Part shown: positions 1 to 64,000 of the stretch, piece after piece | Layout of the letters: each line of letters begins with the position of its first letter | Position numbering within the stretch: the first letter of the stretch is position 1 | Assembly (NCBI GenBank): GCA_009664345.1 | Contig: CP043547.1 | Coordinates: 1,426,001 to 1,490,000 of the forward strand | Length of the DNA stretch: 64,000 nucleotides | Direction of reading: 5' to 3' | Source: Planctomycetales bacterium 10988 | Lineage (GTDB): Bacteria; Planctomycetota; Planctomycetia; Pirellulales; Pb10988 | Position numbers and translations under genes: made by a program | The notes under the pieces: model-generated | What the model was told of the DNA's origin: nothing | Seen by the model: only the letters and a program-made list of their open reading frames with translations | Databases searched by the model: none

Positions 1-1017
1 GGCGAGCAAGTCCTTGCTGCCTTTGAAGCGAAAAGTTGGCAATGGAAACCTTTCGATCAACTCGGAAAATGCGAACGCCTCGAACATCCCCACCAGGCTC
101 ACCTTGAGAAAATCCTACACGTCATTGATTTGGAAGCGATTCGCGCCGCTGGCTTCAAAGTTGTCCTCGATGCCAATCACGGCTCCGGTTCTCAGTTGGG
201 AATTCCTTTGCTGGAGGCACTTGGTTGCGAACTCTTTGTGCTGGGAAAAGAACCGCATGGGAGCTTTGCCCATCGTCCTGAACCGACCGCGACGAACCTT
301 GCAGGGATTCTTCCTTTAGTGGCCAAATATCAAGCCGATGTCGGTTTTTGTCAGGACCCAGACGCCGATCGTCTTGCCCTCATCGATGAGACCGGCCATT
401 ACCTCGGCGAAGAATGCACGTTGGCGCTCGCCGTTTTGCATCGGCTTTCGCAACAGCAAGGCCCGATTGTGACGAACTGTTCAACAAGTCGTATGTCTGC
501 CTTGCTGGCAAAAGACGCCGGGGCTCCTTATTTTGCCTCGAAAGTCGGGGAGGCGAATGTCTCCGATGTCATGATTGCCGAAGAGGCCGTGCTCGGTGGC
601 GAAGGAAACGGCGGAGTGATCGATCCGAGGATTGGCTTCGTCCGCGATAGCTTTATCGGCATGGCCTTGATTTTAGAGATGATGGCGAAACGGAATGAAA
701 AACTGAGCGTCATCGCTCAAACTTTGCCAAGTCTCACGATGCAGAAAGGAACCGTTCCCGTTCCTCGCGAACAGTTAGCTTCCGCCCTGCAATCGATTCA
801 AGCCTCTTTCGAAAACGATCCAGCTGACGAACGGCCTCTCATCAGTCTTCTAGATGGCTTGCGACTCGATTGGCCGACCGATTGGTTTTTGATTCGTCCT
901 AGTAATACAGAGCCGATCGTCCGCTTGATGGTGGAAGCTCCCTCCGCGGAAGAAGCCGAGCAGCGATATCAAATGATCGAAAATCTCCTTCTTCAAGCAA
1001 TCGCATCCCCCTCATAA
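1..1017 (+). CDS. Phosphoglucomutase/phosphomannomutase family protein, C-terminal part (5' end outside window)
   Basis: The frame is open from the first base of the window, so this is the 3' part of an alpha-D-phosphohexomutase gene; the usual protein is about 450 residues and 338 codons are seen here. Visible signatures are the metal-binding loop DPDADRLALI, the sugar-binding loop GEGNGG (a variant of GEXSG), and the C-terminal phosphate-binding loop RPSNTEPIVR. The catalytic phosphoserine loop must lie upstream, outside the window. Such enzymes interconvert hexose or hexosamine 1- and 6-phosphates in the cytoplasm for cell-envelope sugar synthesis. Whether the substrate is mannose, glucose or glucosamine phosphate cannot be decided from this fragment. 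The permease gene follows after 15 bp. Confidence 0.9.
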   Translation, partial: GEQVLAAFEAKSWQWKPFDQLGKCERLEHPHQAHLEKILHVIDLEAIRAAGFKVVLDANHGSGSQLGIPLLEALGCELFVLGKEPHGSFAHRPEPTATNLAGILPLVAKYQADVGFCQDPDADRLALIDETGHYLGEECTLALAVLHRLSQQQGPIVTNCSTSRMSALLAKDAGAPYFASKVGEANVSDVMIAEEAVLGGEGNGGVIDPRIGFVRDSFIGMALILEMMAKRNEKLSVIAQTLPSLTMQKGTVPVPREQLASALQSIQASFENDPADERPLISLLDGLRLDWPTDWFLIRPSNTEPIVRLMVEAPSAEEAEQRYQMIENLLLQAIASPS

Positions 1018-1032
1018 AGAAAGCCCCCTTTG

Positions 1033-2421
1033 ATGGCAGCACCGAATTCTACTTCTACTTTACGTCGTGAAATTGGGATTTGGGGAGCCATGTTTCTTGG
1101 TCTTGGCTCCATGGCGGGCACCGGGGTTTTTGTCAGTTTAGGTTTGGGAGCCGACCTCGTTGGCCCGGCGGTTCTTTTGGCTGTCACCGTGGCGGCCCTG
1201 GTCGCAACCTGCAATGGCCTGAGTAGTGCCCAACTTGCTGCGAATCATCCAGTCAGCGGCGGAACCTATGAATATGGCTATCGCTATCTTCATCCAAGGC
1301 TCGGCTTCCTAGCAGGCTGGATGTTCTTGATCGCCAAGAGTGCCTCTGCCGCAACGGCTGCCCTTGGATTTGGGGGCTATTTCCTGCACTTCTTCAAGAT
1401 CGAGAACAATGAGTGGATTTTACCCCTGGCGATTTTTGCAATCTTCTTCATGACGGTCTTTGTCTTTTGGGGAATCCGGCAAACGAAAACGGTGAACACC
1501 CTCATCGTCAGCGTCACGCTCCTTGCCTTGTTCCTCTATATAATTGTCATGTTTCAGCCAAGTCTTACGGCGGGCACCAGCAATCTTTCCCCGTTTTTTG
1601 CCCCAGAGGAACTGACTTGGCAAGGGAAAATCGCCGCCTTCTTGGAGGCCGTGGCACTCATGTTCGTGGCCTACACAGGTTATGGCCGCATCGCAACTTT
1701 GGGTGAAGAAGTCCATCAGCCTCGCACCACCATTCCGAAAGCGATCATTCTTACGCTCGTCGTCACTTGGCTATTATATAGTGCAGTCGCCGCAGTGAGT
1801 GTCGCCTCCTCTGGCTCTAATCAATATGCCCTGGCTTCAATCCAAGCGATTGCTCCTCTAGAAGTCCTGGCGTTCGAACAAGGCCATCCGATCATTGCCC
1901 GACTTGTCGCTTTCGGAGCGATCACGGCCATGCTTGGCGTTCTCATCAACCTTATTCTTGGTCTTTCTCGCGTCTTGCTTGCGATGGGACGCCGCCAAGA
2001 TATGCCGAGATTTCTGGCCACCATTGAACCGACTTCAGGAACCCCACGCTGGGCAACAGTCGTCGTAGCCTTCCTCGTGGGGGGCCTTGTTTTAATGCAA
2101 GACATTCGGGCAACTTGGTCTCTAAGTGCTTTCGCTGTTTTAATTTATTACAGTGTCACGAACTTGGCGGCCCTCCGCTTAAAGCCAAAAGAACGCTTCT
2201 TCCCCGCCTGGATTTCACTTGCCGGACTCATTGCTTGTTTCATCCTCGCCTTTTGGGTCGATCGCACGATTTGGATCAGCGGTCTCATCTGGCTCGCAGT
2301 AGGACTTCTTTGGTTTGAAATAGCCAGCCGCATGTCCAAATTTTCACCTCCCGAAACGGAGATGACTCCGAACGCCTCCCCTCGCAAACGCCAAAAAAGA
2401 AAACAACAACGACGGCGTTGA
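1033..2421 (+). CDS. APC-superfamily amino acid permease
   Basis: A 462-residue integral membrane protein with about twelve hydrophobic helices. The first helix carries GLGSMAGTGVFVSLG, the glycine-rich unwound segment typical of APC transporters, followed by ATCNGLSSAQLAANHPVSGGTYEYGYR, which matches the conserved helix 2 region of amino acid permeases. The C-terminus ends in a very basic tail (RKRQKRKQQRRR). It probably imports an amino acid across the inner membrane by proton or sodium coupling; the substrate cannot be read. ATG at 1033 is preferred over an in-frame TTG three bases upstream. It lies 15 bp after the phosphohexomutase gene on the same strand, so they may be co-transcribed. 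Confidence 0.85.
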   Translation: MAAPNSTSTLRREIGIWGAMFLGLGSMAGTGVFVSLGLGADLVGPAVLLAVTVAALVATCNGLSSAQLAANHPVSGGTYEYGYRYLHPRLGFLAGWMFLIAKSASAATAALGFGGYFLHFFKIENNEWILPLAIFAIFFMTVFVFWGIRQTKTVNTLIVSVTLLALFLYIIVMFQPSLTAGTSNLSPFFAPEELTWQGKIAAFLEAVALMFVAYTGYGRIATLGEEVHQPRTTIPKAIILTLVVTWLLYSAVAAVSVASSGSNQYALASIQAIAPLEVLAFEQGHPIIARLVAFGAITAMLGVLINLILGLSRVLLAMGRRQDMPRFLATIEPTSGTPRWATVVVAFLVGGLVLMQDIRATWSLSAFAVLIYYSVTNLAALRLKPKERFFPAWISLAGLIACFILAFWVDRTIWISGLIWLAVGLLWFEIASRMSKFSPPETEMTPNASPRKRQKRKQQRRR

Positions 2422-2573
2422 ATTTTCTTGGCATTCTACAACCAAACCTTTTATAATCTCCTTACTTTAAATCGAACCCCGATGGTTGTAGATTTTCAAT
2501 CACTGTATCGAAAGCCGATTCACTATCTGTCGGATACTAGGTTAGTACATAACCGATACTCACCACATACAAT

Positions 2574-3980
2574 ATGTCAATATTGGGCCTCGATCAGATA
2601 GAATTTCAAAAGATGCCTGTTGAGATAAACAGAATGACCGTGACTTGGGAACAATTTCTTGAGAGAGTTCGTCAGAGTGGTTTAATTCGCCATCAAGACT
2701 TAAGCAAATTCGCAGAAAAACTCTCTCAATCTCTCCCTCCACATCACCAATCAGGTGAGCAACTTGCAGAAAAGTTGTTGAACGCGGGCTGGCTAACTCC
2801 TTGGCAAAAAGAAAAACTTTGGGAAGGAAAGCCCGGACTTTATCGCTTAGGCAAATACCACTTGCTGGACCATCTCGGCAAAGGTGGTATGAGTCAAGTT
2901 TATTTAGCAGAACACCAAATGATGCAGCGGCAAGTCGCGATAAAAGTCTTGCCTTATCATCGTGTAAATCAAACAAGTTATTTAGAGCGATTTCTACAAG
3001 AATCAAAAGCGATTTCCAATCTTAGTCATCCCAATCTTATTCAAGCATTCACTGTTGGAAATCAAGACGATCTCTATTACTTGGTGATGGAATATTTAAC
3101 AGGACTAGACCTGGAACAGCTTGTAAAAACGGAAGGTCCGCTCCCGATTCAAAAAGCACTTTTTTGTATTCGCCAAGCTGCCGAAGGCTTGAAATATGCG
3201 CATAGTCAAGGTCTCATTCATCGAGATATTAAACCAAGTAATTTATTTTTAACCAAAGATGGAAAAGTTAAAATCTTAGACCTCGGACTCGCGCTTTTAC
3301 AACAACAAAAATACTCGGTCACCATTAAACATAAAGAAAATGTCATCGGCACGACCGACTTCATGGCACCAGAGCAAGCCGTTGACAGTCATGCCGTTGA
3401 TGCCAGAGCAGACCTCTATGCACTCGGTGGAACATGGTATTATTTAGTAACAGGGCAAATTCTATTTAAAGGAAAAAACACCGCACAAACTATTTTAGCC
3501 CATCAACAAAAAATGCCTTCCGATCCTCGGCAGCTCCGCGAAGACTTACCTGAAGTTCAAGCAAATTGCATTTTAAAACTGCTAGCTAAATCACCAGAAG
3601 ACCGAATTCAATCCGCGGAAGAATTTATCACGCTACTTGATCGGATCCACCGTGGCGAATCGGTTACCGTAGAGCCTCCACCCCCTCCTCCATTTTGGAA
3701 AGATTGGACCTTTAAACATTTTGTAGGTTATCAACCTGTCGATAAAAATCGCACCTTTCAAACTTCAGGAATTAAGCCTCACGAGCGCTACACGCAGCAG
3801 CGTTTGTTTTTTCGAGCGGCACGCAGATTTTTTTCTAAAATTGCTCTTGTTGTCTTAGTCATTATTTTATTCCTTTCTCTAGGAATCGGACTCGGTTTTC
3901 TCTGGGGAATCAAGACCCAACCCGATACTTTAGAACACGAAAAAGCAATCCAGATTCTCAACCCAAGCAATGGGCAATAG
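2574..3980 (+). CDS. Membrane-anchored serine/threonine protein kinase
   Basis: A 468-residue eukaryotic-type kinase. An N-terminal segment of about 90 residues is followed by the kinase domain: glycine loop LGKGGMSQVYLAE (about 101-113), VAIK lysine near 124, catalytic HRDIKPSN near 216-223, DLG (in place of DFG) near 236-238, and an APEQ activation-segment end. After a proline-rich linker, one transmembrane helix lies near residues 420-445, leaving only a short extracytoplasmic tail, so there is no sensor domain outside. The N-terminal start is uncertain: ATGs at 2574, 2613 and 2634 are all in frame and none has a clear ribosome site. The DLG variant is common in planctomycete kinases and all catalytic residues are present, so an active enzyme is expected. 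The next gene encodes a coiled-coil membrane protein 47 bp downstream. Confidence 0.9.
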   Translation: MSILGLDQIEFQKMPVEINRMTVTWEQFLERVRQSGLIRHQDLSKFAEKLSQSLPPHHQSGEQLAEKLLNAGWLTPWQKEKLWEGKPGLYRLGKYHLLDHLGKGGMSQVYLAEHQMMQRQVAIKVLPYHRVNQTSYLERFLQESKAISNLSHPNLIQAFTVGNQDDLYYLVMEYLTGLDLEQLVKTEGPLPIQKALFCIRQAAEGLKYAHSQGLIHRDIKPSNLFLTKDGKVKILDLGLALLQQQKYSVTIKHKENVIGTTDFMAPEQAVDSHAVDARADLYALGGTWYYLVTGQILFKGKNTAQTILAHQQKMPSDPRQLREDLPEVQANCILKLLAKSPEDRIQSAEEFITLLDRIHRGESVTVEPPPPPPFWKDWTFKHFVGYQPVDKNRTFQTSGIKPHERYTQQRLFFRAARRFFSKIALVVLVIILFLSLGIGLGFLWGIKTQPDTLEHEKAIQILNPSNGQ

Positions 3981-4027
3981 AACTTCACGCAATAAAGTTT
4001 ACTGACATTTAAAAAGGATGGTCAACA

Positions 4028-5056
4028 ATGAATAAAACAGGACGCTTATCTATTTGGACCTTTCTACAGATTTTCTTTGTTGGCCTCAGTGTTTTACTTT
4101 TTCTAGTTTCCATTCAAATGTTAAGAACCGTACGCTTCTCCTATGCAGGTCCAACCCCAGAACTTTCATCAATGATAGAAGGAGGAGATAGAGCCGCCGT
4201 ACCAACGATAGATTTCGTTCCTACAACTCCTGTTCAATATACTTTTTCAGATACCTCAACGCAAAAGGCACCAAAAAAGGTTTCTCCACCTTCAACTCAG
4301 CTCGCCCCACCACTTACGCCTGTGGCTCCTCCAAACAATGCTTGGCAATTGGAAATGTTCAAAGAGCTTGCCAAGGCCAGGGAAGAGATGACAAAAAATC
4401 TGCTCGCTTTGCAAGAAGAAAGACTTTCCGATCGAGAAGAATTCCTTGAAGCGATGTTGCAAGAAAAAGAAAAACACTTCGAACTGATGTCAGAATTAGT
4501 TGGTGAAATCTTAGAGGCTCGCGAAGAGGCCATGCAAACCTTGGCCGAATTCCAAGAGACAATGTTTGAGATGCAAACTCAAGTGATCCTGGAAAAATAC
4601 GAACTCGCCCTGGAAGTGAAAGAATTAAAACTTCAAAACGAGCTCTTAAAAAACAAACTCGAATCGTCAGGTCAAAAGAAGAATACAGAAAAAAATCCAC
4701 AAGAAGAGGCAGATCAAGCCATCAATCTAGACTCCGATATTCCATTGATATCGGAATTTTCTCGATATGCTCAGGCCCGTCTATTTAAGAACACAGGAAA
4801 TGGAATAGGAGTGCCTTATACTATCTCCGCTGAGGAAGAAGCAAATACCGTAGATATTAACCAAACGCCTTTTCATCCAGAACAAGACACGACATCAATA
4901 CAACGCGCGCAATTAATTTCTACAATCAAGGACCTTTATAGCGACTTGTTAATTCAACAGGAATTAGGTGAGAAGATCGACAAAGAACGGCTGCAACTCT
5001 TCGAAGAGATGCTTAAAGAACTGGAAAGAAGTATTCCACCGAAGCAGAATCAATGA
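4028..5056 (+). CDS. Single-pass membrane protein with long coiled coil, unknown function
   Basis: I do not recognise a named family. The 342-residue product starts with a transmembrane helix (about 9-31), then a proline/threonine-rich linker (about 60-105), then a highly charged helical stretch rich in Glu, Lys and Leu (about 110-225) with heptad-like spacing, predicted to form a coiled coil, and a Glu/Gln-rich C-terminal part ending in another helical segment. An AAGGA-type ribosome site lies 10-15 bases before the ATG. It follows the kinase gene on the same strand with a 47-bp gap, so it may be co-expressed and could be a structural or scaffold partner or substrate of the kinase; that link is inference from position only. 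Confidence 0.7.
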   Translation: MNKTGRLSIWTFLQIFFVGLSVLLFLVSIQMLRTVRFSYAGPTPELSSMIEGGDRAAVPTIDFVPTTPVQYTFSDTSTQKAPKKVSPPSTQLAPPLTPVAPPNNAWQLEMFKELAKAREEMTKNLLALQEERLSDREEFLEAMLQEKEKHFELMSELVGEILEAREEAMQTLAEFQETMFEMQTQVILEKYELALEVKELKLQNELLKNKLESSGQKKNTEKNPQEEADQAINLDSDIPLISEFSRYAQARLFKNTGNGIGVPYTISAEEEANTVDINQTPFHPEQDTTSIQRAQLISTIKDLYSDLLIQQELGEKIDKERLQLFEEMLKELERSIPPKQNQ

Positions 5057-5118
5057 TGAGAAAGGTGTAATAAATACTATCAAGTTGTTTCTATGCCTGA
5101 TGAGTTCGATCACCGAGG

Positions 5119-5892
5119 TTACTTGTCAGGCAAAATTTGTGAAATATTACCTTGGTCATCGATAAAGAACAATGGGTCGAGTGGATGACCTGGGGTAATT
5201 GTTTCAAAGTCAAGCAACTTTTGATTTTCAGGTTCTAGCCAATTGATCCCATCCTCAGCCGAAACAATCGCTATCTTCCAATTTTTTTCAAGATCAGAGG
5301 ATGACGAAGAAAATGCTCGAAACCGCGTAAATCCTACAGGAATCTTCGCAGAAACCTTTAACCGATAAACTTCCGGCATCCTTGCTTGATAATCTTGATT
5401 ACTCGAACTATCCCAAGTTTCCAGTAACTCAAACTGTTGATAAAGTTCTTGTTCTTCCTGAGTGAGATAAGGAAGAAGTTTAACTCTCCAACTCAATCCG
5501 TTTGAAACATCTTTCACTTCCTCCCAAGGGAGAACGTTGTGTTCCTTCTCGAACTGACGAACTGCACTATATAATTCTTGTAACTTTGCGGGTCGCTCCT
5601 GATAAACAACCGTTTCAACTGTTTGCGTCGCTTTCCACTTTAATAAAAGTCCTACAGAAGGAAACATGAGCAGACTAAACACTCCAAGCGACAAACCAAC
5701 AATCGCCATTTCACGATTTTTGCTTTCAGCAGTCGCTCTTGGATCTCGAAGGGTCAGCCAACCAAAAAGAATTGCAATAAAACCAGGGATAAAGAGACAA
5801 ACAGAAAGCATCCCGCAAATCAAACTGATTCGCGAGTTCCAATGAACGGGAGGCACCTTTGGGGATTTTTTTTCTAGCGACACTTCAGACAT
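5119..5892 (-). CDS. DUF1559-type membrane protein with N-terminal double membrane helix
   Basis: A 257-residue protein. Two hydrophobic segments near residues 22-48 and 63-88, joined by a short GWLTLRDPRA loop, look like the small DUF4190-type membrane domain. The following extracytoplasmic part contains LSWRVKLLPYL, an LYQQF segment and ETWDSSSNQ, the core motif order of planctomycete DUF1559 proteins. Unlike classical DUF1559 proteins it lacks a type IV pilin-like N-terminus. It is encoded convergently to the coiled-coil gene and is followed upstream (on the same strand) by a paralogue. Function is unknown. Confidence 0.7.
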   Translation of the reverse strand: MSEVSLEKKSPKVPPVHWNSRISLICGMLSVCLFIPGFIAILFGWLTLRDPRATAESKNREMAIVGLSLGVFSLLMFPSVGLLLKWKATQTVETVVYQERPAKLQELYSAVRQFEKEHNVLPWEEVKDVSNGLSWRVKLLPYLTQEEQELYQQFELLETWDSSSNQDYQARMPEVYRLKVSAKIPVGFTRFRAFSSSSSDLEKNWKIAIVSAEDGINWLEPENQKLLDFETITPGHPLDPLFFIDDQGNISQILPDK

Positions 5893-5963
5893 AACGTAAC
5901 TATTTACTCTTTAAATGAATCTATTTATTAAAGATTGTTTTCAGCGATTCTTGTCATTTCAAA

Positions 5964-6881
5964 TTAATCTTCACGAGGAACTACATAAGGTTCCCTACCA
6001 TTTATCGTTGTCCAAGCCTTTAATTTTTTTGGATCAATATCATCATCAAAAGTTGAATAGTTCAAATCGGCAAATAAAACATAAAATCCATCTTTCCGGC
6101 TCGCCGCCAATCCGTTTAAAGGCTCCTCTTCTATAAACACCCAATCGGCAGGTTGCGTCCAAGGAACCGCATGGGTTTGATTCACTTCCATCAAGAGAAT
6201 GGTATTTTCTCTTCCATCCTGGATCTCTTGTGGATGAACCTCTTTACTTCTACTTAACAAAACTCCCTTACCCTGCGGAACCAAAAAACAAGTTTTATGT
6301 TGATGAGGAAGAAACCAATCTCCAGGCCATTGATAAACCCCAGGCATTTCAGTGAGTAATTGACGATTGTGTGGGCTATCCCAAGCCTCATTTAAATGAA
6401 ATTTTTGATAGAGTTCTTTCCCTTGATCATTTAAATAAGGAAGGATTAAAACTCTCCAGCTAAGAAGGGGTTTCTCAGTATCACTATAAATCGCTTGCGG
6501 TGGATAATGTCCCTCCGCATCTACATAACGATTGACCGCTTCCCCGATCTGGATCATTCTACTCCGTGTCAACTTCCTTTCAATCGCATGAGAAAAACCA
6601 TTATAAAGAATAAGACAAGTGGTAATAGGTGCTAACCCACAGAGGATCAATCCGACCCAAGCCCACCATTGATCGCGGGGTCGATCCTTTCGAAGTGCAA
6701 CGATGCTCTTAATCGCCAAGAAAAAACCCGGGATGGCGGTTATACAAGTGAAAAGGCCGAAAAAACCAAGTACAACACTTGCTTGAGCAGCAGCTAAACT
6801 ACTTCGAGGTAAGGTGTCCGTCGCTTCATTTGGGAGAACAGACGGTTCTAAATTTTCAGAGGAAGACAATTCGGAATCCAT
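5964..6881 (-). CDS. DUF1559-type membrane protein, paralogue of the neighbour
   Basis: A 305-residue protein with the same design as the next gene downstream: an N-terminal pair of hydrophobic helices (about 32-58 and 72-98), then a soluble part with LSWRVLILPYLNDQGKELYQ and HLNEAWDSPHN, the DUF1559 core, followed by a region resembling the usual C-terminal DUF1559 section (LLMEVNQTHAVPWTQPADW). The pair is separated by 71 bp on the same strand, consistent with a tandem duplication followed by strong divergence. Function is unknown; DUF1559 proteins are hugely expanded in planctomycetes. Confidence 0.75.
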   Translation of the reverse strand: MDSELSSSENLEPSVLPNEATDTLPRSSLAAAQASVVLGFFGLFTCITAIPGFFLAIKSIVALRKDRPRDQWWAWVGLILCGLAPITTCLILYNGFSHAIERKLTRSRMIQIGEAVNRYVDAEGHYPPQAIYSDTEKPLLSWRVLILPYLNDQGKELYQKFHLNEAWDSPHNRQLLTEMPGVYQWPGDWFLPHQHKTCFLVPQGKGVLLSRSKEVHPQEIQDGRENTILLMEVNQTHAVPWTQPADWVFIEEEPLNGLAASRKDGFYVLFADLNYSTFDDDIDPKKLKAWTTINGREPYVVPRED

Positions 6882-7222
6882 AAAATAATTGAGGGAAGTA
6901 CCCTTCGGGTGAAGTTGAACATCAACAAAATCATCAATTCGTTGGGCTTTGAATATAGTCTATTTTCTAAAGGAATACAAAGATGAGTAGGCCAAAATTA
7001 ATGACGCTCCCATCAAGAAGATTCCTCGATGGATCGAGGGTGGAGGAAACTCCTTGGGCTGAGGTCACTCGAGTGGAACTGTCTTCCATTATTTATTAGA
7101 GCGAACCTTCAAGTTAGAGGCGGTGTCCTACTCTACATTTCACCAAAAAACCAACTAAACAAGTGTTTAGATTTTAAGATTTTTTGACAAGAACATCATT
7201 TATCTAATCCAAGAGAAGTCCG
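6882..7222. other. Intergenic region, 341 bp, between divergent genes
   Basis: No open reading frame with a plausible start and family resemblance is seen. It separates the minus-strand DUF1559 pair from the plus-strand RNA ligase remnant and so probably holds both promoters. A TTGACA hexamer at 7184-7189 and TAATCC at 7205-7210 are separated by only 15 bp, a weak promoter candidate for the ligase gene. Confidence 0.3.
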
Positions 7223-7753
7223 ATGGGTAGTTCAACGGAAACTTTTATTAAATATCCCCGAACCCCACATCTATTTGGGTCCCAGGGTACAAAAGATGAT
7301 AAACATCTCAATGAACAAGATTCGAAGAAGTTCTTGGAAGATAATTCTTTGATCGTTGAAGAAAAGCTCGATGGCACAAATGTCGGAATCCATTTTGATA
7401 AACAAGGAGATTTGGTCCTTCAATGTCGTGGGCATTTAATAACTGAAGGGATGCATCCTCAATACGATTTGTTTAAACAGTGGGCAGCCGTAAAGCAAGC
7501 TACTTTAAAAGAGATGCTCTCGGAACGATATTTACTATTTGGAGAATGGTTGTACGCGACTCATTCCATTCATTATCGAAAGCTGGACCATTATTTCTTT
7601 GAATTTGATATCTATGACAAACAGCGAAAAGCATTTATAAGTCTCGATGAAAGAATGAACATTTTATCTGACACCGGAATTTCCACGGTGCCAGTGATTC
7701 ATCGAGGGAGCTTAAGAGCCTGTGGTCAAAACTGCTTTTTGAGTTGTTTCTAG
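7223..7753 (+). pseudogene. RNA ligase family protein, C-terminally truncated by insertion sequences
   Basis: The first about 165 residues match an RNA ligase of the nucleotidyltransferase superfamily: [13 protein letters not shown] holds the nucleotide-accepting lysine (K48, KxDG motif), [13 protein letters not shown] and [10 protein letters not shown] match the following nucleotidyltransferase motifs. The C-terminal motifs with the second lysine pair are absent. The last residues (after RGSL) are read through the left end of the IS5-family element at 7716. Removing that element would not restore the gene, because the joined sequence meets a TAA after RGSLRR and then IS3 transposase sequence. 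A ribosome site (AAGAGAAG) precedes the ATG. The product, if made, lacks residues needed for ligation, so I call it broken. Confidence 0.8.
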
Positions 7754-8133
7754 GTGATCATGGTACACGCTAAGGTGACAAAAACTTCGTACATGGAAGC
7801 TCGGCGTTCCCGCCGGATGCCGACGCGGCGATACTGTTTGAGCCACGAAATCGTCCGTTCCACCGGCCAGCGTTGTCGCCCCAGGCCGGTCTCCGATGCT
7901 TGGCCGCGTTGCGGAATTTCCGCCTCGATGCCGCATCCGCCCAGCAGGTTCAGCAAGGCCCCGGAAGTGTAGCCGACATCCGCCCGAACGACCTTGGGCT
8001 TGGTGGGCGGTCGACCTACCACGCCGCCGACGCGAGGAAACTGCCCAAGCGAAAGGGGCAGCATAAAGTTGACGTCGTGTTGGTTCGCGGCGGAGACCTG
8101 CACCGCCAGCGGGACGCCCTGGGAGTCGGTCAT
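7750..8133 (-). CDS. IS5-family transposase, second frame (orfB, catalytic part)
   Basis: The frame continues the DDE catalytic domain after a -1 shift: PNPIDRGRSGSKLNV, then [35 protein letters not shown] (second Asp region), and [23 protein letters not shown] with the third acidic residue in the VERT motif. The first ATG of this frame is 8133, but it is more likely made only as a fusion with orfA, since the reading frame is open up to the overlap. All catalytic blocks look intact, so the element may still be active and could supply transposase to short elements with the same ends elsewhere in the window. Confidence 0.85.
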
Positions 8134-8138
8134 GACAT

Positions 8139-8528
8139 TCAGTTTGCTGCCGCTGCGGCCTCGGTCGATCGGGTTGGGGCCGCATTTTCGCCTCCGCAGG
8201 GGGCTTTGACGAGCCCGCCGTCGATCAGCACTTCGGCCAGGTCCAGGCCTCCGGCGGCCCGGAGTCGGATGAGCAGATGAGCCGCGATCGCCTCGAATAA
8301 TCCCAGGTCATTCCAGGCGTTCAGCCGTCGGCGGACCGTCTTCTCGCTGGCACCCAGCTCGGTGGGGAACTCTCGCCAGCCGATGCCGGTCTTGCACAGA
8401 AAGAGGACGCAAGCGAAGACCGTGCGGTTCTGCACTGGCGGCCGTCCGCCCTTGTGAGAACGTCGATAGGTCGGAAAGAGGGGTCCGATCTGAGTCCATA
8501 GTTCATCTGTCAGTAGTCGACTAGCCAT
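8139..8528 (-). CDS. IS5-family transposase, first frame (orfA)
   Basis: About 129 residues from ATG at 8528 (MASRLLTDELW), with a helix-turn-helix-like N-terminal domain (DELWTQIGPLFP, GGRPPVQNRTVF, FLCKTGIGWREFP, KTVRRRLNAW) typical of IS5-family transposases, ending after VLIDGGLVKAPCGGE, which holds the first catalytic Asp. An in-frame extension to 8582 exists but lacks a better start. The conserved continuation PNPIDRGRSGSK is in the -1 frame, so a full transposase needs a -1 ribosomal frameshift near a run of four C residues in the GCC-CCA-AC context near 8175, as is usual for two-frame IS5 relatives. Confidence 0.88.
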   Translation of the reverse strand: MASRLLTDELWTQIGPLFPTYRRSHKGGRPPVQNRTVFACVLFLCKTGIGWREFPTELGASEKTVRRRLNAWNDLGLFEAIAAHLLIRLRAAGGLDLAEVLIDGGLVKAPCGGENAAPTRSTEAAAAAN

Positions 8529-8624
8529 GCGAGTCCCTCCGTGGAAAAAAGGGTTATTCTCCACATTCAGAGAAATTCGCAAAGATCAGTTCTGACCACA
8601 GGCTCTAAGGCGATAAACGAATAA

Positions 8625-8774
8625 ATCGATCGATTTCACAGTCAAAGGCGGCGTCATTCGTCGTTAGGTTACCTCAGCCCATTGGAATTTGAACGGACTC
8701 AATCGGAAGAAAATGAGACCGGAAATCGTTTGCCTTTGTTGGTGAATTGCAAGAAAGAGCCAGGTTGCCATTAA
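8625..8774 (+). pseudogene. IS3-family transposase (orfB) C-terminal remnant
   Basis: In the frame of codons starting at 8625 the sequence reads IDRFHSQRRRHSSLGYLSPLEFER, then ends with a stop at 8772-8774. The RRRHSSLGYLSPLEFE string is the hallmark C-terminus of IS3-family integrase-type transposases. A stop codon (8622-8624) lies just before it and everything upstream is missing. This fragment abuts the right end of the IS5-family element. It suggests an older IS3-type insertion removed the 3' part of the RNA ligase gene. Confidence 0.75.
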
Positions 8775-8794
8775 TCGGTAATCTGGCTTTTTTA
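8756..8794. terminator. Hairpin with T tract after the IS3 remnant
   Basis: AGCCAG-GTT-GCC and GGT-AAT-CTGGCT form an imperfect stem around a short ATTAATC loop, followed by TTTTTTA. It looks like a plus-strand intrinsic terminator or the end structure of the lost IS3-type element. Confidence 0.55.
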
Positions 8795-9082
8795 TTTCGC
8801 AGTCTTCGTACTTCTCATGGTTAAAGAGAACCTCACACGGAAAATATCTGTCTAGTCGATTGCATGGATTGCAAAAGACACCGTATAATTAACTAACAAG
8901 CTAAAGTGACTATTCATTTTCAGAAATCAACTCCTCTTAGAGCCGGTGATCAGAACGATTTAGAAACAGGTGAACACCTGAAAAAGGTGATTCTCCATTT
9001 ACTTTGGATCACCTACTCTTAATCAATTTGTAAGCCTTCTGCGGGCTTGTACATTTTGGCTTCATCTCCTTTTTTTGAAAGT
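8775..9082. other. Intergenic region, about 300 bp
   Basis: AT-rich, no supported gene. It precedes the plus-strand oxygenase gene and should include its promoter, but no convincing -35/-10 pair was identified. A short inverted repeat (GGTGAACACCTGAAAAAGGTGATTCTCC region, 8969-8996) is present just upstream. Confidence 0.3.
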
Positions 9083-9649
9083 ATGAGCATGCAAAAAGAA
9101 GTCATCAACGGACATCGTATCTTTGTCATTCACGACTTTTTTTCTCCACAAGAATGTCAGGAATATATCGAGTTCGCGGAATCACTCGGGTTCCATGATG
9201 CTCCTATCAATACTTTGGGTGGGCAGATTGTTCGGAAAGATATTCGAAATAATACCCGAGTGATGACCGACGATCCGCAGCGTGCGGATGACCTTTGGCA
9301 GAAGGCAAAACCTTGGGTGATCGATCCTTGGCAGGATCGGCAGGCGTTGGGGCTCAACGAACGCTTTCGTTTTTATAAGTACGAACCTGGGCAGACTTTT
9401 GCTCCCCATTACGATGGAGCTTTTACCCGAGAAAACGGTGAGCGAAGTGCGTTCACCTTTATGATTTATTTGAATGATGACTTCGAAGGGGGAGCGACAA
9501 ATTTCTTTCAACCTGAACACTATAGTGTCAAACCAAGAGCGGGAAGCCTATTGATCTTTTTTCATTTTCAACTCCATGAAGGGGCGGTCGTGGAAGCAGG
9601 AACGAAGTATGTTCTTCGCACAGATATTATGTACGAACCAGAATTTTAA
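9083..9649 (+). CDS. 2-oxoglutarate/Fe(II)-dependent dioxygenase (prolyl 4-hydroxylase-like)
   Basis: From ATG at 9083 the product is 188 residues, a compact double-stranded beta-helix enzyme. The iron ligands are seen as H109 and D111 in APHYDGAF and H165 in FQLHEGAVV; R179 in YVLRTDIMY is the expected 2-oxoglutarate-binding residue. GGATNFF and the spacing match the P4Hc family. It should hydroxylate a protein or small-molecule side chain in the cytoplasm using O2 and 2-oxoglutarate; the substrate is unknown. An in-frame TTG at 9047 is an alternative start, but the ATG has a purine-rich GAAAG just upstream and gives the typical family N-terminus. It stands alone between the IS area and the sulfatase locus. 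Confidence 0.88.
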   Translation: MSMQKEVINGHRIFVIHDFFSPQECQEYIEFAESLGFHDAPINTLGGQIVRKDIRNNTRVMTDDPQRADDLWQKAKPWVIDPWQDRQALGLNERFRFYKYEPGQTFAPHYDGAFTRENGERSAFTFMIYLNDDFEGGATNFFQPEHYSVKPRAGSLLIFFHFQLHEGAVVEAGTKYVLRTDIMYEPEF

Positions 9650-10045
9650 AGGAATCGAATGAGGAAATCTTTGACTCATTTTCATTGATTCAAAAATCAC
9701 TTTTTAAGAATGGGTGGGAGCGAATACAAACTTCTCTAGAATTTTCATCTTTTGCCTGACGCCTTTAAAGGATCAACTTCGTTTTCTTTCTCTGTTAACT
9801 ATTGGGATCTATTTTCGGCGCCATAAACCTGTTACAAAAAGAGAGATGCAATATTGAGGATAATCGTGCCTGCTCCAAGAACTCTGTCGCCTTGTGATTA
9901 AGGCCCATGCGTGATCCGGTCGGCATAAAATTCAAATTGCCATAAGCGGAAAGCATTCGGATTCACCTGTATAAATTTGCTTGACTATTGAGATTATTCT
10001 GTTAGATTGCTTAAATCTATAGAGTTCTATGTATTGGAGTACAGG
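9650..10045. other. Intergenic region, 396 bp, upstream of the sulfatase operon
   Basis: No supported gene. TTGACT at 9981-9986 and TAGATT at 10003-10008 (16-bp spacing) form a plausible sigma70-type promoter about 35 bp before the GntR regulator start. No clear operator palindrome could be assigned. Confidence 0.35.
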
Positions 10046-10750
10046 ATGCGAGAGACACACGCACAACGCGCTTACGATCATTTGCGAAGCAAGATGATCG
10101 CGGGTGACTTCCAGCCAGGAAGCCGAATTCGCTACGGACCCGTTGGCAAAGAATTAGGGATCAGTGCCACTCCCGTTCGTGAAGCGATCGGGCAGTTAGC
10201 AAATGAAGGGTTTGTACAATTGGTCCCCCAATTGGGAGCGATTGTCAGGGAAATTACTCAAAAAGAGTTAATTGAACTTTACGAAATGCGTGAAGCTCTC
10301 GAACCTTACGCTGCCGCGAAAGCCGCCGAAAGAATTACACAGCGGCAACTAGGGGAAGTTCGCAAGCAATACGAAACGATGTTTGGGATTGCGGAACAGG
10401 TTCGTAAATCTTCCACAAAACGTGCAAGTAGTAGGACCGTTAAGCCATTTGAACAGGCCGACTTAGCCTTTCATATGCTGATTATTGAAGCGACGGGGAA
10501 TCAAACGATGGTCCGCACGGTTGGAAATTCACATGTCCTTGCCTGGATTTTTTCAGCAGATCGCCATAGTTACGACGCTCAGGTCATGGCCACTACTTGT
10601 AATGATCATTTGCGAGTGTTAAAGGCTTTGGAAAAGGCTCAGCCGGATGCCGCCCGACTTGCCATGGCGATGCACATTCGAAACGGACTTGAAGCAACCC
10701 TTGCAGCGGTAGTCGATGAGCCTGATCGGTGGTGGGAACCGTCGAAGTAA
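10046..10750 (+). CDS. GntR-family transcriptional regulator (FCD/FadR subfamily)
   Basis: A 234-residue regulator: N-terminal winged helix-turn-helix (about 1-70) with AYDHLRSKMIAGDFQPG and GKELGISATPVREAIGQLANEGFVQ, then an alpha-helical FCD ligand-binding domain (about 85-225) with LYEMREALEPYAA, FHMLIIEATGN and a His near the end (MAMHIRNGL) that are positions used for metal or ligand binding in this family. ATG at 10046 has a GGAG site six bases upstream; an upstream TTG at 10007 is less likely. The gene sits 48 bp before three sulfatases and a sialidase on the same strand, so it very probably controls that operon and perhaps itself. The effector is unknown, possibly a sugar acid or amino sugar released from the glycan. 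Confidence 0.9.
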   Translation: MRETHAQRAYDHLRSKMIAGDFQPGSRIRYGPVGKELGISATPVREAIGQLANEGFVQLVPQLGAIVREITQKELIELYEMREALEPYAAAKAAERITQRQLGEVRKQYETMFGIAEQVRKSSTKRASSRTVKPFEQADLAFHMLIIEATGNQTMVRTVGNSHVLAWIFSADRHSYDAQVMATTCNDHLRVLKALEKAQPDAARLAMAMHIRNGLEATLAAVVDEPDRWWEPSK

Positions 10751-10798
10751 CTCCCAGATAACAATCAAAAAACACTTTTAGAATCTTCTGGTCTGACA

Positions 10799-12211
10799 AT
10801 GAAACGTATTCAGCTACATTTAATCTTTGTTCTCTTTATTAGTGTTACCTCCCTCGCGCAGGGATCAACGCCCAATGTTTTATTCATTGCCGTTGATGAT
10901 CTTCGCCTGGAATTAGGTTGCTATGGTCATGATTATGTTCAATCGCCGAACATTGACCGCCTCGCGAAAGAGGGGACGAAGTTCAATCATGCTTATTGTC
11001 AGCAGACAGTTTGTAATCCTTCTCGGGCTTCTTTGCTAACGGGTATGCGGCCGGATACGCTCAAAGTTTGGGATTTACGAACCCACTTCCGTGAAGAACA
11101 CCCCGAGGTTATTACACTTCCCGAACTCTTTAAAAACAACGGCTTTCACGCACAGTGTATTGGCAAAATTTTCCACAATTGGGTTCAAGATGATTGGAAG
11201 GGAGACCCACAATCTTGGAGCGTGCCTTCCATCCTTCATTACAACACACACTATAAAGATGACCCGCAAGTTGATGGCAAAGTGCCCCCGAATTTGGCAA
11301 CGCATCGAAGAACGGAATGCAGGGATGTCCCCGATGAAGCCTACTATGATGGTCGAGTTGCGAAGCACTCCATTGATGCCCTCAAACAATTCAAAACGGA
11401 AGGAACTCCCTTCTTTTTAGGGATCGGTTTTTGGAAACCCCACCTTCCCTTTAACGCTCCCAAAAAATATTGGGACCTCTATGAACGATCCGAGTTGCCA
11501 CTTCCTGCAAGTACCCAGCCTCCGCAAAATGTTCCTGAAATCGCCCTCACACGCGATCGATTCACTGGTGATGAGGCAGAACTTCGTGAACTTCTGCATG
11601 GTCATTTGGCTGCCATTAGTTACTTGGATGCCCAAGTTGGAAAGGTGCTTGACGCACTTGATCAACTGGAATTGACGAAGGATACCGTGATCGTTTTTTG
11701 GTCGGACCACGGCCTGCACATCGGCGATCATGGGTTGCTTCGCAAAACTACCGTCTTCGAGCTAGACGCTCAGGTTCCTCTCATCATTTCCGCACCGAAC
11801 TACAGGAATGGTTCCTCGTGCGATGCCATGGTGGAATTGCTCGATCTCTACCCAACGCTGGTGGAGCTTTGTAGTTTGACGCCTCCTAAGTCACTTGAAG
11901 GTGCGTCCCTCGTTCCTCTTCTAGAAAACCCGAAGTCTTCGGTAAAACCAGTGGCTTTGACTCAGACAACCCGCCCTAATTATCCGAAAGTTGACGCTGA
12001 TCCCGAGATCATGGGGTATTCGATTCGCAATCAACGCTATCGATATACGGAATGGCGTGATCACCAAACAAGTGAAATCCAGGCACGCGAACTTTATGAT
12101 CATCGGCAAGACCCACATGAGACTAACAACCTCGCAGGCGAGGATCGTATGGTGAGTGTATTGGAAAGACTGTCCCGACAAATGCAAAAAGTACTTTTAC
12201 AGAAGAATTAA
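10799..12211 (+). CDS. Secreted sulfatase, iduronate-2-sulfatase-like
   Basis: A 470-residue S1-family sulfatase with a signal peptide (about 1-22, ending LAQGS). The formylglycine precursor is C72 in [11 protein letters not shown]. The N-terminal [12 protein letters not shown] holds metal-ligand Asp residues, [20 protein letters not shown] and [19 protein letters not shown] resemble iduronate-2-sulfatase-like members, and [18 protein letters not shown] is the second metal and sulfate-binding region. It should remove sulfate esters from a glycan outside the cytoplasmic membrane, after Cys is converted to formylglycine by a maturase encoded elsewhere. Start ATG directly follows the regulator by 48 bp; the next sulfatase begins 50 bp downstream. 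Confidence 0.92.
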
Positions 12212-12261
12212 ACTTTAATAATTACTTTTTCATTTTGAACGGATCTCGACTTGAGGTTTTT

Positions 12262-13641
12262 ATGTCTGTATTGAATAAAAGATGGTTGGCTTCTCAATGG
12301 ACGCTTTTACTTATACTTTTCGTAGTGAATTGGGATTCTCTGGCGAAAGCGAATCCACCGAATATCATTTTGATTGTCGCAGATGACTTAGGATATGGTG
12401 ATTTAGGTTGTTACGGAAGCACCGTCAATCAAACCCCGGCCATTGATCGATTGGCAAAAGAAGGGGTGCGGTTCACCGACTTTCATTCCTCGGGTGCGAT
12501 GTGTACTCCCACCAGAGCTGCCACCTTGACGGGTCAGTATCAACAGCGTTTTGGACCTGACTTTGATCAAGCTATTTCCGGGGTGGCTCACCACGATTCC
12601 GGGTTACCTCATGAAGCCATCACGATCGCGGAAGTCCTGAAAACAAAGGGGTATCAGACCGCCTGCTTCGGTAAGTGGCACCTTGGCTACGTGCCTCCAT
12701 GGCTCCCTCCAAATCAAGGATTCGATCTCTTTCGAGGACTTGGTTCTGGCGATGGCGACCATCATTCTCACATTGACCGGTGGGGGAGAGAAGACTGGTG
12801 GCACAATAACAAGCTTGAGATGGATACTGGTTACACCGCCGAATTGTTAACGGATTACAGTATTGATTTTATCAAGGAACATCGTAAACAGCCTTTTTTT
12901 CTTTATCTCCCTCACCTAGCGATTCATTTTCCTTGGCAAGGTCCGAACGATCCTCCGCATCGTAAAGAGGGTCAATCTTACGGACAGGATAAATGGGGCA
13001 TCATTCCAGAGCCGTACAATGTACAGCCACATATTCAAGCCATGATTCAATCGTTGGATGAAAGTGTTCGCAGGATTCTTGCTACCCTTGATCGCCTGCA
13101 ACTCAACAAACAGACCTTGGTGATTTTTACTTCGGATAATGGTGGCTACATCACTTATGGAAAAAACTTTCGCAATATTTCCAGTAATGGCCCACTACGA
13201 GGTCAAAAGGCAACGCTTTATGAAGGTGGGCATCGAGTCCCGATGATCGTTCGCTGGACCGGGCAAATCTCACCGGGCACCTCAATGGCCTTGACGCATT
13301 CAACCGATCTTTTTCCAACATTAGCCACGATTGCGGGTGGGGTTAATCCTTCGTTTGTTTTAGATGGCATTGATCTAAGTTCCCATCTTTACAATAAAAC
13401 AGCACTTCCGGGGCGAACTCTTTTTTGGCGTCAGAAAAATTCGAAAGCCGTCAGGAAGAATAACTGGAAATTAATCCAAAATGGAAACTCTATAGAGCTC
13501 TATGATCTTCAGAAAGATCTTTCCGAGCAAGAAAATCTAGCATCCCAAAAACCACTTTTAGTAAAAGAAATGACCCAAGCTTGGGAAGAATGGAATACCG
13601 AGATGAACCAATATGCGGAGAGGTATCAAAATGAAAAGTAG
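12262..13641 (+). CDS. Secreted sulfatase, arylsulfatase A-like
   Basis: From ATG at 12262 the product has 459 residues with an N-terminal hydrophobic signal (about 8-30). Active-site C81 lies in CTPTRAATLTG. VADDLGYGDLGCYG supplies N-terminal metal ligands; CFGKWHLG and FTSDNGGY carry the conserved Lys/His and the Asp-Asn pair of arylsulfatases. A TTG at 12235 is in frame but gives no better signal. Its stop overlaps the start of the next sulfatase by 11 bp, showing tight translational coupling. It is a different subfamily from the first sulfatase, so the two probably act on different sulfate positions of one glycan; that is inference. Confidence 0.92.
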   Translation: MSVLNKRWLASQWTLLLILFVVNWDSLAKANPPNIILIVADDLGYGDLGCYGSTVNQTPAIDRLAKEGVRFTDFHSSGAMCTPTRAATLTGQYQQRFGPDFDQAISGVAHHDSGLPHEAITIAEVLKTKGYQTACFGKWHLGYVPPWLPPNQGFDLFRGLGSGDGDHHSHIDRWGREDWWHNNKLEMDTGYTAELLTDYSIDFIKEHRKQPFFLYLPHLAIHFPWQGPNDPPHRKEGQSYGQDKWGIIPEPYNVQPHIQAMIQSLDESVRRILATLDRLQLNKQTLVIFTSDNGGYITYGKNFRNISSNGPLRGQKATLYEGGHRVPMIVRWTGQISPGTSMALTHSTDLFPTLATIAGGVNPSFVLDGIDLSSHLYNKTALPGRTLFWRQKNSKAVRKNNWKLIQNGNSIELYDLQKDLSEQENLASQKPLLVKEMTQAWEEWNTEMNQYAERYQNEK

Positions 13642-15022
13642 TTTTTATAAGTTAGGAGTAGGCTTCCTCATTCTCCTCTCTTACAGCTTGCATGCAGAAA
13701 CTCCTAAGCCTCCCAATGTCATTTTGATCTTAGCTGATGATTTAGGTTATGGTGATCTAGGATGCTATGGACAAAAGTTGATACAAACACCCCATCTCGA
13801 TCAACTTGCAAAAAGTGGTATTCGCTTCACGCAAGCCTACGCTGGTAGTCCGGTCTGTGCCGCTTCGCGTGCAGTGTTGATGACAGGTTACCATACTGGC
13901 CACGCACCCGTTCGCGATAATATTCCGCATTACGAAAGCTATCTGGAGGAAGAAGACTTTACTCTTGCCGAACTTTTTCAACAGGCAGGATATCAATGTG
14001 GAGGGGTAGGAAAGTGGTCGCTCGGAGATCCCGGAACGGTTGGCCGACCCGCGAATCAGGGCTTTTCTAGTTGGTTAGGATATTTAAATCAGGACCACGC
14101 TCATTATTATTTTCCTGAATATCTTGATGATAATGAAGGCCGACTCTCTTTAACGGGGAATACCGAAACTCGTCATGCTTATAGCCACCACCTTATGGCG
14201 GACCGTGCATTGGAATTTGTTCGACAGCATCATGACCGCCCTTTCTTCTTTTACACAGCCTTTACTTTACCGCATTTTTCTGCTCCCGAAGAGGACCCGG
14301 CCAGATTAGCGATTCCGTCGACGGAACCCTATTCCGAAAACAATTGGACGCCTGCGGAAAAGAAGTACGCGGCGATGGTGACGCTGTTGGATCAAGATGT
14401 TGGCCGCCTGATGACCCTCTGTGACAACTTGGGAATTCGTGACAATACGCTGTTTATTTTCACAAGCGATAACGGACCATGGGGAGCCGCACCGAAAAAA
14501 TTTCAAAGTGCTGGACCGCTTCGAGGGGCAAAACGGGACCTCTATGAAGGTGGAATCCGTGTACCATTCATTGCCAGTTGGCCAGGCGTCATTCCCGCCG
14601 GAAAAGTTTCCGATGAAGTCTTCGCTTTTTGGGATGTCATGCCGACACTCACTGAACTATTAGGTCGTAAAAACACAGAAGACCTGGACGGTATTTCGAT
14701 GCTAAATGTCCTCAAGGGTGAGAAGCCTCAGACACAAAGAGAGTACCTTTATTGGGACTACGGACATTGCCGTCCCCGCTATCAACAGGCCGTCCGTTTG
14801 AGGAATTGGAAGGGAATTCGAATTGGCCAAGAAAATAAGATTCAACTTTACAATTTAAAGACGGATCTTGCAGAAGAACACGATGTCTCTGCGGATCATC
14901 CTAAAGTTGTCAAAGAGATCGCGGAGATAATGAAAACCGCCGCTACGCCAAGTGATCGCTATCCCATTGGTGAAATCTATAGAGGTAAACCGATTTGGTC
15001 TCCATCTCAAAATACCCCGTAA
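13631..15022 (+). CDS. Secreted sulfatase, arylsulfatase-like with CAASR active site
   Basis: A 463-residue sulfatase with signal peptide (about 1-23, ending LHAET). The active-site motif is CAASRAVLMTG with C76; Ala replaces the usual Pro of CxPxR, which is tolerated in S1 sulfatases (C-x-P/A-x-R). LADDLGYGDLGCYG, GVGKWSLG and FTSDNGPWG match the conserved metal and sulfate sites; SAGPLRGAKRDLYEGGIRVPF is the typical late block. ATG at 13631 has a GGAGAGG site and lies inside the end of the preceding sulfatase gene. It is followed after 34 bp by the sialidase. Confidence 0.92.
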   Translation: MKSSFYKLGVGFLILLSYSLHAETPKPPNVILILADDLGYGDLGCYGQKLIQTPHLDQLAKSGIRFTQAYAGSPVCAASRAVLMTGYHTGHAPVRDNIPHYESYLEEEDFTLAELFQQAGYQCGGVGKWSLGDPGTVGRPANQGFSSWLGYLNQDHAHYYFPEYLDDNEGRLSLTGNTETRHAYSHHLMADRALEFVRQHHDRPFFFYTAFTLPHFSAPEEDPARLAIPSTEPYSENNWTPAEKKYAAMVTLLDQDVGRLMTLCDNLGIRDNTLFIFTSDNGPWGAAPKKFQSAGPLRGAKRDLYEGGIRVPFIASWPGVIPAGKVSDEVFAFWDVMPTLTELLGRKNTEDLDGISMLNVLKGEKPQTQREYLYWDYGHCRPRYQQAVRLRNWKGIRIGQENKIQLYNLKTDLAEEHDVSADHPKVVKEIAEIMKTAATPSDRYPIGEIYRGKPIWSPSQNTP

Positions 15023-15056
15023 TTTAACTCCCAGCTTCTTTCAAGGAAAGCAATTT

Positions 15057-16166
15057 ATGAAAAGTACTTTTTTGATTGTATCTCTTGCGCTCTCATGCGG
15101 TCTGATTGGATCGATTCCATTATCCGCTGGCGAGGAAACTCTGCCAGAGGTGGCAGAGGTTGGAAAAAATGGCTATCTCAGCAGTGAATTTATCTATCAG
15201 CTTGAAGGACGACAAACGCCACAATGCCATGCCTCGACCATCGTCGAAACTCCAAAAGGTTTGGTGGCAGCATGGTTTGGTGGTACGCGAGAGAAGGACC
15301 CTGACACCGGCATTTGGGTATCGCGTCACGTAAACGGAAAATGGTCGAAACCTATCGAGGTCGTCGATGGAACTGAAGGGGAATCGCAAGACTACGCTTG
15401 TTGGAACCCCGTTCTTTTTCAACCCGAAGAGGGTCCGCTGTTGTTGTTCTACAAGGTAGGGCTTGACCCTCGCCAATGGTGGGGAATGTTGATGACTTCC
15501 AAAGATCAGGGAAAGACGTGGTCCAAGCCACGTCGATTGGGCACCGATCCTTCCTTGCCGGAAGCGAATCGAAATTTGCTTGGTCCTGTGAAAAATAAGC
15601 CAATTCAACTCTCGGATGGTTCCATTCTTTGCCCCACGAGTACCGAGAATGAAGGGTGGAAAGTTCACTTTGAACGGACTTCCGACAATGGGAAGACCTG
15701 GGAGGTGATCGGGCCGATTCACGATGCCACGAAATTCAATGCGATTCAGCCGAGCATCTTGACCTATCCCGATGGTCGGATGCAGATTCTCTGCCGTACC
15801 CAAGAAAAAGTAGTCTCCCAAAGTTGGTCGGAGGACGGTGGCGAAACTTGGAGTCCGATGACTGCCACGGAACTGCCAAATCCAAACTCGGGAACGGATG
15901 CCCTCACTTTGGAAGATGGACGACAACTCATTGTTTATAATCATACTATTCGTGGGAAAGACTTCCCCACAAATAGAAATATGTTAAACGTTGCCATCTC
16001 CAAAGATGGAAAAAATTGGGACCCCATCCTTACCTTGGAGAAAATGCCTCGCAGTGAGTTTTCCTATCCAGCGGTAATTCAGACGTCTGATAGCAAGGTG
16101 CATATTACTTACACTTGGAAGCGTCAGACCGTTAAGCATGTCGTCCTCGACCCCGAAGAGTTATAA
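15057..16166 (+). CDS. Secreted BNR-repeat sialidase-like hydrolase
   Basis: From ATG at 15057 (AAGGAAAG upstream) the product has 369 residues with a clear signal peptide (about 1-23). Four Asp-box (BNR) motifs are seen: SKDQGKTW, SDNGKTW, SEDGGETW and SKDGKNW, the fingerprint of a six-bladed sialidase beta-propeller. HASTIVETPKGLVAAWFGG and an early RQTPQCHAS stretch fit exo-alpha-sialidase-like proteins of planctomycetes and Bacteroidetes. It should cleave a terminal acidic sugar from a glycan outside the cell, next to three sulfatases. The family is broad, so the exact sugar may not be sialic acid. The gene is closed by a strong terminator. Confidence 0.87.
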   Translation: MKSTFLIVSLALSCGLIGSIPLSAGEETLPEVAEVGKNGYLSSEFIYQLEGRQTPQCHASTIVETPKGLVAAWFGGTREKDPDTGIWVSRHVNGKWSKPIEVVDGTEGESQDYACWNPVLFQPEEGPLLLFYKVGLDPRQWWGMLMTSKDQGKTWSKPRRLGTDPSLPEANRNLLGPVKNKPIQLSDGSILCPTSTENEGWKVHFERTSDNGKTWEVIGPIHDATKFNAIQPSILTYPDGRMQILCRTQEKVVSQSWSEDGGETWSPMTATELPNPNSGTDALTLEDGRQLIVYNHTIRGKDFPTNRNMLNVAISKDGKNWDPILTLEKMPRSEFSYPAVIQTSDSKVHITYTWKRQTVKHVVLDPEEL

Positions 16167-16196
16167 TATCTCATCTATATATAGCTCTATAGATTA

Positions 16197-16246
16197 CCAA
16201 AAGCCTCCTCCGAAGTTTCAAACTTCGGAGGAGGCTTTTCTCTTTT
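16197..16246 (+). terminator. Strong intrinsic terminator of the sulfatase operon
   Basis: AAAAGCCTCCTCCGAAGTTT pairs perfectly with the downstream AAACTTCGGAGGAGGCTTTT around a two-base gap, followed by CTCTTTT. The near-perfect 20-bp stem is the strongest terminator-like structure seen in the window. Confidence 0.93.
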
Positions 16247-16349
16247 GAAGCGAATGTTGCCTAATAGGAATATAGCGTATATAACTAATAAATAATGCTT
16301 TTTTCATTTCTGCTCTCAATGACCTTAGTTTTTTCCGGAAGGGCTCCAT

Positions 16350-17891
16350 GTGAATTGGTTCCGAAAATTACTCTTTCCTGAGAAAGTCTCATGGGAAAAG
16401 AAACTCGTTTTTCCCCGCTGGCCACATCTGCAACTGACTGATGAAGCCAATCAAAAAATTGTTTCTGCTTTGTCGTATCAGGCAGAAGTTCTTGAAGATC
16501 ATGGAAGTCGCGTCAAGCTCAGACATCAAGAGAGATCAGAAAAGTTTCCTGAGCCTCAAGAGGGGTTCGCTCGAAAAAATGAACTGATTCCTATCGAAGA
16601 TGCTGACAATTATTTCATTCGAAGACTACGAAATGCACCCCATCAGCCCTGGTGTTGGATATGTCACTCGATGGCTTCTGTGCATCGTAAAGACTATCAA
16701 CGTGCAATTCTTGATCTCTCGCAAGCACTTGATCTCTTTGATGAACCTTCCGTGCGTGATTATCGCGCTGAACAATACATGCAACTAAAAGAATATAATC
16801 GGGCTCTTGAAGATTGTGAGGCTGCCATCGCATTTTCACCTGAAGAGCCTTTTTATTATCACAGTCGTGGTTTTTGTTGGATGAAACTAAAACAGTTCGA
16901 TAAAGCTTTTCAGGATTGTGAACAAGCCATTCAAATTGATAGCTCTTTCTATCCGGCATATCTCCTTCGTGGAGACCTGTACATGAATCTGAAAGAGTAT
17001 GAAAAAGCGGTTGAAGATTATAGTTACGCAATCACCTTGGAAAGCAAAATTGTGTCAGGCTACTACAGTCGGGCGTCTGCGTTAATTTTTCTAGACAGAC
17101 TTGAGGAAGCTTTACAGGATTGTCATCTCGCGATTGAGCTGGACCCAAACGAGTCAGCAAGCTATTTTTATTGTGGAAGAATTTTTAGTTTGCAACATAA
17201 TCAAGCTGAAGCAATCGAGGCTTATAGTAAAGCCGTTCGTCTTGATCCTAAAGACCAATGTGGTAGGTTAAATCGTGGCATTATCTATTTAGAGCAGAGT
17301 AAGTTCCATCTGGCATTGAAGGATTTTCATCGGGTCTTAGAAATTGATGCAAGCGATGCGCTGGCCTATTTAAACCTTGGTAGTTTATGGGCTCTTCAAG
17401 GTGAATACCAGAAAGCCCTCGAGTATTATGACACTTGTATAGAACTTGAATCTTTACACCAAGCCTATTCGTCTCGAGCTGTTGTCTATGCGGAAATGGG
17501 TAATTATCGGCAAGCGTTGGATGACTTCGAGGCAAGCCTTTTGCAGGAAAACTCAGAAAATGCTGTATCAAGAGATTTTGCTTATTTCCTCTCTGTCTGC
17601 CCGGATGAGAATTTTCGCGATGGGGAACGGGCCTTGAAATTGGCGAAAGAGGGAATGGAAAAAATAGGAATGCAAGTGGACTGGTCTTTTGAGGGCACCC
17701 TTGCAGCGGCCTATGCGGAAGTGGGAGATTTCGACAAAGCCACCGAACATCAGAAGCGTTGTTTGATGGATACTTCCCTGGATGGTGAAAACCGAGAAGA
17801 ACAAGAAGAATCTTTACAGCTTTTTCTAAGGAAAACCCCACTCCGTAAAGTTGGGAAGTTGATGCAAAATTTATACAGAACTGTTTGTTAG
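16350..17891 (+). CDS. Tetratricopeptide repeat (TPR) protein
   Basis: A 513-residue cytoplasmic protein with no signal peptide or membrane helix. From about residue 95 to 410 it is built of about nine TPR units, each with the A/G/Y pattern, for example AILDLSQALDLF, ALEDCEAAIAFSP, AFQDCEQAIQIDSSFYPAYLLRGDLYMNL, AVEDYSYAITLES, ALQDCHLAIELDPN, AIEAYSKAVRLDPKDQ. The first about 90 residues are a separate basic and aromatic-rich segment. The start is GTG at 16350 with a GGAAGGG ribosome site. TPR arrays mediate protein-protein contact, but the partner is unknown. The stop lies 8 bp before the end of an insertion-sequence remnant, so the natural 3' neighbourhood has been altered. Confidence 0.85.
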   Translation: MNWFRKLLFPEKVSWEKKLVFPRWPHLQLTDEANQKIVSALSYQAEVLEDHGSRVKLRHQERSEKFPEPQEGFARKNELIPIEDADNYFIRRLRNAPHQPWCWICHSMASVHRKDYQRAILDLSQALDLFDEPSVRDYRAEQYMQLKEYNRALEDCEAAIAFSPEEPFYYHSRGFCWMKLKQFDKAFQDCEQAIQIDSSFYPAYLLRGDLYMNLKEYEKAVEDYSYAITLESKIVSGYYSRASALIFLDRLEEALQDCHLAIELDPNESASYFYCGRIFSLQHNQAEAIEAYSKAVRLDPKDQCGRLNRGIIYLEQSKFHLALKDFHRVLEIDASDALAYLNLGSLWALQGEYQKALEYYDTCIELESLHQAYSSRAVVYAEMGNYRQALDDFEASLLQENSENAVSRDFAYFLSVCPDENFRDGERALKLAKEGMEKIGMQVDWSFEGTLAAAYAEVGDFDKATEHQKRCLMDTSLDGENREEQEESLQLFLRKTPLRKVGKLMQNLYRTVC

Positions 17892-17898
17892 AACTTGT

Positions 17899-18917
17899 GG
17901 TGGCTCTGTTAAAACCCTTTTATCGGCGATCGGCTAAAATCATGAGGTTATGCGTTAATGTGCGTAGGAGGATTTCTCGACTTTGGGTCCTAGCCTTCTG
18001 AGCGGTCAAGGCAGAACCCCGACGGCGTTTATGTTTCGAAAATCCACTTTCCACCAGGGAATGCTGGCGGTATTGTCGGCAGGAAAAGTGGTCACGCATA
18101 TGGCGGCGGTAGTTCGTTTTCGGTGGACCGGGGGCGTGCCGGGGGTTCAGTGGAATCGCCGTGCTGCGAATGCCCTGTTCATGGCGGCAGAGGACATGAT
18201 TGTGTTCGGCAGCGTACGCCTTGTCGGCCAAGACCCGCCAGGGTTTTGAATTTTCTGCCGCTTGACAGATCGCCGGGGAAAAGTCGGGCGAATGCTGGCT
18301 GGGGCTCTGTCCGGTGACCGCCCCGACAATGAGTTGCGAGGCCGTGTGAAACACCGCGGTCAGCTTCGGCCAGGAGGCTTGCGTGCTGCCTGAGGGATGT
18401 CGGCCGATTCGCTTTTAAAAATGGATCGAGGAATGCCGCGTTTCCAGCCCCATGGAATCTATCGCCGCGGAGTTCTTGGGATCCTCGACGATCAGACCTC
18501 GCTGACGTCCCTGCTGGGCACAGCCAACGAAAAGAATTCTGACCCCCTTTTTCCAGGATTTTTTTGCTCGACATGCCACAAGGTCGAATCATTAGAAACC
18601 TTGCTCAGACCAAGGATTTCCCACAGTTTGGCCCATTCTTGGACGAGCGAAATCACCCCACGAAAATCGGTGCGAAAGAACTTTCGCAGGACGAGCAAGG
18701 CAAAAAGTTGCGGCAAGGTGTAATCGCGTCGCGAGAACTCCCTGGCATACTTCGGCAGCGACCGCCGACCGACTTTGAGTGCTTCTCTGGCGACCGCAAC
18801 GGCGATTTCGTCGTGGCAAATTCTCCTAGTTGGTGGAAGGGAGCGAGTTATGGAACGTAGCATCCGTTTAAATCAATCTCCAAGCAAAGAGCAAATGAAG
18901 TTTTCAACAGAGTCGCC
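17899..18917. mobile_element. Decayed insertion sequence with inverted ends (about 1.02 kb)
   Basis: The ends GGTGGCTCTGTTAAAACC (17899-17916) and the reverse complement of 18900-18917 (GGCGACTCTGTTGAAAAC) match at 15 of 18 positions. The transposase inside is on the minus strand and broken. Its right end joins directly to an IS5-family fragment that has lost its first few bases, so the elements are nested or adjacent insertions. Confidence 0.7.
17920..18863 (-). pseudogene. DDE transposase remnant, frameshifted and with an internal stop
   Basis: The first about 120 residues (LPQLFALLVLRKFFRTD, FRGVISLVQEWAKLWEILGL) are in one frame from 18863. The continuation IDSMGLETRHSSIHF, with the likely first catalytic Asp, is in another frame and is followed at once by an in-frame TAA. 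The rest, WPKLTAVFHTASQLIVGAV to HSLVESGFSKHKRRRGSALTA with a VESG glutamate block, reads on to 17920. One frameshift and one stop make it non-functional. It belongs to the IS4/IS5-like DDE superfamily; I do not assign a subfamily. Confidence 0.8.
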
Positions 18918-19116
18918 TTTGGTCAGAACTGATCTTTGCGAATTTCTCTGATTATGGAGAATGCCCCTTTTTTCCACGGAGGGGACTCGCATAGCTGGCA
19001 GACTTTTGACAGACGAACTTTGGACGGAGATCGAACCCCTCTTTCCGATTTACCGCCGTTCTCACATGGGAGGACGGACCCGGTGCAGAACCGCACGGTC
19101 TTCACCTGCGTCTTCT
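18918..19116 (+). pseudogene. Fragment of an IS5-family element related to the one at 7716-8605
   Basis: TTGGTCAGAACTGATCTTTGCGAATT and the following about 190 bp are closely similar to the right end and 5' transposase part of the intact IS5-family element, in the opposite orientation. The translated piece would include the TDELWTEIEPLFPIYRRSHMGG and QNRTVFTCV blocks with small insertions and deletions. It stops abruptly at about 19116. No catalytic part is present. Confidence 0.8.
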
Positions 19117-19450
19117 AAGGCATAAGCAGTACCGTATCCCCGCCTATGCCGAAGGTCACTTTTTGAGAACAGCTAGTGGAAAAAAGCGGTTGAAAGCCGT
19201 GATTCGGATACAAAAAGGCACCCACTCTGAGAACGACCGTTTTTAAATCGTTTTTCTAAAAAACGAGCCACCAAAATCAAGCCGATCCGAGGCGGCAAAA
19301 AATCAGAACTCCACGTAGAAGCGAGATACCAGCACCATGAGCAAGCGAGGCGAAATACTGAAGTACAACCTGAGCACATCGGGCAAAGACCGGCTCCAGT
19401 GGTTAGACCCAGTTATTGACTTATGTCCTTCTCTCCGTTCAAGTTAAGGG
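19117..19450. other. Intergenic remnant region between insertion sequences
   Basis: About 330 bp with no supported gene. It lies between two insertion-sequence fragments and may itself be unrecognised element sequence; I see no transposase signature in any frame. Confidence 0.3.
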
Positions 19451-20090
19451 ATGAATACCACACGCCAACCCTATCCCAGTGATGTTTCCGACGAGCAATG
19501 GGAGTTTCTCGTCTCCTATCTCACCCTCCTTCGCGACGCCGTTCCGCAGCGGGAGTATCCCTTGCTCGAGCTGTTCATCGGCCTGCGTTATGTCGTGCGA
19601 ACGGGCTGCCAGTGGCTGCTCTTGCCGCATGATTTTCCGCCTTGGACAGCCGTCTATCAGCAGGCCCGTCGCTGGGTGCAGGCCGGGGTGTTCGAGACGA
19701 TTTGCCATGACTTGCGGGTGCTCTTGCGGTTGGCGAGTCAGCGAAACGCGGACCCTTCGGCGGCGGTGCTCGACGGTCGCATGCTGCAATCGACGCCGGA
19801 GAGCGGCCCGCGAAGTGGCTACGATGGACACAAGAAGAAAAAGGGGTAGAAGGTCCATCTTGCCAAGGATACGTTGGGAAATTTGCTGGCATTGAAGATT
19901 ACTGCGGCCAACGAGCACGGGATCGAACTGCAGATCGTGCGGCACCCCGAAGCCAAACGCGGCTTCCTGCTGTTGCCTCGCCGTTGGGTGGTGGAGCGGA
20001 CGTTTGCTTGGCTGGGGCGTTCTCGCCGCCTGGCCCGCGACTACGAACGTCTGGCTAGCCTTCGTGGCAATCCTGCTGGCAAGAATTCTC
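19451..20090 (+). pseudogene. IS5-family transposase remnant (DUF4096-type N-terminus), stop and deletion
   Basis: The first 132 codons read YPSDVSDEQWEFLVSYL, RYVVRTGCQWLLLPHDFPPW, VYQQARRWVQAGVFE, then SAAVLDGRMLQSTPESGPRSGYDGHKKKKG, the typical N-terminus and first catalytic Asp of an IS427-like IS5 transposase. A TAG at 19847-19849 interrupts it. The frame continues as [23 protein letters not shown], then jumps straight to [36 protein letters not shown], so the segment with the second catalytic Asp is deleted. It is a dead copy, of a different lineage from the element at 7716. Confidence 0.85.
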
Positions 20091-20111
20091 ACCGGAGGTA
20101 CATAACAGCCT

Positions 20112-21506
20112 CTAGTCGTTGTTGGAGAGGATCAACATCGGGGATGGTGGTTCCTGAATCAGCGGGCGAACACGCGTTCCGTCGACCAGCGTTGTCTCTG
20201 GAGCAAGCACCACGAGGCTTCCTTCTTCTAGGCCTTCTTTGACTTCTACCCGTTCGTCATTCATCAGGCCGATGTTGAGGGCCTGTTTCGCCGCGGTGCG
20301 ATCCTTCAAGGTGAAAGTTTGCCAATTCCCTGCGGCATCTCGAAAGATCGACGACCTTGCCACGAACAGAGCATTGGGGTTTTCCTCGGTAATAATCCGA
20401 ACGCGAACGCGATATCCGACGCCCAGGCCTCGTTCTGAAGTCAGCTTTGCGATGACCTCCGGGCTTTCAAATCCGATGATGACCTTGACCCGCTGTTGTT
20501 CAACGCCGAGCGAACTCGTCTTCGTAAAACCTTCTGGATAGATACGTTTCACAATTCCTTCAACGGGCTCGGGACCGATCGCCGGACCATAGATCAATAC
20601 ACGATTGCCCACCCGAACTTGTACGACATTTTGACTGAGAATGTCCGATTCTATTTCAAGACGGCTCAGGTCCCCGATTTCCAAAAGTTCCGTTCCTCCG
20701 CTTACAAGTCCTTCATTTTCTCGAAATTTTTCCAAGATCGTCCCTTTGATTGGACTTTTCATACGCCCGCGTTCATTTTCCAGCTGGGCAATTTCCAGCT
20801 GGGCTTCGGCTTCTTGCAGTTCCTTACTCAGCACATCTCCGGTCAGTAATTTTCGATCCATATACTGACGGAGCATTTTCGGCGTGAGGTTTGTCGCTGC
20901 CTGAATCGCAAGCAGGGCGGCATGGGTGAGCAACGTTTGTTGATATTCAACCTTGGCTTCGATCAGCCGGAGTTCCGCATCATTCATCGATTCTTCAGGG
21001 GTTTGCTCTCGTTCAAAGAGAAAATTGATGCGGTCATAATTTTTTTGGGCGTAAGCCTGCTTGGCTTCTCCCACGGTCAGTTGCTGCTCGGAAGCGGCGA
21101 CCGTCTGAGCCATCGACTCCACATACTTTAGTGCCTGCTGAACTCCACTTTCTTCAACCGTGAGATCGTTGTTTTCCACGATGGAGGCTTTGAGCCGAGC
21201 GACCGCCGATTGAGCCTGGCGCAGTTTCGCATCTGAATCCGCTTGCACCACTTGGGCAACAAGCTGGCCTTTTTCGACTTTTTCCCCTTCGTTGACGGTA
21301 ATTTGATCAAGGCGAGCACTGTAAGGCATAGTGATCAGATAAGTTTGTGGAAGTCGTGTCTCCGCCCTTTCATCCACAAATTCGGCGACGGACCCGCGAT
21401 CGACGACGATAACATCAGTGGGAATGCCGCCGTATTGCGATTCATAGAAAAGCCAAGCCCCGAACAGGAGGACCCCTATGGTGATCAAGATGATCCAGAA
21501 ACGCAT
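20112..21506 (-). CDS. HlyD/MacA-type membrane fusion protein (efflux periplasmic adaptor)
   Basis: A 464-residue protein with an N-terminal membrane helix (about 4-22), a lipoyl-like half near residues 55-90 ([24 protein letters not shown]), a long coiled-coil hairpin (about 90-250), the second lipoyl half ([33 protein letters not shown]) and beta-barrel domains after it. It should bridge the inner-membrane permease to an outer-membrane exit. A strong AAGGAG site precedes ATG at 21506. It is the last gene of the ATPase, permease, adaptor operon, 41 bp after the permease. The gene order suggests a MacAB-like tripartite exporter for a lipid, peptide or macrolide-like compound; the outer-membrane channel is not in the window. 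Confidence 0.88.
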
Positions 21507-21547
21507 TACTTCTCCTTCTTAGCTGGTGGGAGAAAGAGAGATTGCCC

Positions 21548-23923
21548 CTACTCTTTCACGTTGAGTTTATCTTGCCAATCAGTCTTGTTGATGGAACGCT
21601 GGACGAAATATTGAGCGGCAAGGGTAAAGATCACTCCCAAGAAAAACGTCATGACAAAGATCCAAAACGGCGTCTTGAGAGGGAATCGCATCATATCAGT
21701 GGCGATCGCGTTGACAGTCGAGTAGGCCAGGAAATACCCAAGCGGCAGACCGATGATCGTCCCCAGCATGCTGACCAAAAATCCTTCCCGAAAGAACATC
21801 AGTCCGACAAACCAAGGCTCATACCCTAGCACGATCAGGGTGGCCACTTCTCTCTGCCGCTCCGCTAAACTTACCAACGCAGCATTGAGCGTACTTCCAA
21901 AAAAGATGGCCCCGGAAAACAAACAGAGCATCGTAATCGCGGCGAGGTTGGCTTGGAGTAACTCGTCTAGTTTGTCGAGGCTCGCCTGCCGCATCCGATA
22001 GCCTGCCAAGGCCGGGAACTTCTTGATTTCTCGTTCAAAGGCTCGCATCATTTCCGGGCGGGGATTGGTCTGAAGCTGCACCTCGGTCATCGCTCTTTCT
22101 TCCCCAACAATCTGACTGAGGTAGCTAATATCCGCATAACACGAGAGTCCAAGATATCCTTCTGAGATACTGATCACAGGCAGTTGTCGAATGGATTGTT
22201 CGCCTCGAACGGGCTTCATCATGACATAATCGCCGGGGCGAAGATGCAATTGATCAGCCAAGGAACGTCCCATCACCAGGCCCATCGGGGGAATTCTCAA
22301 AGGCTTCGCTTCTCGATTTCGAGGCACCGTAAGCTGGGCATTCGGAACGAGCCCGGTGATCGCCGCCCGTTTTTCATGGCTCCCGTTACGAAAATGACAA
22401 CTCACATTAAGCAAGGGTTCCATCCGATCGACGGCGGGAAGGAGGTCGATTTCGTGAAGCACGTCTTGGGAATGCGTATCTTTTAGAGTGATTTGAGCAT
22501 CACTACGATCAACGAGCGAGAATTGAAATTGACTGAGATAATTTAATCCGGTGTTGAGCGAAAGACTGTTAATCAATAAGGCACTGCCCATCGCGGCGGC
22601 AAACAATCCGGCTCCGGTACGGGATCGATGGCGGATTACATTGCGAAACGCCATTCTCCAATGTGGAGTCAGCCGAGACCAGATCAAAGGAAAATGTTCC
22701 AGCCAAACCGCTTTTCCGGTTTGCGGGGCAGGCGGACGCATGGCCTCCGCGGGTTCGAGTTGCAATGCACGCCGGATACTGAAGAAAATTCCAATCACAC
22801 AAAAGATCAGATTGATGGAGAGTGCAGTAAGGTAGGTCTGAGGATGAAAGAGATTGGTAAGGTTCGGAAATTCAAAGACCGTTTGATAGAGCGAGGTCTG
22901 TAGGATCGAAAGAAGATAACCGAAGAAGCAACCAACGACTCCCCCCAGCACTCCCAGGATCAGTCCGAATTTGGCATAGTGGCTCATAACTTCATAATCG
23001 GAAGCCCCCAAGGCCTTCATGGTGCCGACGATCGTTCGTTGTTGTTCGATCATTCGCCCCATCAGAACATTCAGAATCAATGCGGCGACGGTCAGGAAAA
23101 TCCCCGGCAGCACATAGCTGAACTTGCTGAGTTGGTCGATTTCCGTGCTGATGACTTGATGGGAAACCTGATCTTTCCGAGGAGTCGTTGAGAAAACGCC
23201 ATAATCTTCAAGATGTGTTTCAATCCGATCTAAATACCGGTCGGGGTACTGACGGGCCTCGGGCGACATTAACCCGACGATTTCGTTACAGGCCCCTTCG
23301 TAATTCATCAGGTCTTCGAGAAAGCGGCGTTTGGCATAAAGGATGCCGAACCGAGTGGGGTCCGGAATGATCTCGCCGGGTGCGGCCACGTACAGAAACT
23401 CGCTGCTCGCAACCGTTCCCACCACAAAAAGCGATTGCAACCGATTATTCACGATCACCTTGACGGTCGAACCAGGATAGATCGAATGGGCTTTAGCGAA
23501 CGCATTATTAACGAGAACTTCTTCTTCTCGATCGTTGGTAAAATATTCGCCACGTTGAATTAGCACATCGTTGAGGATCGGTTGTCGCATCTCCGGCAAA
23601 GAGATCAACTGCCCGTTGATGGGCCGCGAGACATTCGGAAGGTCGATGGTGATATTCGATTTGAGTCGCGTTTGAACTCGTACAATGCCGGGGAGATTTT
23701 CAATTGCTTGGGCATCGGGAATCGGGGCCTTGTTGAGACTGACCCAAAAATCGGCCATGCGGCAGTCGCTGTAATAATCGATTTGGGCCACGGTCAGATT
23801 TTGATAACTATTGCCCAGCGTGACAAAGCACATAATGCCGATCGCCATGATCGCGGCAATGGCGGCCATCAGCCCGCCCGTCTGGTGAAAGTCTCGGAAG
23901 AGTTTGCGATCCAGAATCTTCAC
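21548..23923 (-). CDS. FtsX-like ABC transporter permease, duplicated domain form
   Basis: A 791-residue permease with one N-terminal helix (about 17-36), a large periplasmic MacB-like domain (about 40-260), three central helices (about 265-385 region, FSYVLPGIFLTVAALILNVLMGRM onward), a second helix and periplasmic domain (about 430-650), and three C-terminal helices (about 660-780). The FtsX core motif region TIVGTMKALGASDYEV and its repeat VATLIVLGYEPWFV are both present. Start is GTG at 23923, overlapping the ATPase stop as GTGA, so translation is coupled. It forms the transmembrane part of the exporter with the ATPase just upstream. Confidence 0.9.
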   Translation of the reverse strand: MKILDRKLFRDFHQTGGLMAAIAAIMAIGIMCFVTLGNSYQNLTVAQIDYYSDCRMADFWVSLNKAPIPDAQAIENLPGIVRVQTRLKSNITIDLPNVSRPINGQLISLPEMRQPILNDVLIQRGEYFTNDREEEVLVNNAFAKAHSIYPGSTVKVIVNNRLQSLFVVGTVASSEFLYVAAPGEIIPDPTRFGILYAKRRFLEDLMNYEGACNEIVGLMSPEARQYPDRYLDRIETHLEDYGVFSTTPRKDQVSHQVISTEIDQLSKFSYVLPGIFLTVAALILNVLMGRMIEQQRTIVGTMKALGASDYEVMSHYAKFGLILGVLGGVVGCFFGYLLSILQTSLYQTVFEFPNLTNLFHPQTYLTALSINLIFCVIGIFFSIRRALQLEPAEAMRPPAPQTGKAVWLEHFPLIWSRLTPHWRMAFRNVIRHRSRTGAGLFAAAMGSALLINSLSLNTGLNYLSQFQFSLVDRSDAQITLKDTHSQDVLHEIDLLPAVDRMEPLLNVSCHFRNGSHEKRAAITGLVPNAQLTVPRNREAKPLRIPPMGLVMGRSLADQLHLRPGDYVMMKPVRGEQSIRQLPVISISEGYLGLSCYADISYLSQIVGEERAMTEVQLQTNPRPEMMRAFEREIKKFPALAGYRMRQASLDKLDELLQANLAAITMLCLFSGAIFFGSTLNAALVSLAERQREVATLIVLGYEPWFVGLMFFREGFLVSMLGTIIGLPLGYFLAYSTVNAIATDMMRFPLKTPFWIFVMTFFLGVIFTLAAQYFVQRSINKTDWQDKLNVKE

Positions 23924-24630
23924 CAGACAATCTCCTCGGGATCGAGGGGATGTTCGTTCACGGTCGATTCCACGATCTCTCCGGAACGCAATCGCACTAC
24001 CCGATCCGCCATGTCTCCGATCGCCCCGTTATGGGTAATGACAATGATCGTCATGTTGAGATCGCGATTGACCGTTCGCAACAGGGCAAGAATGCGTTTG
24101 CCCGTTTCAAAATCCAAGGCCCCGGTTGGCTCGTCACAAAGGAGGAGTCGCGGCTTTTTTGCCAAAGCCCTGGCGATCGCAACCCGCTGTTGTTCGCCCC
24201 CTGAAAGCTGCGAAGGGAAGTGTTCCTTGCGTTCGCCCAGTCCGACCATCTCCAAGGCTTCTCCTGGATCAAGGGGATTCGGCGACATTTCAGAAGCCAG
24301 GGCAACGTTTTCTTCCGCGGTCAGGGTCGAGATCAAATTGTAAAGTTGAAAGACAAACCCCACAATTTTCCGGCGGAAGGCGGCTAGTTTTCGCTTTCCT
24401 AGGCTTGAAAGTTCCTCTCCGGCAATCTCGACGGAACCGGCGTTCGGCTGATCCAAGCCTCCGATCAAGTTCAACATCGTCGTCTTGCCGGAACCACTCG
24501 GTCCAACGATGACGAGAAATTCCCCTTCGGAAACCTCCAAATTGACCTTTTTCAAAACGGGAACACTGACTTCTCCCATCTTGTAGGTGCGTTCGACATC
24601 GGCCAATTTCACAAGCACGTTTTTTGGCAT
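23920..24630 (-). CDS. ABC transporter ATP-binding protein (LolD/MacB class)
   Basis: From ATG at 24630 the product has 236 residues: Walker A GPSGSGKTT, Q-loop FVFQLYNLISTLTAEENV, signature LSGGEQQRVAIARALAKKP, Walker B LLLCDEPTGALD and switch histidine VITHN, all in the order and spacing of the LolD/MacB family. An in-frame extension to 24729 is unlikely because it would add an unrelated N-terminus. It powers the FtsX-type permease encoded with a 4-bp overlap. Directly upstream on the same strand is the ECF sigma factor gene, 143 bp away. Confidence 0.95.
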   Translation of the reverse strand: MPKNVLVKLADVERTYKMGEVSVPVLKKVNLEVSEGEFLVIVGPSGSGKTTMLNLIGGLDQPNAGSVEIAGEELSSLGKRKLAAFRRKIVGFVFQLYNLISTLTAEENVALASEMSPNPLDPGEALEMVGLGERKEHFPSQLSGGEQQRVAIARALAKKPRLLLCDEPTGALDFETGKRILALLRTVNRDLNMTIIVITHNGAIGDMADRVVRLRSGEIVESTVNEHPLDPEEIVW

Positions 24631-24773
24631 AGCGAATCTTTTAAGGCAAGATGAAGGAAGGCAGGGTGCAAGGGCTTCTGCGAGCGATCTTAAGATCCAT
24701 TGGATAACAAGCTTAGCCAGCCTTTGCAAGGTGGCAGATTGCCGCAGAGCGCGACGGTGGTTAAGCGGGGCAG

Positions 24774-25346
24774 TTAAGAAGGGAGGTCTTCCGGGGAAAA
24801 GTCGGCTGCCAAGATTTCTTTCAATCGCTGACGAGCGCGGAAGAGACGGCTACGTACGGTGCCGACGGCCAGGTCAAGGACTTCAGCAATCTCCTCGTAT
24901 CGCAACCCATCCATCTCTTTCAAGACTAAAATGTGCCGATGTTCGTCGCTGAGTTGTTGTAAAGCTTGCTGCACAAGTTCAACGCGTTGTGCTTGATCAA
25001 GTTGCCCTTCGGGTCCGTCCTGAGGATCACTTGGGTCGGGAGTCGTTTTGTCTTTCGGTTGATCTGCTTCCAGAAGAGGCCGTTTTTTTCGCAGATGGCT
25101 CATCGCCTGATTGTACGCAATCCGATGGAGCCAAGTGTAAAAAGTACTTTTTCCTTGAAACGTTTCCAATTTCACAAAGGCTTGAACGAAGGCCTCTTGG
25201 GCCAGATCGCGGGCGTCTTCCGGCTTCCCGGTAATCTGAATCAGTGTACGATAGAGCCGATCTTGATATTTGCGCACCAAGTGGCAGAAGGCGTCAGGTT
25301 TTCCGCCTAATGCTTCGCGTACCCATTCTTGATCATCCTTGCTCAC
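24774..25346 (-). CDS. ECF-type RNA polymerase sigma factor
   Basis: A 190-residue sigma factor starting at GTG 25346. Region 2 (about 22-90) has RKYQDRLYRTLIQITGKPEDARDLAQEAFVQAFVKL and STFYTWLHRIAYNQAMSHLRKKRP; region 4 (about 120-180) has LSDEHRHILVLKEMDGLRYEEIAEVLDLAVGTVRSRLFRARQRLKE. No anti-sigma factor gene follows; the next gene is the exporter ATPase 143 bp downstream on the same strand. The sigma factor may control that exporter or its own promoter, but this is inference. The long 5' gap holds a small hairpin. Confidence 0.92.
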   Translation of the reverse strand: MSKDDQEWVREALGGKPDAFCHLVRKYQDRLYRTLIQITGKPEDARDLAQEAFVQAFVKLETFQGKSTFYTWLHRIAYNQAMSHLRKKRPLLEADQPKDKTTPDPSDPQDGPEGQLDQAQRVELVQQALQQLSDEHRHILVLKEMDGLRYEEIAEVLDLAVGTVRSRLFRARQRLKEILAADFSPEDLPS

Positions 25347-25721
25347 AGTGATTTCAATCCGCGGCAGTCCCGTTCCCCTGATAATTTACGACCTTTCGAG
25401 GGTGAATCTCCTGGCGTTTCCTTTTGACGTTTTACAACCTCGCGTGGCGTCAAAAGAGGTAAATTCAAAAGCAAACCACCCTAAGGTTTGCTATCATCCC
25501 ACTCAGAAAGAACCTTGTCAAATAGCCAGAAAGGCAGTCTCCGTGCCAATGGCCATTTTTTTTGGAATCTTTTTCACACCAAATTGGAGAACGCATCAAA
25601 ATTTGCCGATAAACTGCAAGCCGAATCATCTCTGCGACGGGACCAATCTCGTACTTCAGTGTATTGTTATTAGGATGAAACAATTTCCTCTTTTCCTTTC
25701 TAGGGATAAGGATGGGGCCAA
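25347..25721. promoter_or_regulatory. Divergent intergenic region (375 bp) with an 8-bp inverted repeat
   Basis: Separates the sigma factor (minus) from the DksA-like gene (plus), so both promoters are probably here. AGCAAACC at 25470-25477 and GGTTTGCT at 25485-25492 form a perfect inverted repeat around 7 bases, a possible operator or leader hairpin. AAGGAT just before 25722 is the ribosome site for the plus-strand gene. Confidence 0.4.
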
Positions 25722-26156
25722 ATGGATCGCCAAGATGCGATTGAACAGTTAGCACAATTACTCCGGCGGCGTCGGGATGCCCTCAATCAGGCACTCGATG
25801 GGGATAGCAGCTTGTTGGAAGAAATGGCGGAAGAACTCGATGGAGATATCGTCGACTTTGCTTCTGACTCCGCCAGTCATGAAGTCAATTCCCAACTTGC
25901 GGCGGCACAGCGTGAAGAGATCAGTGCCATTGAAGATACTTTTAAGCGAATGAAATTGGGAAGTTACGGGCTTTGCGAACATTGCGATGCCAAGGTTCCC
26001 ATGCCGCGACTCGAAGCACTTCCCTATACCACCACCTGTATTCGTTGTGCTCAAGCGATCGAGGAAGGATTGCTCGACGACGAAGATTCCCTGACTTCGC
26101 TGCCTTATCCCGATCCCCATTCTTCCTATGGAGACGTGGAGTACTACGAGGCTTAA
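25722..26156 (+). CDS. DksA/TraR-type C4 zinc finger protein
   Basis: A 144-residue protein with a helical N-terminal part (about 1-80) and a zinc finger C85-x2-C88 ... C106-x2-C109 in GLCEHCDAKVPMPRLEALPYTTTCIRCAQ. This is the DksA/TraR zinc-binding fold; proteins of this type often bind the RNA polymerase secondary channel and tune transcription in stress. The two N-terminal acidic helices (EELDGDIVDFAS) fit the coiled-coil tip region. The C-terminal acidic tail is not part of the core family. It is monocistronic and ends at a terminator shared with the convergent lgt gene. Confidence 0.85.
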   Translation: MDRQDAIEQLAQLLRRRRDALNQALDGDSSLLEEMAEELDGDIVDFASDSASHEVNSQLAAAQREEISAIEDTFKRMKLGSYGLCEHCDAKVPMPRLEALPYTTTCIRCAQAIEEGLLDDEDSLTSLPYPDPHSSYGDVEYYEA

Positions 26157-26198
26157 ACCGAACAGAATCCACGAAGTGCGCGATGTTGAAAAGAAGTG

Positions 26199-26242
26199 GA
26201 AAAGGGCAAGGCCGACGCTGACGCGGTGTTGCCTTTTTGCAT
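26199..26242. terminator. Intrinsic terminator between convergent genes
   Basis: AAAAGGGCAAGGCCG and CGGTGTTGCCTTTTT form an imperfect stem with a T run on the plus strand and A run at the start, so it can end transcription from both sides. It lies between the DksA-like gene and the minus-strand Lgt homologue. Confidence 0.6.
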
Positions 26243-26250
26243 GCGCGGAA

Positions 26251-27627
26251 TCAATGCTTTGCCGGCGTCGAGGCGGTCGCTTCGGACTTTACCTGTTTGG
26301 CGGAAGTCGTCGGCTCATCGGCATCCGAAGTGGTTTCCTGAGAAGGATCAAAGGCCCCCGCGTAGACTGGGCGATAGCGACTTCCTTTGGGTTGTTGCCA
26401 AAGATAAACCCACAAACCACTGACAACCAACAGGATAATGACCGAAACGAGTTGCGAGATCGTCAAGGCCATTCCCCAACCCCATTCCGGAAGTTCGTCG
26501 GTACGGATCGATTCCAGGAGTATTCGAGAAATGGGATACATCGTCAGTAAGAGGGCTAACACCTCTCCATCTCGCCGACGGTAAGGATAATAACTCCAAA
26601 GAAATAACGCCAACAACGAAGCCGAGATAGAACTATAAAGCTGTGTTGGATGTACCGGACGAGAACGAAGGGATTGTTCCGGAAGCTCCCATTGCATCGC
26701 CCCTTGTTGTTGTGTCGTCAGTTGAATCGTGCCTCCCGGCGGCAGATTCCAAAGCAAATAAGCTGCAGAACCGGTATCCGTCACCGCCTGGCCGTTGACG
26801 CTCAAAAGGCGATCACCCGACTCGATCCCTTTTTCCGCGGCGAGCGAGTCGGGGTCAACTTCCTCGATGACCGGCGGCGCCTCCCAATTCCCTTTCAATC
26901 GCATGCCGTAAAGCGAGAGTTCCCCTTGAGAAACCTGCCGCACGAAAGCGGGGCTCCCAGCAGGAAAAGTCACAGCCCAGGGCAGTTCACACACTCCGCC
27001 GTAACAACAACCATTCAGAAAACAGCCGATTCGCCCTAGTGCCAACCCCACCACCAGCGAAGGGGCAATCACATCGCAGAGCGGTAGCACCGGCAATCGG
27101 TGGCGTTGACAAAAGAGAAAAAGAGCCAAGGACGCCCCGATCAGCGATCCGTACATAACGATGCCGCCTTCGGTAAATTGAAAGACGGCGAGAAGGGTTT
27201 CTTGCCAAGTTGGGCGGGCGTACTCTTCCCAATATTGAATTACATAGAAGAGCCGTGCCCCGACGATTCCCCCGACAAATAACCAAATCGCCAGGGAATA
27301 AATCACCTCACTATGCCAGCCTAGCTTCTTCACTTGATGAGCGGCCAAGCCCACACCTGCGATCGTCGCCAACAGAAGCATGAGCCCAAAGCCGCGAATC
27401 GGGATTCCTTCGGTTTGCATCATCATCGGGAGGCCAAAGGCAATGATCAGACCGCCGACAACGACAATCGGGAGGTTGCCAATGAGATCGACTTTCCCTT
27501 GACCACGAAACGAACCCCAAGCTAAATACGCAATCCAACCCAGCACCCAAACCAAGAGAACCAGTCCAAAGCCAAACACCGGGATTCCGGCAATTTCCGG
27601 GGGAATATAAAAAAGCGTCTGTCGCAC
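26251..27627 (-). CDS. lgt: Prolipoprotein diacylglyceryl transferase homologue with a PDZ-like insertion
   Basis: A 458-residue multi-spanning membrane protein (GTG 27627, GAGGAG site eight bases upstream). Lgt signatures: VRQTLFYIPPEIAGIPVFG start, ARLFYVIQYW, EGGIVMYGSLIGA, ALGRIGCFLNGCCYG and HPTQLYSS, ending with a helix pair and SRILLESIRTDE. Lgt transfers diacylglycerol from phosphatidylglycerol to lipobox cysteines. Between GRIG (near 205) and HPTQLY, residues about 245-315 contain VIEEVDPDSLAAEKGIESGDRLLSVNGQAV, a PDZ-like fold, making the protein much longer than the usual about 270-290. The canonical GRxGNFxNxE motif is changed to GRIGCFLNGCCY, so activity is uncertain. The soluble C-terminal tail (about 420-458) is low complexity. 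Confidence 0.8.
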   Translation of the reverse strand: MRQTLFYIPPEIAGIPVFGFGLVLLVWVLGWIAYLAWGSFRGQGKVDLIGNLPIVVVGGLIIAFGLPMMMQTEGIPIRGFGLMLLLATIAGVGLAAHQVKKLGWHSEVIYSLAIWLFVGGIVGARLFYVIQYWEEYARPTWQETLLAVFQFTEGGIVMYGSLIGASLALFLFCQRHRLPVLPLCDVIAPSLVVGLALGRIGCFLNGCCYGGVCELPWAVTFPAGSPAFVRQVSQGELSLYGMRLKGNWEAPPVIEEVDPDSLAAEKGIESGDRLLSVNGQAVTDTGSAAYLLWNLPPGGTIQLTTQQQGAMQWELPEQSLRSRPVHPTQLYSSISASLLALFLWSYYPYRRRDGEVLALLLTMYPISRILLESIRTDELPEWGWGMALTISQLVSVIILLVVSGLWVYLWQQPKGSRYRPVYAGAFDPSQETTSDADEPTTSAKQVKSEATASTPAKH

Positions 27628-27661
27628 AGCGACGTCTCCTCGCAAACAAAAAACTCTGCAC

Positions 27662-27746
27662 TAAGAGCCAGTGGTCAAAACTTGACAAATACGGTGAGGC
27701 ACTTGGAATAAGTGGCTATCAAATAATTCTTGATCACATACTCTAA
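27662..27746. mobile_element. MITE-like element, 79 bp, related to the IS5-family element
   Basis: Left end GAGCCAGTGGTCAAAACTT at 27665 and a right end ending ...TGATCACATACTC at 27743 form an imperfect inverted repeat (AGAG, GTG, TCAA conserved). Flanking TAA at 27662-27664 and at 27744-27746 is a 3-bp duplication identical to that of the IS5-family element at 7716-8605, whose left end differs at only a few positions (about 17 of 19 shared). It has no coding capacity. It lies between panC and lgt, just before the lgt ribosome site region. Confidence 0.7.
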
Positions 27747-27801
27747 AAACCTGAGCAGAGTGACTGTACCACAAATCCGATGGTTCTCAGAGAGCGAATC
27801 C

Positions 27802-28680
27802 TCAGGAGGTCGTCGGTGCCGGGCGAAGCCACAGGTTGTCAATCAGTCTTGTCTTCCCCACCCAAGCCGCTACCAACGCGATGACCGGGGATTGAATTTC
27901 ATCGACTTCGTTCAACGTCTCGGCTTCCAACAAGGCAACATAATCCAATTTCGCCAGCGGTTCCGAACTGAATTCCGCTTCCATCGCCAAACGTATCCGA
28001 TCGGCGTCGAGGATTCCCTCCGCTAAAAAACGTTCCGCCAGTTGCAGACTTTTATAAAGGACCAGGCTCGCCCGCCGTTCCTCGGTGCTGAGGTAGGCAT
28101 TGCGAGAACTCATTGCCAAACCATCTGCCTCTCGAACAATCGGGCAAATTCGCATCTGCAGAGGCAAATTCAAATCACGGACCATCTTCAAAAGAATCTG
28201 TGCCTGTTGGAAATCCTTTTGACCAAAATAGGCTCGATCAGGTTGCACCATTTGGAAGAGCTTCATCACCACGGTGGTCACTCCATCAAAATGCGTCGGC
28301 CGCGTGGCTCCTTCCCATCGCTCGGTCAAGCCGGCCACATGCACGGTGGTACTGCTGCCGGGCGGATAAACTTCTTCCGTGGAAGGGGCAAAAATCACAT
28401 CGGCTTCCACCGTGGCCAACTTCTCGCGATCGGAATCGAGCGTGCGAGGGTACTTTTCAAAATCCTCACCGGGTGCAAATTGCGTTGGATTCACAAAAAT
28501 ACTGACCACGCTGAGATCGCACTCTTCGCGACAGGCTTCGACCAGGCTGAGATGTCCCTTATGCAAGGCCCCCATGGTGGGAACGAGGCCGATCTGTTTC
28601 CCTTCCGAACGTGCTTTCGCCAAGAAAGAACGAAGTTCCGCAATTGTCGAAATCACAACCGGCGAGCTGGAAGTATTCAC
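27802..28680 (-). CDS. panC: Pantothenate synthetase
   Basis: ATP-dependent condensation of pantoate and beta-alanine to pantothenate in the coenzyme A pathway. Seen: PTMGALHKGHLSLV with the nucleotide-binding HxGH-type signature, FVNPTQFAPGEDFEKYPRTLDSD, YFGQKDFQQAQI and SSRNAYLSTEER (KMSKS-like). About 292 residues from GTG 28680, in line with the usual 280. A TTG at 28704 extends the frame by eight codons; neither start has an ideal ribosome site, so the start is uncertain. The gene stands alone on the minus strand between the MITE-like element and glutamate decarboxylase. Confidence 0.93.
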   Translation of the reverse strand: MNTSSSPVVISTIAELRSFLAKARSEGKQIGLVPTMGALHKGHLSLVEACREECDLSVVSIFVNPTQFAPGEDFEKYPRTLDSDREKLATVEADVIFAPSTEEVYPPGSSTTVHVAGLTERWEGATRPTHFDGVTTVVMKLFQMVQPDRAYFGQKDFQQAQILLKMVRDLNLPLQMRICPIVREADGLAMSSRNAYLSTEERRASLVLYKSLQLAERFLAEGILDADRIRLAMEAEFSSEPLAKLDYVALLEAETLNEVDEIQSPVIALVAAWVGKTRLIDNLWLRPAPTTS

Positions 28681-28849
28681 AACAAACGACCATAACCTTT
28701 CCAATTATATAAGCGATCAAGGCCGCATGAAATTTTCGTACGGTTTTAAAAACGTGAGCGTTTTCCTTGGAACACTTCATTGTAAGGAAAGCGATCAATT
28801 TATTATAGCCGGGTGAGAAAATCGAAGTCCGCCGGTATCTTTGCATGAC

Positions 28850-30259
28850 TTAATGGTGAAAGCCGGAAGATTCCTTGGCATTCATCGAAACAGCAACGGG
28901 GTGATTCTCGAAATGCTCGAAAGCCCGATGCATATCATGAATGAGCATGCTTCCCAGGTCCTGACTCACCCCGTGGCGGACAAGAATTCGCTGAATGATG
29001 GTATCTTCGCAGTGTGCAGGAAGGGAATAAGCGGGCACTTGCCAACCATACATTCGCAAACGATCCGCAAAATCATAGAGGCTAAAACCAAGGTCTTCAC
29101 CCTCTTTGACTTTCCAGCAGACGGCAGGAATGCCTTCATTCATCTCCCCTCCGTGGATCATTTCAAAACAGCCGAATTTGGCAATTTCATCCGCGAGGAA
29201 CATGGCGGTGTGATAACAAGCCGTATGAATTTTCCGATATCCCTCCTTGCCTAAACGCAAGAAATTATAGTACTGGCAAATGATCTGACCGCCTGGCCGA
29301 GAGAAATTCAGAGCGATGTCCCGCATATTTCCGCCCAAGTAATTCACCCAAAAAATCAACTCCTCGGGCAAATCTTTCTCCTCTCTCCAAAGAACCCATC
29401 CCACGCCCAGTGGGGAAAGCCCGAACTTATGGCCAGAGGCATTGATCGACTTGACTCGGGGGAGACGAAAATCCCAGACTAAATCCGGAGCACAGAAAGG
29501 AGCCAAGAACCCTCCACTGGCCCCATCGACATGAATAGGAATATCCCAACCTTTTTCTTCTTGAAGTTGATCGAGGGCGCTTGCGACTTGCCGCACAGGC
29601 TCATATTGACAAGTAAAAGTCACCCCTAAGGTGGGAACGACGCCGATTGTATTTTCATCGCATCGCTTGATCACTTCTTCAGGAGTCATCAGCAGACGCC
29701 CATGCTCCATGGGAATTTCACGCAATTCGATATCCCAATATCGGGCGAATTTGTGCCAACAGACCTGCACCGGGCCGGTGATGAGATTGGGTTTGTCGAT
29801 CGAAAGGTTGGCCGCTTTTCGCTTCGCTTCCCACCGCCGCTTCATACCCATCCCGCCCAGCATCGCCGCTTCACTCGATCCTGTCGTTGAAGTGCCGACC
29901 GCGTGTGCCGGATCGGGGGCATGCCACAAGTCGGCCAACATCTTTACACAACGGGATTCAATTTCCGCGGTTTGAGGATACTCATCCTTGTCGACCATGT
30001 TCTTGTCCAAACACTCATCGAGCAAGCGATGAACTTCAGGCTCAACCCAAGTCTGACAAAAAGTCGCGAGATTCTGCCGGGCATTCCCATCAAGCATGAG
30101 TTCGTCATGGACTGCGGAATAGACATGGCGGGGATCGCGTTCGGCCTCCGGGAATTGCGATTTCGGCAGACTCTTCATCAAATCCGGCGAGGCATAAACG
30201 TCATCGATATTCGCGTCGAACTCTGGGACATCTCCGGAATAGGGCATGGCTGGCCTCAT
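28850..30259 (-). CDS. gad: Glutamate decarboxylase
   Basis: A 469-residue PLP enzyme (E. coli GadB has 466), converting glutamate to GABA with proton consumption. Visible: [13 protein letters not shown] (PLP-binding Asp/Ala region), [22 protein letters not shown] with the Schiff-base lysine, [21 protein letters not shown], and an N-terminal [22 protein letters not shown]. The two in-frame ATGs at 30259 and 30247 are close; the first is taken. No glutamate/GABA antiporter gene is adjacent, so a role in acid resistance is not supported by context. Upstream region is short before the DUF1501 operon terminator. Confidence 0.94.
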
Positions 30260-30371
30260 AAAGCAAGGGTGAGAGGTGATTTTTTCGACTTTGGCAACTT
30301 CTATTTATCCGCAACCAAAGTCTACTAAGATCACTTCACGCCAGCAAATCCCAGGGTGGTCTTTCCTTCAA

Positions 30372-30421
30372 AAGAAAAAAGCTTGGAAAGGCTCACCACT
30401 GCGAGCATCTCCAAGCTTTGA
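30372..30421 (-). terminator. Intrinsic terminator of the DUF1549/DUF1501 operon
   Basis: On the minus strand CAAAGCTTGGAGATGCTC pairs with GAGCCTTTCCAAGCTTT and is followed by TTTTTCTTTT. It lies about 30 bp after the DUF1501 stop. Confidence 0.85.
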
Positions 30422-30447
30422 ATTTTTCGTAGAGTAGACGTTCGAAA

Positions 30448-31770
30448 TTAGCTGAATAATTCGGTCACGACTTCGCCACCTTCGACAAGTTTCAAAGGTC
30501 GATCGCCGCGGGTGATGTATTCTTCCCGAGGATCAATGCCCAGCGAATGACAGAAAGAAACGAATAAGTCCGCGACTCCCACTGGGCGATCGGTGACATG
30601 AACGCCATCTTTATCGGTTTCGCCGATGACTTGCCCCCCGCGAACGCCGCCTCCAGAAAGACAGGTCACCCAACCTTCGGAGTAATGCTCACGACCGCCA
30701 TCGGGTTTGAATTTCGGAGTTCTTCCAAACTCACCCATCCAGACCACCAGGGTATCTTCGAGCATGCCCCGCTGTTCCAAATCTCGGAGCAGCATCGCAT
30801 AGCCGGCATCGGTTTCATTGGCCAAAATGGGGTTTTCATTGAAGCCGTTTTTATGCGTATCCCAACCTTGGTCGTTAATGGTTCCGGCACTGAAGACTTC
30901 GACGAAGCTGACGCCTGACTCAACCAACCGCCGAGCGAGGAGACAGCCTTGACCGAAACGGGATCGACCATAAGCATCGCGTAACGAATCTTTTTCCTTC
31001 GTTAAATCAAAGACTTCTAAGCGAGGACTCAACACAAACCGCGTGGCCCGATCGTAAATGGCTTGCTTCTCTTTGACCGCTGAAACAGCCCCTTGGGCGG
31101 CAAACTGCTGGTCCCACATATTGGTTAACGACAGGCGTCGGGCAAGAATCTCATCCGAAACCGTCGGGCGGACGTTCTTTGGCATGACTTCCGGATCGTC
31201 CACTCGGAAGGCAGCGTGCTTTGCTCCCAAGACACCAGAGCCCAAATCTCTGGTGGCAATGCGAGGCTTTCCAACTCGAACATAAGCTGGCAGGTCAAAG
31301 GTTTCGTCCGACTGCATCATCGAAACAACCGAACCCCAGCTCGGATAGGCCACCGCCGGAGTCACTTTGTAACCAGAACGAACGTGTTTGATGGCACGGG
31401 AGTGGTCGCGTTCAACACTGACCATCGAGCGAATCAAGGCAATCTTATCCATCACCTTGGCGGTTTCCGGCCAATCTTCTCCGATATGAACGCCAGGAAG
31501 GTTCGTCGAAATCGGTTTGCAAGGGCCTTGATATTTGGATTCCGGCTTAGGATTGAACGTTTCAAACTGACTCGGTCCGCCATCCATCCAAAGCAAAATC
31601 ATCGCCTTCCCCTGCTTTTGCAATTCAGAGGCTTGGGCCATCACCAAGTCCCGCCAGCCGACTTGCATTACGCCAGCGGCGGTCATCGTCCCGGCCACAC
31701 GTCGCAACATGCTGCGACGATTCATCTGGCCTTTGGAATTGAGTTGAACATTGAGGGTAGGATGAAACAT
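30448..31770 (-). CDS. DUF1501 family protein (planctomycete, Tat-like signal)
   Basis: A 440-residue protein of the DUF1501 family. The N-terminus NRRSMLRRVAGTMTAAGVMQVGW resembles a twin-arginine export signal. The family core is seen as ILLWMDGGPSQFETFNPKP, RSMVSVERDHSRAIKHVRSGY, SRFGQGCLLARRLVESGVSFVEV, NDQGWDTHKNGF, VVWMGEFGRTPKFKPDGGREHY and ITRGDRPLKLVEGGE. These positions match a sulfatase/alkaline phosphatase-like fold but no standard sulfatase nucleophile motif. It follows the DUF1549/DUF1553 gene by 63 bp on the same strand, the usual planctomycete pairing. Function is not known. Confidence 0.93.
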   Translation of the reverse strand: MFHPTLNVQLNSKGQMNRRSMLRRVAGTMTAAGVMQVGWRDLVMAQASELQKQGKAMILLWMDGGPSQFETFNPKPESKYQGPCKPISTNLPGVHIGEDWPETAKVMDKIALIRSMVSVERDHSRAIKHVRSGYKVTPAVAYPSWGSVVSMMQSDETFDLPAYVRVGKPRIATRDLGSGVLGAKHAAFRVDDPEVMPKNVRPTVSDEILARRLSLTNMWDQQFAAQGAVSAVKEKQAIYDRATRFVLSPRLEVFDLTKEKDSLRDAYGRSRFGQGCLLARRLVESGVSFVEVFSAGTINDQGWDTHKNGFNENPILANETDAGYAMLLRDLEQRGMLEDTLVVWMGEFGRTPKFKPDGGREHYSEGWVTCLSGGGVRGGQVIGETDKDGVHVTDRPVGVADLFVSFCHSLGIDPREEYITRGDRPLKLVEGGEVVTELFS

Positions 31771-31833
31771 CGATTGGACCTCAGGAATGCTGGGAATATC
31801 TGAGTTGGATGGATGAAGTAATGAACGAACGCT

Positions 31834-33954
31834 TTAACGCTTGGTCGTGAACTCGGTGGAATTTAACAGACTCCAAAGCAAGTCCTCGAAGCCTTGGCCA
31901 CGCGACTCGGAGTTCTTGACGTATTGCAAAGCGATCTCAAGCTCTTTGGCGGAAGGCTCCCGTGAAAGCGTCCGCTGGAAGAGCGACTTCACCACGTCGT
32001 TATCTTCTTCATGTTCTTGCAACAATTGGGACAAGATCGTGCCTGATTTTGGATCGGCATTGACCTCGGCTTGTAAGGCATCGTCATTCATCAGCCACAT
32101 CGCTTGTTGCATTGTCCGCTCAATCGTGCGGTAATCGACAGAAGGATCATAGCCAAAGGTCTTCGCCACGCGATCTCTGGTACTTTGCGGAGGAGGCGGG
32201 AAGCGGAAAGCCTTACTATGCTCGACCGGAGGCGGGGTCACATTTGAAATTTCCACGGCAACCGCCAAGGCTTCGAAGACCTCATCTCCCCGCAATCGCT
32301 TCGTCGTTCCCGCGGCGAAAGGTTTCGTTTCCTCTTCTCCAAGCGGCAATGCAAGCTGATAGGCTCGACTATTCGTAATCAGTCGCAACATCTCTTTCAC
32401 ATTGAAATGATTGTCGATGAAGTGCTGCGAGAGTTCGTCGTGCACATCCGGCAGATAAAGGTCTCCCAACGGAAGATTCTCAACCGGCTCGCAGAAGCCC
32501 CGACCCATCAAATTCGCCCAAGTGCGATTGGTGAAAGATTTGGCAAACCAAGGGTTCTCGGAACTGCTCACCCAGCGGGCCAACAGATAACGACGGCTGC
32601 GGTCATCCGCTCCAGTCGCCAACGACTGGCCATTGAGGAGCGTTGTGGGAACCATCTGTTCCCCAGGAAGGCTGGGATCGTGCATATCCGGCATGACATA
32701 TTCGCCCTTGCTGTCAGCCTTCACGTTGATCAAATCGCTATCTCGCCATGGGAGCTTTGCTGAGACACGACCAAAAAAGGCTGCCATTTCATGAAACTGA
32801 TGACGTTCCCATTCTTGGAATGGAGCATCATGGCATTCCGAACAGCTAATTTCGACACTCAGAAAAATGCGAGTCGTTTCACCGGCCAAGCGAACAGGAT
32901 TCCCTTCGTGAAAGCCAACAAACGTCGCCTCCGGGTTTTCTCGAACTTCTCCGCTGGCAGTCAAAATTCGTTGAACGGTCTCATCCCAAGCAACATTCTC
33001 GTTTAACTGTTCTGCCAGCCAATTCTCAAATCGGGTGTAGTTTAAAAAGGTCAACTCCGGTTGCGGCACGCGGACCGAGATGACATCGCTCCAATAGTTG
33101 GCCCAATGCTTCCCAAAGTCTTCATGATCAAGCAACCGCTCGATCCATTCCGAGCGGCGGCCTTCACTGGGTAAAGATCGGTATTCGGCTTGCTCTTCCA
33201 AACTGGGAGGACGGCCAATCAAGTCCATGGTGGAACGACGAAGGAAGGTAATATCATCAATGATGGCTGCTTCAAAGAGTCCTTCTCGATCGTCGGCCAC
33301 CAAGCGGTCAAGATCCTGCGAAGTCAATCGCGCCACTGGTTCCGTCGTTCTCTCGATCGGTTGGAAATCCTTGAGTTTTCGCCGAGACTCTTTCCACTGG
33401 GCGACTGATTTCTCCAGGTCTGCCGTGGTCGGAGCAAGTTGAATGGCATCGGCTACCAAAACCCCGTTGGCTCCCGTGTGGGTCAAAATGACATCCGCAG
33501 GGCGGGAAGTAACAAATTTGAAAGTTCCCAGAGAAAGAAATAATCCATCCTCAGGCTTTTTGCGTTGGTCAATATGAACGACTTTTTTGCCTTCCGCAGA
33601 TTCGATCGTTACCGAAACCTTCGAAGATCGATTTTTGAAAGCAGAATAGAGAATACCGACTTCGTACTTTCCGTTTTTCGGAACAGGCAAGAGAAAACGA
33701 GCCGTTGCCCCTTTTTCACTTGTATATCGATAAGATTCATCCACAAAAGGAGCGGTACTCACCGAGCTTTGCCATTCACCTTTAAATTCAGCCAAAGTAT
33801 CGTCAATGACGCAACCAGGCAAATCAAGGGGAGGCAAATATTTCTGTGATTTCGCCGCCTCGGTAGTACTTGGCCACAAAACCATCATTCCGAAAAGAAT
33901 GGCACAACAAGTTGCATACGATCGTGAGAAATGTGGATGGAAACCTTGGTTCAT
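31834..33954 (-). CDS. DUF1549/DUF1553 protein with N-terminal carbohydrate-binding-like domain
   Basis: A 706-residue secreted protein (ATG at 33954; a TTG three bases upstream is also in frame). Signal region about 10-34. Residues about 45-180 (VDESYRYTSEKGATARFLLPVPKNGKYEVGILYSAFKNRSSKVSV, GTFKFVTSRPADVILTHTG, VLVADAIQL) match a golvesin-type beta domain. DUF1549 follows (about 205-410): IDDITFLRRSTMDLIGRPPSLEEQAEY, HWANYWSDVISVR, TRIFLSVEISCSECHDAPFQEWERHQFHEMAAFF with a CxxCH-like motif, then DUF1553 (about 420-700): RRYLLARWVSSSENPWFAKSFTNRTWANLMGRGF, FNVKEMLRLITNSRAYQ. It leads the operon with DUF1501 and probably acts in the periplasm; function is unknown. Confidence 0.92.
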   Translation of the reverse strand: MNQGFHPHFSRSYATCCAILFGMMVLWPSTTEAAKSQKYLPPLDLPGCVIDDTLAEFKGEWQSSVSTAPFVDESYRYTSEKGATARFLLPVPKNGKYEVGILYSAFKNRSSKVSVTIESAEGKKVVHIDQRKKPEDGLFLSLGTFKFVTSRPADVILTHTGANGVLVADAIQLAPTTADLEKSVAQWKESRRKLKDFQPIERTTEPVARLTSQDLDRLVADDREGLFEAAIIDDITFLRRSTMDLIGRPPSLEEQAEYRSLPSEGRRSEWIERLLDHEDFGKHWANYWSDVISVRVPQPELTFLNYTRFENWLAEQLNENVAWDETVQRILTASGEVRENPEATFVGFHEGNPVRLAGETTRIFLSVEISCSECHDAPFQEWERHQFHEMAAFFGRVSAKLPWRDSDLINVKADSKGEYVMPDMHDPSLPGEQMVPTTLLNGQSLATGADDRSRRYLLARWVSSSENPWFAKSFTNRTWANLMGRGFCEPVENLPLGDLYLPDVHDELSQHFIDNHFNVKEMLRLITNSRAYQLALPLGEEETKPFAAGTTKRLRGDEVFEALAVAVEISNVTPPPVEHSKAFRFPPPPQSTRDRVAKTFGYDPSVDYRTIERTMQQAMWLMNDDALQAEVNADPKSGTILSQLLQEHEEDNDVVKSLFQRTLSREPSAKELEIALQYVKNSESRGQGFEDLLWSLLNSTEFTTKR

Positions 33955-34333
33955 CAAATCTCACCCCTTTATTTACGAGAAATGACGGAATATTCCTGCC
34001 TGACAAGGTATCTTTCGTGAACCATATCGTAGTGAAAAGGCCAGATGATAACCTGAACCAATCAAAAAATCAACGATTACTTATTCATCGTAATATATCA
34101 ACATGTATTCATGTATTTCAACAGGTTTTTTAAAATGACCATCTTTTTTTCTCCTTCCCGCAAAATACGGATTTCCTCCCGGCGTTCTACTTGTCGAATT
34201 TAACGTTGTTTCGTTACTCTTGACGCAACTGGAAGAAGGAAATCATGCGAAAGAAAATTTTCCAGGTCGAGGACTTGGGAACCGATTGCTTTAAATAGGC
34301 ACGAAAGAAAACAGGCAGAAAGCAGGCATCACC
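33955..34333. promoter_or_regulatory. Divergent intergenic region, 379 bp
   Basis: AT-rich, no supported gene. It separates the minus-strand DUF1549 operon from the plus-strand PIG-L gene, so it should contain both promoters, but I could not pick out a clear promoter or operator. Confidence 0.3.
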
Positions 34334-35143
34334 ATGACAAACGAACAAACCGGCAATGAAAATGAACAGGAGACTTCTTATCGAGTCTTGGCAATTCATG
34401 CCCATCCGGATGATATTGAGTTCCAATGTGCAGGAACCTTGGCCCTGCTCAATGCGCAAGGCCATCATATCACGATGGTTACAATGACTGCTGGGGATTG
34501 TGGAAGCCGAGATTTATCGCCGGAAGCTATTGCCAAAGTTCGACGGCAAGAAGCCAAGAGTGCCGCTGACATGCTGGACGCTCATTATGAATGTCTGGAA
34601 TTTCATGATTTGAGTATCGTCGTCGATAACGAATCCAAGCGCCGTGTCGCTGAAGCGATTCGCCGGGCACGTCCTGACATCGTCTTCACGGCCCCCCCTG
34701 CAGATTATATGGAAGATCACGAAGCCACCAGTCGCCTTGTCCGCGAAGCCTGCTTTAGTGCAAGTTGTCCAAATTATGCAACCCGCCAATGGGAACCAGC
34801 CCCGGCGACGGAAAAAATCCCGATCCTTTATTATGTCGACCCTCTGGATGCGATGGATTTATGGGGCAACCAAATTGAACCCCATTTTTATATTGATATT
34901 CAGGAAGTTTTTGAAAAGAAAAAAGAGATGCTCGCTTGTCACGAAAGTCAAAGGGCTTGGCTTCGGGCTCAACATGGTGTGGATGAATATTTAGAGATGT
35001 TAGAGCGTTTCGGAAAAGATCGTGGTGAAGAAGTAGGACTTCCCTATGCGGAAGCCTTTCGTCAACATCTCGGCCATCCTTATCCTCACAATGATCTATT
35101 AAAAACACTCTTAAGTAGTCATTATTATACAAAGAAAAAATAA
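34334..35143 (+). CDS. PIG-L (LmbE-like) N-acetylglucosaminyl deacetylase family protein
   Basis: A 269-residue zinc-dependent deacetylase. The metal-binding motif AIHAHPDDIEFQCAGT (H24, D26, D27) begins the domain, and a later His in EDHEATSRLVREACF (about 138) completes the metal site. Members deacetylate GlcNAc-linked substrates such as GlcNAc-Ins, GlcNAc-malate or GlcNAc-PI; this one has no adjacent BshA or MshA homologue, so the substrate is open. It is followed 74 bp downstream by the two-TM protein gene of unknown function, on the same strand. Confidence 0.9.
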   Translation: MTNEQTGNENEQETSYRVLAIHAHPDDIEFQCAGTLALLNAQGHHITMVTMTAGDCGSRDLSPEAIAKVRRQEAKSAADMLDAHYECLEFHDLSIVVDNESKRRVAEAIRRARPDIVFTAPPADYMEDHEATSRLVREACFSASCPNYATRQWEPAPATEKIPILYYVDPLDAMDLWGNQIEPHFYIDIQEVFEKKKEMLACHESQRAWLRAQHGVDEYLEMLERFGKDRGEEVGLPYAEAFRQHLGHPYPHNDLLKTLLSSHYYTKKK

Positions 35144-35217
35144 ACAGCGTATTGGAAATCGATTGTTTATTTATTGATGAATTCTGACATCAATCAACCC
35201 GGTACATTGAGGATGCA

Positions 35218-35928
35218 GTGATTGCTACAGATACACGAAAAGTGAAAGAGATTCTCCCAAAAGTAAAAGTTGAAGAGGATGCAGAATCTCTTTATCAAGA
35301 AGACTCTGGAGATACTTTTTGGGGTGGGTTCCAATATGTAATTGGAGGGATTATTGTTCTCCTGATGACCCTTGGAATCGGAACCTTTGTCGCCATGATC
35401 ATCATTGATGACGGCGGAGGCTTAGATAATCTATTTGGCTTTATCTGTTTCGGAATCTTCGGGATTATCATGCTGGGGGTCGGATGTTGGCTCCTTTCTA
35501 CAGGAATCTACAATACCAGGGTTGCTATCAAATTGACTCCAGGGCGTATTTATTTTAAAGAGTGGCCCTTGAAGCAAAATGACATCTTTGAATTTACTTA
35601 CCGTCGACGGGCAAAAGTTCCGCTTCATCTGTCAGGGTTGACAGCGAAAATTATCTGTAAAGAAGTTGCAACGTATCAACAGGGAACCAACACACGAACC
35701 GTAACGGAGAAAATTTACGAGCAAGAATTGGAACGTGTTGAACACCACAGCCGTGAAGACTTTATCAGCCATACTTGGGTGTGGAACATACCCCCGGACG
35801 CCCCGATTTCTTTGTCGGTCTATCGAAATGAAATTCAATGGTCGCTTGTTGTCGGAGTAGAATTTCTAGATTTCTTAAATGACACTTCTGAATTTACTTT
35901 ATTACTCAATCCAGAAAGAGTTCAATAA
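35218..35928 (+). CDS. Two-TM protein with a soluble beta-rich domain, unknown
   Basis: I do not recognise the family. GTG start at 35218 with GAGG just upstream; 236 residues. Acidic N-terminus (about 1-35), then two hydrophobic helices (about 38-62 and 72-98) joined by an acidic loop (DDGGGLDN), then a soluble C-terminal domain (about 100-236) with alternating short beta-like stretches such as RVAIKLTPGRIYFKEWPL, AKVPLHLSGLTAKIICKEVA, HTWVWNIPPDAPISLSVYRNEIQWSLVVGVEF. This pattern resembles an arrestin-like sandwich (an extracytoplasmic or cytoplasmic side cannot be decided). Two further small genes follow on the same strand and may form a unit. Confidence 0.6.
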   Translation: MIATDTRKVKEILPKVKVEEDAESLYQEDSGDTFWGGFQYVIGGIIVLLMTLGIGTFVAMIIIDDGGGLDNLFGFICFGIFGIIMLGVGCWLLSTGIYNTRVAIKLTPGRIYFKEWPLKQNDIFEFTYRRRAKVPLHLSGLTAKIICKEVATYQQGTNTRTVTEKIYEQELERVEHHSREDFISHTWVWNIPPDAPISLSVYRNEIQWSLVVGVEFLDFLNDTSEFTLLLNPERVQ

Positions 35929-35987
35929 AAGGTCAAACACAAATTTCAGTCAATCGGAACTATTATTTCTGACTCAATACAACATCA

Positions 35988-36067
35988 GAACCAGTGGTCA
36001 AAACCTCTTCAGCATCGGGTGCCCAATTGGAAAAGGTAACTCCAAATTTACTTTTGACCACAAATAC
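35988..36067. repeat. MITE-like inverted-end element, 80 bp
   Basis: GAACCAGTGGTCAAAAC at the left and ...CTTTTGACCACAAATAC at the right share a 10-bp inverted core, GTGGTCAAAA, at 35994-36003 and 36052-36061. Size and end sequence match the element at 27665-27743, but the last outer bases on the right and the target duplication are not conserved. It lies in the 169-bp gap between the two-TM protein and the next small gene. Confidence 0.5.
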
Positions 36068-36097
36068 GAAGAAATCCATATTGGAATAAAATAAAAG

Positions 36098-36469
36098 ATG
36101 ATTGAATTTCAAATTGAGAATGACACAACGGAACCTCTAGGAAAAATCCACGGCAGAGTCACTTGGACTCCCGAAAAAGAGGTTACTCCGAAGGCTTTGA
36201 TTGTTAGTTTAATGTGGCGAACGGAAGGCCGGGGAAGTGAAGCCAAAGACACCGTGGCTGAAGTCCGACAAACGCCAGGCCCTGTCTTTGCGGGTGACCC
36301 TTTTGAAATGGAATTCGAATTCGAAATTCCTGAAGAAGGTCCTGTAACCTACAATGGAAAGTTAATCCGTGTCATTTGGGAAGTTCATTTTCGAGCCGAT
36401 ATTCCTTGGGCCTGGGATGTAACGGATGCCACCCTGATCACGGTTGAACCTCGACTCGTTGCTAGATAA
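36098..36469 (+). CDS. Small beta-rich protein (arrestin-like), unknown
   Basis: A 123-residue protein with no signal or membrane helix. The pattern of hydrophobic alternation (IHGRVTWTPEKEVTPKALIVSLMWRTEGRGSEAKDTVAEV, FAGDPFEMEFEFEIPEEGPVTYNGKLIRVIWEVHFRADIPWAWDV) resembles an arrestin/Spo0M-type N-terminal domain, in which a beta-sandwich binds a partner. It may be a paralogue or partner of the C-terminal domain of the protein encoded just upstream (35218-35928). The ATPase gene follows after 42 bp. Confidence 0.55.
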   Translation: MIEFQIENDTTEPLGKIHGRVTWTPEKEVTPKALIVSLMWRTEGRGSEAKDTVAEVRQTPGPVFAGDPFEMEFEFEIPEEGPVTYNGKLIRVIWEVHFRADIPWAWDVTDATLITVEPRLVAR

Positions 36470-36511
36470 TTCTTTCAATATAATTTCATCTATCTTATAA
36501 AGTTTCTACCT

Positions 36512-37138
36512 ATGAAAGACCCTTATCAACAAATGGGAATAAAACGCAATCCTTTTGTTGTTAAGGAAACGCCAGGGGTTCCCCAACCGCTTTGGATGGA
36601 TCGTCATCAGCCGAATCATCCGTTGCCAAACCAATGTCAATATTTTCAAATCTTAGGCAGTCGCGGGGTTGGAAAAACTTCCATTCTCTTTCATTGGAAA
36701 GAGGAACAGCCGGGTCCCTATCATTATGTTGCGGAAGACTTCACCCGTTGGCAGTTGCCGCCCTTTCACCCGATTGTTTACTGGGACGAAATCGACCGTT
36801 GGGCATGGTGGTATCGGGCACTTATTTTTTTCATTGGAAGGTTAAAAAAAATTACTATTGTTGCCGCGACACATCGAGATTTTTCTACTCTATCCAAATG
36901 GCTTGGTTTTGAGGTGAGACAAGTTACCTTTCAGCCTTTGACTCCCGAAGAATTAATGGAATGGGCCGAGTTGCGTATTCAAGCAGCACGTCTCAATGAA
37001 GAGATCGCTACGAATCTACACTTAACACAAGTAAAAGCGGAGGAAATAGCAGCTAAAGCGGGGGATTCTTTACGGTTCGCGGCGGATTTATTACACATTT
37101 GGGCCGCGGAAGAAGCCGCAAAAGAAAGTAGAAAATAA
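36512..37138 (+). CDS. Small P-loop ATPase, unknown function
   Basis: A 208-residue P-loop NTPase. Walker A GSRGVGKTSI (about 50-59), Walker B PIVYWDEIDRWAWW (about 86-99), then TIVAATHRDF (about 117-126, sensor-like) and a C-terminal helical region (about 145-205, LTPEELMEWAELRIQAARL, AEEIAAKAGDSLRFAADLLHIWAAEEA). It is much shorter than typical AAA+ or STAND ATPases and I cannot place it in a named family. Position right after two small genes suggests a shared role, perhaps as a switch that acts on the beta-rich proteins. Confidence 0.6.
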   Translation: MKDPYQQMGIKRNPFVVKETPGVPQPLWMDRHQPNHPLPNQCQYFQILGSRGVGKTSILFHWKEEQPGPYHYVAEDFTRWQLPPFHPIVYWDEIDRWAWWYRALIFFIGRLKKITIVAATHRDFSTLSKWLGFEVRQVTFQPLTPEELMEWAELRIQAARLNEEIATNLHLTQVKAEEIAAKAGDSLRFAADLLHIWAAEEAAKESRK

Positions 37139-37152
37139 ATAAAAGTTAGGCT

Positions 37153-38328
37153 TCAAGATTCTTTCTCTTTGATTTCATCGTGGAAAAAAAGTAGAAAATA
37201 AACTGTTCCAATAAGACTGCAAATAGCCGCTAATAAAAATACATATCGAAAGTGATAGACTGCCACATACCCACTTAAAGAAGAGCCAACAATTCGGGCA
37301 ACACCAGCACATAACATCCAGTAACAGCCTTGAACAGTTGAGCGTATCCTTTCACTTGCCCTCGAATTTAAATACATCGGTGGAATTAGATAAAGACAAA
37401 GCACAATCGGGCCATGCAAAAGCTGAGTCCCCAAAGCAATCCACAGATTAGGAACCGTCGCAAGTAAGCCAAATCGTAAAGCGAGAGCGATTCCTCCAAG
37501 AAGGATAATTCGCTTCATTCCTAGTTTTAGGAGTAACGTTTGTGCAAACGCCATCCAGACCAGTTCGACCGCAACTCCGATATTGCTAATCATCCCTAAC
37601 CATTGAGCGTCGATCCCAAGTTCGATAATATACGGACTATAAAAAGTGTAAAAAGAACCAATGGCCATCGAGTATAAAAACAAACAAAAGATAAACGTAC
37701 GAATTTGAGATAATCTTAAAACTTCGAAGACTTTCTTAAATTGATAAGGGGGATGATGCCGTTCAGATTTTGGTAAGTCTGTCTTCGGTAGAAGCAACAG
37801 AAACATCCACCCAAGAAAGGCAATGAGAAAACTAAAATAGAGAGCAGCTTCTGATTTTAAAGAAGTAAAGTAAAGTAGAAAAAACATGCCCACTGCGGGG
37901 ATCATAAAACCTATCGTTCCCCAGATCCGGATGGAGGCATATTCAATAGGTTCCTGCTTTTGTAAAATTCGTTGACGCGATTGATAGAATGTTAATCCGT
38001 CCAGTAACGGAATCATCGCGGTATACCCGAAAGCATGGATCGAAAAGAAAATCGCGGCCATCACGAAATTTTCAGAGCCTGCTAGTGCCCAAAGTGCGGC
38101 CCCTCCGATACAATAGCAGACGCCGATTAGTAGCCGATTTGCCTGATATCGATCCGCCAAACTGGTAAAAAGTGTCGGGGATATGACAACGGCAAATCCC
38201 TGTAAACTTATAATCCACCCAATCTCAACAGTGTCAAAACCTTGATCTTGCAAAAAGACGGGTAAGTACGGGAGGTAGCTTCCTAGCACTGCGTAAGCAA
38301 GCGCATAATGAAGTTTTAACGGGGCCAT
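37153..38328 (-). CDS. MFS transporter (MFS_1-like, HcaT/LacY-type)
   Basis: A 391-residue transporter with about twelve helices. The early SLADRYQANRLL is the loop 2-3 DRxGR-like motif of the major facilitator superfamily, and the MAPLKLHYALAYAVLGSYLPYLPVFLQDQGFD start with internal paired repeats fits the nucleoside/sugar-like MFS_1-like group (HcaT, NupG relatives). The substrate is unknown. It is convergent with the small ATPase gene (14 bp between stops) and unlinked to any clear pathway. Confidence 0.85.
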   Translation of the reverse strand: MAPLKLHYALAYAVLGSYLPYLPVFLQDQGFDTVEIGWIISLQGFAVVISPTLFTSLADRYQANRLLIGVCYCIGGAALWALAGSENFVMAAIFFSIHAFGYTAMIPLLDGLTFYQSRQRILQKQEPIEYASIRIWGTIGFMIPAVGMFFLLYFTSLKSEAALYFSFLIAFLGWMFLLLLPKTDLPKSERHHPPYQFKKVFEVLRLSQIRTFIFCLFLYSMAIGSFYTFYSPYIIELGIDAQWLGMISNIGVAVELVWMAFAQTLLLKLGMKRIILLGGIALALRFGLLATVPNLWIALGTQLLHGPIVLCLYLIPPMYLNSRASERIRSTVQGCYWMLCAGVARIVGSSLSGYVAVYHFRYVFLLAAICSLIGTVYFLLFFHDEIKEKES

Positions 38329-38471
38329 TGAACGTCTCGTAAGTTTATTTAAAATTCAGGAATCTTATCGGATAAGACTTGAAGGAAGTAACTATTAGCG
38401 GCAATCATTGCTTATTGTGAAGACAAGGCAGGAACTCATTCCACTATAACTTTATAATCAAAAAATTTTAG

Positions 38472-38547
38472 AGTGTATGGTCATAATATATCATAGACCA
38501 CCGTTTTTTGGTGTTTACCTAGTATGAAAGATTTTGACTAGTGGCTC
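38472..38547. repeat. MITE-like inverted-end element, 76 bp, upstream of ispD
   Basis: Left end GAGTGTATGGTCATAAT at 38472 and right end ATTTTGACTAGTGGCTC at 38531-38547 are inverted with 11 of 17 matches; the right end resembles GAGCCxGTGGTCAAAA of the element at 27665. No target duplication is evident. It sits 22 bp before the ispD start codon and contains AGACCACCGTTTTTTGGTG, so it may affect expression of ispD. Confidence 0.45.
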
Positions 38548-38569
38548 AAAGGTTATAGGAGTCAATATA

Positions 38570-39316
38570 ATGTCATTTTTTGCAGTTATTATGCCGGCAG
38601 CCGGGAAAAGCTCTCGCTTCCGACATACACATTATAAAAAACCGTTCGCCCCACTCGCCGGCAAAGCGGTCTGGCTTCATGCTGCGGAAAAGTTTTTAAA
38701 GCGGGAGGATGTGAAGCAATTGATTCTTTGTATTTCACCGGAAGATCGTGAATATTTTGATGAACGCTTCGCCGCAAATATTGCCATTCTCGGAGTTCAG
38801 GTGGTTGAAGGGGGAAAGGAACGGGCCGATTCCATTGAGAATGCCCTTGCCCGGGTAAAAAGTAATATTGAATACATTGCTGTTCATGACGCTGCCCGGC
38901 CCGCTATTGCTGAAACGTTAATTGATCAAGTCTTTGAAACCGCAAAACAAAAAAAATCGGCCATCTTGGCGACGAAAGTGGTAGGAACATTAAAGAAAGT
39001 TAATCAAGCCAAACAAATTGAATCTACTCAGGATCGGACCTCACTTTGGGAAGCTCAAACACCGCAAGTCTTTCAAAAGGAAATTTTATTCAAGGCTTAC
39101 GCTCAGCGAGAGGGATTTAAGGCAACCGATGATGCTCAGTTGGTGGAGCGAATAGGCGAACAAATCGCTATCGTCGAAGGGTCTATTTGGAATCAAAAAA
39201 TTACAACACAAGCCGATTTGAAATTTGCAGAATACGCGATCAATGCCTTGCCGAAGCCAAAAGCGGACCTTTTTAATCATCCCTTTGTCGATGATCAATG
39301 GAATGAACTTTTGTAA
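38570..39316 (+). CDS. ispD: 2-C-methyl-D-erythritol 4-phosphate cytidylyltransferase
   Basis: A 248-residue cytidylyltransferase of the non-mevalonate isoprenoid route: it makes CDP-methylerythritol. MPAAGKSSRFRHTHYKKPFAPLAG matches the CTP-binding N-terminus, VAVHDAARPA (seen as YIAVHDAARPAIAE) holds the metal-binding Asp, and TDDAQLVERIG and EGSIWNQKITTQADL are the late conserved blocks. ATG at 38570 has AGGAG eight bases upstream; a longer in-frame start at 38534 is rejected. tyrS follows on the same strand after 112 bp, mch after that. Confidence 0.92.
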   Translation: MSFFAVIMPAAGKSSRFRHTHYKKPFAPLAGKAVWLHAAEKFLKREDVKQLILCISPEDREYFDERFAANIAILGVQVVEGGKERADSIENALARVKSNIEYIAVHDAARPAIAETLIDQVFETAKQKKSAILATKVVGTLKKVNQAKQIESTQDRTSLWEAQTPQVFQKEILFKAYAQREGFKATDDAQLVERIGEQIAIVEGSIWNQKITTQADLKFAEYAINALPKPKADLFNHPFVDDQWNELL

Positions 39317-39428
39317 GACTTGCTTTGAGTCCGTGACAACTTTTAGTTTTTTATAGATGCAAATCAAAGATTAAACAATAACAGAACGCACACTTTTTAG
39401 TTACTCTCGACAACGGAAAGACGGAATC

Positions 39429-40724
39429 ATGTCAGGGAAGGTCGATCCTCAACTGTTTGACGATTTAACATGGCGGGGACTCATTCATCAAACAACCGAT
39501 GAAAATTTACCAAAATGGTTAACGGAAGGTCCACGTGTTGTTTATGCAGGTTTTGATCCAACTGCCCATTCGCTCCATGTTGGCCACTTGGTTGCCTTGC
39601 TCACACTACGACGTTTTCAAAAGGCAGGCCATCGTCCTATCGCCTTGATTGGAGGAGCGACCGGCATGATCGGCGATCCTAGTGGTCGTAGTGATGAAAG
39701 AAATTTACTTTCAACCGAAGAATTAGAGTCCAATGTGCAATCGATCCATCAACAAATGCAGTCGGTTCTAAAGTTTGATGACTCGCAAGGAGCGATGCTA
39801 TTAAATAATTTTGATTGGATGAAAGGTTATGGTTATTTAACCTTCCTAAGAGATATAGGTAAGAATTTTCCAGTCAATGTGATGTTGTCGAAAGATTCGG
39901 TGAAGAGTCGACTTGAACGAACGGATAGCGGTCTGAGTTACACCGAGTTTAGTTATATGTTGTTACAAGCTTATGACTTTGTTTATTTAAATAAATATCA
40001 CGATTGCACGCTTCAAATTGGAGGAAGCGATCAATGGGGAAATATTACCGCTGGGATTGATCTTGGTCGGCGGATGCACGGTGCAACTCTATTTGGCATT
40101 ACTTCCCCATTGTTAACAAAGAAAGACGGAACGAAGATGGGGAAGACCGCTGACGGGGCGGTTTGGCTTTCCCCCGAGAAAACGAGCCCTTACGCTTTCT
40201 ATCAGTTTTGGCTGAATGTCGGGGATGAAGAAGTTGGAACCTGTTTGCGTTACTTCACGGATTTGCCCAAAGAGACCATTGAAGAACTGGATCAAAGTCG
40301 ATCCGAGGATGCAGGAAGACGAGAATCTCAAAAGAAACTTGCAGAAGAAGTCACTCGCCTCATTCATGGAGAGGCCGGCCTGACCAAAGCGATTAATGCA
40401 ACAGAAACTTTATTTCAAGGCGGACCGATTGAAAATCTGACAGATAAAGATTTGTTGGAAATATTTCATGACGTTCCCCGTGCCCAAATTGAACGTGGTC
40501 AGTTAAACCAAGGGGAACTTACTATCATTGATGCCTTTGTGGTTGCCGGACTTTGCAGTAGTAAAGGAGAAGCACGAAGACTGATTGATCAAGGTGGTGC
40601 CCGCATCAACAATGAAGTTGTTTCAGATTCTCAGAAAAATTTAAGTCCAGATGATCTTGCCAGTGAAAGTGTCATTGTATTGAAAAAAGGGAAGAAGAAG
40701 TTTGCTCTCCTTCGGTGTGAGTAA
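39429..40724 (+). CDS. tyrS: Tyrosyl-tRNA synthetase
   Basis: A 431-residue class I synthetase charging tRNA-Tyr. HSLHVGHLVAL is the HIGH-type motif, YAGFDPTA is the tyrosine-site start, GSDQWGNITAG and KKDGTKMGKTADGAVWL (KMSKS-type, here KMGKT) complete the catalytic domain, and the last about 80 residues are an S4-like RNA-binding domain (SKGEARRLIDQGGARINNEVV). Length fits the family. It lies between ispD and mch on the plus strand. Confidence 0.96.
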   Translation: MSGKVDPQLFDDLTWRGLIHQTTDENLPKWLTEGPRVVYAGFDPTAHSLHVGHLVALLTLRRFQKAGHRPIALIGGATGMIGDPSGRSDERNLLSTEELESNVQSIHQQMQSVLKFDDSQGAMLLNNFDWMKGYGYLTFLRDIGKNFPVNVMLSKDSVKSRLERTDSGLSYTEFSYMLLQAYDFVYLNKYHDCTLQIGGSDQWGNITAGIDLGRRMHGATLFGITSPLLTKKDGTKMGKTADGAVWLSPEKTSPYAFYQFWLNVGDEEVGTCLRYFTDLPKETIEELDQSRSEDAGRRESQKKLAEEVTRLIHGEAGLTKAINATETLFQGGPIENLTDKDLLEIFHDVPRAQIERGQLNQGELTIIDAFVVAGLCSSKGEARRLIDQGGARINNEVVSDSQKNLSPDDLASESVIVLKKGKKKFALLRCE

Positions 40725-40785
40725 TCAATCAAGCTTCTATAGTTGTTCTCTTTGTATTTATATATAAGAACGATCGGAGTTTAGT

Positions 40786-41736
40786 GTGAAACTGAATCAT
40801 CGAGCCGAGTCAATTATTGATCTTTTGTTAGAAAATGCTGACACTTATCGTATTCAAGTTCATCAGCAAGAGGCAGGAGCTCGGATCGTTGACTTTGGAA
40901 TTAACACCCCTGGAGGAATTCAAGCCGGCGTTAAATTAGCGGAAATTTGTTTAGCGGATTTAGCACAGGTTCAGTGCTTGCCGGCCTCAGCGGAACGAGT
41001 CAGTGCGTGGCAAGTTTCTGTACAAACGGATTTTCCAATAGCTTCCTGCCTTGCTTCTCAATATGCAGGTTGGAAGGTCCAGGTTGAAGATTTCTTCGCC
41101 ATGGCCAGTGGTCCGATGCGTGCAGTTTACGCGGGCGATCCCTTGTTTGAAGATGAAGCCGTCAAAAAATTTAAAGAGTCTTCTTCTTCCGTTGTGGGAG
41201 TACTTGAAGCGGATACGTTGCCCAATCAAGCGGTATTGGAAGAGATTATTGCCAAAATTCAAAGCTCTTCGCCGATGATTACTTTAGCGGTTGCACCCGT
41301 GACGAGCACCGCCGGGGCGATTCAAGTTGTTGCAAGAAGTGTTGAAACGGCACTTCACAAACTTCATGAATTGAAGTTCGATTTAAAGAGCGTTGTCAGC
41401 GCTGCGGGTAGCGCTCCTCTTCCGCCTGTTGGTGGGAAAATGATTACCGCTTTGGGTCGTACGAACGATGCAATTCTTTATGGCGGAGATGTCGTACTGT
41501 GGGTTGATTGTCCAATAGAGACGATCAAGGAAGTTGGCCCGAAAGTTCCTAGTAACGCCTCCAATGATTTCGGGCGTCCGTTCCAAGATATTTTTGAAAG
41601 GTATCAATTCGATTTTTATAAAATTGACCCACTTTTGTTCAGTCCTGCAAAGATTACTTTCATTCATCTGCCCACCGGGAAGATGCTGAGCTATGGAGAA
41701 ATCGCAACGGATGTGTTACAGCGAAGTTTTCATTAA
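40786..41736 (+). CDS. mch: Methenyltetrahydromethanopterin cyclohydrolase
   Basis: A 316-residue enzyme hydrolysing methenyl-H4MPT to formyl-H4MPT in tetrahydromethanopterin-linked C1 transfer. Seen: MKLNHRAESIIDLLLENADTYRI, GARIVDFGINTPGGIQAGVKLAEICLADL, ASGPMRAV, APVTSTAGAIQVVARSVETALHKLHEL, and GRTNDAILYGGDV near the C-terminus. GTG start at 40786. It follows tyrS by 61 bp. Other pathway genes are not adjacent, except a MfnB homologue about 9.5 kb away at 51262, so the pathway is spread in this genome, as known for planctomycetes. Confidence 0.93.
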   Translation: MKLNHRAESIIDLLLENADTYRIQVHQQEAGARIVDFGINTPGGIQAGVKLAEICLADLAQVQCLPASAERVSAWQVSVQTDFPIASCLASQYAGWKVQVEDFFAMASGPMRAVYAGDPLFEDEAVKKFKESSSSVVGVLEADTLPNQAVLEEIIAKIQSSSPMITLAVAPVTSTAGAIQVVARSVETALHKLHELKFDLKSVVSAAGSAPLPPVGGKMITALGRTNDAILYGGDVVLWVDCPIETIKEVGPKVPSNASNDFGRPFQDIFERYQFDFYKIDPLLFSPAKITFIHLPTGKMLSYGEIATDVLQRSFH

Positions 41737-41815
41737 CATTTTCTAGGTGCTATCTATTTTATAGAATCATTAACAGAGCAATCTAGCTATTCTCTTCATT
41801 AGAAAGAAACCGATT

Positions 41816-42685
41816 ATGTTCCGAGCTTGGTTTCTTTCTTGGGCGAAAGATAAACTTTATGAAGAGTATCAAAGTACTCAACGTAAAGAAAATTCTGACA
41901 CTCCAAATCAACCAGAAGAACATTCCTGCCCGCCTCCACGAAGCGATGTATTGATCGTTGCGAAGTCGATGAGTGAGCTTCTTGAGCTACAAGATCAAAT
42001 GAAGTTGAGCAATTCGATCTATGGAAAGAATTGTCAAATAACTTGGGGCACTTGGAGAGATTTTTCTATTGTTCTAGGAACTCTAGGAGATTCTCAAACC
42101 GATGTGGAAAAAGCCTGTCAAAGTTTACTTCATTTAACTTCGCCTCAATGGATTGTTTCGATCGGTTTTGCCACTGCCCTTATTGAAGAACTCGAACAAG
42201 ATGTGATCTTTCTTGCCAATGAAATTGTGGACGAATCCGGAAAGCGGTGGGAGCTGGATTTTCGTTTTCCTGAAAATAGCTCTCAAAAAGGGACTTCATT
42301 TAAAATTGGTAAGTTGTTAACTGTTCTCAATCTTCCCACGAAAGTAGAAGAAAAAGAGAAGCTTCATCAAACTTTTGAGGCGGTCGTGCTTGATCAAGAA
42401 ACTGCTTTGATCGCCCAGCAGGCAGGGGAACAGGGAATTAAATTTCTTTCCATTCGAATTGTTGCTGACCCTTTAACACAAGATGTTGACGAACGAGTCA
42501 AGAGAATCAAAGCACAATCTAGTAAGCTAGGAAAATTAGGGGCTTTCACCGGTGCTCTCTTCCAAGAACCGCAAGTCGTCAAAAAACTTTGGAAAGATCA
42601 AGAGGCAAAATTGACTTCAACGATTACGTTGACTCGGTTTACGCTTGGAATTGTCGCTCAACTTGATCGACAAAATGGACGATAA
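41816..42685 (+). CDS. Nucleoside-phosphorylase-like protein (PNP/UDP superfamily)
   Basis: A 289-residue protein. The middle part has DVLIVAKSMSELL, WIVSIGFATALIEELEQDVIFLANEIVDESGKRW and VVLDQETALIAQQAGEQGIKFLSIRIVADPL, in the order seen in nucleosidase/phosphorylase-superfamily proteins, including futalosine hydrolase and hopanoid HpnG relatives. The classic phosphate and nucleoside residues are not clearly kept (for example the E-x-E-x-A segment reads DQETALIA), so specificity is open. It follows mch by 79 bp on the same strand and may be co-transcribed with it. Confidence 0.65.
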   Translation: MFRAWFLSWAKDKLYEEYQSTQRKENSDTPNQPEEHSCPPPRSDVLIVAKSMSELLELQDQMKLSNSIYGKNCQITWGTWRDFSIVLGTLGDSQTDVEKACQSLLHLTSPQWIVSIGFATALIEELEQDVIFLANEIVDESGKRWELDFRFPENSSQKGTSFKIGKLLTVLNLPTKVEEKEKLHQTFEAVVLDQETALIAQQAGEQGIKFLSIRIVADPLTQDVDERVKRIKAQSSKLGKLGAFTGALFQEPQVVKKLWKDQEAKLTSTITLTRFTLGIVAQLDRQNGR

Positions 42686-42704
42686 GATAGCAAGATAGCA
42701 CTTT

Positions 42705-42799
42705 CTAGGGGCTTGGATAAAACCTCACGATTTGGAGTACAAAACGCTTACGGTTGAGTGTAATTGACAGACTTTAATCAGTTTTGTCAGAGCTTCTTA
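42705..42799. repeat. MITE-like element of a second type, 89 bp
   Basis: GGGGCTTGGATAAAACC at 42708 and the reverse complement of the right end (GAAGCTCTGACAAAAC, ending 42796) match over about 15 of 20 positions with one gap. It is flanked by CTA at 42705-42707 and TTA at 42797-42799, a near TA-type duplication as in IS5-family elements. No coding capacity. The end sequence is shared with the element at 46103-46189. Confidence 0.5.
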
Positions 42800-42981
42800 G
42801 GAATGATTGCTATTTGTTCGAGCGAGCAGTGGAACACTGATTGTTCTCTCTGCTTTTTTGCGTTTATCTATCAATAGAGAAAAAAATGCTTAGGATTGGC
42901 GTTTCATTTCTCTCAATATAATACTGATAAAGTTCTCCGAACTAACAGAGAATTTTATAAGCAGATCACAGGGAGGTGAGC

Positions 42982-43167
42982 ATGCCCGATTGCACAAATC
43001 GTTGGTGGAATCTTTTCGTATCGTTAGGTTTAGCCCCTAAATTGCAACCAATCCCTGTTCAGTCCTCAAACCAGCCGACCATGCATCGCTCGCTCCCTGC
43101 CCATCTGCAGCGAGAAGTCGCCCACATTTTGACTTCACAAAATTCGACATTCCACTCTGCCCGTTAA
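42982..43167 (+). CDS. Small protein of 61 residues, unknown
   Basis: ATG at 42982 is preceded by GGGAGGTGAG, one of the best ribosome sites in the window. The product (MPDCTNRWWNLFVSLGLAPK..., 61 residues) has a hydrophobic patch near the start, is proline- and serine-rich later and resembles no family I know. A secreted or peptide role is not supported. It lies between a MITE-like element and the large secreted protein gene on the same strand. Confidence 0.5.
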   Translation: MPDCTNRWWNLFVSLGLAPKLQPIPVQSSNQPTMHRSLPAHLQREVAHILTSQNSTFHSAR

Positions 43168-43237
43168 CTCGGTACGATACAGTGAAGAGAATTGGTGAGC
43201 AAAGCAACCCCTCTTGGCTGTAACTTTAGGCAGAATT

Positions 43238-44911
43238 ATGCAATGGAATCGACGTTCTCGCCCCGAATCTAGTTCGACAAGTTTTTATTGCTTGAAAATT
43301 AAACGACCTTTACTTCTTTGGATCTGCCTGGTTGGGATGGTTGGTTTCCTTGCCCAAGTTTCTCAGGCTCAGGTCGTTGCCCCTGCCGGTGCGGCAGCAT
43401 TTCCTATCCCTGCCGCCAATGACTTTACCAAAGCATCTCTCGACCAATACTGGCAAGCCATCGAACGTTACTATGGGGGGTATCATCAAATCCCGCTCGA
43501 AGTGAAGGCGGAGTATTTCGAATGGCTCCTCTTTCGCTATATGGTCAGCCCGGATGGAAATGCTTACGTTCGCTGCTTGCTGCCCGATCACCTTGGCGTG
43601 CCTGTAGCCTATTGGCAAGATTCCGACACAAGCACCTGGAATGGTGCCCTGCTGGCCGCGCTTAGTCATAAATATTCATTAACCCGAGACCCCCGCACGC
43701 TGTATCGGATCGGTTTGATTCTGAGGGGGCTTCATAAATATCAAGAAGTGACCGAAAAGCCAGGGTTTATTTGCCGAGACTTCGTTCGTGAAGGTGCCCC
43801 GATTTTAAATCAGCAGCATGTCTTTCATCACCGCTATACGGCTCCTGATGGGAAGGTCTATTTTTATGCGGCGGACCCGGCCAAAGGTGGTTACAACCAG
43901 GTCATGTTGGGCTACGGGATGTTGCTGGTGCGAAATGTTTATGACGCTTTGCCACAAGACCTGCAAGCCTTGGCTCGGCAGGATGTCGAAGCGATCGGCA
44001 TGCACCTGATTGAGCATGATTATCATTTAACGAATAAAGATGGTGAAAAGACAGCCTATGGGAACATCCTTCCCATGTTTGGAACTACCGGAGTTCCTTT
44101 CAATGCTCAAGTGGCTTATTCGGTGATCAGCACGGCGTTTCACTTTCCCGCTGTCGATCCAGGAAATCAAGAACGACTCCAAAGCGAATTCCATCGCCTT
44201 CGCTCCAAGCACCATGTTTATTATGAGAAGCCGTTTCGCTCGCTTGTTTTTCCGCAACGCGTGGGGGCGAGTCCCTTTATGAAAGGGATGAATGACCGCA
44301 ATCATGTTACGAACGCCGCCTATAATGGGTTAATGCTGGAGCTTTGGGCAGCGGATCGGGCAAAGCGAGCGATTGATAAGCGGTTTATGTATCAGTTAGG
44401 CCAAACCATGGTCTATTCTATGGACTATTTGAAGAACTCCCGCAATAGTCTTTGTAATTTCATGTGGTTGGGAATGCTCACGCAGGGACCTGCTCGGGAT
44501 ACGATTCTCGATGGGAATTTTTCCGATTGGCAACCCCATGTTCCTTCCATGATGAATGACGGCGTCGAGCAACTTCGCCGGTATCCTCTCAATCGCATGG
44601 TTCTCGAAGGAGAACCGCAGCAGATGGACGAACCGCAATGGGTGGATGCCTATCGGCCTGATTCCTATATTTGGAAGACCAACCTCAACGAACGTTGGAT
44701 CGATTCGGGAAATCCTTCCCCCTTGCAAATGGCTCCGATTGATTTTCTCCATGCGTATTGGCTCATGCGGAGTCATTTTTTGGATGAGCAATCTTTTCTC
44801 GATCCTCGACATCGAGCGGTATTGCTGAGAGGAAGAAGAGTTGAGGGACCACCTCCAATGAACCAAGGTCAGGACAGAACCGGCCCTCAGCTGCGGCCTG
44901 CTAAAAATTAG
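43238..44911 (+). CDS. Large secreted protein, predicted alpha/alpha-toroid fold
   Basis: From ATG at 43238 the product has 557 residues with an N-terminal hydrophobic signal (about 22-48, ending VSQAQV). The rest shows repeated helix-rich segments with aromatic and Asp clusters (YFEWLLFRYMVSPDGNAYVRCLLPDH, DSDTSTWNGALLAALSHKYSLTRDPRTLYRIGLILRGL, NNRNHVTNAAYNGLMLELW-like block near 365-385) that remind me of six-hairpin alpha/alpha-toroid glycoside hydrolases and lyases. No catalytic residues can be assigned. I infer an extracytoplasmic enzyme or structural protein of planctomycetes; the family is not recognised. It is convergent with the minus-strand ferredoxin gene, overlapping it by 11 bp. 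Confidence 0.6.
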   Translation: MQWNRRSRPESSSTSFYCLKIKRPLLLWICLVGMVGFLAQVSQAQVVAPAGAAAFPIPAANDFTKASLDQYWQAIERYYGGYHQIPLEVKAEYFEWLLFRYMVSPDGNAYVRCLLPDHLGVPVAYWQDSDTSTWNGALLAALSHKYSLTRDPRTLYRIGLILRGLHKYQEVTEKPGFICRDFVREGAPILNQQHVFHHRYTAPDGKVYFYAADPAKGGYNQVMLGYGMLLVRNVYDALPQDLQALARQDVEAIGMHLIEHDYHLTNKDGEKTAYGNILPMFGTTGVPFNAQVAYSVISTAFHFPAVDPGNQERLQSEFHRLRSKHHVYYEKPFRSLVFPQRVGASPFMKGMNDRNHVTNAAYNGLMLELWAADRAKRAIDKRFMYQLGQTMVYSMDYLKNSRNSLCNFMWLGMLTQGPARDTILDGNFSDWQPHVPSMMNDGVEQLRRYPLNRMVLEGEPQQMDEPQWVDAYRPDSYIWKTNLNERWIDSGNPSPLQMAPIDFLHAYWLMRSHFLDEQSFLDPRHRAVLLRGRRVEGPPPMNQGQDRTGPQLRPAKN

Positions 44912-45299
44912 TTTCTTGCGGAATTGTCCCCGAAAAAGGGGATTGGCCGAGTTGATATTCTTTGACAATCTCACCTTCGATGAGATGCTTTTGAAGGATG
45001 AGATCGATCACTTCCGGATTGCATTGGCCATACCAGACTCCCTCTGGATAGACGACCATCAATGGGCCACCTTTGCAGATTCCAAAGCAAAGCCCCTTAA
45101 GCCGTAGCACTCCCCCTTGTTTGGTCAGGCCGTATTCTTTCAGCCTTTTCTTGAGGTGTTTCCAAGACTCCGACATCTCTTTCTGAGAGGCGCATTTGGA
45201 GGTATTCCGATCAAAGCACATCAAAATGTGTCGTTGATAGGTTGATACCCCTTCTTTGTAAGCCGCTTTTCGCGCGGACTCTAGCTGCTTTTCATTCAT
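44901..45299 (-). CDS. Thioredoxin-like [2Fe-2S] ferredoxin
   Basis: A 132-residue protein in which Cys spacing fits thioredoxin-like 2Fe-2S ferredoxins: C28 and C36 (HILMCFDRNTSKCAS) and C71 with C75 (CFGICKGGP), plus an extra Cys at 93. The GPLMVVYPEGVWYGQ stretch and HLIEGEIVKEY end fit this fold. It should transfer electrons in an unknown pathway. Its 3' end overlaps the end of the convergent secreted-protein gene by 11 bp. Confidence 0.85.
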   Translation of the reverse strand: MNEKQLESARKAAYKEGVSTYQRHILMCFDRNTSKCASQKEMSESWKHLKKRLKEYGLTKQGGVLRLKGLCFGICKGGPLMVVYPEGVWYGQCNPEVIDLILQKHLIEGEIVKEYQLGQSPFSGTIPQETNF

Positions 45300-45503
45300 A
45301 CTGAGTGCGGAAGGATGGAGGGAAACTTAAATTGGCAATAAAAAATTACCATATATTTACTGAAAAAAGGCCCGTGTGGAGGATTCGGGGGAATTCCTCG
45401 CTGGAGCCTCTTACTCAGTTCATTCCAGGAAAGAATGAAGGGGAGTGCTGTTGAGTTGGAAAATCTCGAAGTCGCTGACCGTTGTCGGGTTGGTAAGCCA
45501 ATC

Positions 45504-45725
45504 TTATTCGCGCGGGCGAACAGCACCACACAGGCCACTGTAATCCGAACGATCTTCGGGATGCCACAACGGTAAACCTTGGGCGACTCGTTGAGCGAGA
45601 ATGTCTAACTTTTCATTCGACCCAGCCGGAGCGGCGGTGGGTTGAAAATCTTCGGTTTCGACGGGGACAAAGTCTTCGTCGTGGCCACATTCATCGATCG
45701 CTTGAAATACATTACGTTGTTTCAT
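45504..45725 (-). CDS. Small acidic protein with conserved C-terminus, planctomycete-type
   Basis: From ATG at 45725, GGAG lies eight bases upstream; 73 residues. The C-terminal part LDILAQRVAQGLPLWHPEDRSDYSGLCGAVRPRE has a pattern (LPLWHP, then SGL and RPRE) that I recall from short conserved planctomycete proteins. The N-terminal half is acidic with no signal or membrane segment. Function is unknown. Confidence 0.6.
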   Translation of the reverse strand: MKQRNVFQAIDECGHDEDFVPVETEDFQPTAAPAGSNEKLDILAQRVAQGLPLWHPEDRSDYSGLCGAVRPRE

Positions 45726-46377
45726 TGTTCTGCTCCAGTTCATAGAAGAGGAAGGAAGTCTAAATACAAGGTGAGTCAAAACCAGTTCCGAATTGAATCG
45801 TTCTCAAATACTGCTAACTCAGGACATCACGCTTTGGAATAATCCTTCAAGAAGGATTAAACGATCCGCTGTATGTTGTCCTTGATTCCTGGACAATACA
45901 AACGTATTGCGTGAGGAAGGGGACGAGTTAACTGGGAGAGTTGGGAATAGGAGCTAAGGGGGGAATCTCACATCAATTTAACAGGAGACTTGAATACCTA
46001 AATCAACCAGAACGATATGTCGTCTTAAACGTGTCATACGTGGTGTTCCCGATAATGGTGTGTGGGAAGGTACTTAGGTATTAGGGGTCTTAGCTTTACT
46101 TCGTAGCTCCGACAAAATGAATTCTTTGAAAGGATACCGGCTCATTTTGAGTGTCTTCGGCTATCTCAAGTCAGTTTTGTCAGAACTTCTTAACTCTGAT
46201 ATCGGAAACTTGGGGACATCAAAATTAAGTGAATGGGAGACTGGCTTGTCTCTTGGATTCGTCCAATTATTCCCGAAGATCGTATCAGGTCAAGCTTTTT
46301 CTTTGAGTTTTTTGGAATTTCCAATCACATATTGGGAAAACCCATCGGGTGGGTGCGACATCTTGTCCGTTTCTGTA
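45726..46377. other. Gene-free region, about 650 bp, containing a second-type MITE-like element
   Basis: No supported gene. An 8-bp perfect inverted repeat, AATCCTTC/GAAGGATT, lies at 45840-45857. The 46103-46189 element is listed separately. The region ends at the stop of tsaD (minus strand). Confidence 0.35.
46103..46189. repeat. MITE-like element of the second type, 87 bp
   Basis: GTAGCTCCGACAAAATGA at 46103 and the right end TCAGTTTTGTCAGAACTTC (46171-46189) are inverted over about 14 of 19 positions. The right end is nearly identical to that of the 42708-42796 element (TCAGTTTTGTCAGAGCTTC). No clear target duplication. No coding capacity. Confidence 0.45.
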
Positions 46378-47406
46378 TTAATCTTGCCGCACCAACCCCG
46401 GATAGGCATCAAGATCGAGCGATTCGAACAATCCTGCCCGCCAACGTTCCCAAGCAATTGCCCCCATGACGGCGTTATCCGTACATAATGAATTCGGGGC
46501 GATCACGAGTTCGACGTTCTTTTTTTGACATTGATTTGTCAATCGTTCTCGAAACGCTCGATTGGCAGCAACTCCACCACCGACACAGATTCGCGGAAGT
46601 TGGTATTTCTCCACCGCTTGCAAAACTTTTCCCACTAAAACTTCAACAACGGCCGCTTGGAAACTTGCAGCTAAATCCGCGATTTCCTGGGAATTAAGGT
46701 TCTGAATCGCGATGTGAGGAGGTTCAGTGCGGCTGATTTGATAGCGAACGGCAGTCTTCAACCCGCTGAAGCTGAATTCCATTCGATCTGGTTGATGCAA
46801 AAAAGAACGCGGAAAGCTGTATTTCTTTGGGTCACCGTTTTCAGCTGCCTTTTGAATCGAAGGTCCACCGGGGTAGGTCAGTCCTAGCATGCTGGCAACT
46901 TTGTCAAATGCCTCGCCCGCCGCATCATCAATCGTCGAGCCTAACAAGGTAAAATCGAGTGGACTTTCGCAGCGATAAAGATTGGTATGTCCTCCACTTA
47001 CAATGAATCCGATGCAGGGGAAGACATTCCTTTCGGAAGTGAGCTGACAGGCATAGATATGGGCTTGAAGATGATTCACGGCCAGTAGAGGCAAGTCGAA
47101 AGCAACACAAAGAGCCTTCGCGGCAGCGACTCCGACAAGCAGCGAACCTGCCAAGCCAGGCGTATTCGCCACTGCGATCCCGCTGATCTCCGAGAGTTCC
47201 AAACCAGCCTGTTCCAGGGCCTGATCGATGGTCGGAAGCATCCGCTCCAGATGTGCCCTCGCGGCGATCTCTGGCACGACTCCACCAAATCGCTCATGCA
47301 GTGCTTCCTGAGAGGCGACCACAGAACTGAGCACCTGATGCCTCTCATCCACCACAGCGACCGCGGTTTCGTCGCAAGTACTCTCAATAATCAAAAGGGG
47401 ACGCAT
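46378..47406 (-). CDS. tsaD: tRNA N6-adenosine threonylcarbamoyltransferase
   Basis: A 342-residue enzyme of t6A synthesis at position 37 of ANN-decoding tRNAs, a cytoplasmic partner of TsaB and TsaE. Metal ligands lie in VNHLQAHIYA (HxxxH), with the ESTCDETAVAVV start, IVSGGHTNLYRC, and DNAVMGAIAWERW near the end (Asp ligand). Full length as in other bacteria. It lies apart from other t6A genes, with a 115-bp gap to the processing protease gene upstream. Confidence 0.95.
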   Translation of the reverse strand: MRPLLIIESTCDETAVAVVDERHQVLSSVVASQEALHERFGGVVPEIAARAHLERMLPTIDQALEQAGLELSEISGIAVANTPGLAGSLLVGVAAAKALCVAFDLPLLAVNHLQAHIYACQLTSERNVFPCIGFIVSGGHTNLYRCESPLDFTLLGSTIDDAAGEAFDKVASMLGLTYPGGPSIQKAAENGDPKKYSFPRSFLHQPDRMEFSFSGLKTAVRYQISRTEPPHIAIQNLNSQEIADLAASFQAAVVEVLVGKVLQAVEKYQLPRICVGGGVAANRAFRERLTNQCQKKNVELVIAPNSLCTDNAVMGAIAWERWRAGLFESLDLDAYPGLVRQD

Positions 47407-47424
47407 TTACTAACCAATCGTCTC

Positions 47425-47470
47425 ATCAAATAAAAACAAGCCGCGAACAAAGGAATTCACGGCTTGCAAT
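47425..47470 (-). terminator. Intrinsic terminator of the processing protease gene
   Basis: On the minus strand GCAAGCCGTGAATTC and the downstream CGCGGCTTG form a stem, followed by TTTTTATTTG, about 50 bp after the protease stop. The plus-strand copy lacks a good T tract. Confidence 0.75.
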
Positions 47471-47521
47471 GGATAGTAGAAAGTTGAAAGAAGCGAGCTT
47501 CAAACCAAGTGTCTCTGAACT

Positions 47522-49003
47522 TTAAGAGGCCGAAGTTTCCAAAACTTTTTCGTTGGATTCCGATTGATCCGTGTCGGATTCCTCCTCGGCATCTTCCCCT
47601 TTCAACTCTTTGAGAATGTAATCGTAGCCCTTTCGCAGTTGACGATCAACGAAGGCTTCCTCTTCCTCGTCGGTTTCTTCGTCTTCAGACTCTTCTTCCT
47701 CTAAGGAATCAGGTTTCCAAACGACACGATCCCGTTTGCGACGGTCTTCACGAAAACGGAAGAGTTCACGGTTGGAATAGACGACTCGGAAGCCTTCGTT
47801 AGGCTTCACACCCCATTCATCAGACTCACTGGCATCAGGAAGCCGGTGAATATTCTTTCCGCTCGGTCTCCAATAAGTTGCCGTGGTAAGCTTGAGGGCA
47901 CTCGATCCCCCTTCGAGATCAATAACGTTTTGAACACTTCCTTTTCCCCAAGTCCGTTCCCCAACAATCACCGCTCGATTATGATCTTGCAGACAAGCGG
48001 AAACAATTTCGCTGGCACTCGCACTAAAACCATTGACGAGAATGACCATAGGAAAATCATCCAACGTCCCTCGATTATGGGCTTCCCAAACTCGCTCCTG
48101 GGTGTTCCGGCCTTTTGTACTTACAATTCGGCCATCAGCAACAAACATGTCACAAATGTCGATGGCCACCGAAAGCAAGCCACCGGGATTGAAACGGAGG
48201 TCGACAATCAGGCCTTTCATTCCTTCGTCGCGAAGTTGTTCAATCGCTTTGCGGAACTCTTTGGTCGTTTCCCGGCTAAAGGCAGAAATCCGGATATAAC
48301 CAATTTTGTTTTCATCGTCGTACATGAAATCCCAAGAATCGTCGGCATTTCGCTTGTCACCCATGACGGTCTGAATTTTGACAACTTCGCGGGTGAGCGA
48401 AACGGTTCGCTCTTTATTTAGATAGACTTGGCGAATCGTCAAACGAACGGAAGAACCGGCTTCGCCTTTCAAGCGATTTACGGCATCGTCGAGAGTGAAA
48501 CCTTCGGTGCTTTCATCATTGATTTTGACAATCACATCTCCAGCATGTAGACCATTGCGATAGGCCGGCGACCCAACGAGTGGGCTGATGATTTCAATTT
48601 CCCCTCGTTGATTCATCCCGATTTGAATGCCAATTCCACCGAAACGACTTTCCACGCTGGTGCGGAATTGGTTGATTTCTTCCGGTTCGATGTAACTTGA
48701 ATAGGGATCAAGCTCTTGGATCATGCCGTTGATCGCGGCGGTCAGGAGCTTTTGGCGATCGATTTCCGTGACGTAGTTCCGCTCAATTTGATCGAGTGTG
48801 TCGACGAACGAACGAAAGAGTTCCAGATACTCGTCTTCCTTTGCTTGGCGATCAGCAGCAGATTGCTGAGTGGTAGGGCGAGAGCTATCCTCGGCGTTAA
48901 TCGGCAGATTTGCCCACATTCCCCACATGCCAGCGACGATCGCGAGTACCCATCCAAAACGAGCGGCCATGCGGTTTTCTCCTAAGATCCGACGTGATTT
49001 CAT
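47522..49003 (-). CDS. C-terminal processing peptidase, S41 family
   Basis: A 493-residue periplasmic protease from ATG 49003 (an in-frame ATG at 49021 is also possible). N-terminal signal about 10-40, then a short helical region, PDZ domain (about 110-190; RFGGIGIQIG, LVGSPAYRNGLHAGDVIVKINDES), and the catalytic domain: VILVNGFSASASEIVSACLQDH carries the catalytic Ser and, about 25 residues later, GERTWGKGSVQNV the catalytic Lys. Such Ctp enzymes trim envelope proteins. The acidic C-terminal tail (SEDEETDEEEE) is unusual. Placed beside the antiporter gene on the same strand. Confidence 0.94.
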   Translation of the reverse strand: MKSRRILGENRMAARFGWVLAIVAGMWGMWANLPINAEDSSRPTTQQSAADRQAKEDEYLELFRSFVDTLDQIERNYVTEIDRQKLLTAAINGMIQELDPYSSYIEPEEINQFRTSVESRFGGIGIQIGMNQRGEIEIISPLVGSPAYRNGLHAGDVIVKINDESTEGFTLDDAVNRLKGEAGSSVRLTIRQVYLNKERTVSLTREVVKIQTVMGDKRNADDSWDFMYDDENKIGYIRISAFSRETTKEFRKAIEQLRDEGMKGLIVDLRFNPGGLLSVAIDICDMFVADGRIVSTKGRNTQERVWEAHNRGTLDDFPMVILVNGFSASASEIVSACLQDHNRAVIVGERTWGKGSVQNVIDLEGGSSALKLTTATYWRPSGKNIHRLPDASESDEWGVKPNEGFRVVYSNRELFRFREDRRKRDRVVWKPDSLEEEESEDEETDEEEEAFVDRQLRKGYDYILKELKGEDAEEESDTDQSESNEKVLETSAS

Positions 49004-49243
49004 GGTATGAGATTCATCCAATAGGATACATACTTCTCTTGAGTAGAGTTACTATCCAGAGAATGTAAAGAATCCTTTGGGAAAAATCCTCAAAACATTC
49101 AAGAGATTTATCTTACTATAATCTTATGCGTATAGCGCAGCAAGCAATAGAGAAAATCTCTTCGGAGGAAGGAGCCTCTCCAGCGATAAGAGGACTCCTC
49201 TGCTTCAGGCCAGGGACTTCTGAAGCGAGTCCCAAATTGTCTG

Positions 49244-50914
49244 CTAGAGAAGAATCCAAGCGTCGAAGATGGAAAACACGATATTGAGGAAGATGAGAAT
49301 CGGAAGCAGAACGGCACAACTATAGACCATGTAACCAAAGAAGCTCGGCATCTCGACGCCTTCTTTTTCTGCAATCGCTTTGACCATAAAGTTAGGCCCA
49401 TTCCCGATATAAGTCATGGCACCCATGAAAACGGCCCCTAAACTGATCGCAGCCAGTAAGGATTCATCGACGCCGGCGACCAGGTGTTCGCCACCTAAAG
49501 TTCTCGCTGTTTCAAAGAAAACAACATAGGTCGGGGCATTGTCAAGCACCGCGGAAAGGAGCCCGGTTGCCCAGAAGAATTGAGATTCCGAATGAAGTCC
49601 TAAATCTGGACCAAGGACATCTAAGATTTGAAGTGCCGGTTGCATGCAGATGAAAATCCCCACAAACAAAGCGGCGACTTCGATAATGGCTCCATAGCCA
49701 AAATTGTTGGCGACTCGCAATCCTTTCGGAGTGGTAAGCAGCGAAAGTCCTACCAGCCCTAGTTGCACGATTTCTCGCATATAAGCCCAAGGGTGCCAAT
49801 CGGTTCCGGGGATTGTCTTGGAGGGATCAAGAAAAGCGACCGAGGCCACGACACCTAGGAGCCAGACAAAGTTAATCAACCCGGTGCAGCGAATGCCGGT
49901 GATCTCAACCTCATCCGCTTCTAAATCGATCCGTTTCTCGGCTGGATAGGCAAATCGGGCATCCCACAGATAATAAATGCCTAAGAGCAAGCTATTTACA
50001 ATGACCCAAGGGACGAACAGCTCAAGAGTCCACCAAAAGTCAACTCCTCGTAAATATCCCAAGAAGAGCGGCGGATCACCAATGGGAAGCAACAACCCCC
50101 CACAGTTGCAAACCACAAAAATAAAGAAAACCACCGTGTGTCGAACGTGGTGCCGTTCCTTATTGGTTTCCAACAACGGACGAATAAGGAGCATCGCCGC
50201 TCCAGTCGTTCCTACAAAACTTGCCAACAAGCCACCCAGAGCAATAAATCCCGTGTTGGTTTTTGGACTGGCGGGAACATCTCCTTCAATCCGAATCCCA
50301 CCACTGATGGTATACAGACTAAAGAGCAACATAATAAAAGGAATATATTCATAGAGAATCGCATTCTCTAACACCGTCTGCGTGATTTCCCAATGAAAAC
50401 CTGACTCACTCGGAAGAATTTCCCGATGAACCAACCAGTGGGCTTCCACCGGAGAGCTACAGAAGAAGAAATAGTAAATGAGCGAGACAATGGCCAAGCC
50501 AGCCGCGACCCAAAACCGGTGCAGATTGCTTTCCCACCAATGCTCCGTAGCCGGGAGCAAGGGAAGAATAGCAATTGCCAATAATAATGCTGCGAATGGC
50601 AACACCGTATATAATGGTGGATAATGTCGAATTCCCTCGGGTAGTTCAACTTTGCTCGCTTCAAGTTCCTCTTCTTCTTGAGTCAGATGCTCAGGGTCTT
50701 CGTGATGGCTGTCATCATCATGGTGATGCATGCTTTCGAGCTGTAACTCGGTTCCATACTGAGGCAATCCGTAATAGGCGGCTATTCCATAACCGGCTAA
50801 AATCAGGAAGATGGCTATCAGCAAAGGAGCTTGATTTTGTTTAGAAGGTTTTGGGGAATGTTCGCTCATCATCACTTGATTGGGTTGGATGGTCGAAAAG
50901 GGAGGAAGAATCAT
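49244..50914 (-). CDS. NhaD-like sodium:proton antiporter (citrate transporter superfamily)
   Basis: A 556-residue membrane protein with about twelve or more helices. The N-terminal part is followed by a His/Asp/Glu-rich loop ([13 protein letters not shown]) and then the transporter core: [60 protein letters not shown], where GDPP is a NhaD/ArsB-type helix break, and [13 protein letters not shown] plus [19 protein letters not shown] in the second half. The paired GG-DPP and DNAPTY/GNGPN motifs are typical of NhaD-type antiporters that export Na+ for protons. The start is uncertain (50914 or ATGs at 50872 and 50869). Confidence 0.88.
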
Positions 50915-51261
50915 TCGAGGTTCTTCCCAGATTAGCCCTTTTGTGATTTGTGAGGCTCGTCAATCCGAGGACATTGAGAAAATCGTAACAATCAATCAGC
51001 AGTGAATAGATTACCGATCCCATCCAGATCGGTCTAGGTGCGTCGCGAGAAATCCCTAATTCTCGGCCTCTTTTAACTGTCAGAAGCAGGCGGATCAATG
51101 GACGAATCTCGCTGACATCCACCAAAGCGAAATTCTCTTTGAATCGTAGGATTCAACCGCTGATAAGAACGGATTTTTTGCTACCCATCGAGGAATCCCA
51201 TTAAGATAAAAGCTAAAAAGTTCCCGCTGAAATCCTCTCCCTCTTCTAAGGAACGAAAACT

Positions 51262-52002
51262 GTGGCTGGATTATTAATTAGTGTTCGAAATGCCGAGGAG
51301 GCCCAACTGGCCCTCTCCGCAGGTGTCGATATTCTTGACATCAAAGAGCCTGACCGTGGCTCCTTGGGGGCAGCTAGCAGCGAAACGATAGCAAATTGTG
51401 TTTCGCTGCTTCAATCGAATCCTATGTCAACACCGATTCCTCCCTTGAGCATCGCCCTCGGGGAGCTTTCTCAGTTGCCTGAATGGTTCCTATCTTCTCA
51501 GCTTCAGGAGCATGACTACCTTCGCGGTATTCACTATGTAAAGGTCGGCCTGGCAGGAGAGCGAGAAAATGAGAAGTGGCCGGAGTCTTTGAAATCTGTG
51601 TATAAAAGATTTCCTCCCACGGTCCAACCCGTTGGCGTCGTCTATGCAGATTGGCAAACGGTAGATGCCCCTTCTCCAAAGACAATGTTTGAATCAGCTC
51701 CAAACCTAGGCTATCAAACCCTTTTGGTGGATACTTGCCAGAAAGATGGCCGCTCATTACTCGACTATTGGCCGCACAAAGAACTAACACGATGGGTAAG
51801 CGAGGTCAAAAAGAAAAATTATCAGTTAGTGCTGGCAGGCTCCTTGACGGAAGTCACCATCCCGCAAGTCCTTGCCTTGTCTCCTGACTTCATCGCGGTC
51901 CGAGGAGCAGCTTGCAAAGAAGGGCGAACGAGCCAGCTCGACTCACAGCGTATTGAGCAGCTCAAGCGTCAGCTTATTGAAACTTTCCAAGAGCAGACCT
52001 AA
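51262..52002 (+). CDS. mfnB: (5-formylfuran-3-yl)methyl phosphate synthase
   Basis: A 246-residue TIM-barrel enzyme making the furan precursor of methanofuran from glyceraldehyde 3-phosphate. The N-terminal LISVRNAEEAQLALSAGVDILDIKEPDRGSLGAAS is the family signature with the Schiff-base lysine in DIKEP; HYVKVGLAG and VLAGSLTEVTIPQVLALSPDFIAVRGAAC supply further active-site positions. GTG start. With mch about 10 kb away, it supports a methanofuran/H4MPT C1 pathway in this organism. It is monocistronic; the tRNA-Met gene is next downstream. Confidence 0.9.
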   Translation: MAGLLISVRNAEEAQLALSAGVDILDIKEPDRGSLGAASSETIANCVSLLQSNPMSTPIPPLSIALGELSQLPEWFLSSQLQEHDYLRGIHYVKVGLAGERENEKWPESLKSVYKRFPPTVQPVGVVYADWQTVDAPSPKTMFESAPNLGYQTLLVDTCQKDGRSLLDYWPHKELTRWVSEVKKKNYQLVLAGSLTEVTIPQVLALSPDFIAVRGAACKEGRTSQLDSQRIEQLKRQLIETFQEQT

Positions 52003-52258
52003 GCCCGAATTCCTCTTCCATGAAACACAACTGTCCAACTTCTATCTTCCAAATGCTTGAGAGAGGGAGCCGAGCGGGACGATAGAAAGGAGAGAAAACA
52101 AACTCAACGGGGCTTGCGTTCTAATGAAAAAATCGTAGAATTATGCCTCATCTTCGATGAATGAAGGACGAACTGCGGGGTCAAATCCCTCTTTTCAACT
52201 CACATCCTTCCCTCAAAAGGGAACCTTTTCTCATCGAAAAATGTCCTAAAAAACAATA

Positions 52259-52332
52259 GGCGGTGTAGCTCAGTTGGTTAGAGCAGCGGAATCATAATCC
52301 GCGTGTCCGGGGTTCGAGTCCCTGCACCGCTA
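52259..52332 (+). tRNA. tRNA-Met (anticodon CAU)
   Basis: A full cloverleaf: acceptor GGCGGTG (52259) pairs with CACCGCT, with a G-U first pair, D stem GCTC...GAGC, anticodon stem GCGGA/TCCGC with loop ATCATAA (anticodon CAT), and T stem around TTCGAGT. It looks like elongator tRNA-Met; tRNA-Ile2 with a modified CAU cannot be excluded from sequence alone. CCA is not encoded. A terminator follows (52366-52407) and then a broken integrase, the usual arrangement for integration at a tRNA 3' end. Confidence 0.93.
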
Positions 52333-52365
52333 CTTTTCATTTTGTCGAATTAGACTGAAATAATT

Positions 52366-52407
52366 AACCTAACTCACCTACAAAAGAGGAGTTAGGTTAT
52401 TTTTTTA
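52366..52407 (+). terminator. Terminator after tRNA-Met
   Basis: AACCTAACTC and GAGTTAGGTT form a perfect 10-bp stem around a 13-base loop, followed by ATTTTTTTATA. Confidence 0.9.
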
Positions 52408-52482
52408 TAAATTGTTTACAATGCTATCATTGCCAGCACTTGCCAAATCTTGACTAGTCTTAAGTTCTGACCACTGACGTTT

Positions 52483-53311
52483 TCACTGACGGTCGGTATT
52501 TTTAAATTTCCCTGAATCCAGAAAATCGAGAGCTTGAACGGCATCGGCTTCTTGGCCCGGCATTAGATGACCATAGGTATCAATCGTCTGCGTTATACTG
52601 GTATGTCTCATAACTTGCTGAACAACTTTAATGGGAACTTCTGCCATGGCTAACCAAGTCCCTGTTGAATGACGAAGGGAATGGAAATCTAACCATTCCC
52701 CTTGATGGTTTGTATCTTCTAAAAAATCAGAGTTATATCGAGCTATTTTATCATCTCTTCCGTGAGCCTCTTTGATGTAATTATCCCTAGCTGCTTTGAG
52801 GTCATCTCTCAACATTCGAGCCACGTTCGTTTCATGTGGCATCTCAAAGAGCCTATCTTCCTTCCAACGCTCTGAAACGAAGTCATGTAACTCTTGAGCC
52901 AATTCAGACCGAATATACTGCTTTGCTTTTTTGCGATTCTTCGTGTTCGACGAATCGCAGACAATGAAATGCCTATCTTTTTCCGTTTTGAAGTCAATTA
53001 CCTTCAATGACCTTAGTTCGTTCGAGCGATAGCCAGTCTGTGATGCCGTCGCATAAAGCCAGATAGCGGGCTTCAGGAACCATCCCATACCGGATTGATC
53101 CTTCGAGAGTAGCTTTCTTTAGATAATCCCACTCATCGGGTAAAAGACATCTCCTTTTGTAAGCCCGGCCTGTCTCTGGATTTGACTTTTTAATTCCTAT
53201 CAAGGGGTCTTTTGCTAAATAAGTCCTCCCCGGTAGCGGAGTGGAGTTTATCCAACTTTGGCGAAGGTATTTTTCATGTCTTGATAATAGTTGTTGTTTA
53301 CATTTAACCAC
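52483..53311 (-). pseudogene. Tyrosine recombinase (phage-type integrase), frameshifted
   Basis: Two reading frames encode one integrase. The catalytic part is in one frame (TGYRSNELRSL with catalytic Arg, HSLRHSTGT, MRHTSITQTIDTYGHL with His and Tyr) and ends at 52483. The N-terminal side reads in another frame (PLIGIKKSNPETGRAYKRRCLLPDEWDYL ... MVPEARYLALCDG) and switches near 53050-53065. Part of the SAM-like N-terminal core-binding domain is missing. The position, about 150 bp after tRNA-Met, suggests an element that once integrated there. No second attachment repeat of the tRNA end is seen. Confidence 0.85.
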
Positions 53312-53348
53312 TCCAGGGCTTGGCGGAGAATTGAAGAATCGGATTAAT

Positions 53349-53406
53349 GGCCTGACCTCTTGGTTTGTGTTGTTTGTTTCTCTTAAACAAACTGTAGAGG
53401 CAGGCC
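53349..53406. repeat. Nested inverted repeat, 58 bp
   Basis: GGCCTGACCTCT (53349) pairs with AGAGGCAGGCC (53396-53406) with one bulge, and inside it GTTTGTTT pairs with AAACAAAC (about 53370 and 53385). It can form a long hairpin and may be the shared terminator of convergent transcription from the DUF2383 gene (minus) or the end of an old mobile element. Confidence 0.6.
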
Positions 53407-53450
53407 ATACCTTTTCACCCCTTCCACTGCGATTACGATGGGGAGTTTAT

Positions 53451-53924
53451 TTACTCATTATCTTTGAGCGAATCTCGGAGGTCCCGAATTCGATCGTGGG
53501 TTGCTTTCACTTGCGAATATTGTTGATGCAATACATCGCTAAGTGCATTTCCGGCGATATCGACTAAGACTTTTTCATACAAGCCCTTGATATAGTCTTC
53601 ACCGCGTTCGGCTTCGGCAAGCATTGCGTAGTTGTCACCATCGGAGATGGCAGCTCGCAGGGAGACCCAAGCACGATGGCCTGCCGCGGCATAGGAGCCG
53701 TCGTCCTCGGCATCTTCATGATTAAGTTCGACATACTTTTGAAGTTGTGTCGCTTGTTCACTACGCTCCGTTGCCAGAGTACAGAACAAGTCTTTAAGAT
53801 GCTCGTTTTCAACTTTTTCCGAGGCTTGTTTAAAGCCTTTATAACTATCGATGTTTGCTCGGATTAAATCTTGCAACTTTTCGATGGTTTCTTCTTTGAG
53901 ATTTTGAACGGATTCAATAGCCAT
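53451..53924 (-). CDS. DUF2383 (PA2169-type) four-helix-bundle protein
   Basis: A 157-residue all-helical protein. The sequence IEKLQDLIRANIDSYKGFKQASEKVENEHLKDLFCTLATERSEQATQLQKYVEL and DGSYAAAGHRAWVSLRAAISDGDNYAMLAEAERGEDYIKGLYEKVL fits PA2169-type proteins, a ferritin-like four-helix bundle found in stress-associated gene sets. The Glu and His positions could bind metal. Function is not established. It lies alone between the integrase remnant and the methyltransferase. Confidence 0.85.
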   Translation of the reverse strand: MAIESVQNLKEETIEKLQDLIRANIDSYKGFKQASEKVENEHLKDLFCTLATERSEQATQLQKYVELNHEDAEDDGSYAAAGHRAWVSLRAAISDGDNYAMLAEAERGEDYIKGLYEKVLVDIAGNALSDVLHQQYSQVKATHDRIRDLRDSLKDNE

Positions 53925-54479
53925 TCTATGAACTCCTTTTTCTAGAGTTTAAAGAAGAATGAATCTACAGGACAAATCTTCAATAGTGGGAAGATTTGTT
54001 CATTTCATTCTTCCATGTTCATTGAGACCGAAAGCGGAGTGATTGACTCACCAATGGGAGCTTCAAGATTTCACCCATGTCCACAGTCTCTATTTTTTAT
54101 TAACCAAAGAGCTTTCACTCGACAGAACTAAATGCAAGAGAAATGCCAAAGTAGAGAAATTAGGAATTGTGCCATTAAAATAGGAGAAAACCGTACAGTT
54201 CTCAGTCAGAAAGACGGAATTCCAGGAAAATTTTTGCTAATTTGCTCAAGTTCTGACAATGCGATTGATCGGGAAGTGATCGAATTGCTTGTCAACTCTC
54301 CGGAGTGAGCCCTATCTCTTTCTCCCACTTCGATATATTGTAAGAACAGTGAGCCGAAGTAAGACAAGCATTCTATTGTGATAGTAAGTCGTCCGTGTGA
54401 ACCACCGTCGCTTTGTCATATTTCCTATCCCGCCAGCCTATTTTCTAAAGGTTTTTCCCTTCACTAATGAAATCCAGCT
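53925..54479. other. Gene-free region, about 555 bp, with an imperfect hairpin
   Basis: No supported gene. AAGTTCTGACAATGCGATTGATC and GATCGAATTGCTTGTCAACT form an imperfect stem at about 54249-54296 around GGGAAGT. It may be a leader structure or an element remnant. Confidence 0.35.
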
Positions 54480-55304
54480 ATGTGCATTTCGGTGAGTGAC
54501 CTTCAAGGCATTCCGGAAACGACCTTGATTCCGCTTTATCATCGAGCGATTGAAGCGAAAAAGCCGCAGCCTCTTTTGAATGACCCCCATGCGGTGCGGA
54601 TCGTCGATCAAATCGATTACGACTTCTCACAATTTCGGTTTGGCAAGGCTGCTTTGGCGCATCCGATTCGGGCAAAGATCTGTGATCGAAGGATTGGGCT
54701 CTTTCTCAACGAGCATTCGCGGGCTTGTGTCGTTTCGTTAGGAGCCGGGTTAGATACGCAATATGAGCGGATGAAACCGGGGGAAGAGGTGCTTTGGCTC
54801 GATCTAGATGTCCCTGCCATTGAGCCGCTTTGGAAAAAATTCTTTCAGGAAACCAAAAAACGAAAGTTTATCGCAACTTCCGTTTTTGAAGAGGATTGGT
54901 TAGAGAAGATTCCCCAGGATCGAGAAGTGATCTTTATCGCCATGGGCCTTTTGATGTATTTTACCGAGGCCGAAGTCTTTGCCTTGCTTCAGAAACTTCA
55001 CACTTCTGTACCCGGCTCTCAAATTATTTTTGATACGGTTTCCTATTGGGTTTCTTTACACTCTCAGTTGATGTCAAGGCTTCCTAATTTCTGTCAGCCT
55101 CGGTATGTGCTTCCTGACATGAAGTGGGGAATCAATCTGACAACCATCCCAACTTACTTTAATCAACAAACTCCCTATCAAATTCTCTATCTTGAAGATT
55201 ATTTAAAAAACTATCAAGAAGCGTGGGGTTGGGAAGGAACGTTGATGCGGTTCACGAGGCTTGATCGCTATCTGCAAGGAGCAGTAGTGCAGTTACAGCT
55301 TTGA
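54480..55304 (+). CDS. Class I SAM-dependent methyltransferase, LCM/PPM family
   Basis: A 274-residue methyltransferase of the leucine carboxyl methyltransferase-like family. The SAM-binding block is VVSLGAGLDTQYERMKP, followed by EVLWLDLDVPAIEPLWKKFF, FIATSVFEEDWLEKIP and EVIFIAMGLLMYFTEAEV, in the usual order. It probably methylates a small molecule or carboxyl group; bacterial relatives act in polyketide and other secondary pathways but no such cluster is here. It is monocistronic. A long hairpin lies about 90 bp after the stop. Confidence 0.87.
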   Translation: MCISVSDLQGIPETTLIPLYHRAIEAKKPQPLLNDPHAVRIVDQIDYDFSQFRFGKAALAHPIRAKICDRRIGLFLNEHSRACVVSLGAGLDTQYERMKPGEEVLWLDLDVPAIEPLWKKFFQETKKRKFIATSVFEEDWLEKIPQDREVIFIAMGLLMYFTEAEVFALLQKLHTSVPGSQIIFDTVSYWVSLHSQLMSRLPNFCQPRYVLPDMKWGINLTTIPTYFNQQTPYQILYLEDYLKNYQEAWGWEGTLMRFTRLDRYLQGAVVQLQL

Positions 55305-55592
55305 TGCACGTAATATTGATTGAATCTGGTTCTTGGAGTGTTGAACGCATTTAAAGATTTAACGAGATACTTTCAATGAAGAACTTTAAACAAATAAAGC
55401 ACTTTTCATCTTTATTTATTGAAAAGAGGTTGAGTATTTTTCAATAAATAGTTTAGAGGAAAAGTGCTGCTCGTGCAGAATAGTTGATTTGGAACGATTG
55501 CCGAGAACTTGGAAGAATAGAGAATTTTTCAGGGAAAAATCGAAAAGAAAGGAAGATTAAAGAGAAAAGTTTAGTCTTACGTTCTTTCCGCT
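55305..55592. other. AT-rich region with a nested palindrome
   Basis: No supported gene. AGCACTTTTC (55398-55407) pairs with GAAAAGTGCT (55459-55468), and TATTTATTGAAAA (55413-55425) pairs perfectly with TTTTCAATAAATA (55438-55450). This is a 71-bp nested palindrome, described under findings. Confidence 0.6.
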
Positions 55593-55697
55593 TTAGACAT
55601 AAAAAGAATCAGTGGCTCGAAAAGGTCGAGCAGCGAAAGCGACACTGATCATGGCGGCGATGAATCCGATCGAGATTAAGAAGGCTGGGCTGATCAT
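55593..55697 (-). CDS. Candidate 34-residue membrane peptide
   Basis: ATG at 55697 with AGGAAT about eight bases upstream; stop TAA at 55593. The peptide MISPAFLISIGFIAAMISVA... continues AFAARPFRATDSFYV. Residues about 3-22 are a single hydrophobic helix followed by an Arg-rich tail, the design of bacterial single-pass small membrane proteins. It is higher in GC than its flanks and its codons look like the window's real genes. It lies in an otherwise gene-free, AT-rich stretch of about 1.1 kb. I do not recognise a homologue by eye; the peptide and its regulation are new candidates. Confidence 0.55.
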   Translation of the reverse strand: MISPAFLISIGFIAAMISVAFAARPFRATDSFYV

Positions 55698-56377
55698 GTT
55701 GTTATTCCTATTATGAATTGATTCTTTGAAAAGTTGATTTGTTTAACAAAGTTGATAGTTACTAAGGCAGGTTTGATGCCAAAAAATGTTCACTGACAGT
55801 AAAGTATTGTTAGATAAGGTTTTAAATTTTCTGACACTTTTTCGACTTGATAAACAGGGTGTTTAAATGATATCAACTTGATTTTGCTAAATCATTTTGA
55901 GTGCAGTCAAGTTAAGTAAACTATGGAAAAAAATACGATTGGGTTGGGGAAAAGTTCTCTATTTTTTCTAAAGTACGGATCGAAAGTTTTTGCTTTGTTT
56001 CTCTGTTTTAACTTGTTAGAATAAAACCAGCCGTCACGTAGATGGGAATGAAAAATTTTACGGAACAGAGGGATTGTTTGTTTAGAGTTTTTGGAAAAAA
56101 TTGAGAAGAAGGGTAACTTTAGATCAAGTTGTTCCTGAAGGCTCTTTCCGTCTTGTCCTCGTGCTAGAATGACTTCACTTTAATTTTGATCTCATTCTGA
56201 AGCGAAAAGGGTCGATAGTAGGAATAAGATATCTTAATCGTTAAAGTTGGGGTAATCGATCGAAAACAAACGGGTGTCGATCTCGGATTATCTCCCCTGG
56301 CTTCGATTTACCTTTAGGTGAATCTCGAAAGTCGGAAACGATCATTGCGGACATCATTCCATATGGGAAGTAATCGA
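55698..56377. other. AT-rich gene-free region, 680 bp
   Basis: No open frame of convincing length or family. It should contain the promoter of the plus-strand secreted protein gene and of the minus-strand small peptide. No clear promoter was assigned. Confidence 0.3.
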
Positions 56378-56767
56378 ATGATTAAAAAAATAGTACTCGG
56401 TTGTTTCGTTGGCTTGGGGATGCTGGTTTGTAGCCCATCCGCTCAGGCACAAGGATATTCTTCGGTGTTGCCTGGGACTCGGTTTGCTCAACCGCTTCCT
56501 TATAATAGGCCACCGCTTAGCCCTTACCTGAATCTCTATCGAGAGAACAGAGGGCCGCTTTCGAACTATCACACTTATGTTCGGCCTCAATTTGAACTTC
56601 AAAGAATTGTCAACCAACAAGATCGCAGTATTCTCTATTTGCAAAATCAATCGGCGACTCTCCGCCGAGATATTCAGACGATCCCACAGTCGGAAGTTGC
56701 CCCTACCGGGAATCGAGGGCAATTTATGAACTATGGGCATTACTATCCTGATAACCGGCCCCGCTAA
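56378..56767 (+). CDS. Secreted small protein, unknown
   Basis: From ATG at 56378 (GGAAG six to nine bases upstream) the product has 129 residues with a clear signal peptide (about 1-25, ending SAQAQ). The mature part is rich in Pro, Tyr, Asn, Arg and Gln (LPYNRPPLSPYLNLYRENRG, RDIQTIPQSEVAP) and may be a surface or matrix protein. No family is recognised. A terminator follows at 56800. Confidence 0.6.
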   Translation: MIKKIVLGCFVGLGMLVCSPSAQAQGYSSVLPGTRFAQPLPYNRPPLSPYLNLYRENRGPLSNYHTYVRPQFELQRIVNQQDRSILYLQNQSATLRRDIQTIPQSEVAPTGNRGQFMNYGHYYPDNRPR

Positions 56768-56797
56768 TGTTCTTCTGATAGTCTACGATCAATGATA

Positions 56798-56830
56798 TTA
56801 AGGCCACCTTCTGGGTGGTCTTTTTTTGTT
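56798..56830 (+). terminator. Intrinsic terminator
   Basis: AAGGCCACC and GGGTGGTC form a stem around TTCT, followed by TTTTTTTG. Confidence 0.85.
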
Positions 56831-57251
56831 GGTGTTCTTGGCGAGGTGAATGCTAGCATTGACTTTGCGGATTGGGAGGAAAATAAAAAATTTATTGAAT
56901 ATTCGCCTGAAAAACTGCTCTTGCTGGGTAAATCTGACGATTAGTTCTGATGTTCCCCTTGGGATAAATGTACTTGATGTACGAAACACACGGTTCACGA
57001 AAACCGAAACGACTCGGATAGGTAATCTCTTTACGTTGTGCGAATGCTTGATCGCTAGCGAGAAGCTACGGGAAGGGTCAAGCAGATCGAGGGTATTGAG
57101 AGAGCCAGCACTCCTCGCTTCTTGGATGTGACCAGAAGTGAATCTTACCATGTATCTCGCTTTTTTCATCGCAAGCCAAAACGGTATTTCACGGCGGAAA
57201 ATGGAGAAAAGCGAGTCACCAAGCTCTTTCCGCCAAACAGGGAAAGTTCTT
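56831..57251. other. Leader region of the export lipoprotein gene, 420 bp
   Basis: One 93-codon frame (56850-57131) exists but shows no family, signal or good ribosome site, so it is not called. The region precedes the Wza-like gene on the same strand and should hold its promoter. Confidence 0.3.
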
Positions 57252-58334
57252 ATGACCCAAACGCAGCAAGATCGTCGAATCGCGGTCGCCCTCTTCCTGC
57301 TTGGCGCGACCCTAAGCAGTATGGGTTGCCATGCTGTGCAATTGCACAAGCCAAACAATGACGTCCCCGCCCAGGCAATCCCCTGCGATTGCCCACGAGA
57401 ATTGAACAAAGCTATTTTGCCGACTTATATGATTGAGCCGCCGGATATTCTTCTGATTGATGCGGTTCGGATCGTGCCAAGAGCTCCTTATCATGTGCGT
57501 TCACCCGATTCCATTATCTTGGATGTCCGCAACACCCTCGCGGAAGCCCCGATTCAAGGGGTCTATCCGATCGAGCCAGGTGGGCGAGTCAACCTCGGGC
57601 CTCCTTATGGGGCGGTGAATGTGGAAGGGTTGACTGTCAGCGAAATTCAAGTTCGTGTCATGGATCACCTCAAGCAATTCCTCCGCGAACCGGAAGTCTC
57701 GGTCAGTCTCGGAGAATTGGCTTCCTTGCAGCAGATTGCCGGCGAACACCTTGTCGGTCCCGATGGTCGGGTGACGCTGGGAAGTTATGGGAGTGTGCAT
57801 GTCGTCGGCATGACGGTCGAGCAGGCACGCCAAGCGATCGAGATTCATTTGACACAATACTTAGAGAATCCCGAGATTTCACTTAATGTCTTTGCTTACA
57901 ACAGTAAGGTCTATTACGTGATCACCGAAGGAGCTGGGCAAGGTGATGGCGTCTTCCGCTTCCCGGTTACCGGAAACGAAACTGTCCTTGATGCGATTGC
58001 TCAATTGCAAGGGTTGGGGCCTGTTTCTTCGAAGAAAATTTGGGTCGCCCGTCCGAAGCCTGGTGGATGTAAAGATGGCAGCTGCGATCAAATCCTCCCG
58101 GTGGATTGGACTCGGATCACCGCCTGTGGGGACCCTGCGACCAACTATCAGCTTATGCCGGGTGACCGGGTCTTTGTGGCTGAGGATAAGTTGATCGCCT
58201 TGGATTCGAGCTTGGCCAAGATTATCGCTCCGTTCGAACGTGTGGCAGGCTTCAGCTTGCTCGGTGTCGGGGTGGTCACTCGCTTCTCGGGTCCGGTACT
58301 CCGCGGTGGTGGAAACCCCAACGGTACTTTCTAG
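57252..58334 (+). CDS. Wza-like polysaccharide export lipoprotein (SLBB domains)
   Basis: From ATG at 57252 (GGGAAAG upstream) the product has 360 residues with a lipoprotein signal ending in LSSMGCHA (lipobox Cys near 27). Then come a polysaccharide export domain (about 50-150; LPTYMIEPPDILLIDAVRIVPRAPYHVRSPDSIIL, RVNLGPPYGAVNVEGLTVSEIQVRVMDHLKQFLREPEVSVSLG), and SLBB-like repeats (about 150-300; GPDGRVTLGSYGSVHVVGMTVEQARQAIEIHLTQYLENPEISLNVFAYNSKVYYVITEG, and QLMPGDRVFVAEDKLIALDS). It resembles the outer-membrane exit of a capsule or exopolysaccharide system. No wzc, wzx or glycosyltransferase genes are close in this window. Confidence 0.85.
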   Translation: MTQTQQDRRIAVALFLLGATLSSMGCHAVQLHKPNNDVPAQAIPCDCPRELNKAILPTYMIEPPDILLIDAVRIVPRAPYHVRSPDSIILDVRNTLAEAPIQGVYPIEPGGRVNLGPPYGAVNVEGLTVSEIQVRVMDHLKQFLREPEVSVSLGELASLQQIAGEHLVGPDGRVTLGSYGSVHVVGMTVEQARQAIEIHLTQYLENPEISLNVFAYNSKVYYVITEGAGQGDGVFRFPVTGNETVLDAIAQLQGLGPVSSKKIWVARPKPGGCKDGSCDQILPVDWTRITACGDPATNYQLMPGDRVFVAEDKLIALDSSLAKIIAPFERVAGFSLLGVGVVTRFSGPVLRGGGNPNGTF

Positions 58335-58352
58335 TTTAATCAGAAAAACTTA

Positions 58353-58389
58353 ATGCCAGGTTGAAGACACAATCAGCTTCAACCTGGCT
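58353..58389 (+). terminator. Hairpin after the export lipoprotein gene
   Basis: GCCAGGTTGAAG and CTTCAACCTGGC form a perfect 12-bp stem around ACACAATCAG. There is no T tract, so it may be a processing or attenuation structure rather than a standard terminator. Confidence 0.5.
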
Positions 58390-58577
58390 ACGGATACACG
58401 AAGGATGTTTCCTTTAATTCGGAGAAACCATCGATGATCGGAATGTCCTTCACGCGAATCGAATCCCACCCCAATGGAAACGTTCTGGCATTGTTCAGCG
58501 AACGTACCTCGCGATCTACTCAGATTCAAAGTTCTGAGGGTGAGCGTTCCCTTGCCAAACAGCCAAGGAACAGGCTA

Positions 58578-58991
58578 ATGCGAGATAAAAAATATCAAAC
58601 CGGTTGGATCACGCTCGGCTGTACGCTGCTGCTGATCTCAACATTTGGGTGTGCAAGCCCTTGCAAAACCCCATCGTATCATGACCTGAAGCATTCCAAC
58701 TGCCGGTTGAAATGCCCGAAATATTATCCAACTTGCTGGCGGCCACTGATCCCAGGGCACAATCCTTGCGGGCCGCCCTGCTCGACGTGTGTGCCGGTGG
58801 AACATCATGGCATCCCGGAAGAAGTCCCGCATGGGTATCCGGTGAAAGAAGAAATCATCATGCACCCAACCAGCATGAAACCTAGCGATGAAATTCCTCC
58901 CGCCTTGTCGCAGGATTTCAATTCGCCCGAGCCAATCATGGAATATGTCGAAGAAATGCCGATTCCTGAACCCGCTCGCCCAGCTTATTAA
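58578..58991 (+). CDS. Cys- and Pro-rich lipoprotein, unknown
   Basis: From ATG at 58578 (AAGGAACAGG upstream) the product has 137 residues. Lipoprotein signal ending ISTFGC (Cys about 25), then a short Cys-rich stretch (ASPCKTPSYHDLKHSNCRLKCPKYYPTCWRPL, NPCGPPCSTC) with eight further Cys within about 50 residues, and an acidic, Pro-rich tail. The Cys pattern suggests disulphides in the periplasm or outside. It follows the Wza-like gene and may be an outer partner of it; the family is not recognised. Confidence 0.6.
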   Translation: MRDKKYQTGWITLGCTLLLISTFGCASPCKTPSYHDLKHSNCRLKCPKYYPTCWRPLIPGHNPCGPPCSTCVPVEHHGIPEEVPHGYPVKEEIIMHPTSMKPSDEIPPALSQDFNSPEPIMEYVEEMPIPEPARPAY

Positions 58992-59021
58992 ACAACTATA
59001 AAAAGTAGTTTTTAAAATAAG

Positions 59022-59058
59022 AAACCTTCCTGAGCTTTTCGAACTCAGGAAGGTTTTT
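59022..59058 (+). terminator. Intrinsic terminator
   Basis: AAACCTTCCTGAG and CTCAGGAAGGTTT form a stem around CTTTTCGAA, followed by TTTTTTG. Confidence 0.9.
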
Positions 59059-59082
59059 TGTTTATTAAAGATTGTCAAGTAG

Positions 59083-59877
59083 CTATGCCGCAGGTGTAAT
59101 GCTAAAACCGCTTTTTGGTTTGGATGATTGCAAAGAAGCAAAGGGGTCTTGAATCTCTTGCTGGGCACGTACTCGACTGATTCCACAGCGTTTGACGGCA
59201 TGTTCAAGCGGATGTCGCTTTCCACTGACAGCCCATCGTTCGGCAAAGTCGGTGAGTTCATCCATGGTGTCGTTCACCAGTTGGCGATAGGTTTCGATTT
59301 CGCTTCGCGGAAGGTCTTGCGGCACATAGATAGGAGGACCGACGATAGCGCGTACTCTGGAAAAGGGCCGCGGAACCGCGAATTTATCCCAGCTATTAAA
59401 TCGATAAGGGCGGTCCATGCCGATGCCAATGCAATAGATCGGTCGCCCTAAACGGCTCGCCAAGTAAATAGGACCTTTGGCCAATTGACGGCGAGGGCCG
59501 CGTGGGCCATCGGGGGTCATGGCAATATGTTGATGCTGATGGGCTTCCATCATTTTTTTGAGAGCCCCGGCCCCGCCCCGCTTGGTCGAGCCACGTTCGA
59601 AAGTGGCTCCCATCATTTCCACCGCTTTAGCGAGTATCTCAGCATCGCGGTGTTGAGAAACCAGCACTGTCATCCTGCAGCCGCCGCGGGCATACAACGG
59701 GGCAAGAACATATTCGTGCCAACCAAGATAGACCCCGCCGGAGAGATGAGGATTTTTGAGATCGTGTTCGGGGTTGTAGTAAACAGCACGAAAATCCGTG
59801 GTGCTATACCATTGGCGGACAAGGTTCGCCCCAATGCAGCCCGCCATGCGAGCCAAGTAATTATTCAAACGCTTCAT
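59083..59877 (-). CDS. DUF374-type lysophospholipid acyltransferase family protein
   Basis: A 264-residue protein with the LPLAT/DUF374 signatures: YLGWHEYVLAPLYARGG (the catalytic HxxxxD-like block, HEYVLAP), VSQHRDAEILAKAVEMMGATFERGSTKRGGAGALKKM, MTPDGPRGPRRQLAKGPIYLASRLGRPIYCIGIGM. It should transfer an acyl chain in lipid A, glycerolipid or related lipid making, at the inner membrane. Paired with dapF upstream on the same strand, but not obviously in an operon (227 bp gap). Confidence 0.87.
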   Translation of the reverse strand: MKRLNNYLARMAGCIGANLVRQWYSTTDFRAVYYNPEHDLKNPHLSGGVYLGWHEYVLAPLYARGGCRMTVLVSQHRDAEILAKAVEMMGATFERGSTKRGGAGALKKMMEAHQHQHIAMTPDGPRGPRRQLAKGPIYLASRLGRPIYCIGIGMDRPYRFNSWDKFAVPRPFSRVRAIVGPPIYVPQDLPRSEIETYRQLVNDTMDELTDFAERWAVSGKRHPLEHAVKRCGISRVRAQQEIQDPFASLQSSKPKSGFSITPAA

Positions 59878-60104
59878 CAGCAGGCATCCTTGCCAAGTGA
59901 TAAGATGAGTTGGTCGAAACTGCCGGTTGCGGCAAAGATGAATTCTTTTCTATACATTTCGAAGAGAGGGGATTGCCAGCATCAAACTATCTGATTTTCC
60001 CAGCATAAGTCGAATCCTTTACCTGGCAATCCCGATTATGCAAAATTTCGAAAATTGCCTAGATTCAAGCATCCTTTGATGTCTCTATCGAGCTAAGCTT
60101 TCTG

Positions 60105-60995
60105 TTAGCTCGTCTCTTCAAGATCGGGAATCGGGGCCGCTCGGGGCACCCACTCTCCGGAGAAAACCTCCACCGCTGGCCCGGTCATGAAGACATGATC
60201 GTTGTCACGCCATTCAAGTTCCAGAACTCCGCCAGGGAGATGGGCCTTGATGGCACGTTTCGTTTTGTTTGTCAAAGCACCTGCCACACAGACCGCGCAC
60301 GCTCCCGTCCCGCAGGCCATGGTTTCCCCGGAGCCTCGTTCCCAAACCCTCAATGTAACTTCGTGGGGATTGCGAATATGAACGAACTCCACATTCACTC
60401 GGTTCGGGAACATAGGATGGATTTCAATTTCCGGCCCAACTTCCCAAACCAGTTCATCGGTCAAAGGCTCGTCAATGAAAAGGATGCAGTGGGGATTTCC
60501 CATCGAGACGGCGGTGACGAGGTACTCTTTTCCACCAATCTTTAGGGGAACTTCAATCGGTGGATCGCCAGGGAGTTTGGTGGGAATCTTGCTTGATTCG
60601 AGAATCGGCAGCCCCATATCGACCCGAACCCTCTCGACCAACCCCGCTCTTTGACAAGTCTCCGGATAGAGAAAGAGATCAAGGGTCAGGATGCCGGCTC
60701 CGGTTTCGATTGTGATGCGTGGCTTCTGACTGATTCCGTGATCGTGAACATATTTGGCAACGCAACGAATGCCATTGCCGCACATTTCAGATTCCGAACC
60801 ATCTGCATTGAACATCCGCATCCGAGCATCGGCAAGCTCCGAAGGCTCGATCAAAATCAACCCATCGCCTCCGATTCCGAAGTTGCGATCTGAAACTTGT
60901 CGGGCGAGGACCTCTGGGGAATCCGGCAAGGTTTCTTCGAAACAATTGACATAAACGTAATCATTTCCCGCACCTTGCATCTTTGTAAAATGCAT
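60105..60995 (-). CDS. dapF: Diaminopimelate epimerase
   Basis: A 296-residue enzyme converting LL- to meso-diaminopimelate for lysine and peptidoglycan synthesis. The two catalytic Cys lie in EMCGNGIRC (C72) and [12 protein letters not shown] (about C226). [17 protein letters not shown] is the canonical start. Length is normal for the family. AGAGAGAGACG upstream gives a modest ribosome site. Confidence 0.96.
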
Positions 60996-61142
60996 CCGTC
61001 TCTCTCTTTTGCTACTGTTCGATCAATGGAATGGATCTTCTCAAGTATAGAAACCTTTTGACTTAAGACAATTCCGGTTGGAGAAAACTAAGCAGGAATT
61101 CGCGAAGTAGAGCGACTCAAACTGCCGTAAGATAAAACCGTT

Positions 61143-64000
61143 CTATTGAGGAGTGACACTACGTTGCAGCTCTTGCCAGATGCTCCGGAGAGTCCCGGAG
61201 ACCACGGGAACGGCATCGCGACGGACTTGAAGATCGTCTACCTTTCCCTCGACCGAGATGCGAAGCAGGCTTTGGCTGGCATCCCCTAATACTTTGTCAA
61301 TGATCGGAACTCGGCCTTCATCGCGACCGGCGACAGCATAAAATTGAAGGTTGACTTCCTGCGTTTCATGGTTCATGGTCCCGGAACCGCGGAGGCTGAT
61401 GGCATCCCCACGGAAGCGGGTTTGATCAAAATAAACCCATTTCCCGTCGATGCGGAAATCGACATCACTTTCCGAAAAGGCTTGCGACTTGGGTTCTTTC
61501 AGTCGCAAAATGGAGAGCAAGGAAACCATAAAAGGCAATTCGTAAACATTCGCCTCGCGTAACTCTGCACGCCCTGCTCCACGTAAAAGATGCGTACCCG
61601 CCGCGCCTCCTTGCAGATCAATGCTCGCAAGGACTTTTCCATCAAGATTGCTTTGCCGACCTGGCATAATCTCTCTAGCATAACGGCCAAGACTTGCCTC
61701 ATAGACTTTCGCCCGAAAGTGAAATACCGGAGAGTCCAAAAATTGAACGATGCCATCTCCCACCAATCTTCCCGCCAGAAAAGTCGCGGTGAGATGATTG
61801 CGGTGGCTAGGAATCTGTTCCCAATTTGCCCTTGGTTCCAACGCCTCCAAGGCCCCTAAAATCAAGCGATCTTGATCGATCCAGAGCGGTCCTTGGACCT
61901 CGGTTAATTGATATCCCTGATAATAAAGAGAATCGAGCGTCAAATCACATTGGCTCTGAAAAGTCCTCCCCTTCGAAGTCCCTCGGCTTTGCATCTTCCC
62001 ATAAACATGCTGAGGCCCTTTATCCGGCGAAAGCGAGACATCTTGCAATTGAACGCCGATATCCCAATTCCACACAAGCGGCAGATCGATCTGCCCTTGG
62101 ACCACCAGCACCCCTTGCAAGTCGATGAGTCCGGAAGGGAGCAACTGATTAATCGACTTCTGAATTTCAACCGGGAGGGCTTGGAAAAGTTCGGGGTTGC
62201 GCTCTCGGCTAAGACGAACCCGTTCAATCGCGAGGTCTTCCAATCTTAATTGCCAATTCCCAAGCTGGTCGAAATCGCACTGCCCATGCGTGGCCACACG
62301 AACATTGCCGTGCTGGGCTTCGCAGTTTTGCAGAACGAGCACACCTTGTTCAAACTGAAATGAGCCTTGCACCTCTTCCAGCCGATAAGGGAAAAAGGTC
62401 GGCCAAAGCGTCCAGTTCTTCACTTTTGACTTGAGGCTAATTTGTAAAGGCTGCCCAGGAAAGTTGAGGATTTCCCCTTGCATTTGCAGCTTTCCAATCG
62501 GTCGCATCGATTGCCAAAGCCGTTGAATTTTCGGCGGAACCGCTCGTTGCAATTGATTGTCGAGCGGGACATCGGCTACGGAAAACCCCAGCCGCAGCAA
62601 ACCCCCTTCTTGTTTCGGACTTAGTTCGCCATGGACCTCGATTTGTCCGGTATCGTTTTGCCCGTGCAGATTTTGAAAGGTCCAACGCCAAAGACTTTCC
62701 TTCTCGCCTCCGGGGGTCATCGTTTGACGGAGGTAGCCATCGACCTTCCCGGAGACATTATAAATCGGATAAGGAAATTGTGCCGGTCGGACGGAGCCTT
62801 GTTTGAATTTCAAATCGACATGGCCTTCATCCAATTCTGTCGGAGGATAGCCACGGCGATGTCGATAGACTAGATCAAATTTCCCACTCGGAGCCAGCTT
62901 GCGAACTTCTTCCCTGGCACTTTCCGGAATCGCCTCCAGTACATCGGAATCGATGATCAAATCTTCCCCTTGAACAATAAGGTCGATCTTCTCCGGATCA
63001 CGGGGATTGACCACGGTGCCTTGGATATAAATCGGTTCCGAACCTGCATACCCTTGGACATCGATGTTCAGTTGCTCATCGCGATAGATCAGCGAACCAC
63101 GGGCTTTTCTCAAGCGATACGGAAACGCCTTGTATTGGAAAGCAGTATCTCGCAGGGTGATTTTGGCTTCGGGTGTCCACTGAATCCCATCAAAGCGGGC
63201 ATCGAGGTCGACATCAAACGTCCCTGAGGGGGTAAACAAGTCCCAAGCTTTTTCCGCGGAAGCGGGCAAATTCGCTAGCAAGGACTCTTTAAATTCCATC
63301 GATCGAGCGGAAAAATGAAACGAACAAGGTTGTGTCAGATCAAAGCCTTGCCAGTGCCCATAGAGATCGAAGGTGGCTTCCTCGTGCTTCGCGGAAGCCT
63401 GGTGTACGGTAATTCCATAGGTGTTGCAACTAACCGTCGCATTCAAATTGTCAAAGGAGTAAGGAATCATCCCGGCGGCAATTTGACCTCGTCGCAAATC
63501 GGTCACGACTTCGAACTGGAAAGGAATGGGACGGTCAGGCTGAAAGTTGCAATGAATCTTTACCTGGACCAACGCCCGCACCGATTGCCCTTTTAAACGA
63601 TCAATCCCCAAGCTACTTGGACAATTGGCAAAGAGTTCGGGACAAATCTCCAAATCTTTGAGTGTTCCTTGGAAGTCCCATTTCTTTGTCTCAGGCTGAA
63701 GGTCAAAAGAAAACGCTAAATTCCTTAAATAATCCCCTTCAAAACCCCCTTCAAAATCAATCCCAAGGGGCATTTGAACGCGAAGCTCTTTCCAAGCGTT
63801 CAACGTTCCCCCGGCACTCGCCTTCGCTTCTGTAAAAAAAGGATCGCTTGAAGAGGTCTGATAATAAGGCGTGATCGTGAAATTTCCTTCTTCCAACCGA
63901 TAGAATCGCGTCTTCGGCGTGAGGGCATGTGCCAAGTCAATGGTTGCACCCTCGAAGATAATTTTCCTCGGCCAACCAATCGGTTTTTTAGAAGGGATCA
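61143..64000 (-). CDS. AsmA-like envelope protein, C-terminal part (5' end outside window)
   Basis: At least 951 residues; the frame stays open to the window end, so the true start lies further along and the apparent TTG at 63935 is not the start. The body is long beta-rich repeats without motifs (for example VRALVQVKIHCNFQPDRPIPFQFEV, GEVDGYLRQTMTPGGEKESLWRW-like blocks). The C-terminal about 150 residues (LRGAGRAELREANVYELPFMVSLLSILRLKEP, VYFDQTRFRGDAISLRGSGTMNHETQEVNLQFYAVAGRDEGRVPIIDKVLGDA) match AsmA-like C-terminal domains, implicated in lipid transfer across the envelope in other bacteria. It is separated from dapF by 147 bp. Confidence 0.75.
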   Translation of the reverse strand, partial: IPSKKPIGWPRKIIFEGATIDLAHALTPKTRFYRLEEGNFTITPYYQTSSSDPFFTEAKASAGGTLNAWKELRVQMPLGIDFEGGFEGDYLRNLAFSFDLQPETKKWDFQGTLKDLEICPELFANCPSSLGIDRLKGQSVRALVQVKIHCNFQPDRPIPFQFEVVTDLRRGQIAAGMIPYSFDNLNATVSCNTYGITVHQASAKHEEATFDLYGHWQGFDLTQPCSFHFSARSMEFKESLLANLPASAEKAWDLFTPSGTFDVDLDARFDGIQWTPEAKITLRDTAFQYKAFPYRLRKARGSLIYRDEQLNIDVQGYAGSEPIYIQGTVVNPRDPEKIDLIVQGEDLIIDSDVLEAIPESAREEVRKLAPSGKFDLVYRHRRGYPPTELDEGHVDLKFKQGSVRPAQFPYPIYNVSGKVDGYLRQTMTPGGEKESLWRWTFQNLHGQNDTGQIEVHGELSPKQEGGLLRLGFSVADVPLDNQLQRAVPPKIQRLWQSMRPIGKLQMQGEILNFPGQPLQISLKSKVKNWTLWPTFFPYRLEEVQGSFQFEQGVLVLQNCEAQHGNVRVATHGQCDFDQLGNWQLRLEDLAIERVRLSRERNPELFQALPVEIQKSINQLLPSGLIDLQGVLVVQGQIDLPLVWNWDIGVQLQDVSLSPDKGPQHVYGKMQSRGTSKGRTFQSQCDLTLDSLYYQGYQLTEVQGPLWIDQDRLILGALEALEPRANWEQIPSHRNHLTATFLAGRLVGDGIVQFLDSPVFHFRAKVYEASLGRYAREIMPGRQSNLDGKVLASIDLQGGAAGTHLLRGAGRAELREANVYELPFMVSLLSILRLKEPKSQAFSESDVDFRIDGKWVYFDQTRFRGDAISLRGSGTMNHETQEVNLQFYAVAGRDEGRVPIIDKVLGDASQSLLRISVEGKVDDLQVRRDAVPVVSGTLRSIWQELQRSVTPQ

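Follow-up and report, generated by a model that had tools for sequence, protein, structure and literature searches.

A conserved gene trio of planctomycete bacteria encodes predicted membrane-tethered arrestin-type lobes and an AAA+ ATPase

The DNA analysed here, which we call the window, is a 64,000-nt stretch of Planctomycetales bacterium 10988 (GCA_009664345.1, CP043547.1 positions 1,426,001-1,490,000, forward strand). It contains three plus-strand open reading frames, A, B and C, separated by gaps of 169 bp (A-B) and 42 bp (B-C) (Table 1). A first-pass annotation, made from the letters alone, had placed three genes at these coordinates with these gaps, and a re-check of the open reading frames returned the same picture. 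The two hydrophobic helices and following beta-rich domain that it described in A are visible in a hydrophobicity scan, and the Walker A and Walker B motifs that it read in C are both present. All three are real genes: homologues of each are found, side by side, in relatives.

Table 1. Features of the A-B-C locus, in window coordinates.
Feature	Position	Strand	Details
Gene A: N-terminal tail, two-helix membrane hairpin, predicted arrestin-type lobe	35218..35928	+	236 aa, GTG start
A, membrane helices (about residues 45-63 and 75-93) with acidic loop between	35350..35496	+	hydrophobicity scan
A, predicted arrestin-type lobe, second-lobe position	35509..35925	+	alignments A3 and A5; fused-homologue model and fold search
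MITE-like element between A and B, 78 bp	35987..36064	.	perfect 10-bp terminal inverted repeats GTGGTCAAAA/TTTTGACCAC
Gene B: predicted single soluble arrestin-type lobe, first-lobe position	36098..36469	+	123 aa; Pfam, alignment A2
Gene C: single-domain AAA+ ATPase	36512..37138	+	208 aa
C, Walker A GSRGVGKTS, residues 49-57	36656..36682	+	G52, G54 and K55 invariant in alignment A1
C, Walker B VYWDEID, residues 89-95	36776..36796	+	D92 invariant in family
C, H121, sensor-1 strand (AATHRD)	36872..36874	+	invariant in family
C, R188, sensor-2 position of lid helix	37073..37075	+	family motif GNLREALFDLYD; nearly invariant

Gene A of the window is the short form of its family. Most relatives carry an A of 430-450 aa that has an extra N-terminal DUF3592 and four membrane helices. 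DUF3592 was found in 37 of 47 long A members, and four helices were predicted in 38 of 39, with DUF3592 between helices 1 and 2; the domain is absent from window A and from homologues in which B, a hairpin and A form one chain (B-hairpin-A fusions). The lobe of A keeps the family motifs CKEVATYQQGTNTRT and IPPDAPISL..N.IQW (alignments A3 and A5). In Pfam, window A gave only a sub-threshold membrane-domain match and none to Arrestin_N or Arrestin_C. Lysine and arginine are denser in the stretch ahead of helix 1 and in the loop joining helices 2 and 3 of long A than in its other loops, and in window A the inter-helix loop is acidic (-3) while the stretch past helix 2 is basic (+2). This charge bias is a modest fit to a topology in which the arrestin lobes would be cytoplasmic and DUF3592 extracytoplasmic.

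Gene B falls just short of two arrestin-clan families in Pfam, scoring 22.2 bits against Spo0M (1.2e-4; cut-off 23) and 21.7 bits against Arrestin_N (2.1e-4; cut-off 24.9). Compared profile to profile, the A and B alignments give a weak match (probability 16.5, E 0.0015), so a fold shared by the two rests on structure and on the arrestin matches of both.

Structure models were made for window C and for a fused B-hairpin-A homologue, L123, that holds both lobes in one protein. The L123 model (mean pLDDT 93.6, pTM 0.84) consists of a beta-sandwich, two long helices and a second beta-sandwich. In the PDB its residues 1-345 match retromer Vps26 chains with a Foldseek E of 3.9e-16, and VIA superposes it on Vps26 with Z 17.4 at an rmsd of 6.4 over 252 residues, which makes the fit of lobe placement only loose. 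That whole-chain match exceeds any single-lobe match (Z <=15.0), and arrestins come next. Taken alone, the B part matches the N-lobe of ARRDC3 (4r7x) with Z 15.0 and the A part matches it (4r7v) with Z 14.5; Spo0M aligns to one L123 lobe with Z 14.9 at 2.5 Å over 123 residues. Pfam scores of the fusions run parallel: L123 passes Arrestin_N (40.5 against a cut-off of 24.9 bits), L125 passes both Arrestin_N (65.3) and Arrestin_C (32 against 27.7), and L123 reaches 22.7 bits for Spo0M, below the cut-off of 23. Both lobes of L123 are thus predicted to be arrestin-type beta-sandwiches. Window A and B would reach the same fold through alignment with L123 (identity 20% and 31%), with family motifs kept. 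The first-pass annotation had looked to arrestin-like sandwiches and to a kinship between A and B; in the modelled fused homologue both beta domains have the arrestin fold, and each lobe by itself matches the same ARRDC3 lobe.

Three known protein groups help to place the predicted adaptor. Vps26, the arrestin-fold subunit of retromer and retriever, is the best fold match to the B-hairpin-A fusion over both lobes, and its role as a membrane-associated adaptor serves as our working analogy; it differs in being one soluble chain, whereas here the lobes usually lie in two genes, one of them with a membrane hairpin, beside a partner AAA+ ATPase. Alpha- and beta-arrestins resemble the two-lobed fusion model in fold (Z about 14-15), and fused homologues score above the Arrestin_N cut-off, with L125 and L112 above that of Arrestin_C as well, but the arrestins are soluble eukaryotic proteins without a hairpin between the lobes and without a dedicated ATPase. 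Spo0M, an arrestin-clan protein of bacteria and archaea, is the closest bacterial relative by Pfam and lobe match, although the scores stay under its 23-bit cut-off. To our knowledge Spo0M is a soluble single chain with neither a membrane hairpin nor an ATPase partner. It is the only prokaryotic member of the clan described in the paper that we found (PMC2515105).

Gene C reads as an AAA+ ATPase by its Walker A and Walker B motifs, sensor 1, the sensor-2 arginine of the lid and its predicted fold. The window C model (pLDDT 83.1) has a five-strand AAA+ core and a helical lid, and it best matches ORC/Cdc6 and RFC proteins, among them Drosophila ORC/Cdc6 at Z 14.0 and 2.8 Å over 195 residues. Its family is marked by NPF near the N-terminus, GPHGSGKST, VVDGYEQL, TAH and GNLREALFxLYDxYE, with P14, G52, G54, K55, D92 and H121 (window numbering) invariant throughout. 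C resembles Orc/Cdc6/RFC/Hda-type AAA+ proteins and STAND NTPases in its AAA+ core, helical lid, Walker A and B motifs, sensor-1 histidine and lid arginine. Unlike them it consists of a bare AAA+ module of ~200 aa that lacks winged helix, collar and repeat domains, and it sits in an operon with membrane arrestins.

Window C is strongly diverged. Against Pfam it gave weak AAA matches only, and single-sequence searches with it returned no relative outside its own genome. We found the C family by taking the open reading frame after B in 60 fetched loci, where a Walker ATPase stood almost everywhere. A profile of these downstream ATPases detects window C with E 0.0048, and 3.6e-6 after one iteration; the same-type profile scores it at 1.5e-29 once it includes C itself. 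Since the profile recovers the family, the failed single-sequence search reflects divergence, not absence.

The trio is conserved across the window's order. Homologues of both A and B were recovered from 55 of the order's 57 genomes, spread over ~20 families, and the A and B matches adjoin; these matches came from single-sequence search with E up to 1, followed by profile confirmation in 60 loci. Profile-detected C relatives lie directly downstream of B on the same strand in most order loci. Within 3 kb of B and on its strand, A is present at 56 of 60 B loci, C at 50 and both at 46. Many A-B and B-C pairs in these loci overlap by 4 bp, which suggests translational coupling. Where C does not adjoin A-B, it is generally elsewhere: profile search found it so in all five genomes at least 88% complete whose A-B has no adjoining C (G004, G013, G022, G042 and G049), while in G008 it stands beside the other copy, and it was not found in two incomplete assemblies (83% and 73%). 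In G029 and G048, which have neither A nor B, a fragment of C begins at the very edge of a contig (base 3 or 6), and an assembly gap probably accounts for what is missing.

A tree of C separates three subtypes. Type I is the common one and goes with a long A carrying DUF3592 and a Walker B of the form DGxE. Type II, formed by the window and two loci of family f9, has a short A and a DE Walker B; in type III, C precedes a B-A fusion gene. The end branch of window C is very long (4.45), so its exact place in the tree is unsure. Gene layout in the closest f9 loci is A-A-B-C, and searches with A, B and C found no type I copy in the window's genome.

Conservation extends to distant parts of the phylum. 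Scanning named genomes with the closer rows of the B alignment gave 122 relatives, of which we kept the 80 in planctomycete or unassigned bacterial records; the full trio is present at 65 of these loci, and several of the misses are contig ends. One of the trio carriers is a strain in culture, Rubripirellula obstinata CECT 8602 (L210). Across 294 phylum genomes, B occurs in 33, a strong C in 27 and both in 26 (hypergeometric p 9e-30, kinship ignored). Seven B-positive genomes have no C at the strict threshold, and the one C without B (G332) is a partial match in a fragmented assembly. Phylum matches to the C profile that are weaker than an E of about 1e-9 resemble ordinary P-loop proteins, and the counts leave them out. 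Two layouts recur, A-B-C or C followed by a single B-hairpin-A gene, and natural fusions exist in both part orders, as A-B (L061, L122) and as B-hairpin-A (L056, L058, L123-L129). In genus g44, C is kept but unlinked.

We conclude that A-B-C is one conserved, undescribed unit across planctomycete bacteria. The first-pass annotation had proposed a three-gene cluster, and the three do adjoin in dozens of genomes, which span ~20 families of the order as well as distant families of the phylum. It had also known of no named system with this trio, and we too met no description in the literature or curated families searched. No NCBIfam family names window A, B or C, or their relatives above cut-off. 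Literature searches on arrestins and planctomycetes, DUF3592 and bacterial arrestins, which covered few subscription journals and preprints, gave no account of the trio.

The surroundings of the unit hold several further elements. A MITE-like element had been placed in the A-B gap, and its inverted repeats together with 40 further matches in the genome (about 73-92% identity) bear this out; the copies compared have common ends, AGAGCCAGTGGTCAAAACC...TTTACTTTTGACCACAAA. The element is intergenic and interrupts neither A nor B. A fourth gene often lies 3' of C on the same strand (34 genes by 51 C) and encodes a predicted secreted Tyr/Pro/Cys-rich protein (L082:8422-9300, L064:4529-5635, L062:4075-5070 and about 30 more). 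These proteins have repeated VPxTxYRPV-like motifs and match no Pfam family. Upstream of A, in divergent orientation, a PQQ-type beta-propeller gene is found in up to 26 order loci (e.g. L069:4041-5405 and L086:4379-5800). Neither the secreted proteins nor the propeller neighbours gave a functional lead.

Related genes also occur apart from the standard arrangement. The window's own genome has a second, diverged B-hairpin-A-like gene of 462 aa (L112:6146-7534; C1 near 2803277), which scores above the Pfam Arrestin_N and Arrestin_C cut-offs and has no ATPase beside it. A distant planctomycete (G121, L126:2342-5567) carries two tandem B-hairpin-A arrestin genes whose C-terminal extensions resemble those of L056 and L125. 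In G080, an unlinked C adjoins an MBL-fold hydrolase-like gene, which offers no clear hint.

Combining fold, topology and linkage, we propose, with a probability of roughly 0.55, that the trio forms a membrane-tethered, two-lobed arrestin/Vps26-like adaptor built from A and B and switched by C as its dedicated AAA+ ATPase. The A lobe would be held by its helical hairpin at the membrane face that we take to be cytoplasmic, and B would supply the other lobe in trans, giving a bilobal arrestin shape; that the two make one adaptor is suggested by the natural fusions that join them in one chain. In most relatives, an A with extracytoplasmic DUF3592 would let the adaptor span the membrane. From linkage and co-retention, we infer that the ATPase acts on the A-B pair at the membrane. 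C would bind ATP through its Orc/Cdc6/RFC-type module and most likely toggle the adaptor, either between a bound and a free state or between an open and a closed one. The adaptor might thereby capture, then release, the cytoplasmic part of some membrane client, a cycle of client binding and reset by C that is modelled on what Vps26 and arrestins do.

The main rival to a client-sorting adaptor is a transmembrane signalling switch, in which the DUF3592 of long A senses the state of the envelope, the arrestin lobes relay it and C serves as a STAND/NACHT-like ATP switch that passes the signal on. We regard this as possible and hold it tentatively. In its favour, the Walker B of the common C is of the NACHT kind (VVDGYEQL, D-G-x-E), C relatives match Pfam AAA_16, AAA_22, NACHT and nSTAND5 (NACHT and nSTAND over the NTPase core only), and 37 of 47 long A members have DUF3592, which is placed between helices 1 and 2 of the four. 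Against such a switch, window A and the B-hairpin-A fusions do without DUF3592, and the Walker B of window C is of the classical DE type. The hallmarks of STAND/NACHT proteins, C-terminal sensor repeats and an N-terminal effector domain, are absent from the 208-aa C.

C might instead be only co-transcribed with a stable A-B membrane scaffold and have another job, for example one linked to DNA. Its nearest folds are indeed replication AAA+ proteins, the NCBIfam Hda model weakly matches relatives, several genomes carry C at a separate site, and no convincing fusion joins it to A or B. Yet C almost never occurs without B (26 of 27 genomes have both), and it is again the neighbour when the gene order changes to C before B-A, which chance would not predict; we consider mere co-transcription improbable. 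A DNA-replication role for C, drawn from its Orc/Hda fold, was rejected, as it leaves the tie to A and B unexplained. STAND-like ATPases are common in defence, and one homologue matches PADLOC mad8 (1.5e-7), which could point to an anti-phage or other accessory module. That match is confined to 77 residues of the ATPase, PADLOC has no match for window A, B or C, and the unit is not patchy in its distribution but near-universal throughout an order. Given this distribution and the PADLOC result, we set defence aside as highly improbable.

Most of what is known about arrestin-type adaptors comes from eukaryotes, where they are central to membrane traffic and receptor signalling. An arrestin that is split, tethered to the membrane and paired with its own AAA+ ATPase, and that is near-universal in a bacterial order, would be a core machine without a name, and its function is directly testable. 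The membrane-coat-like proteins of planctomycetes have another fold combination, beta-propeller with alpha-helical repeats (PMC2799638). The unit is relevant to the origin of arrestin-type adaptors and to the unusual planctomycete membranes (PMC2799638). A broader and rather doubtful extension of the adaptor reading is that the retromer/arrestin principle has a bacterial counterpart in Planctomycetota: a two-lobed adaptor, anchored in the membrane, would select membrane proteins as clients and be loaded and recycled by an AAA+ ATPase of its own. If true, this counterpart would belong to a group in which membrane-coat-like proteins have been noted before.
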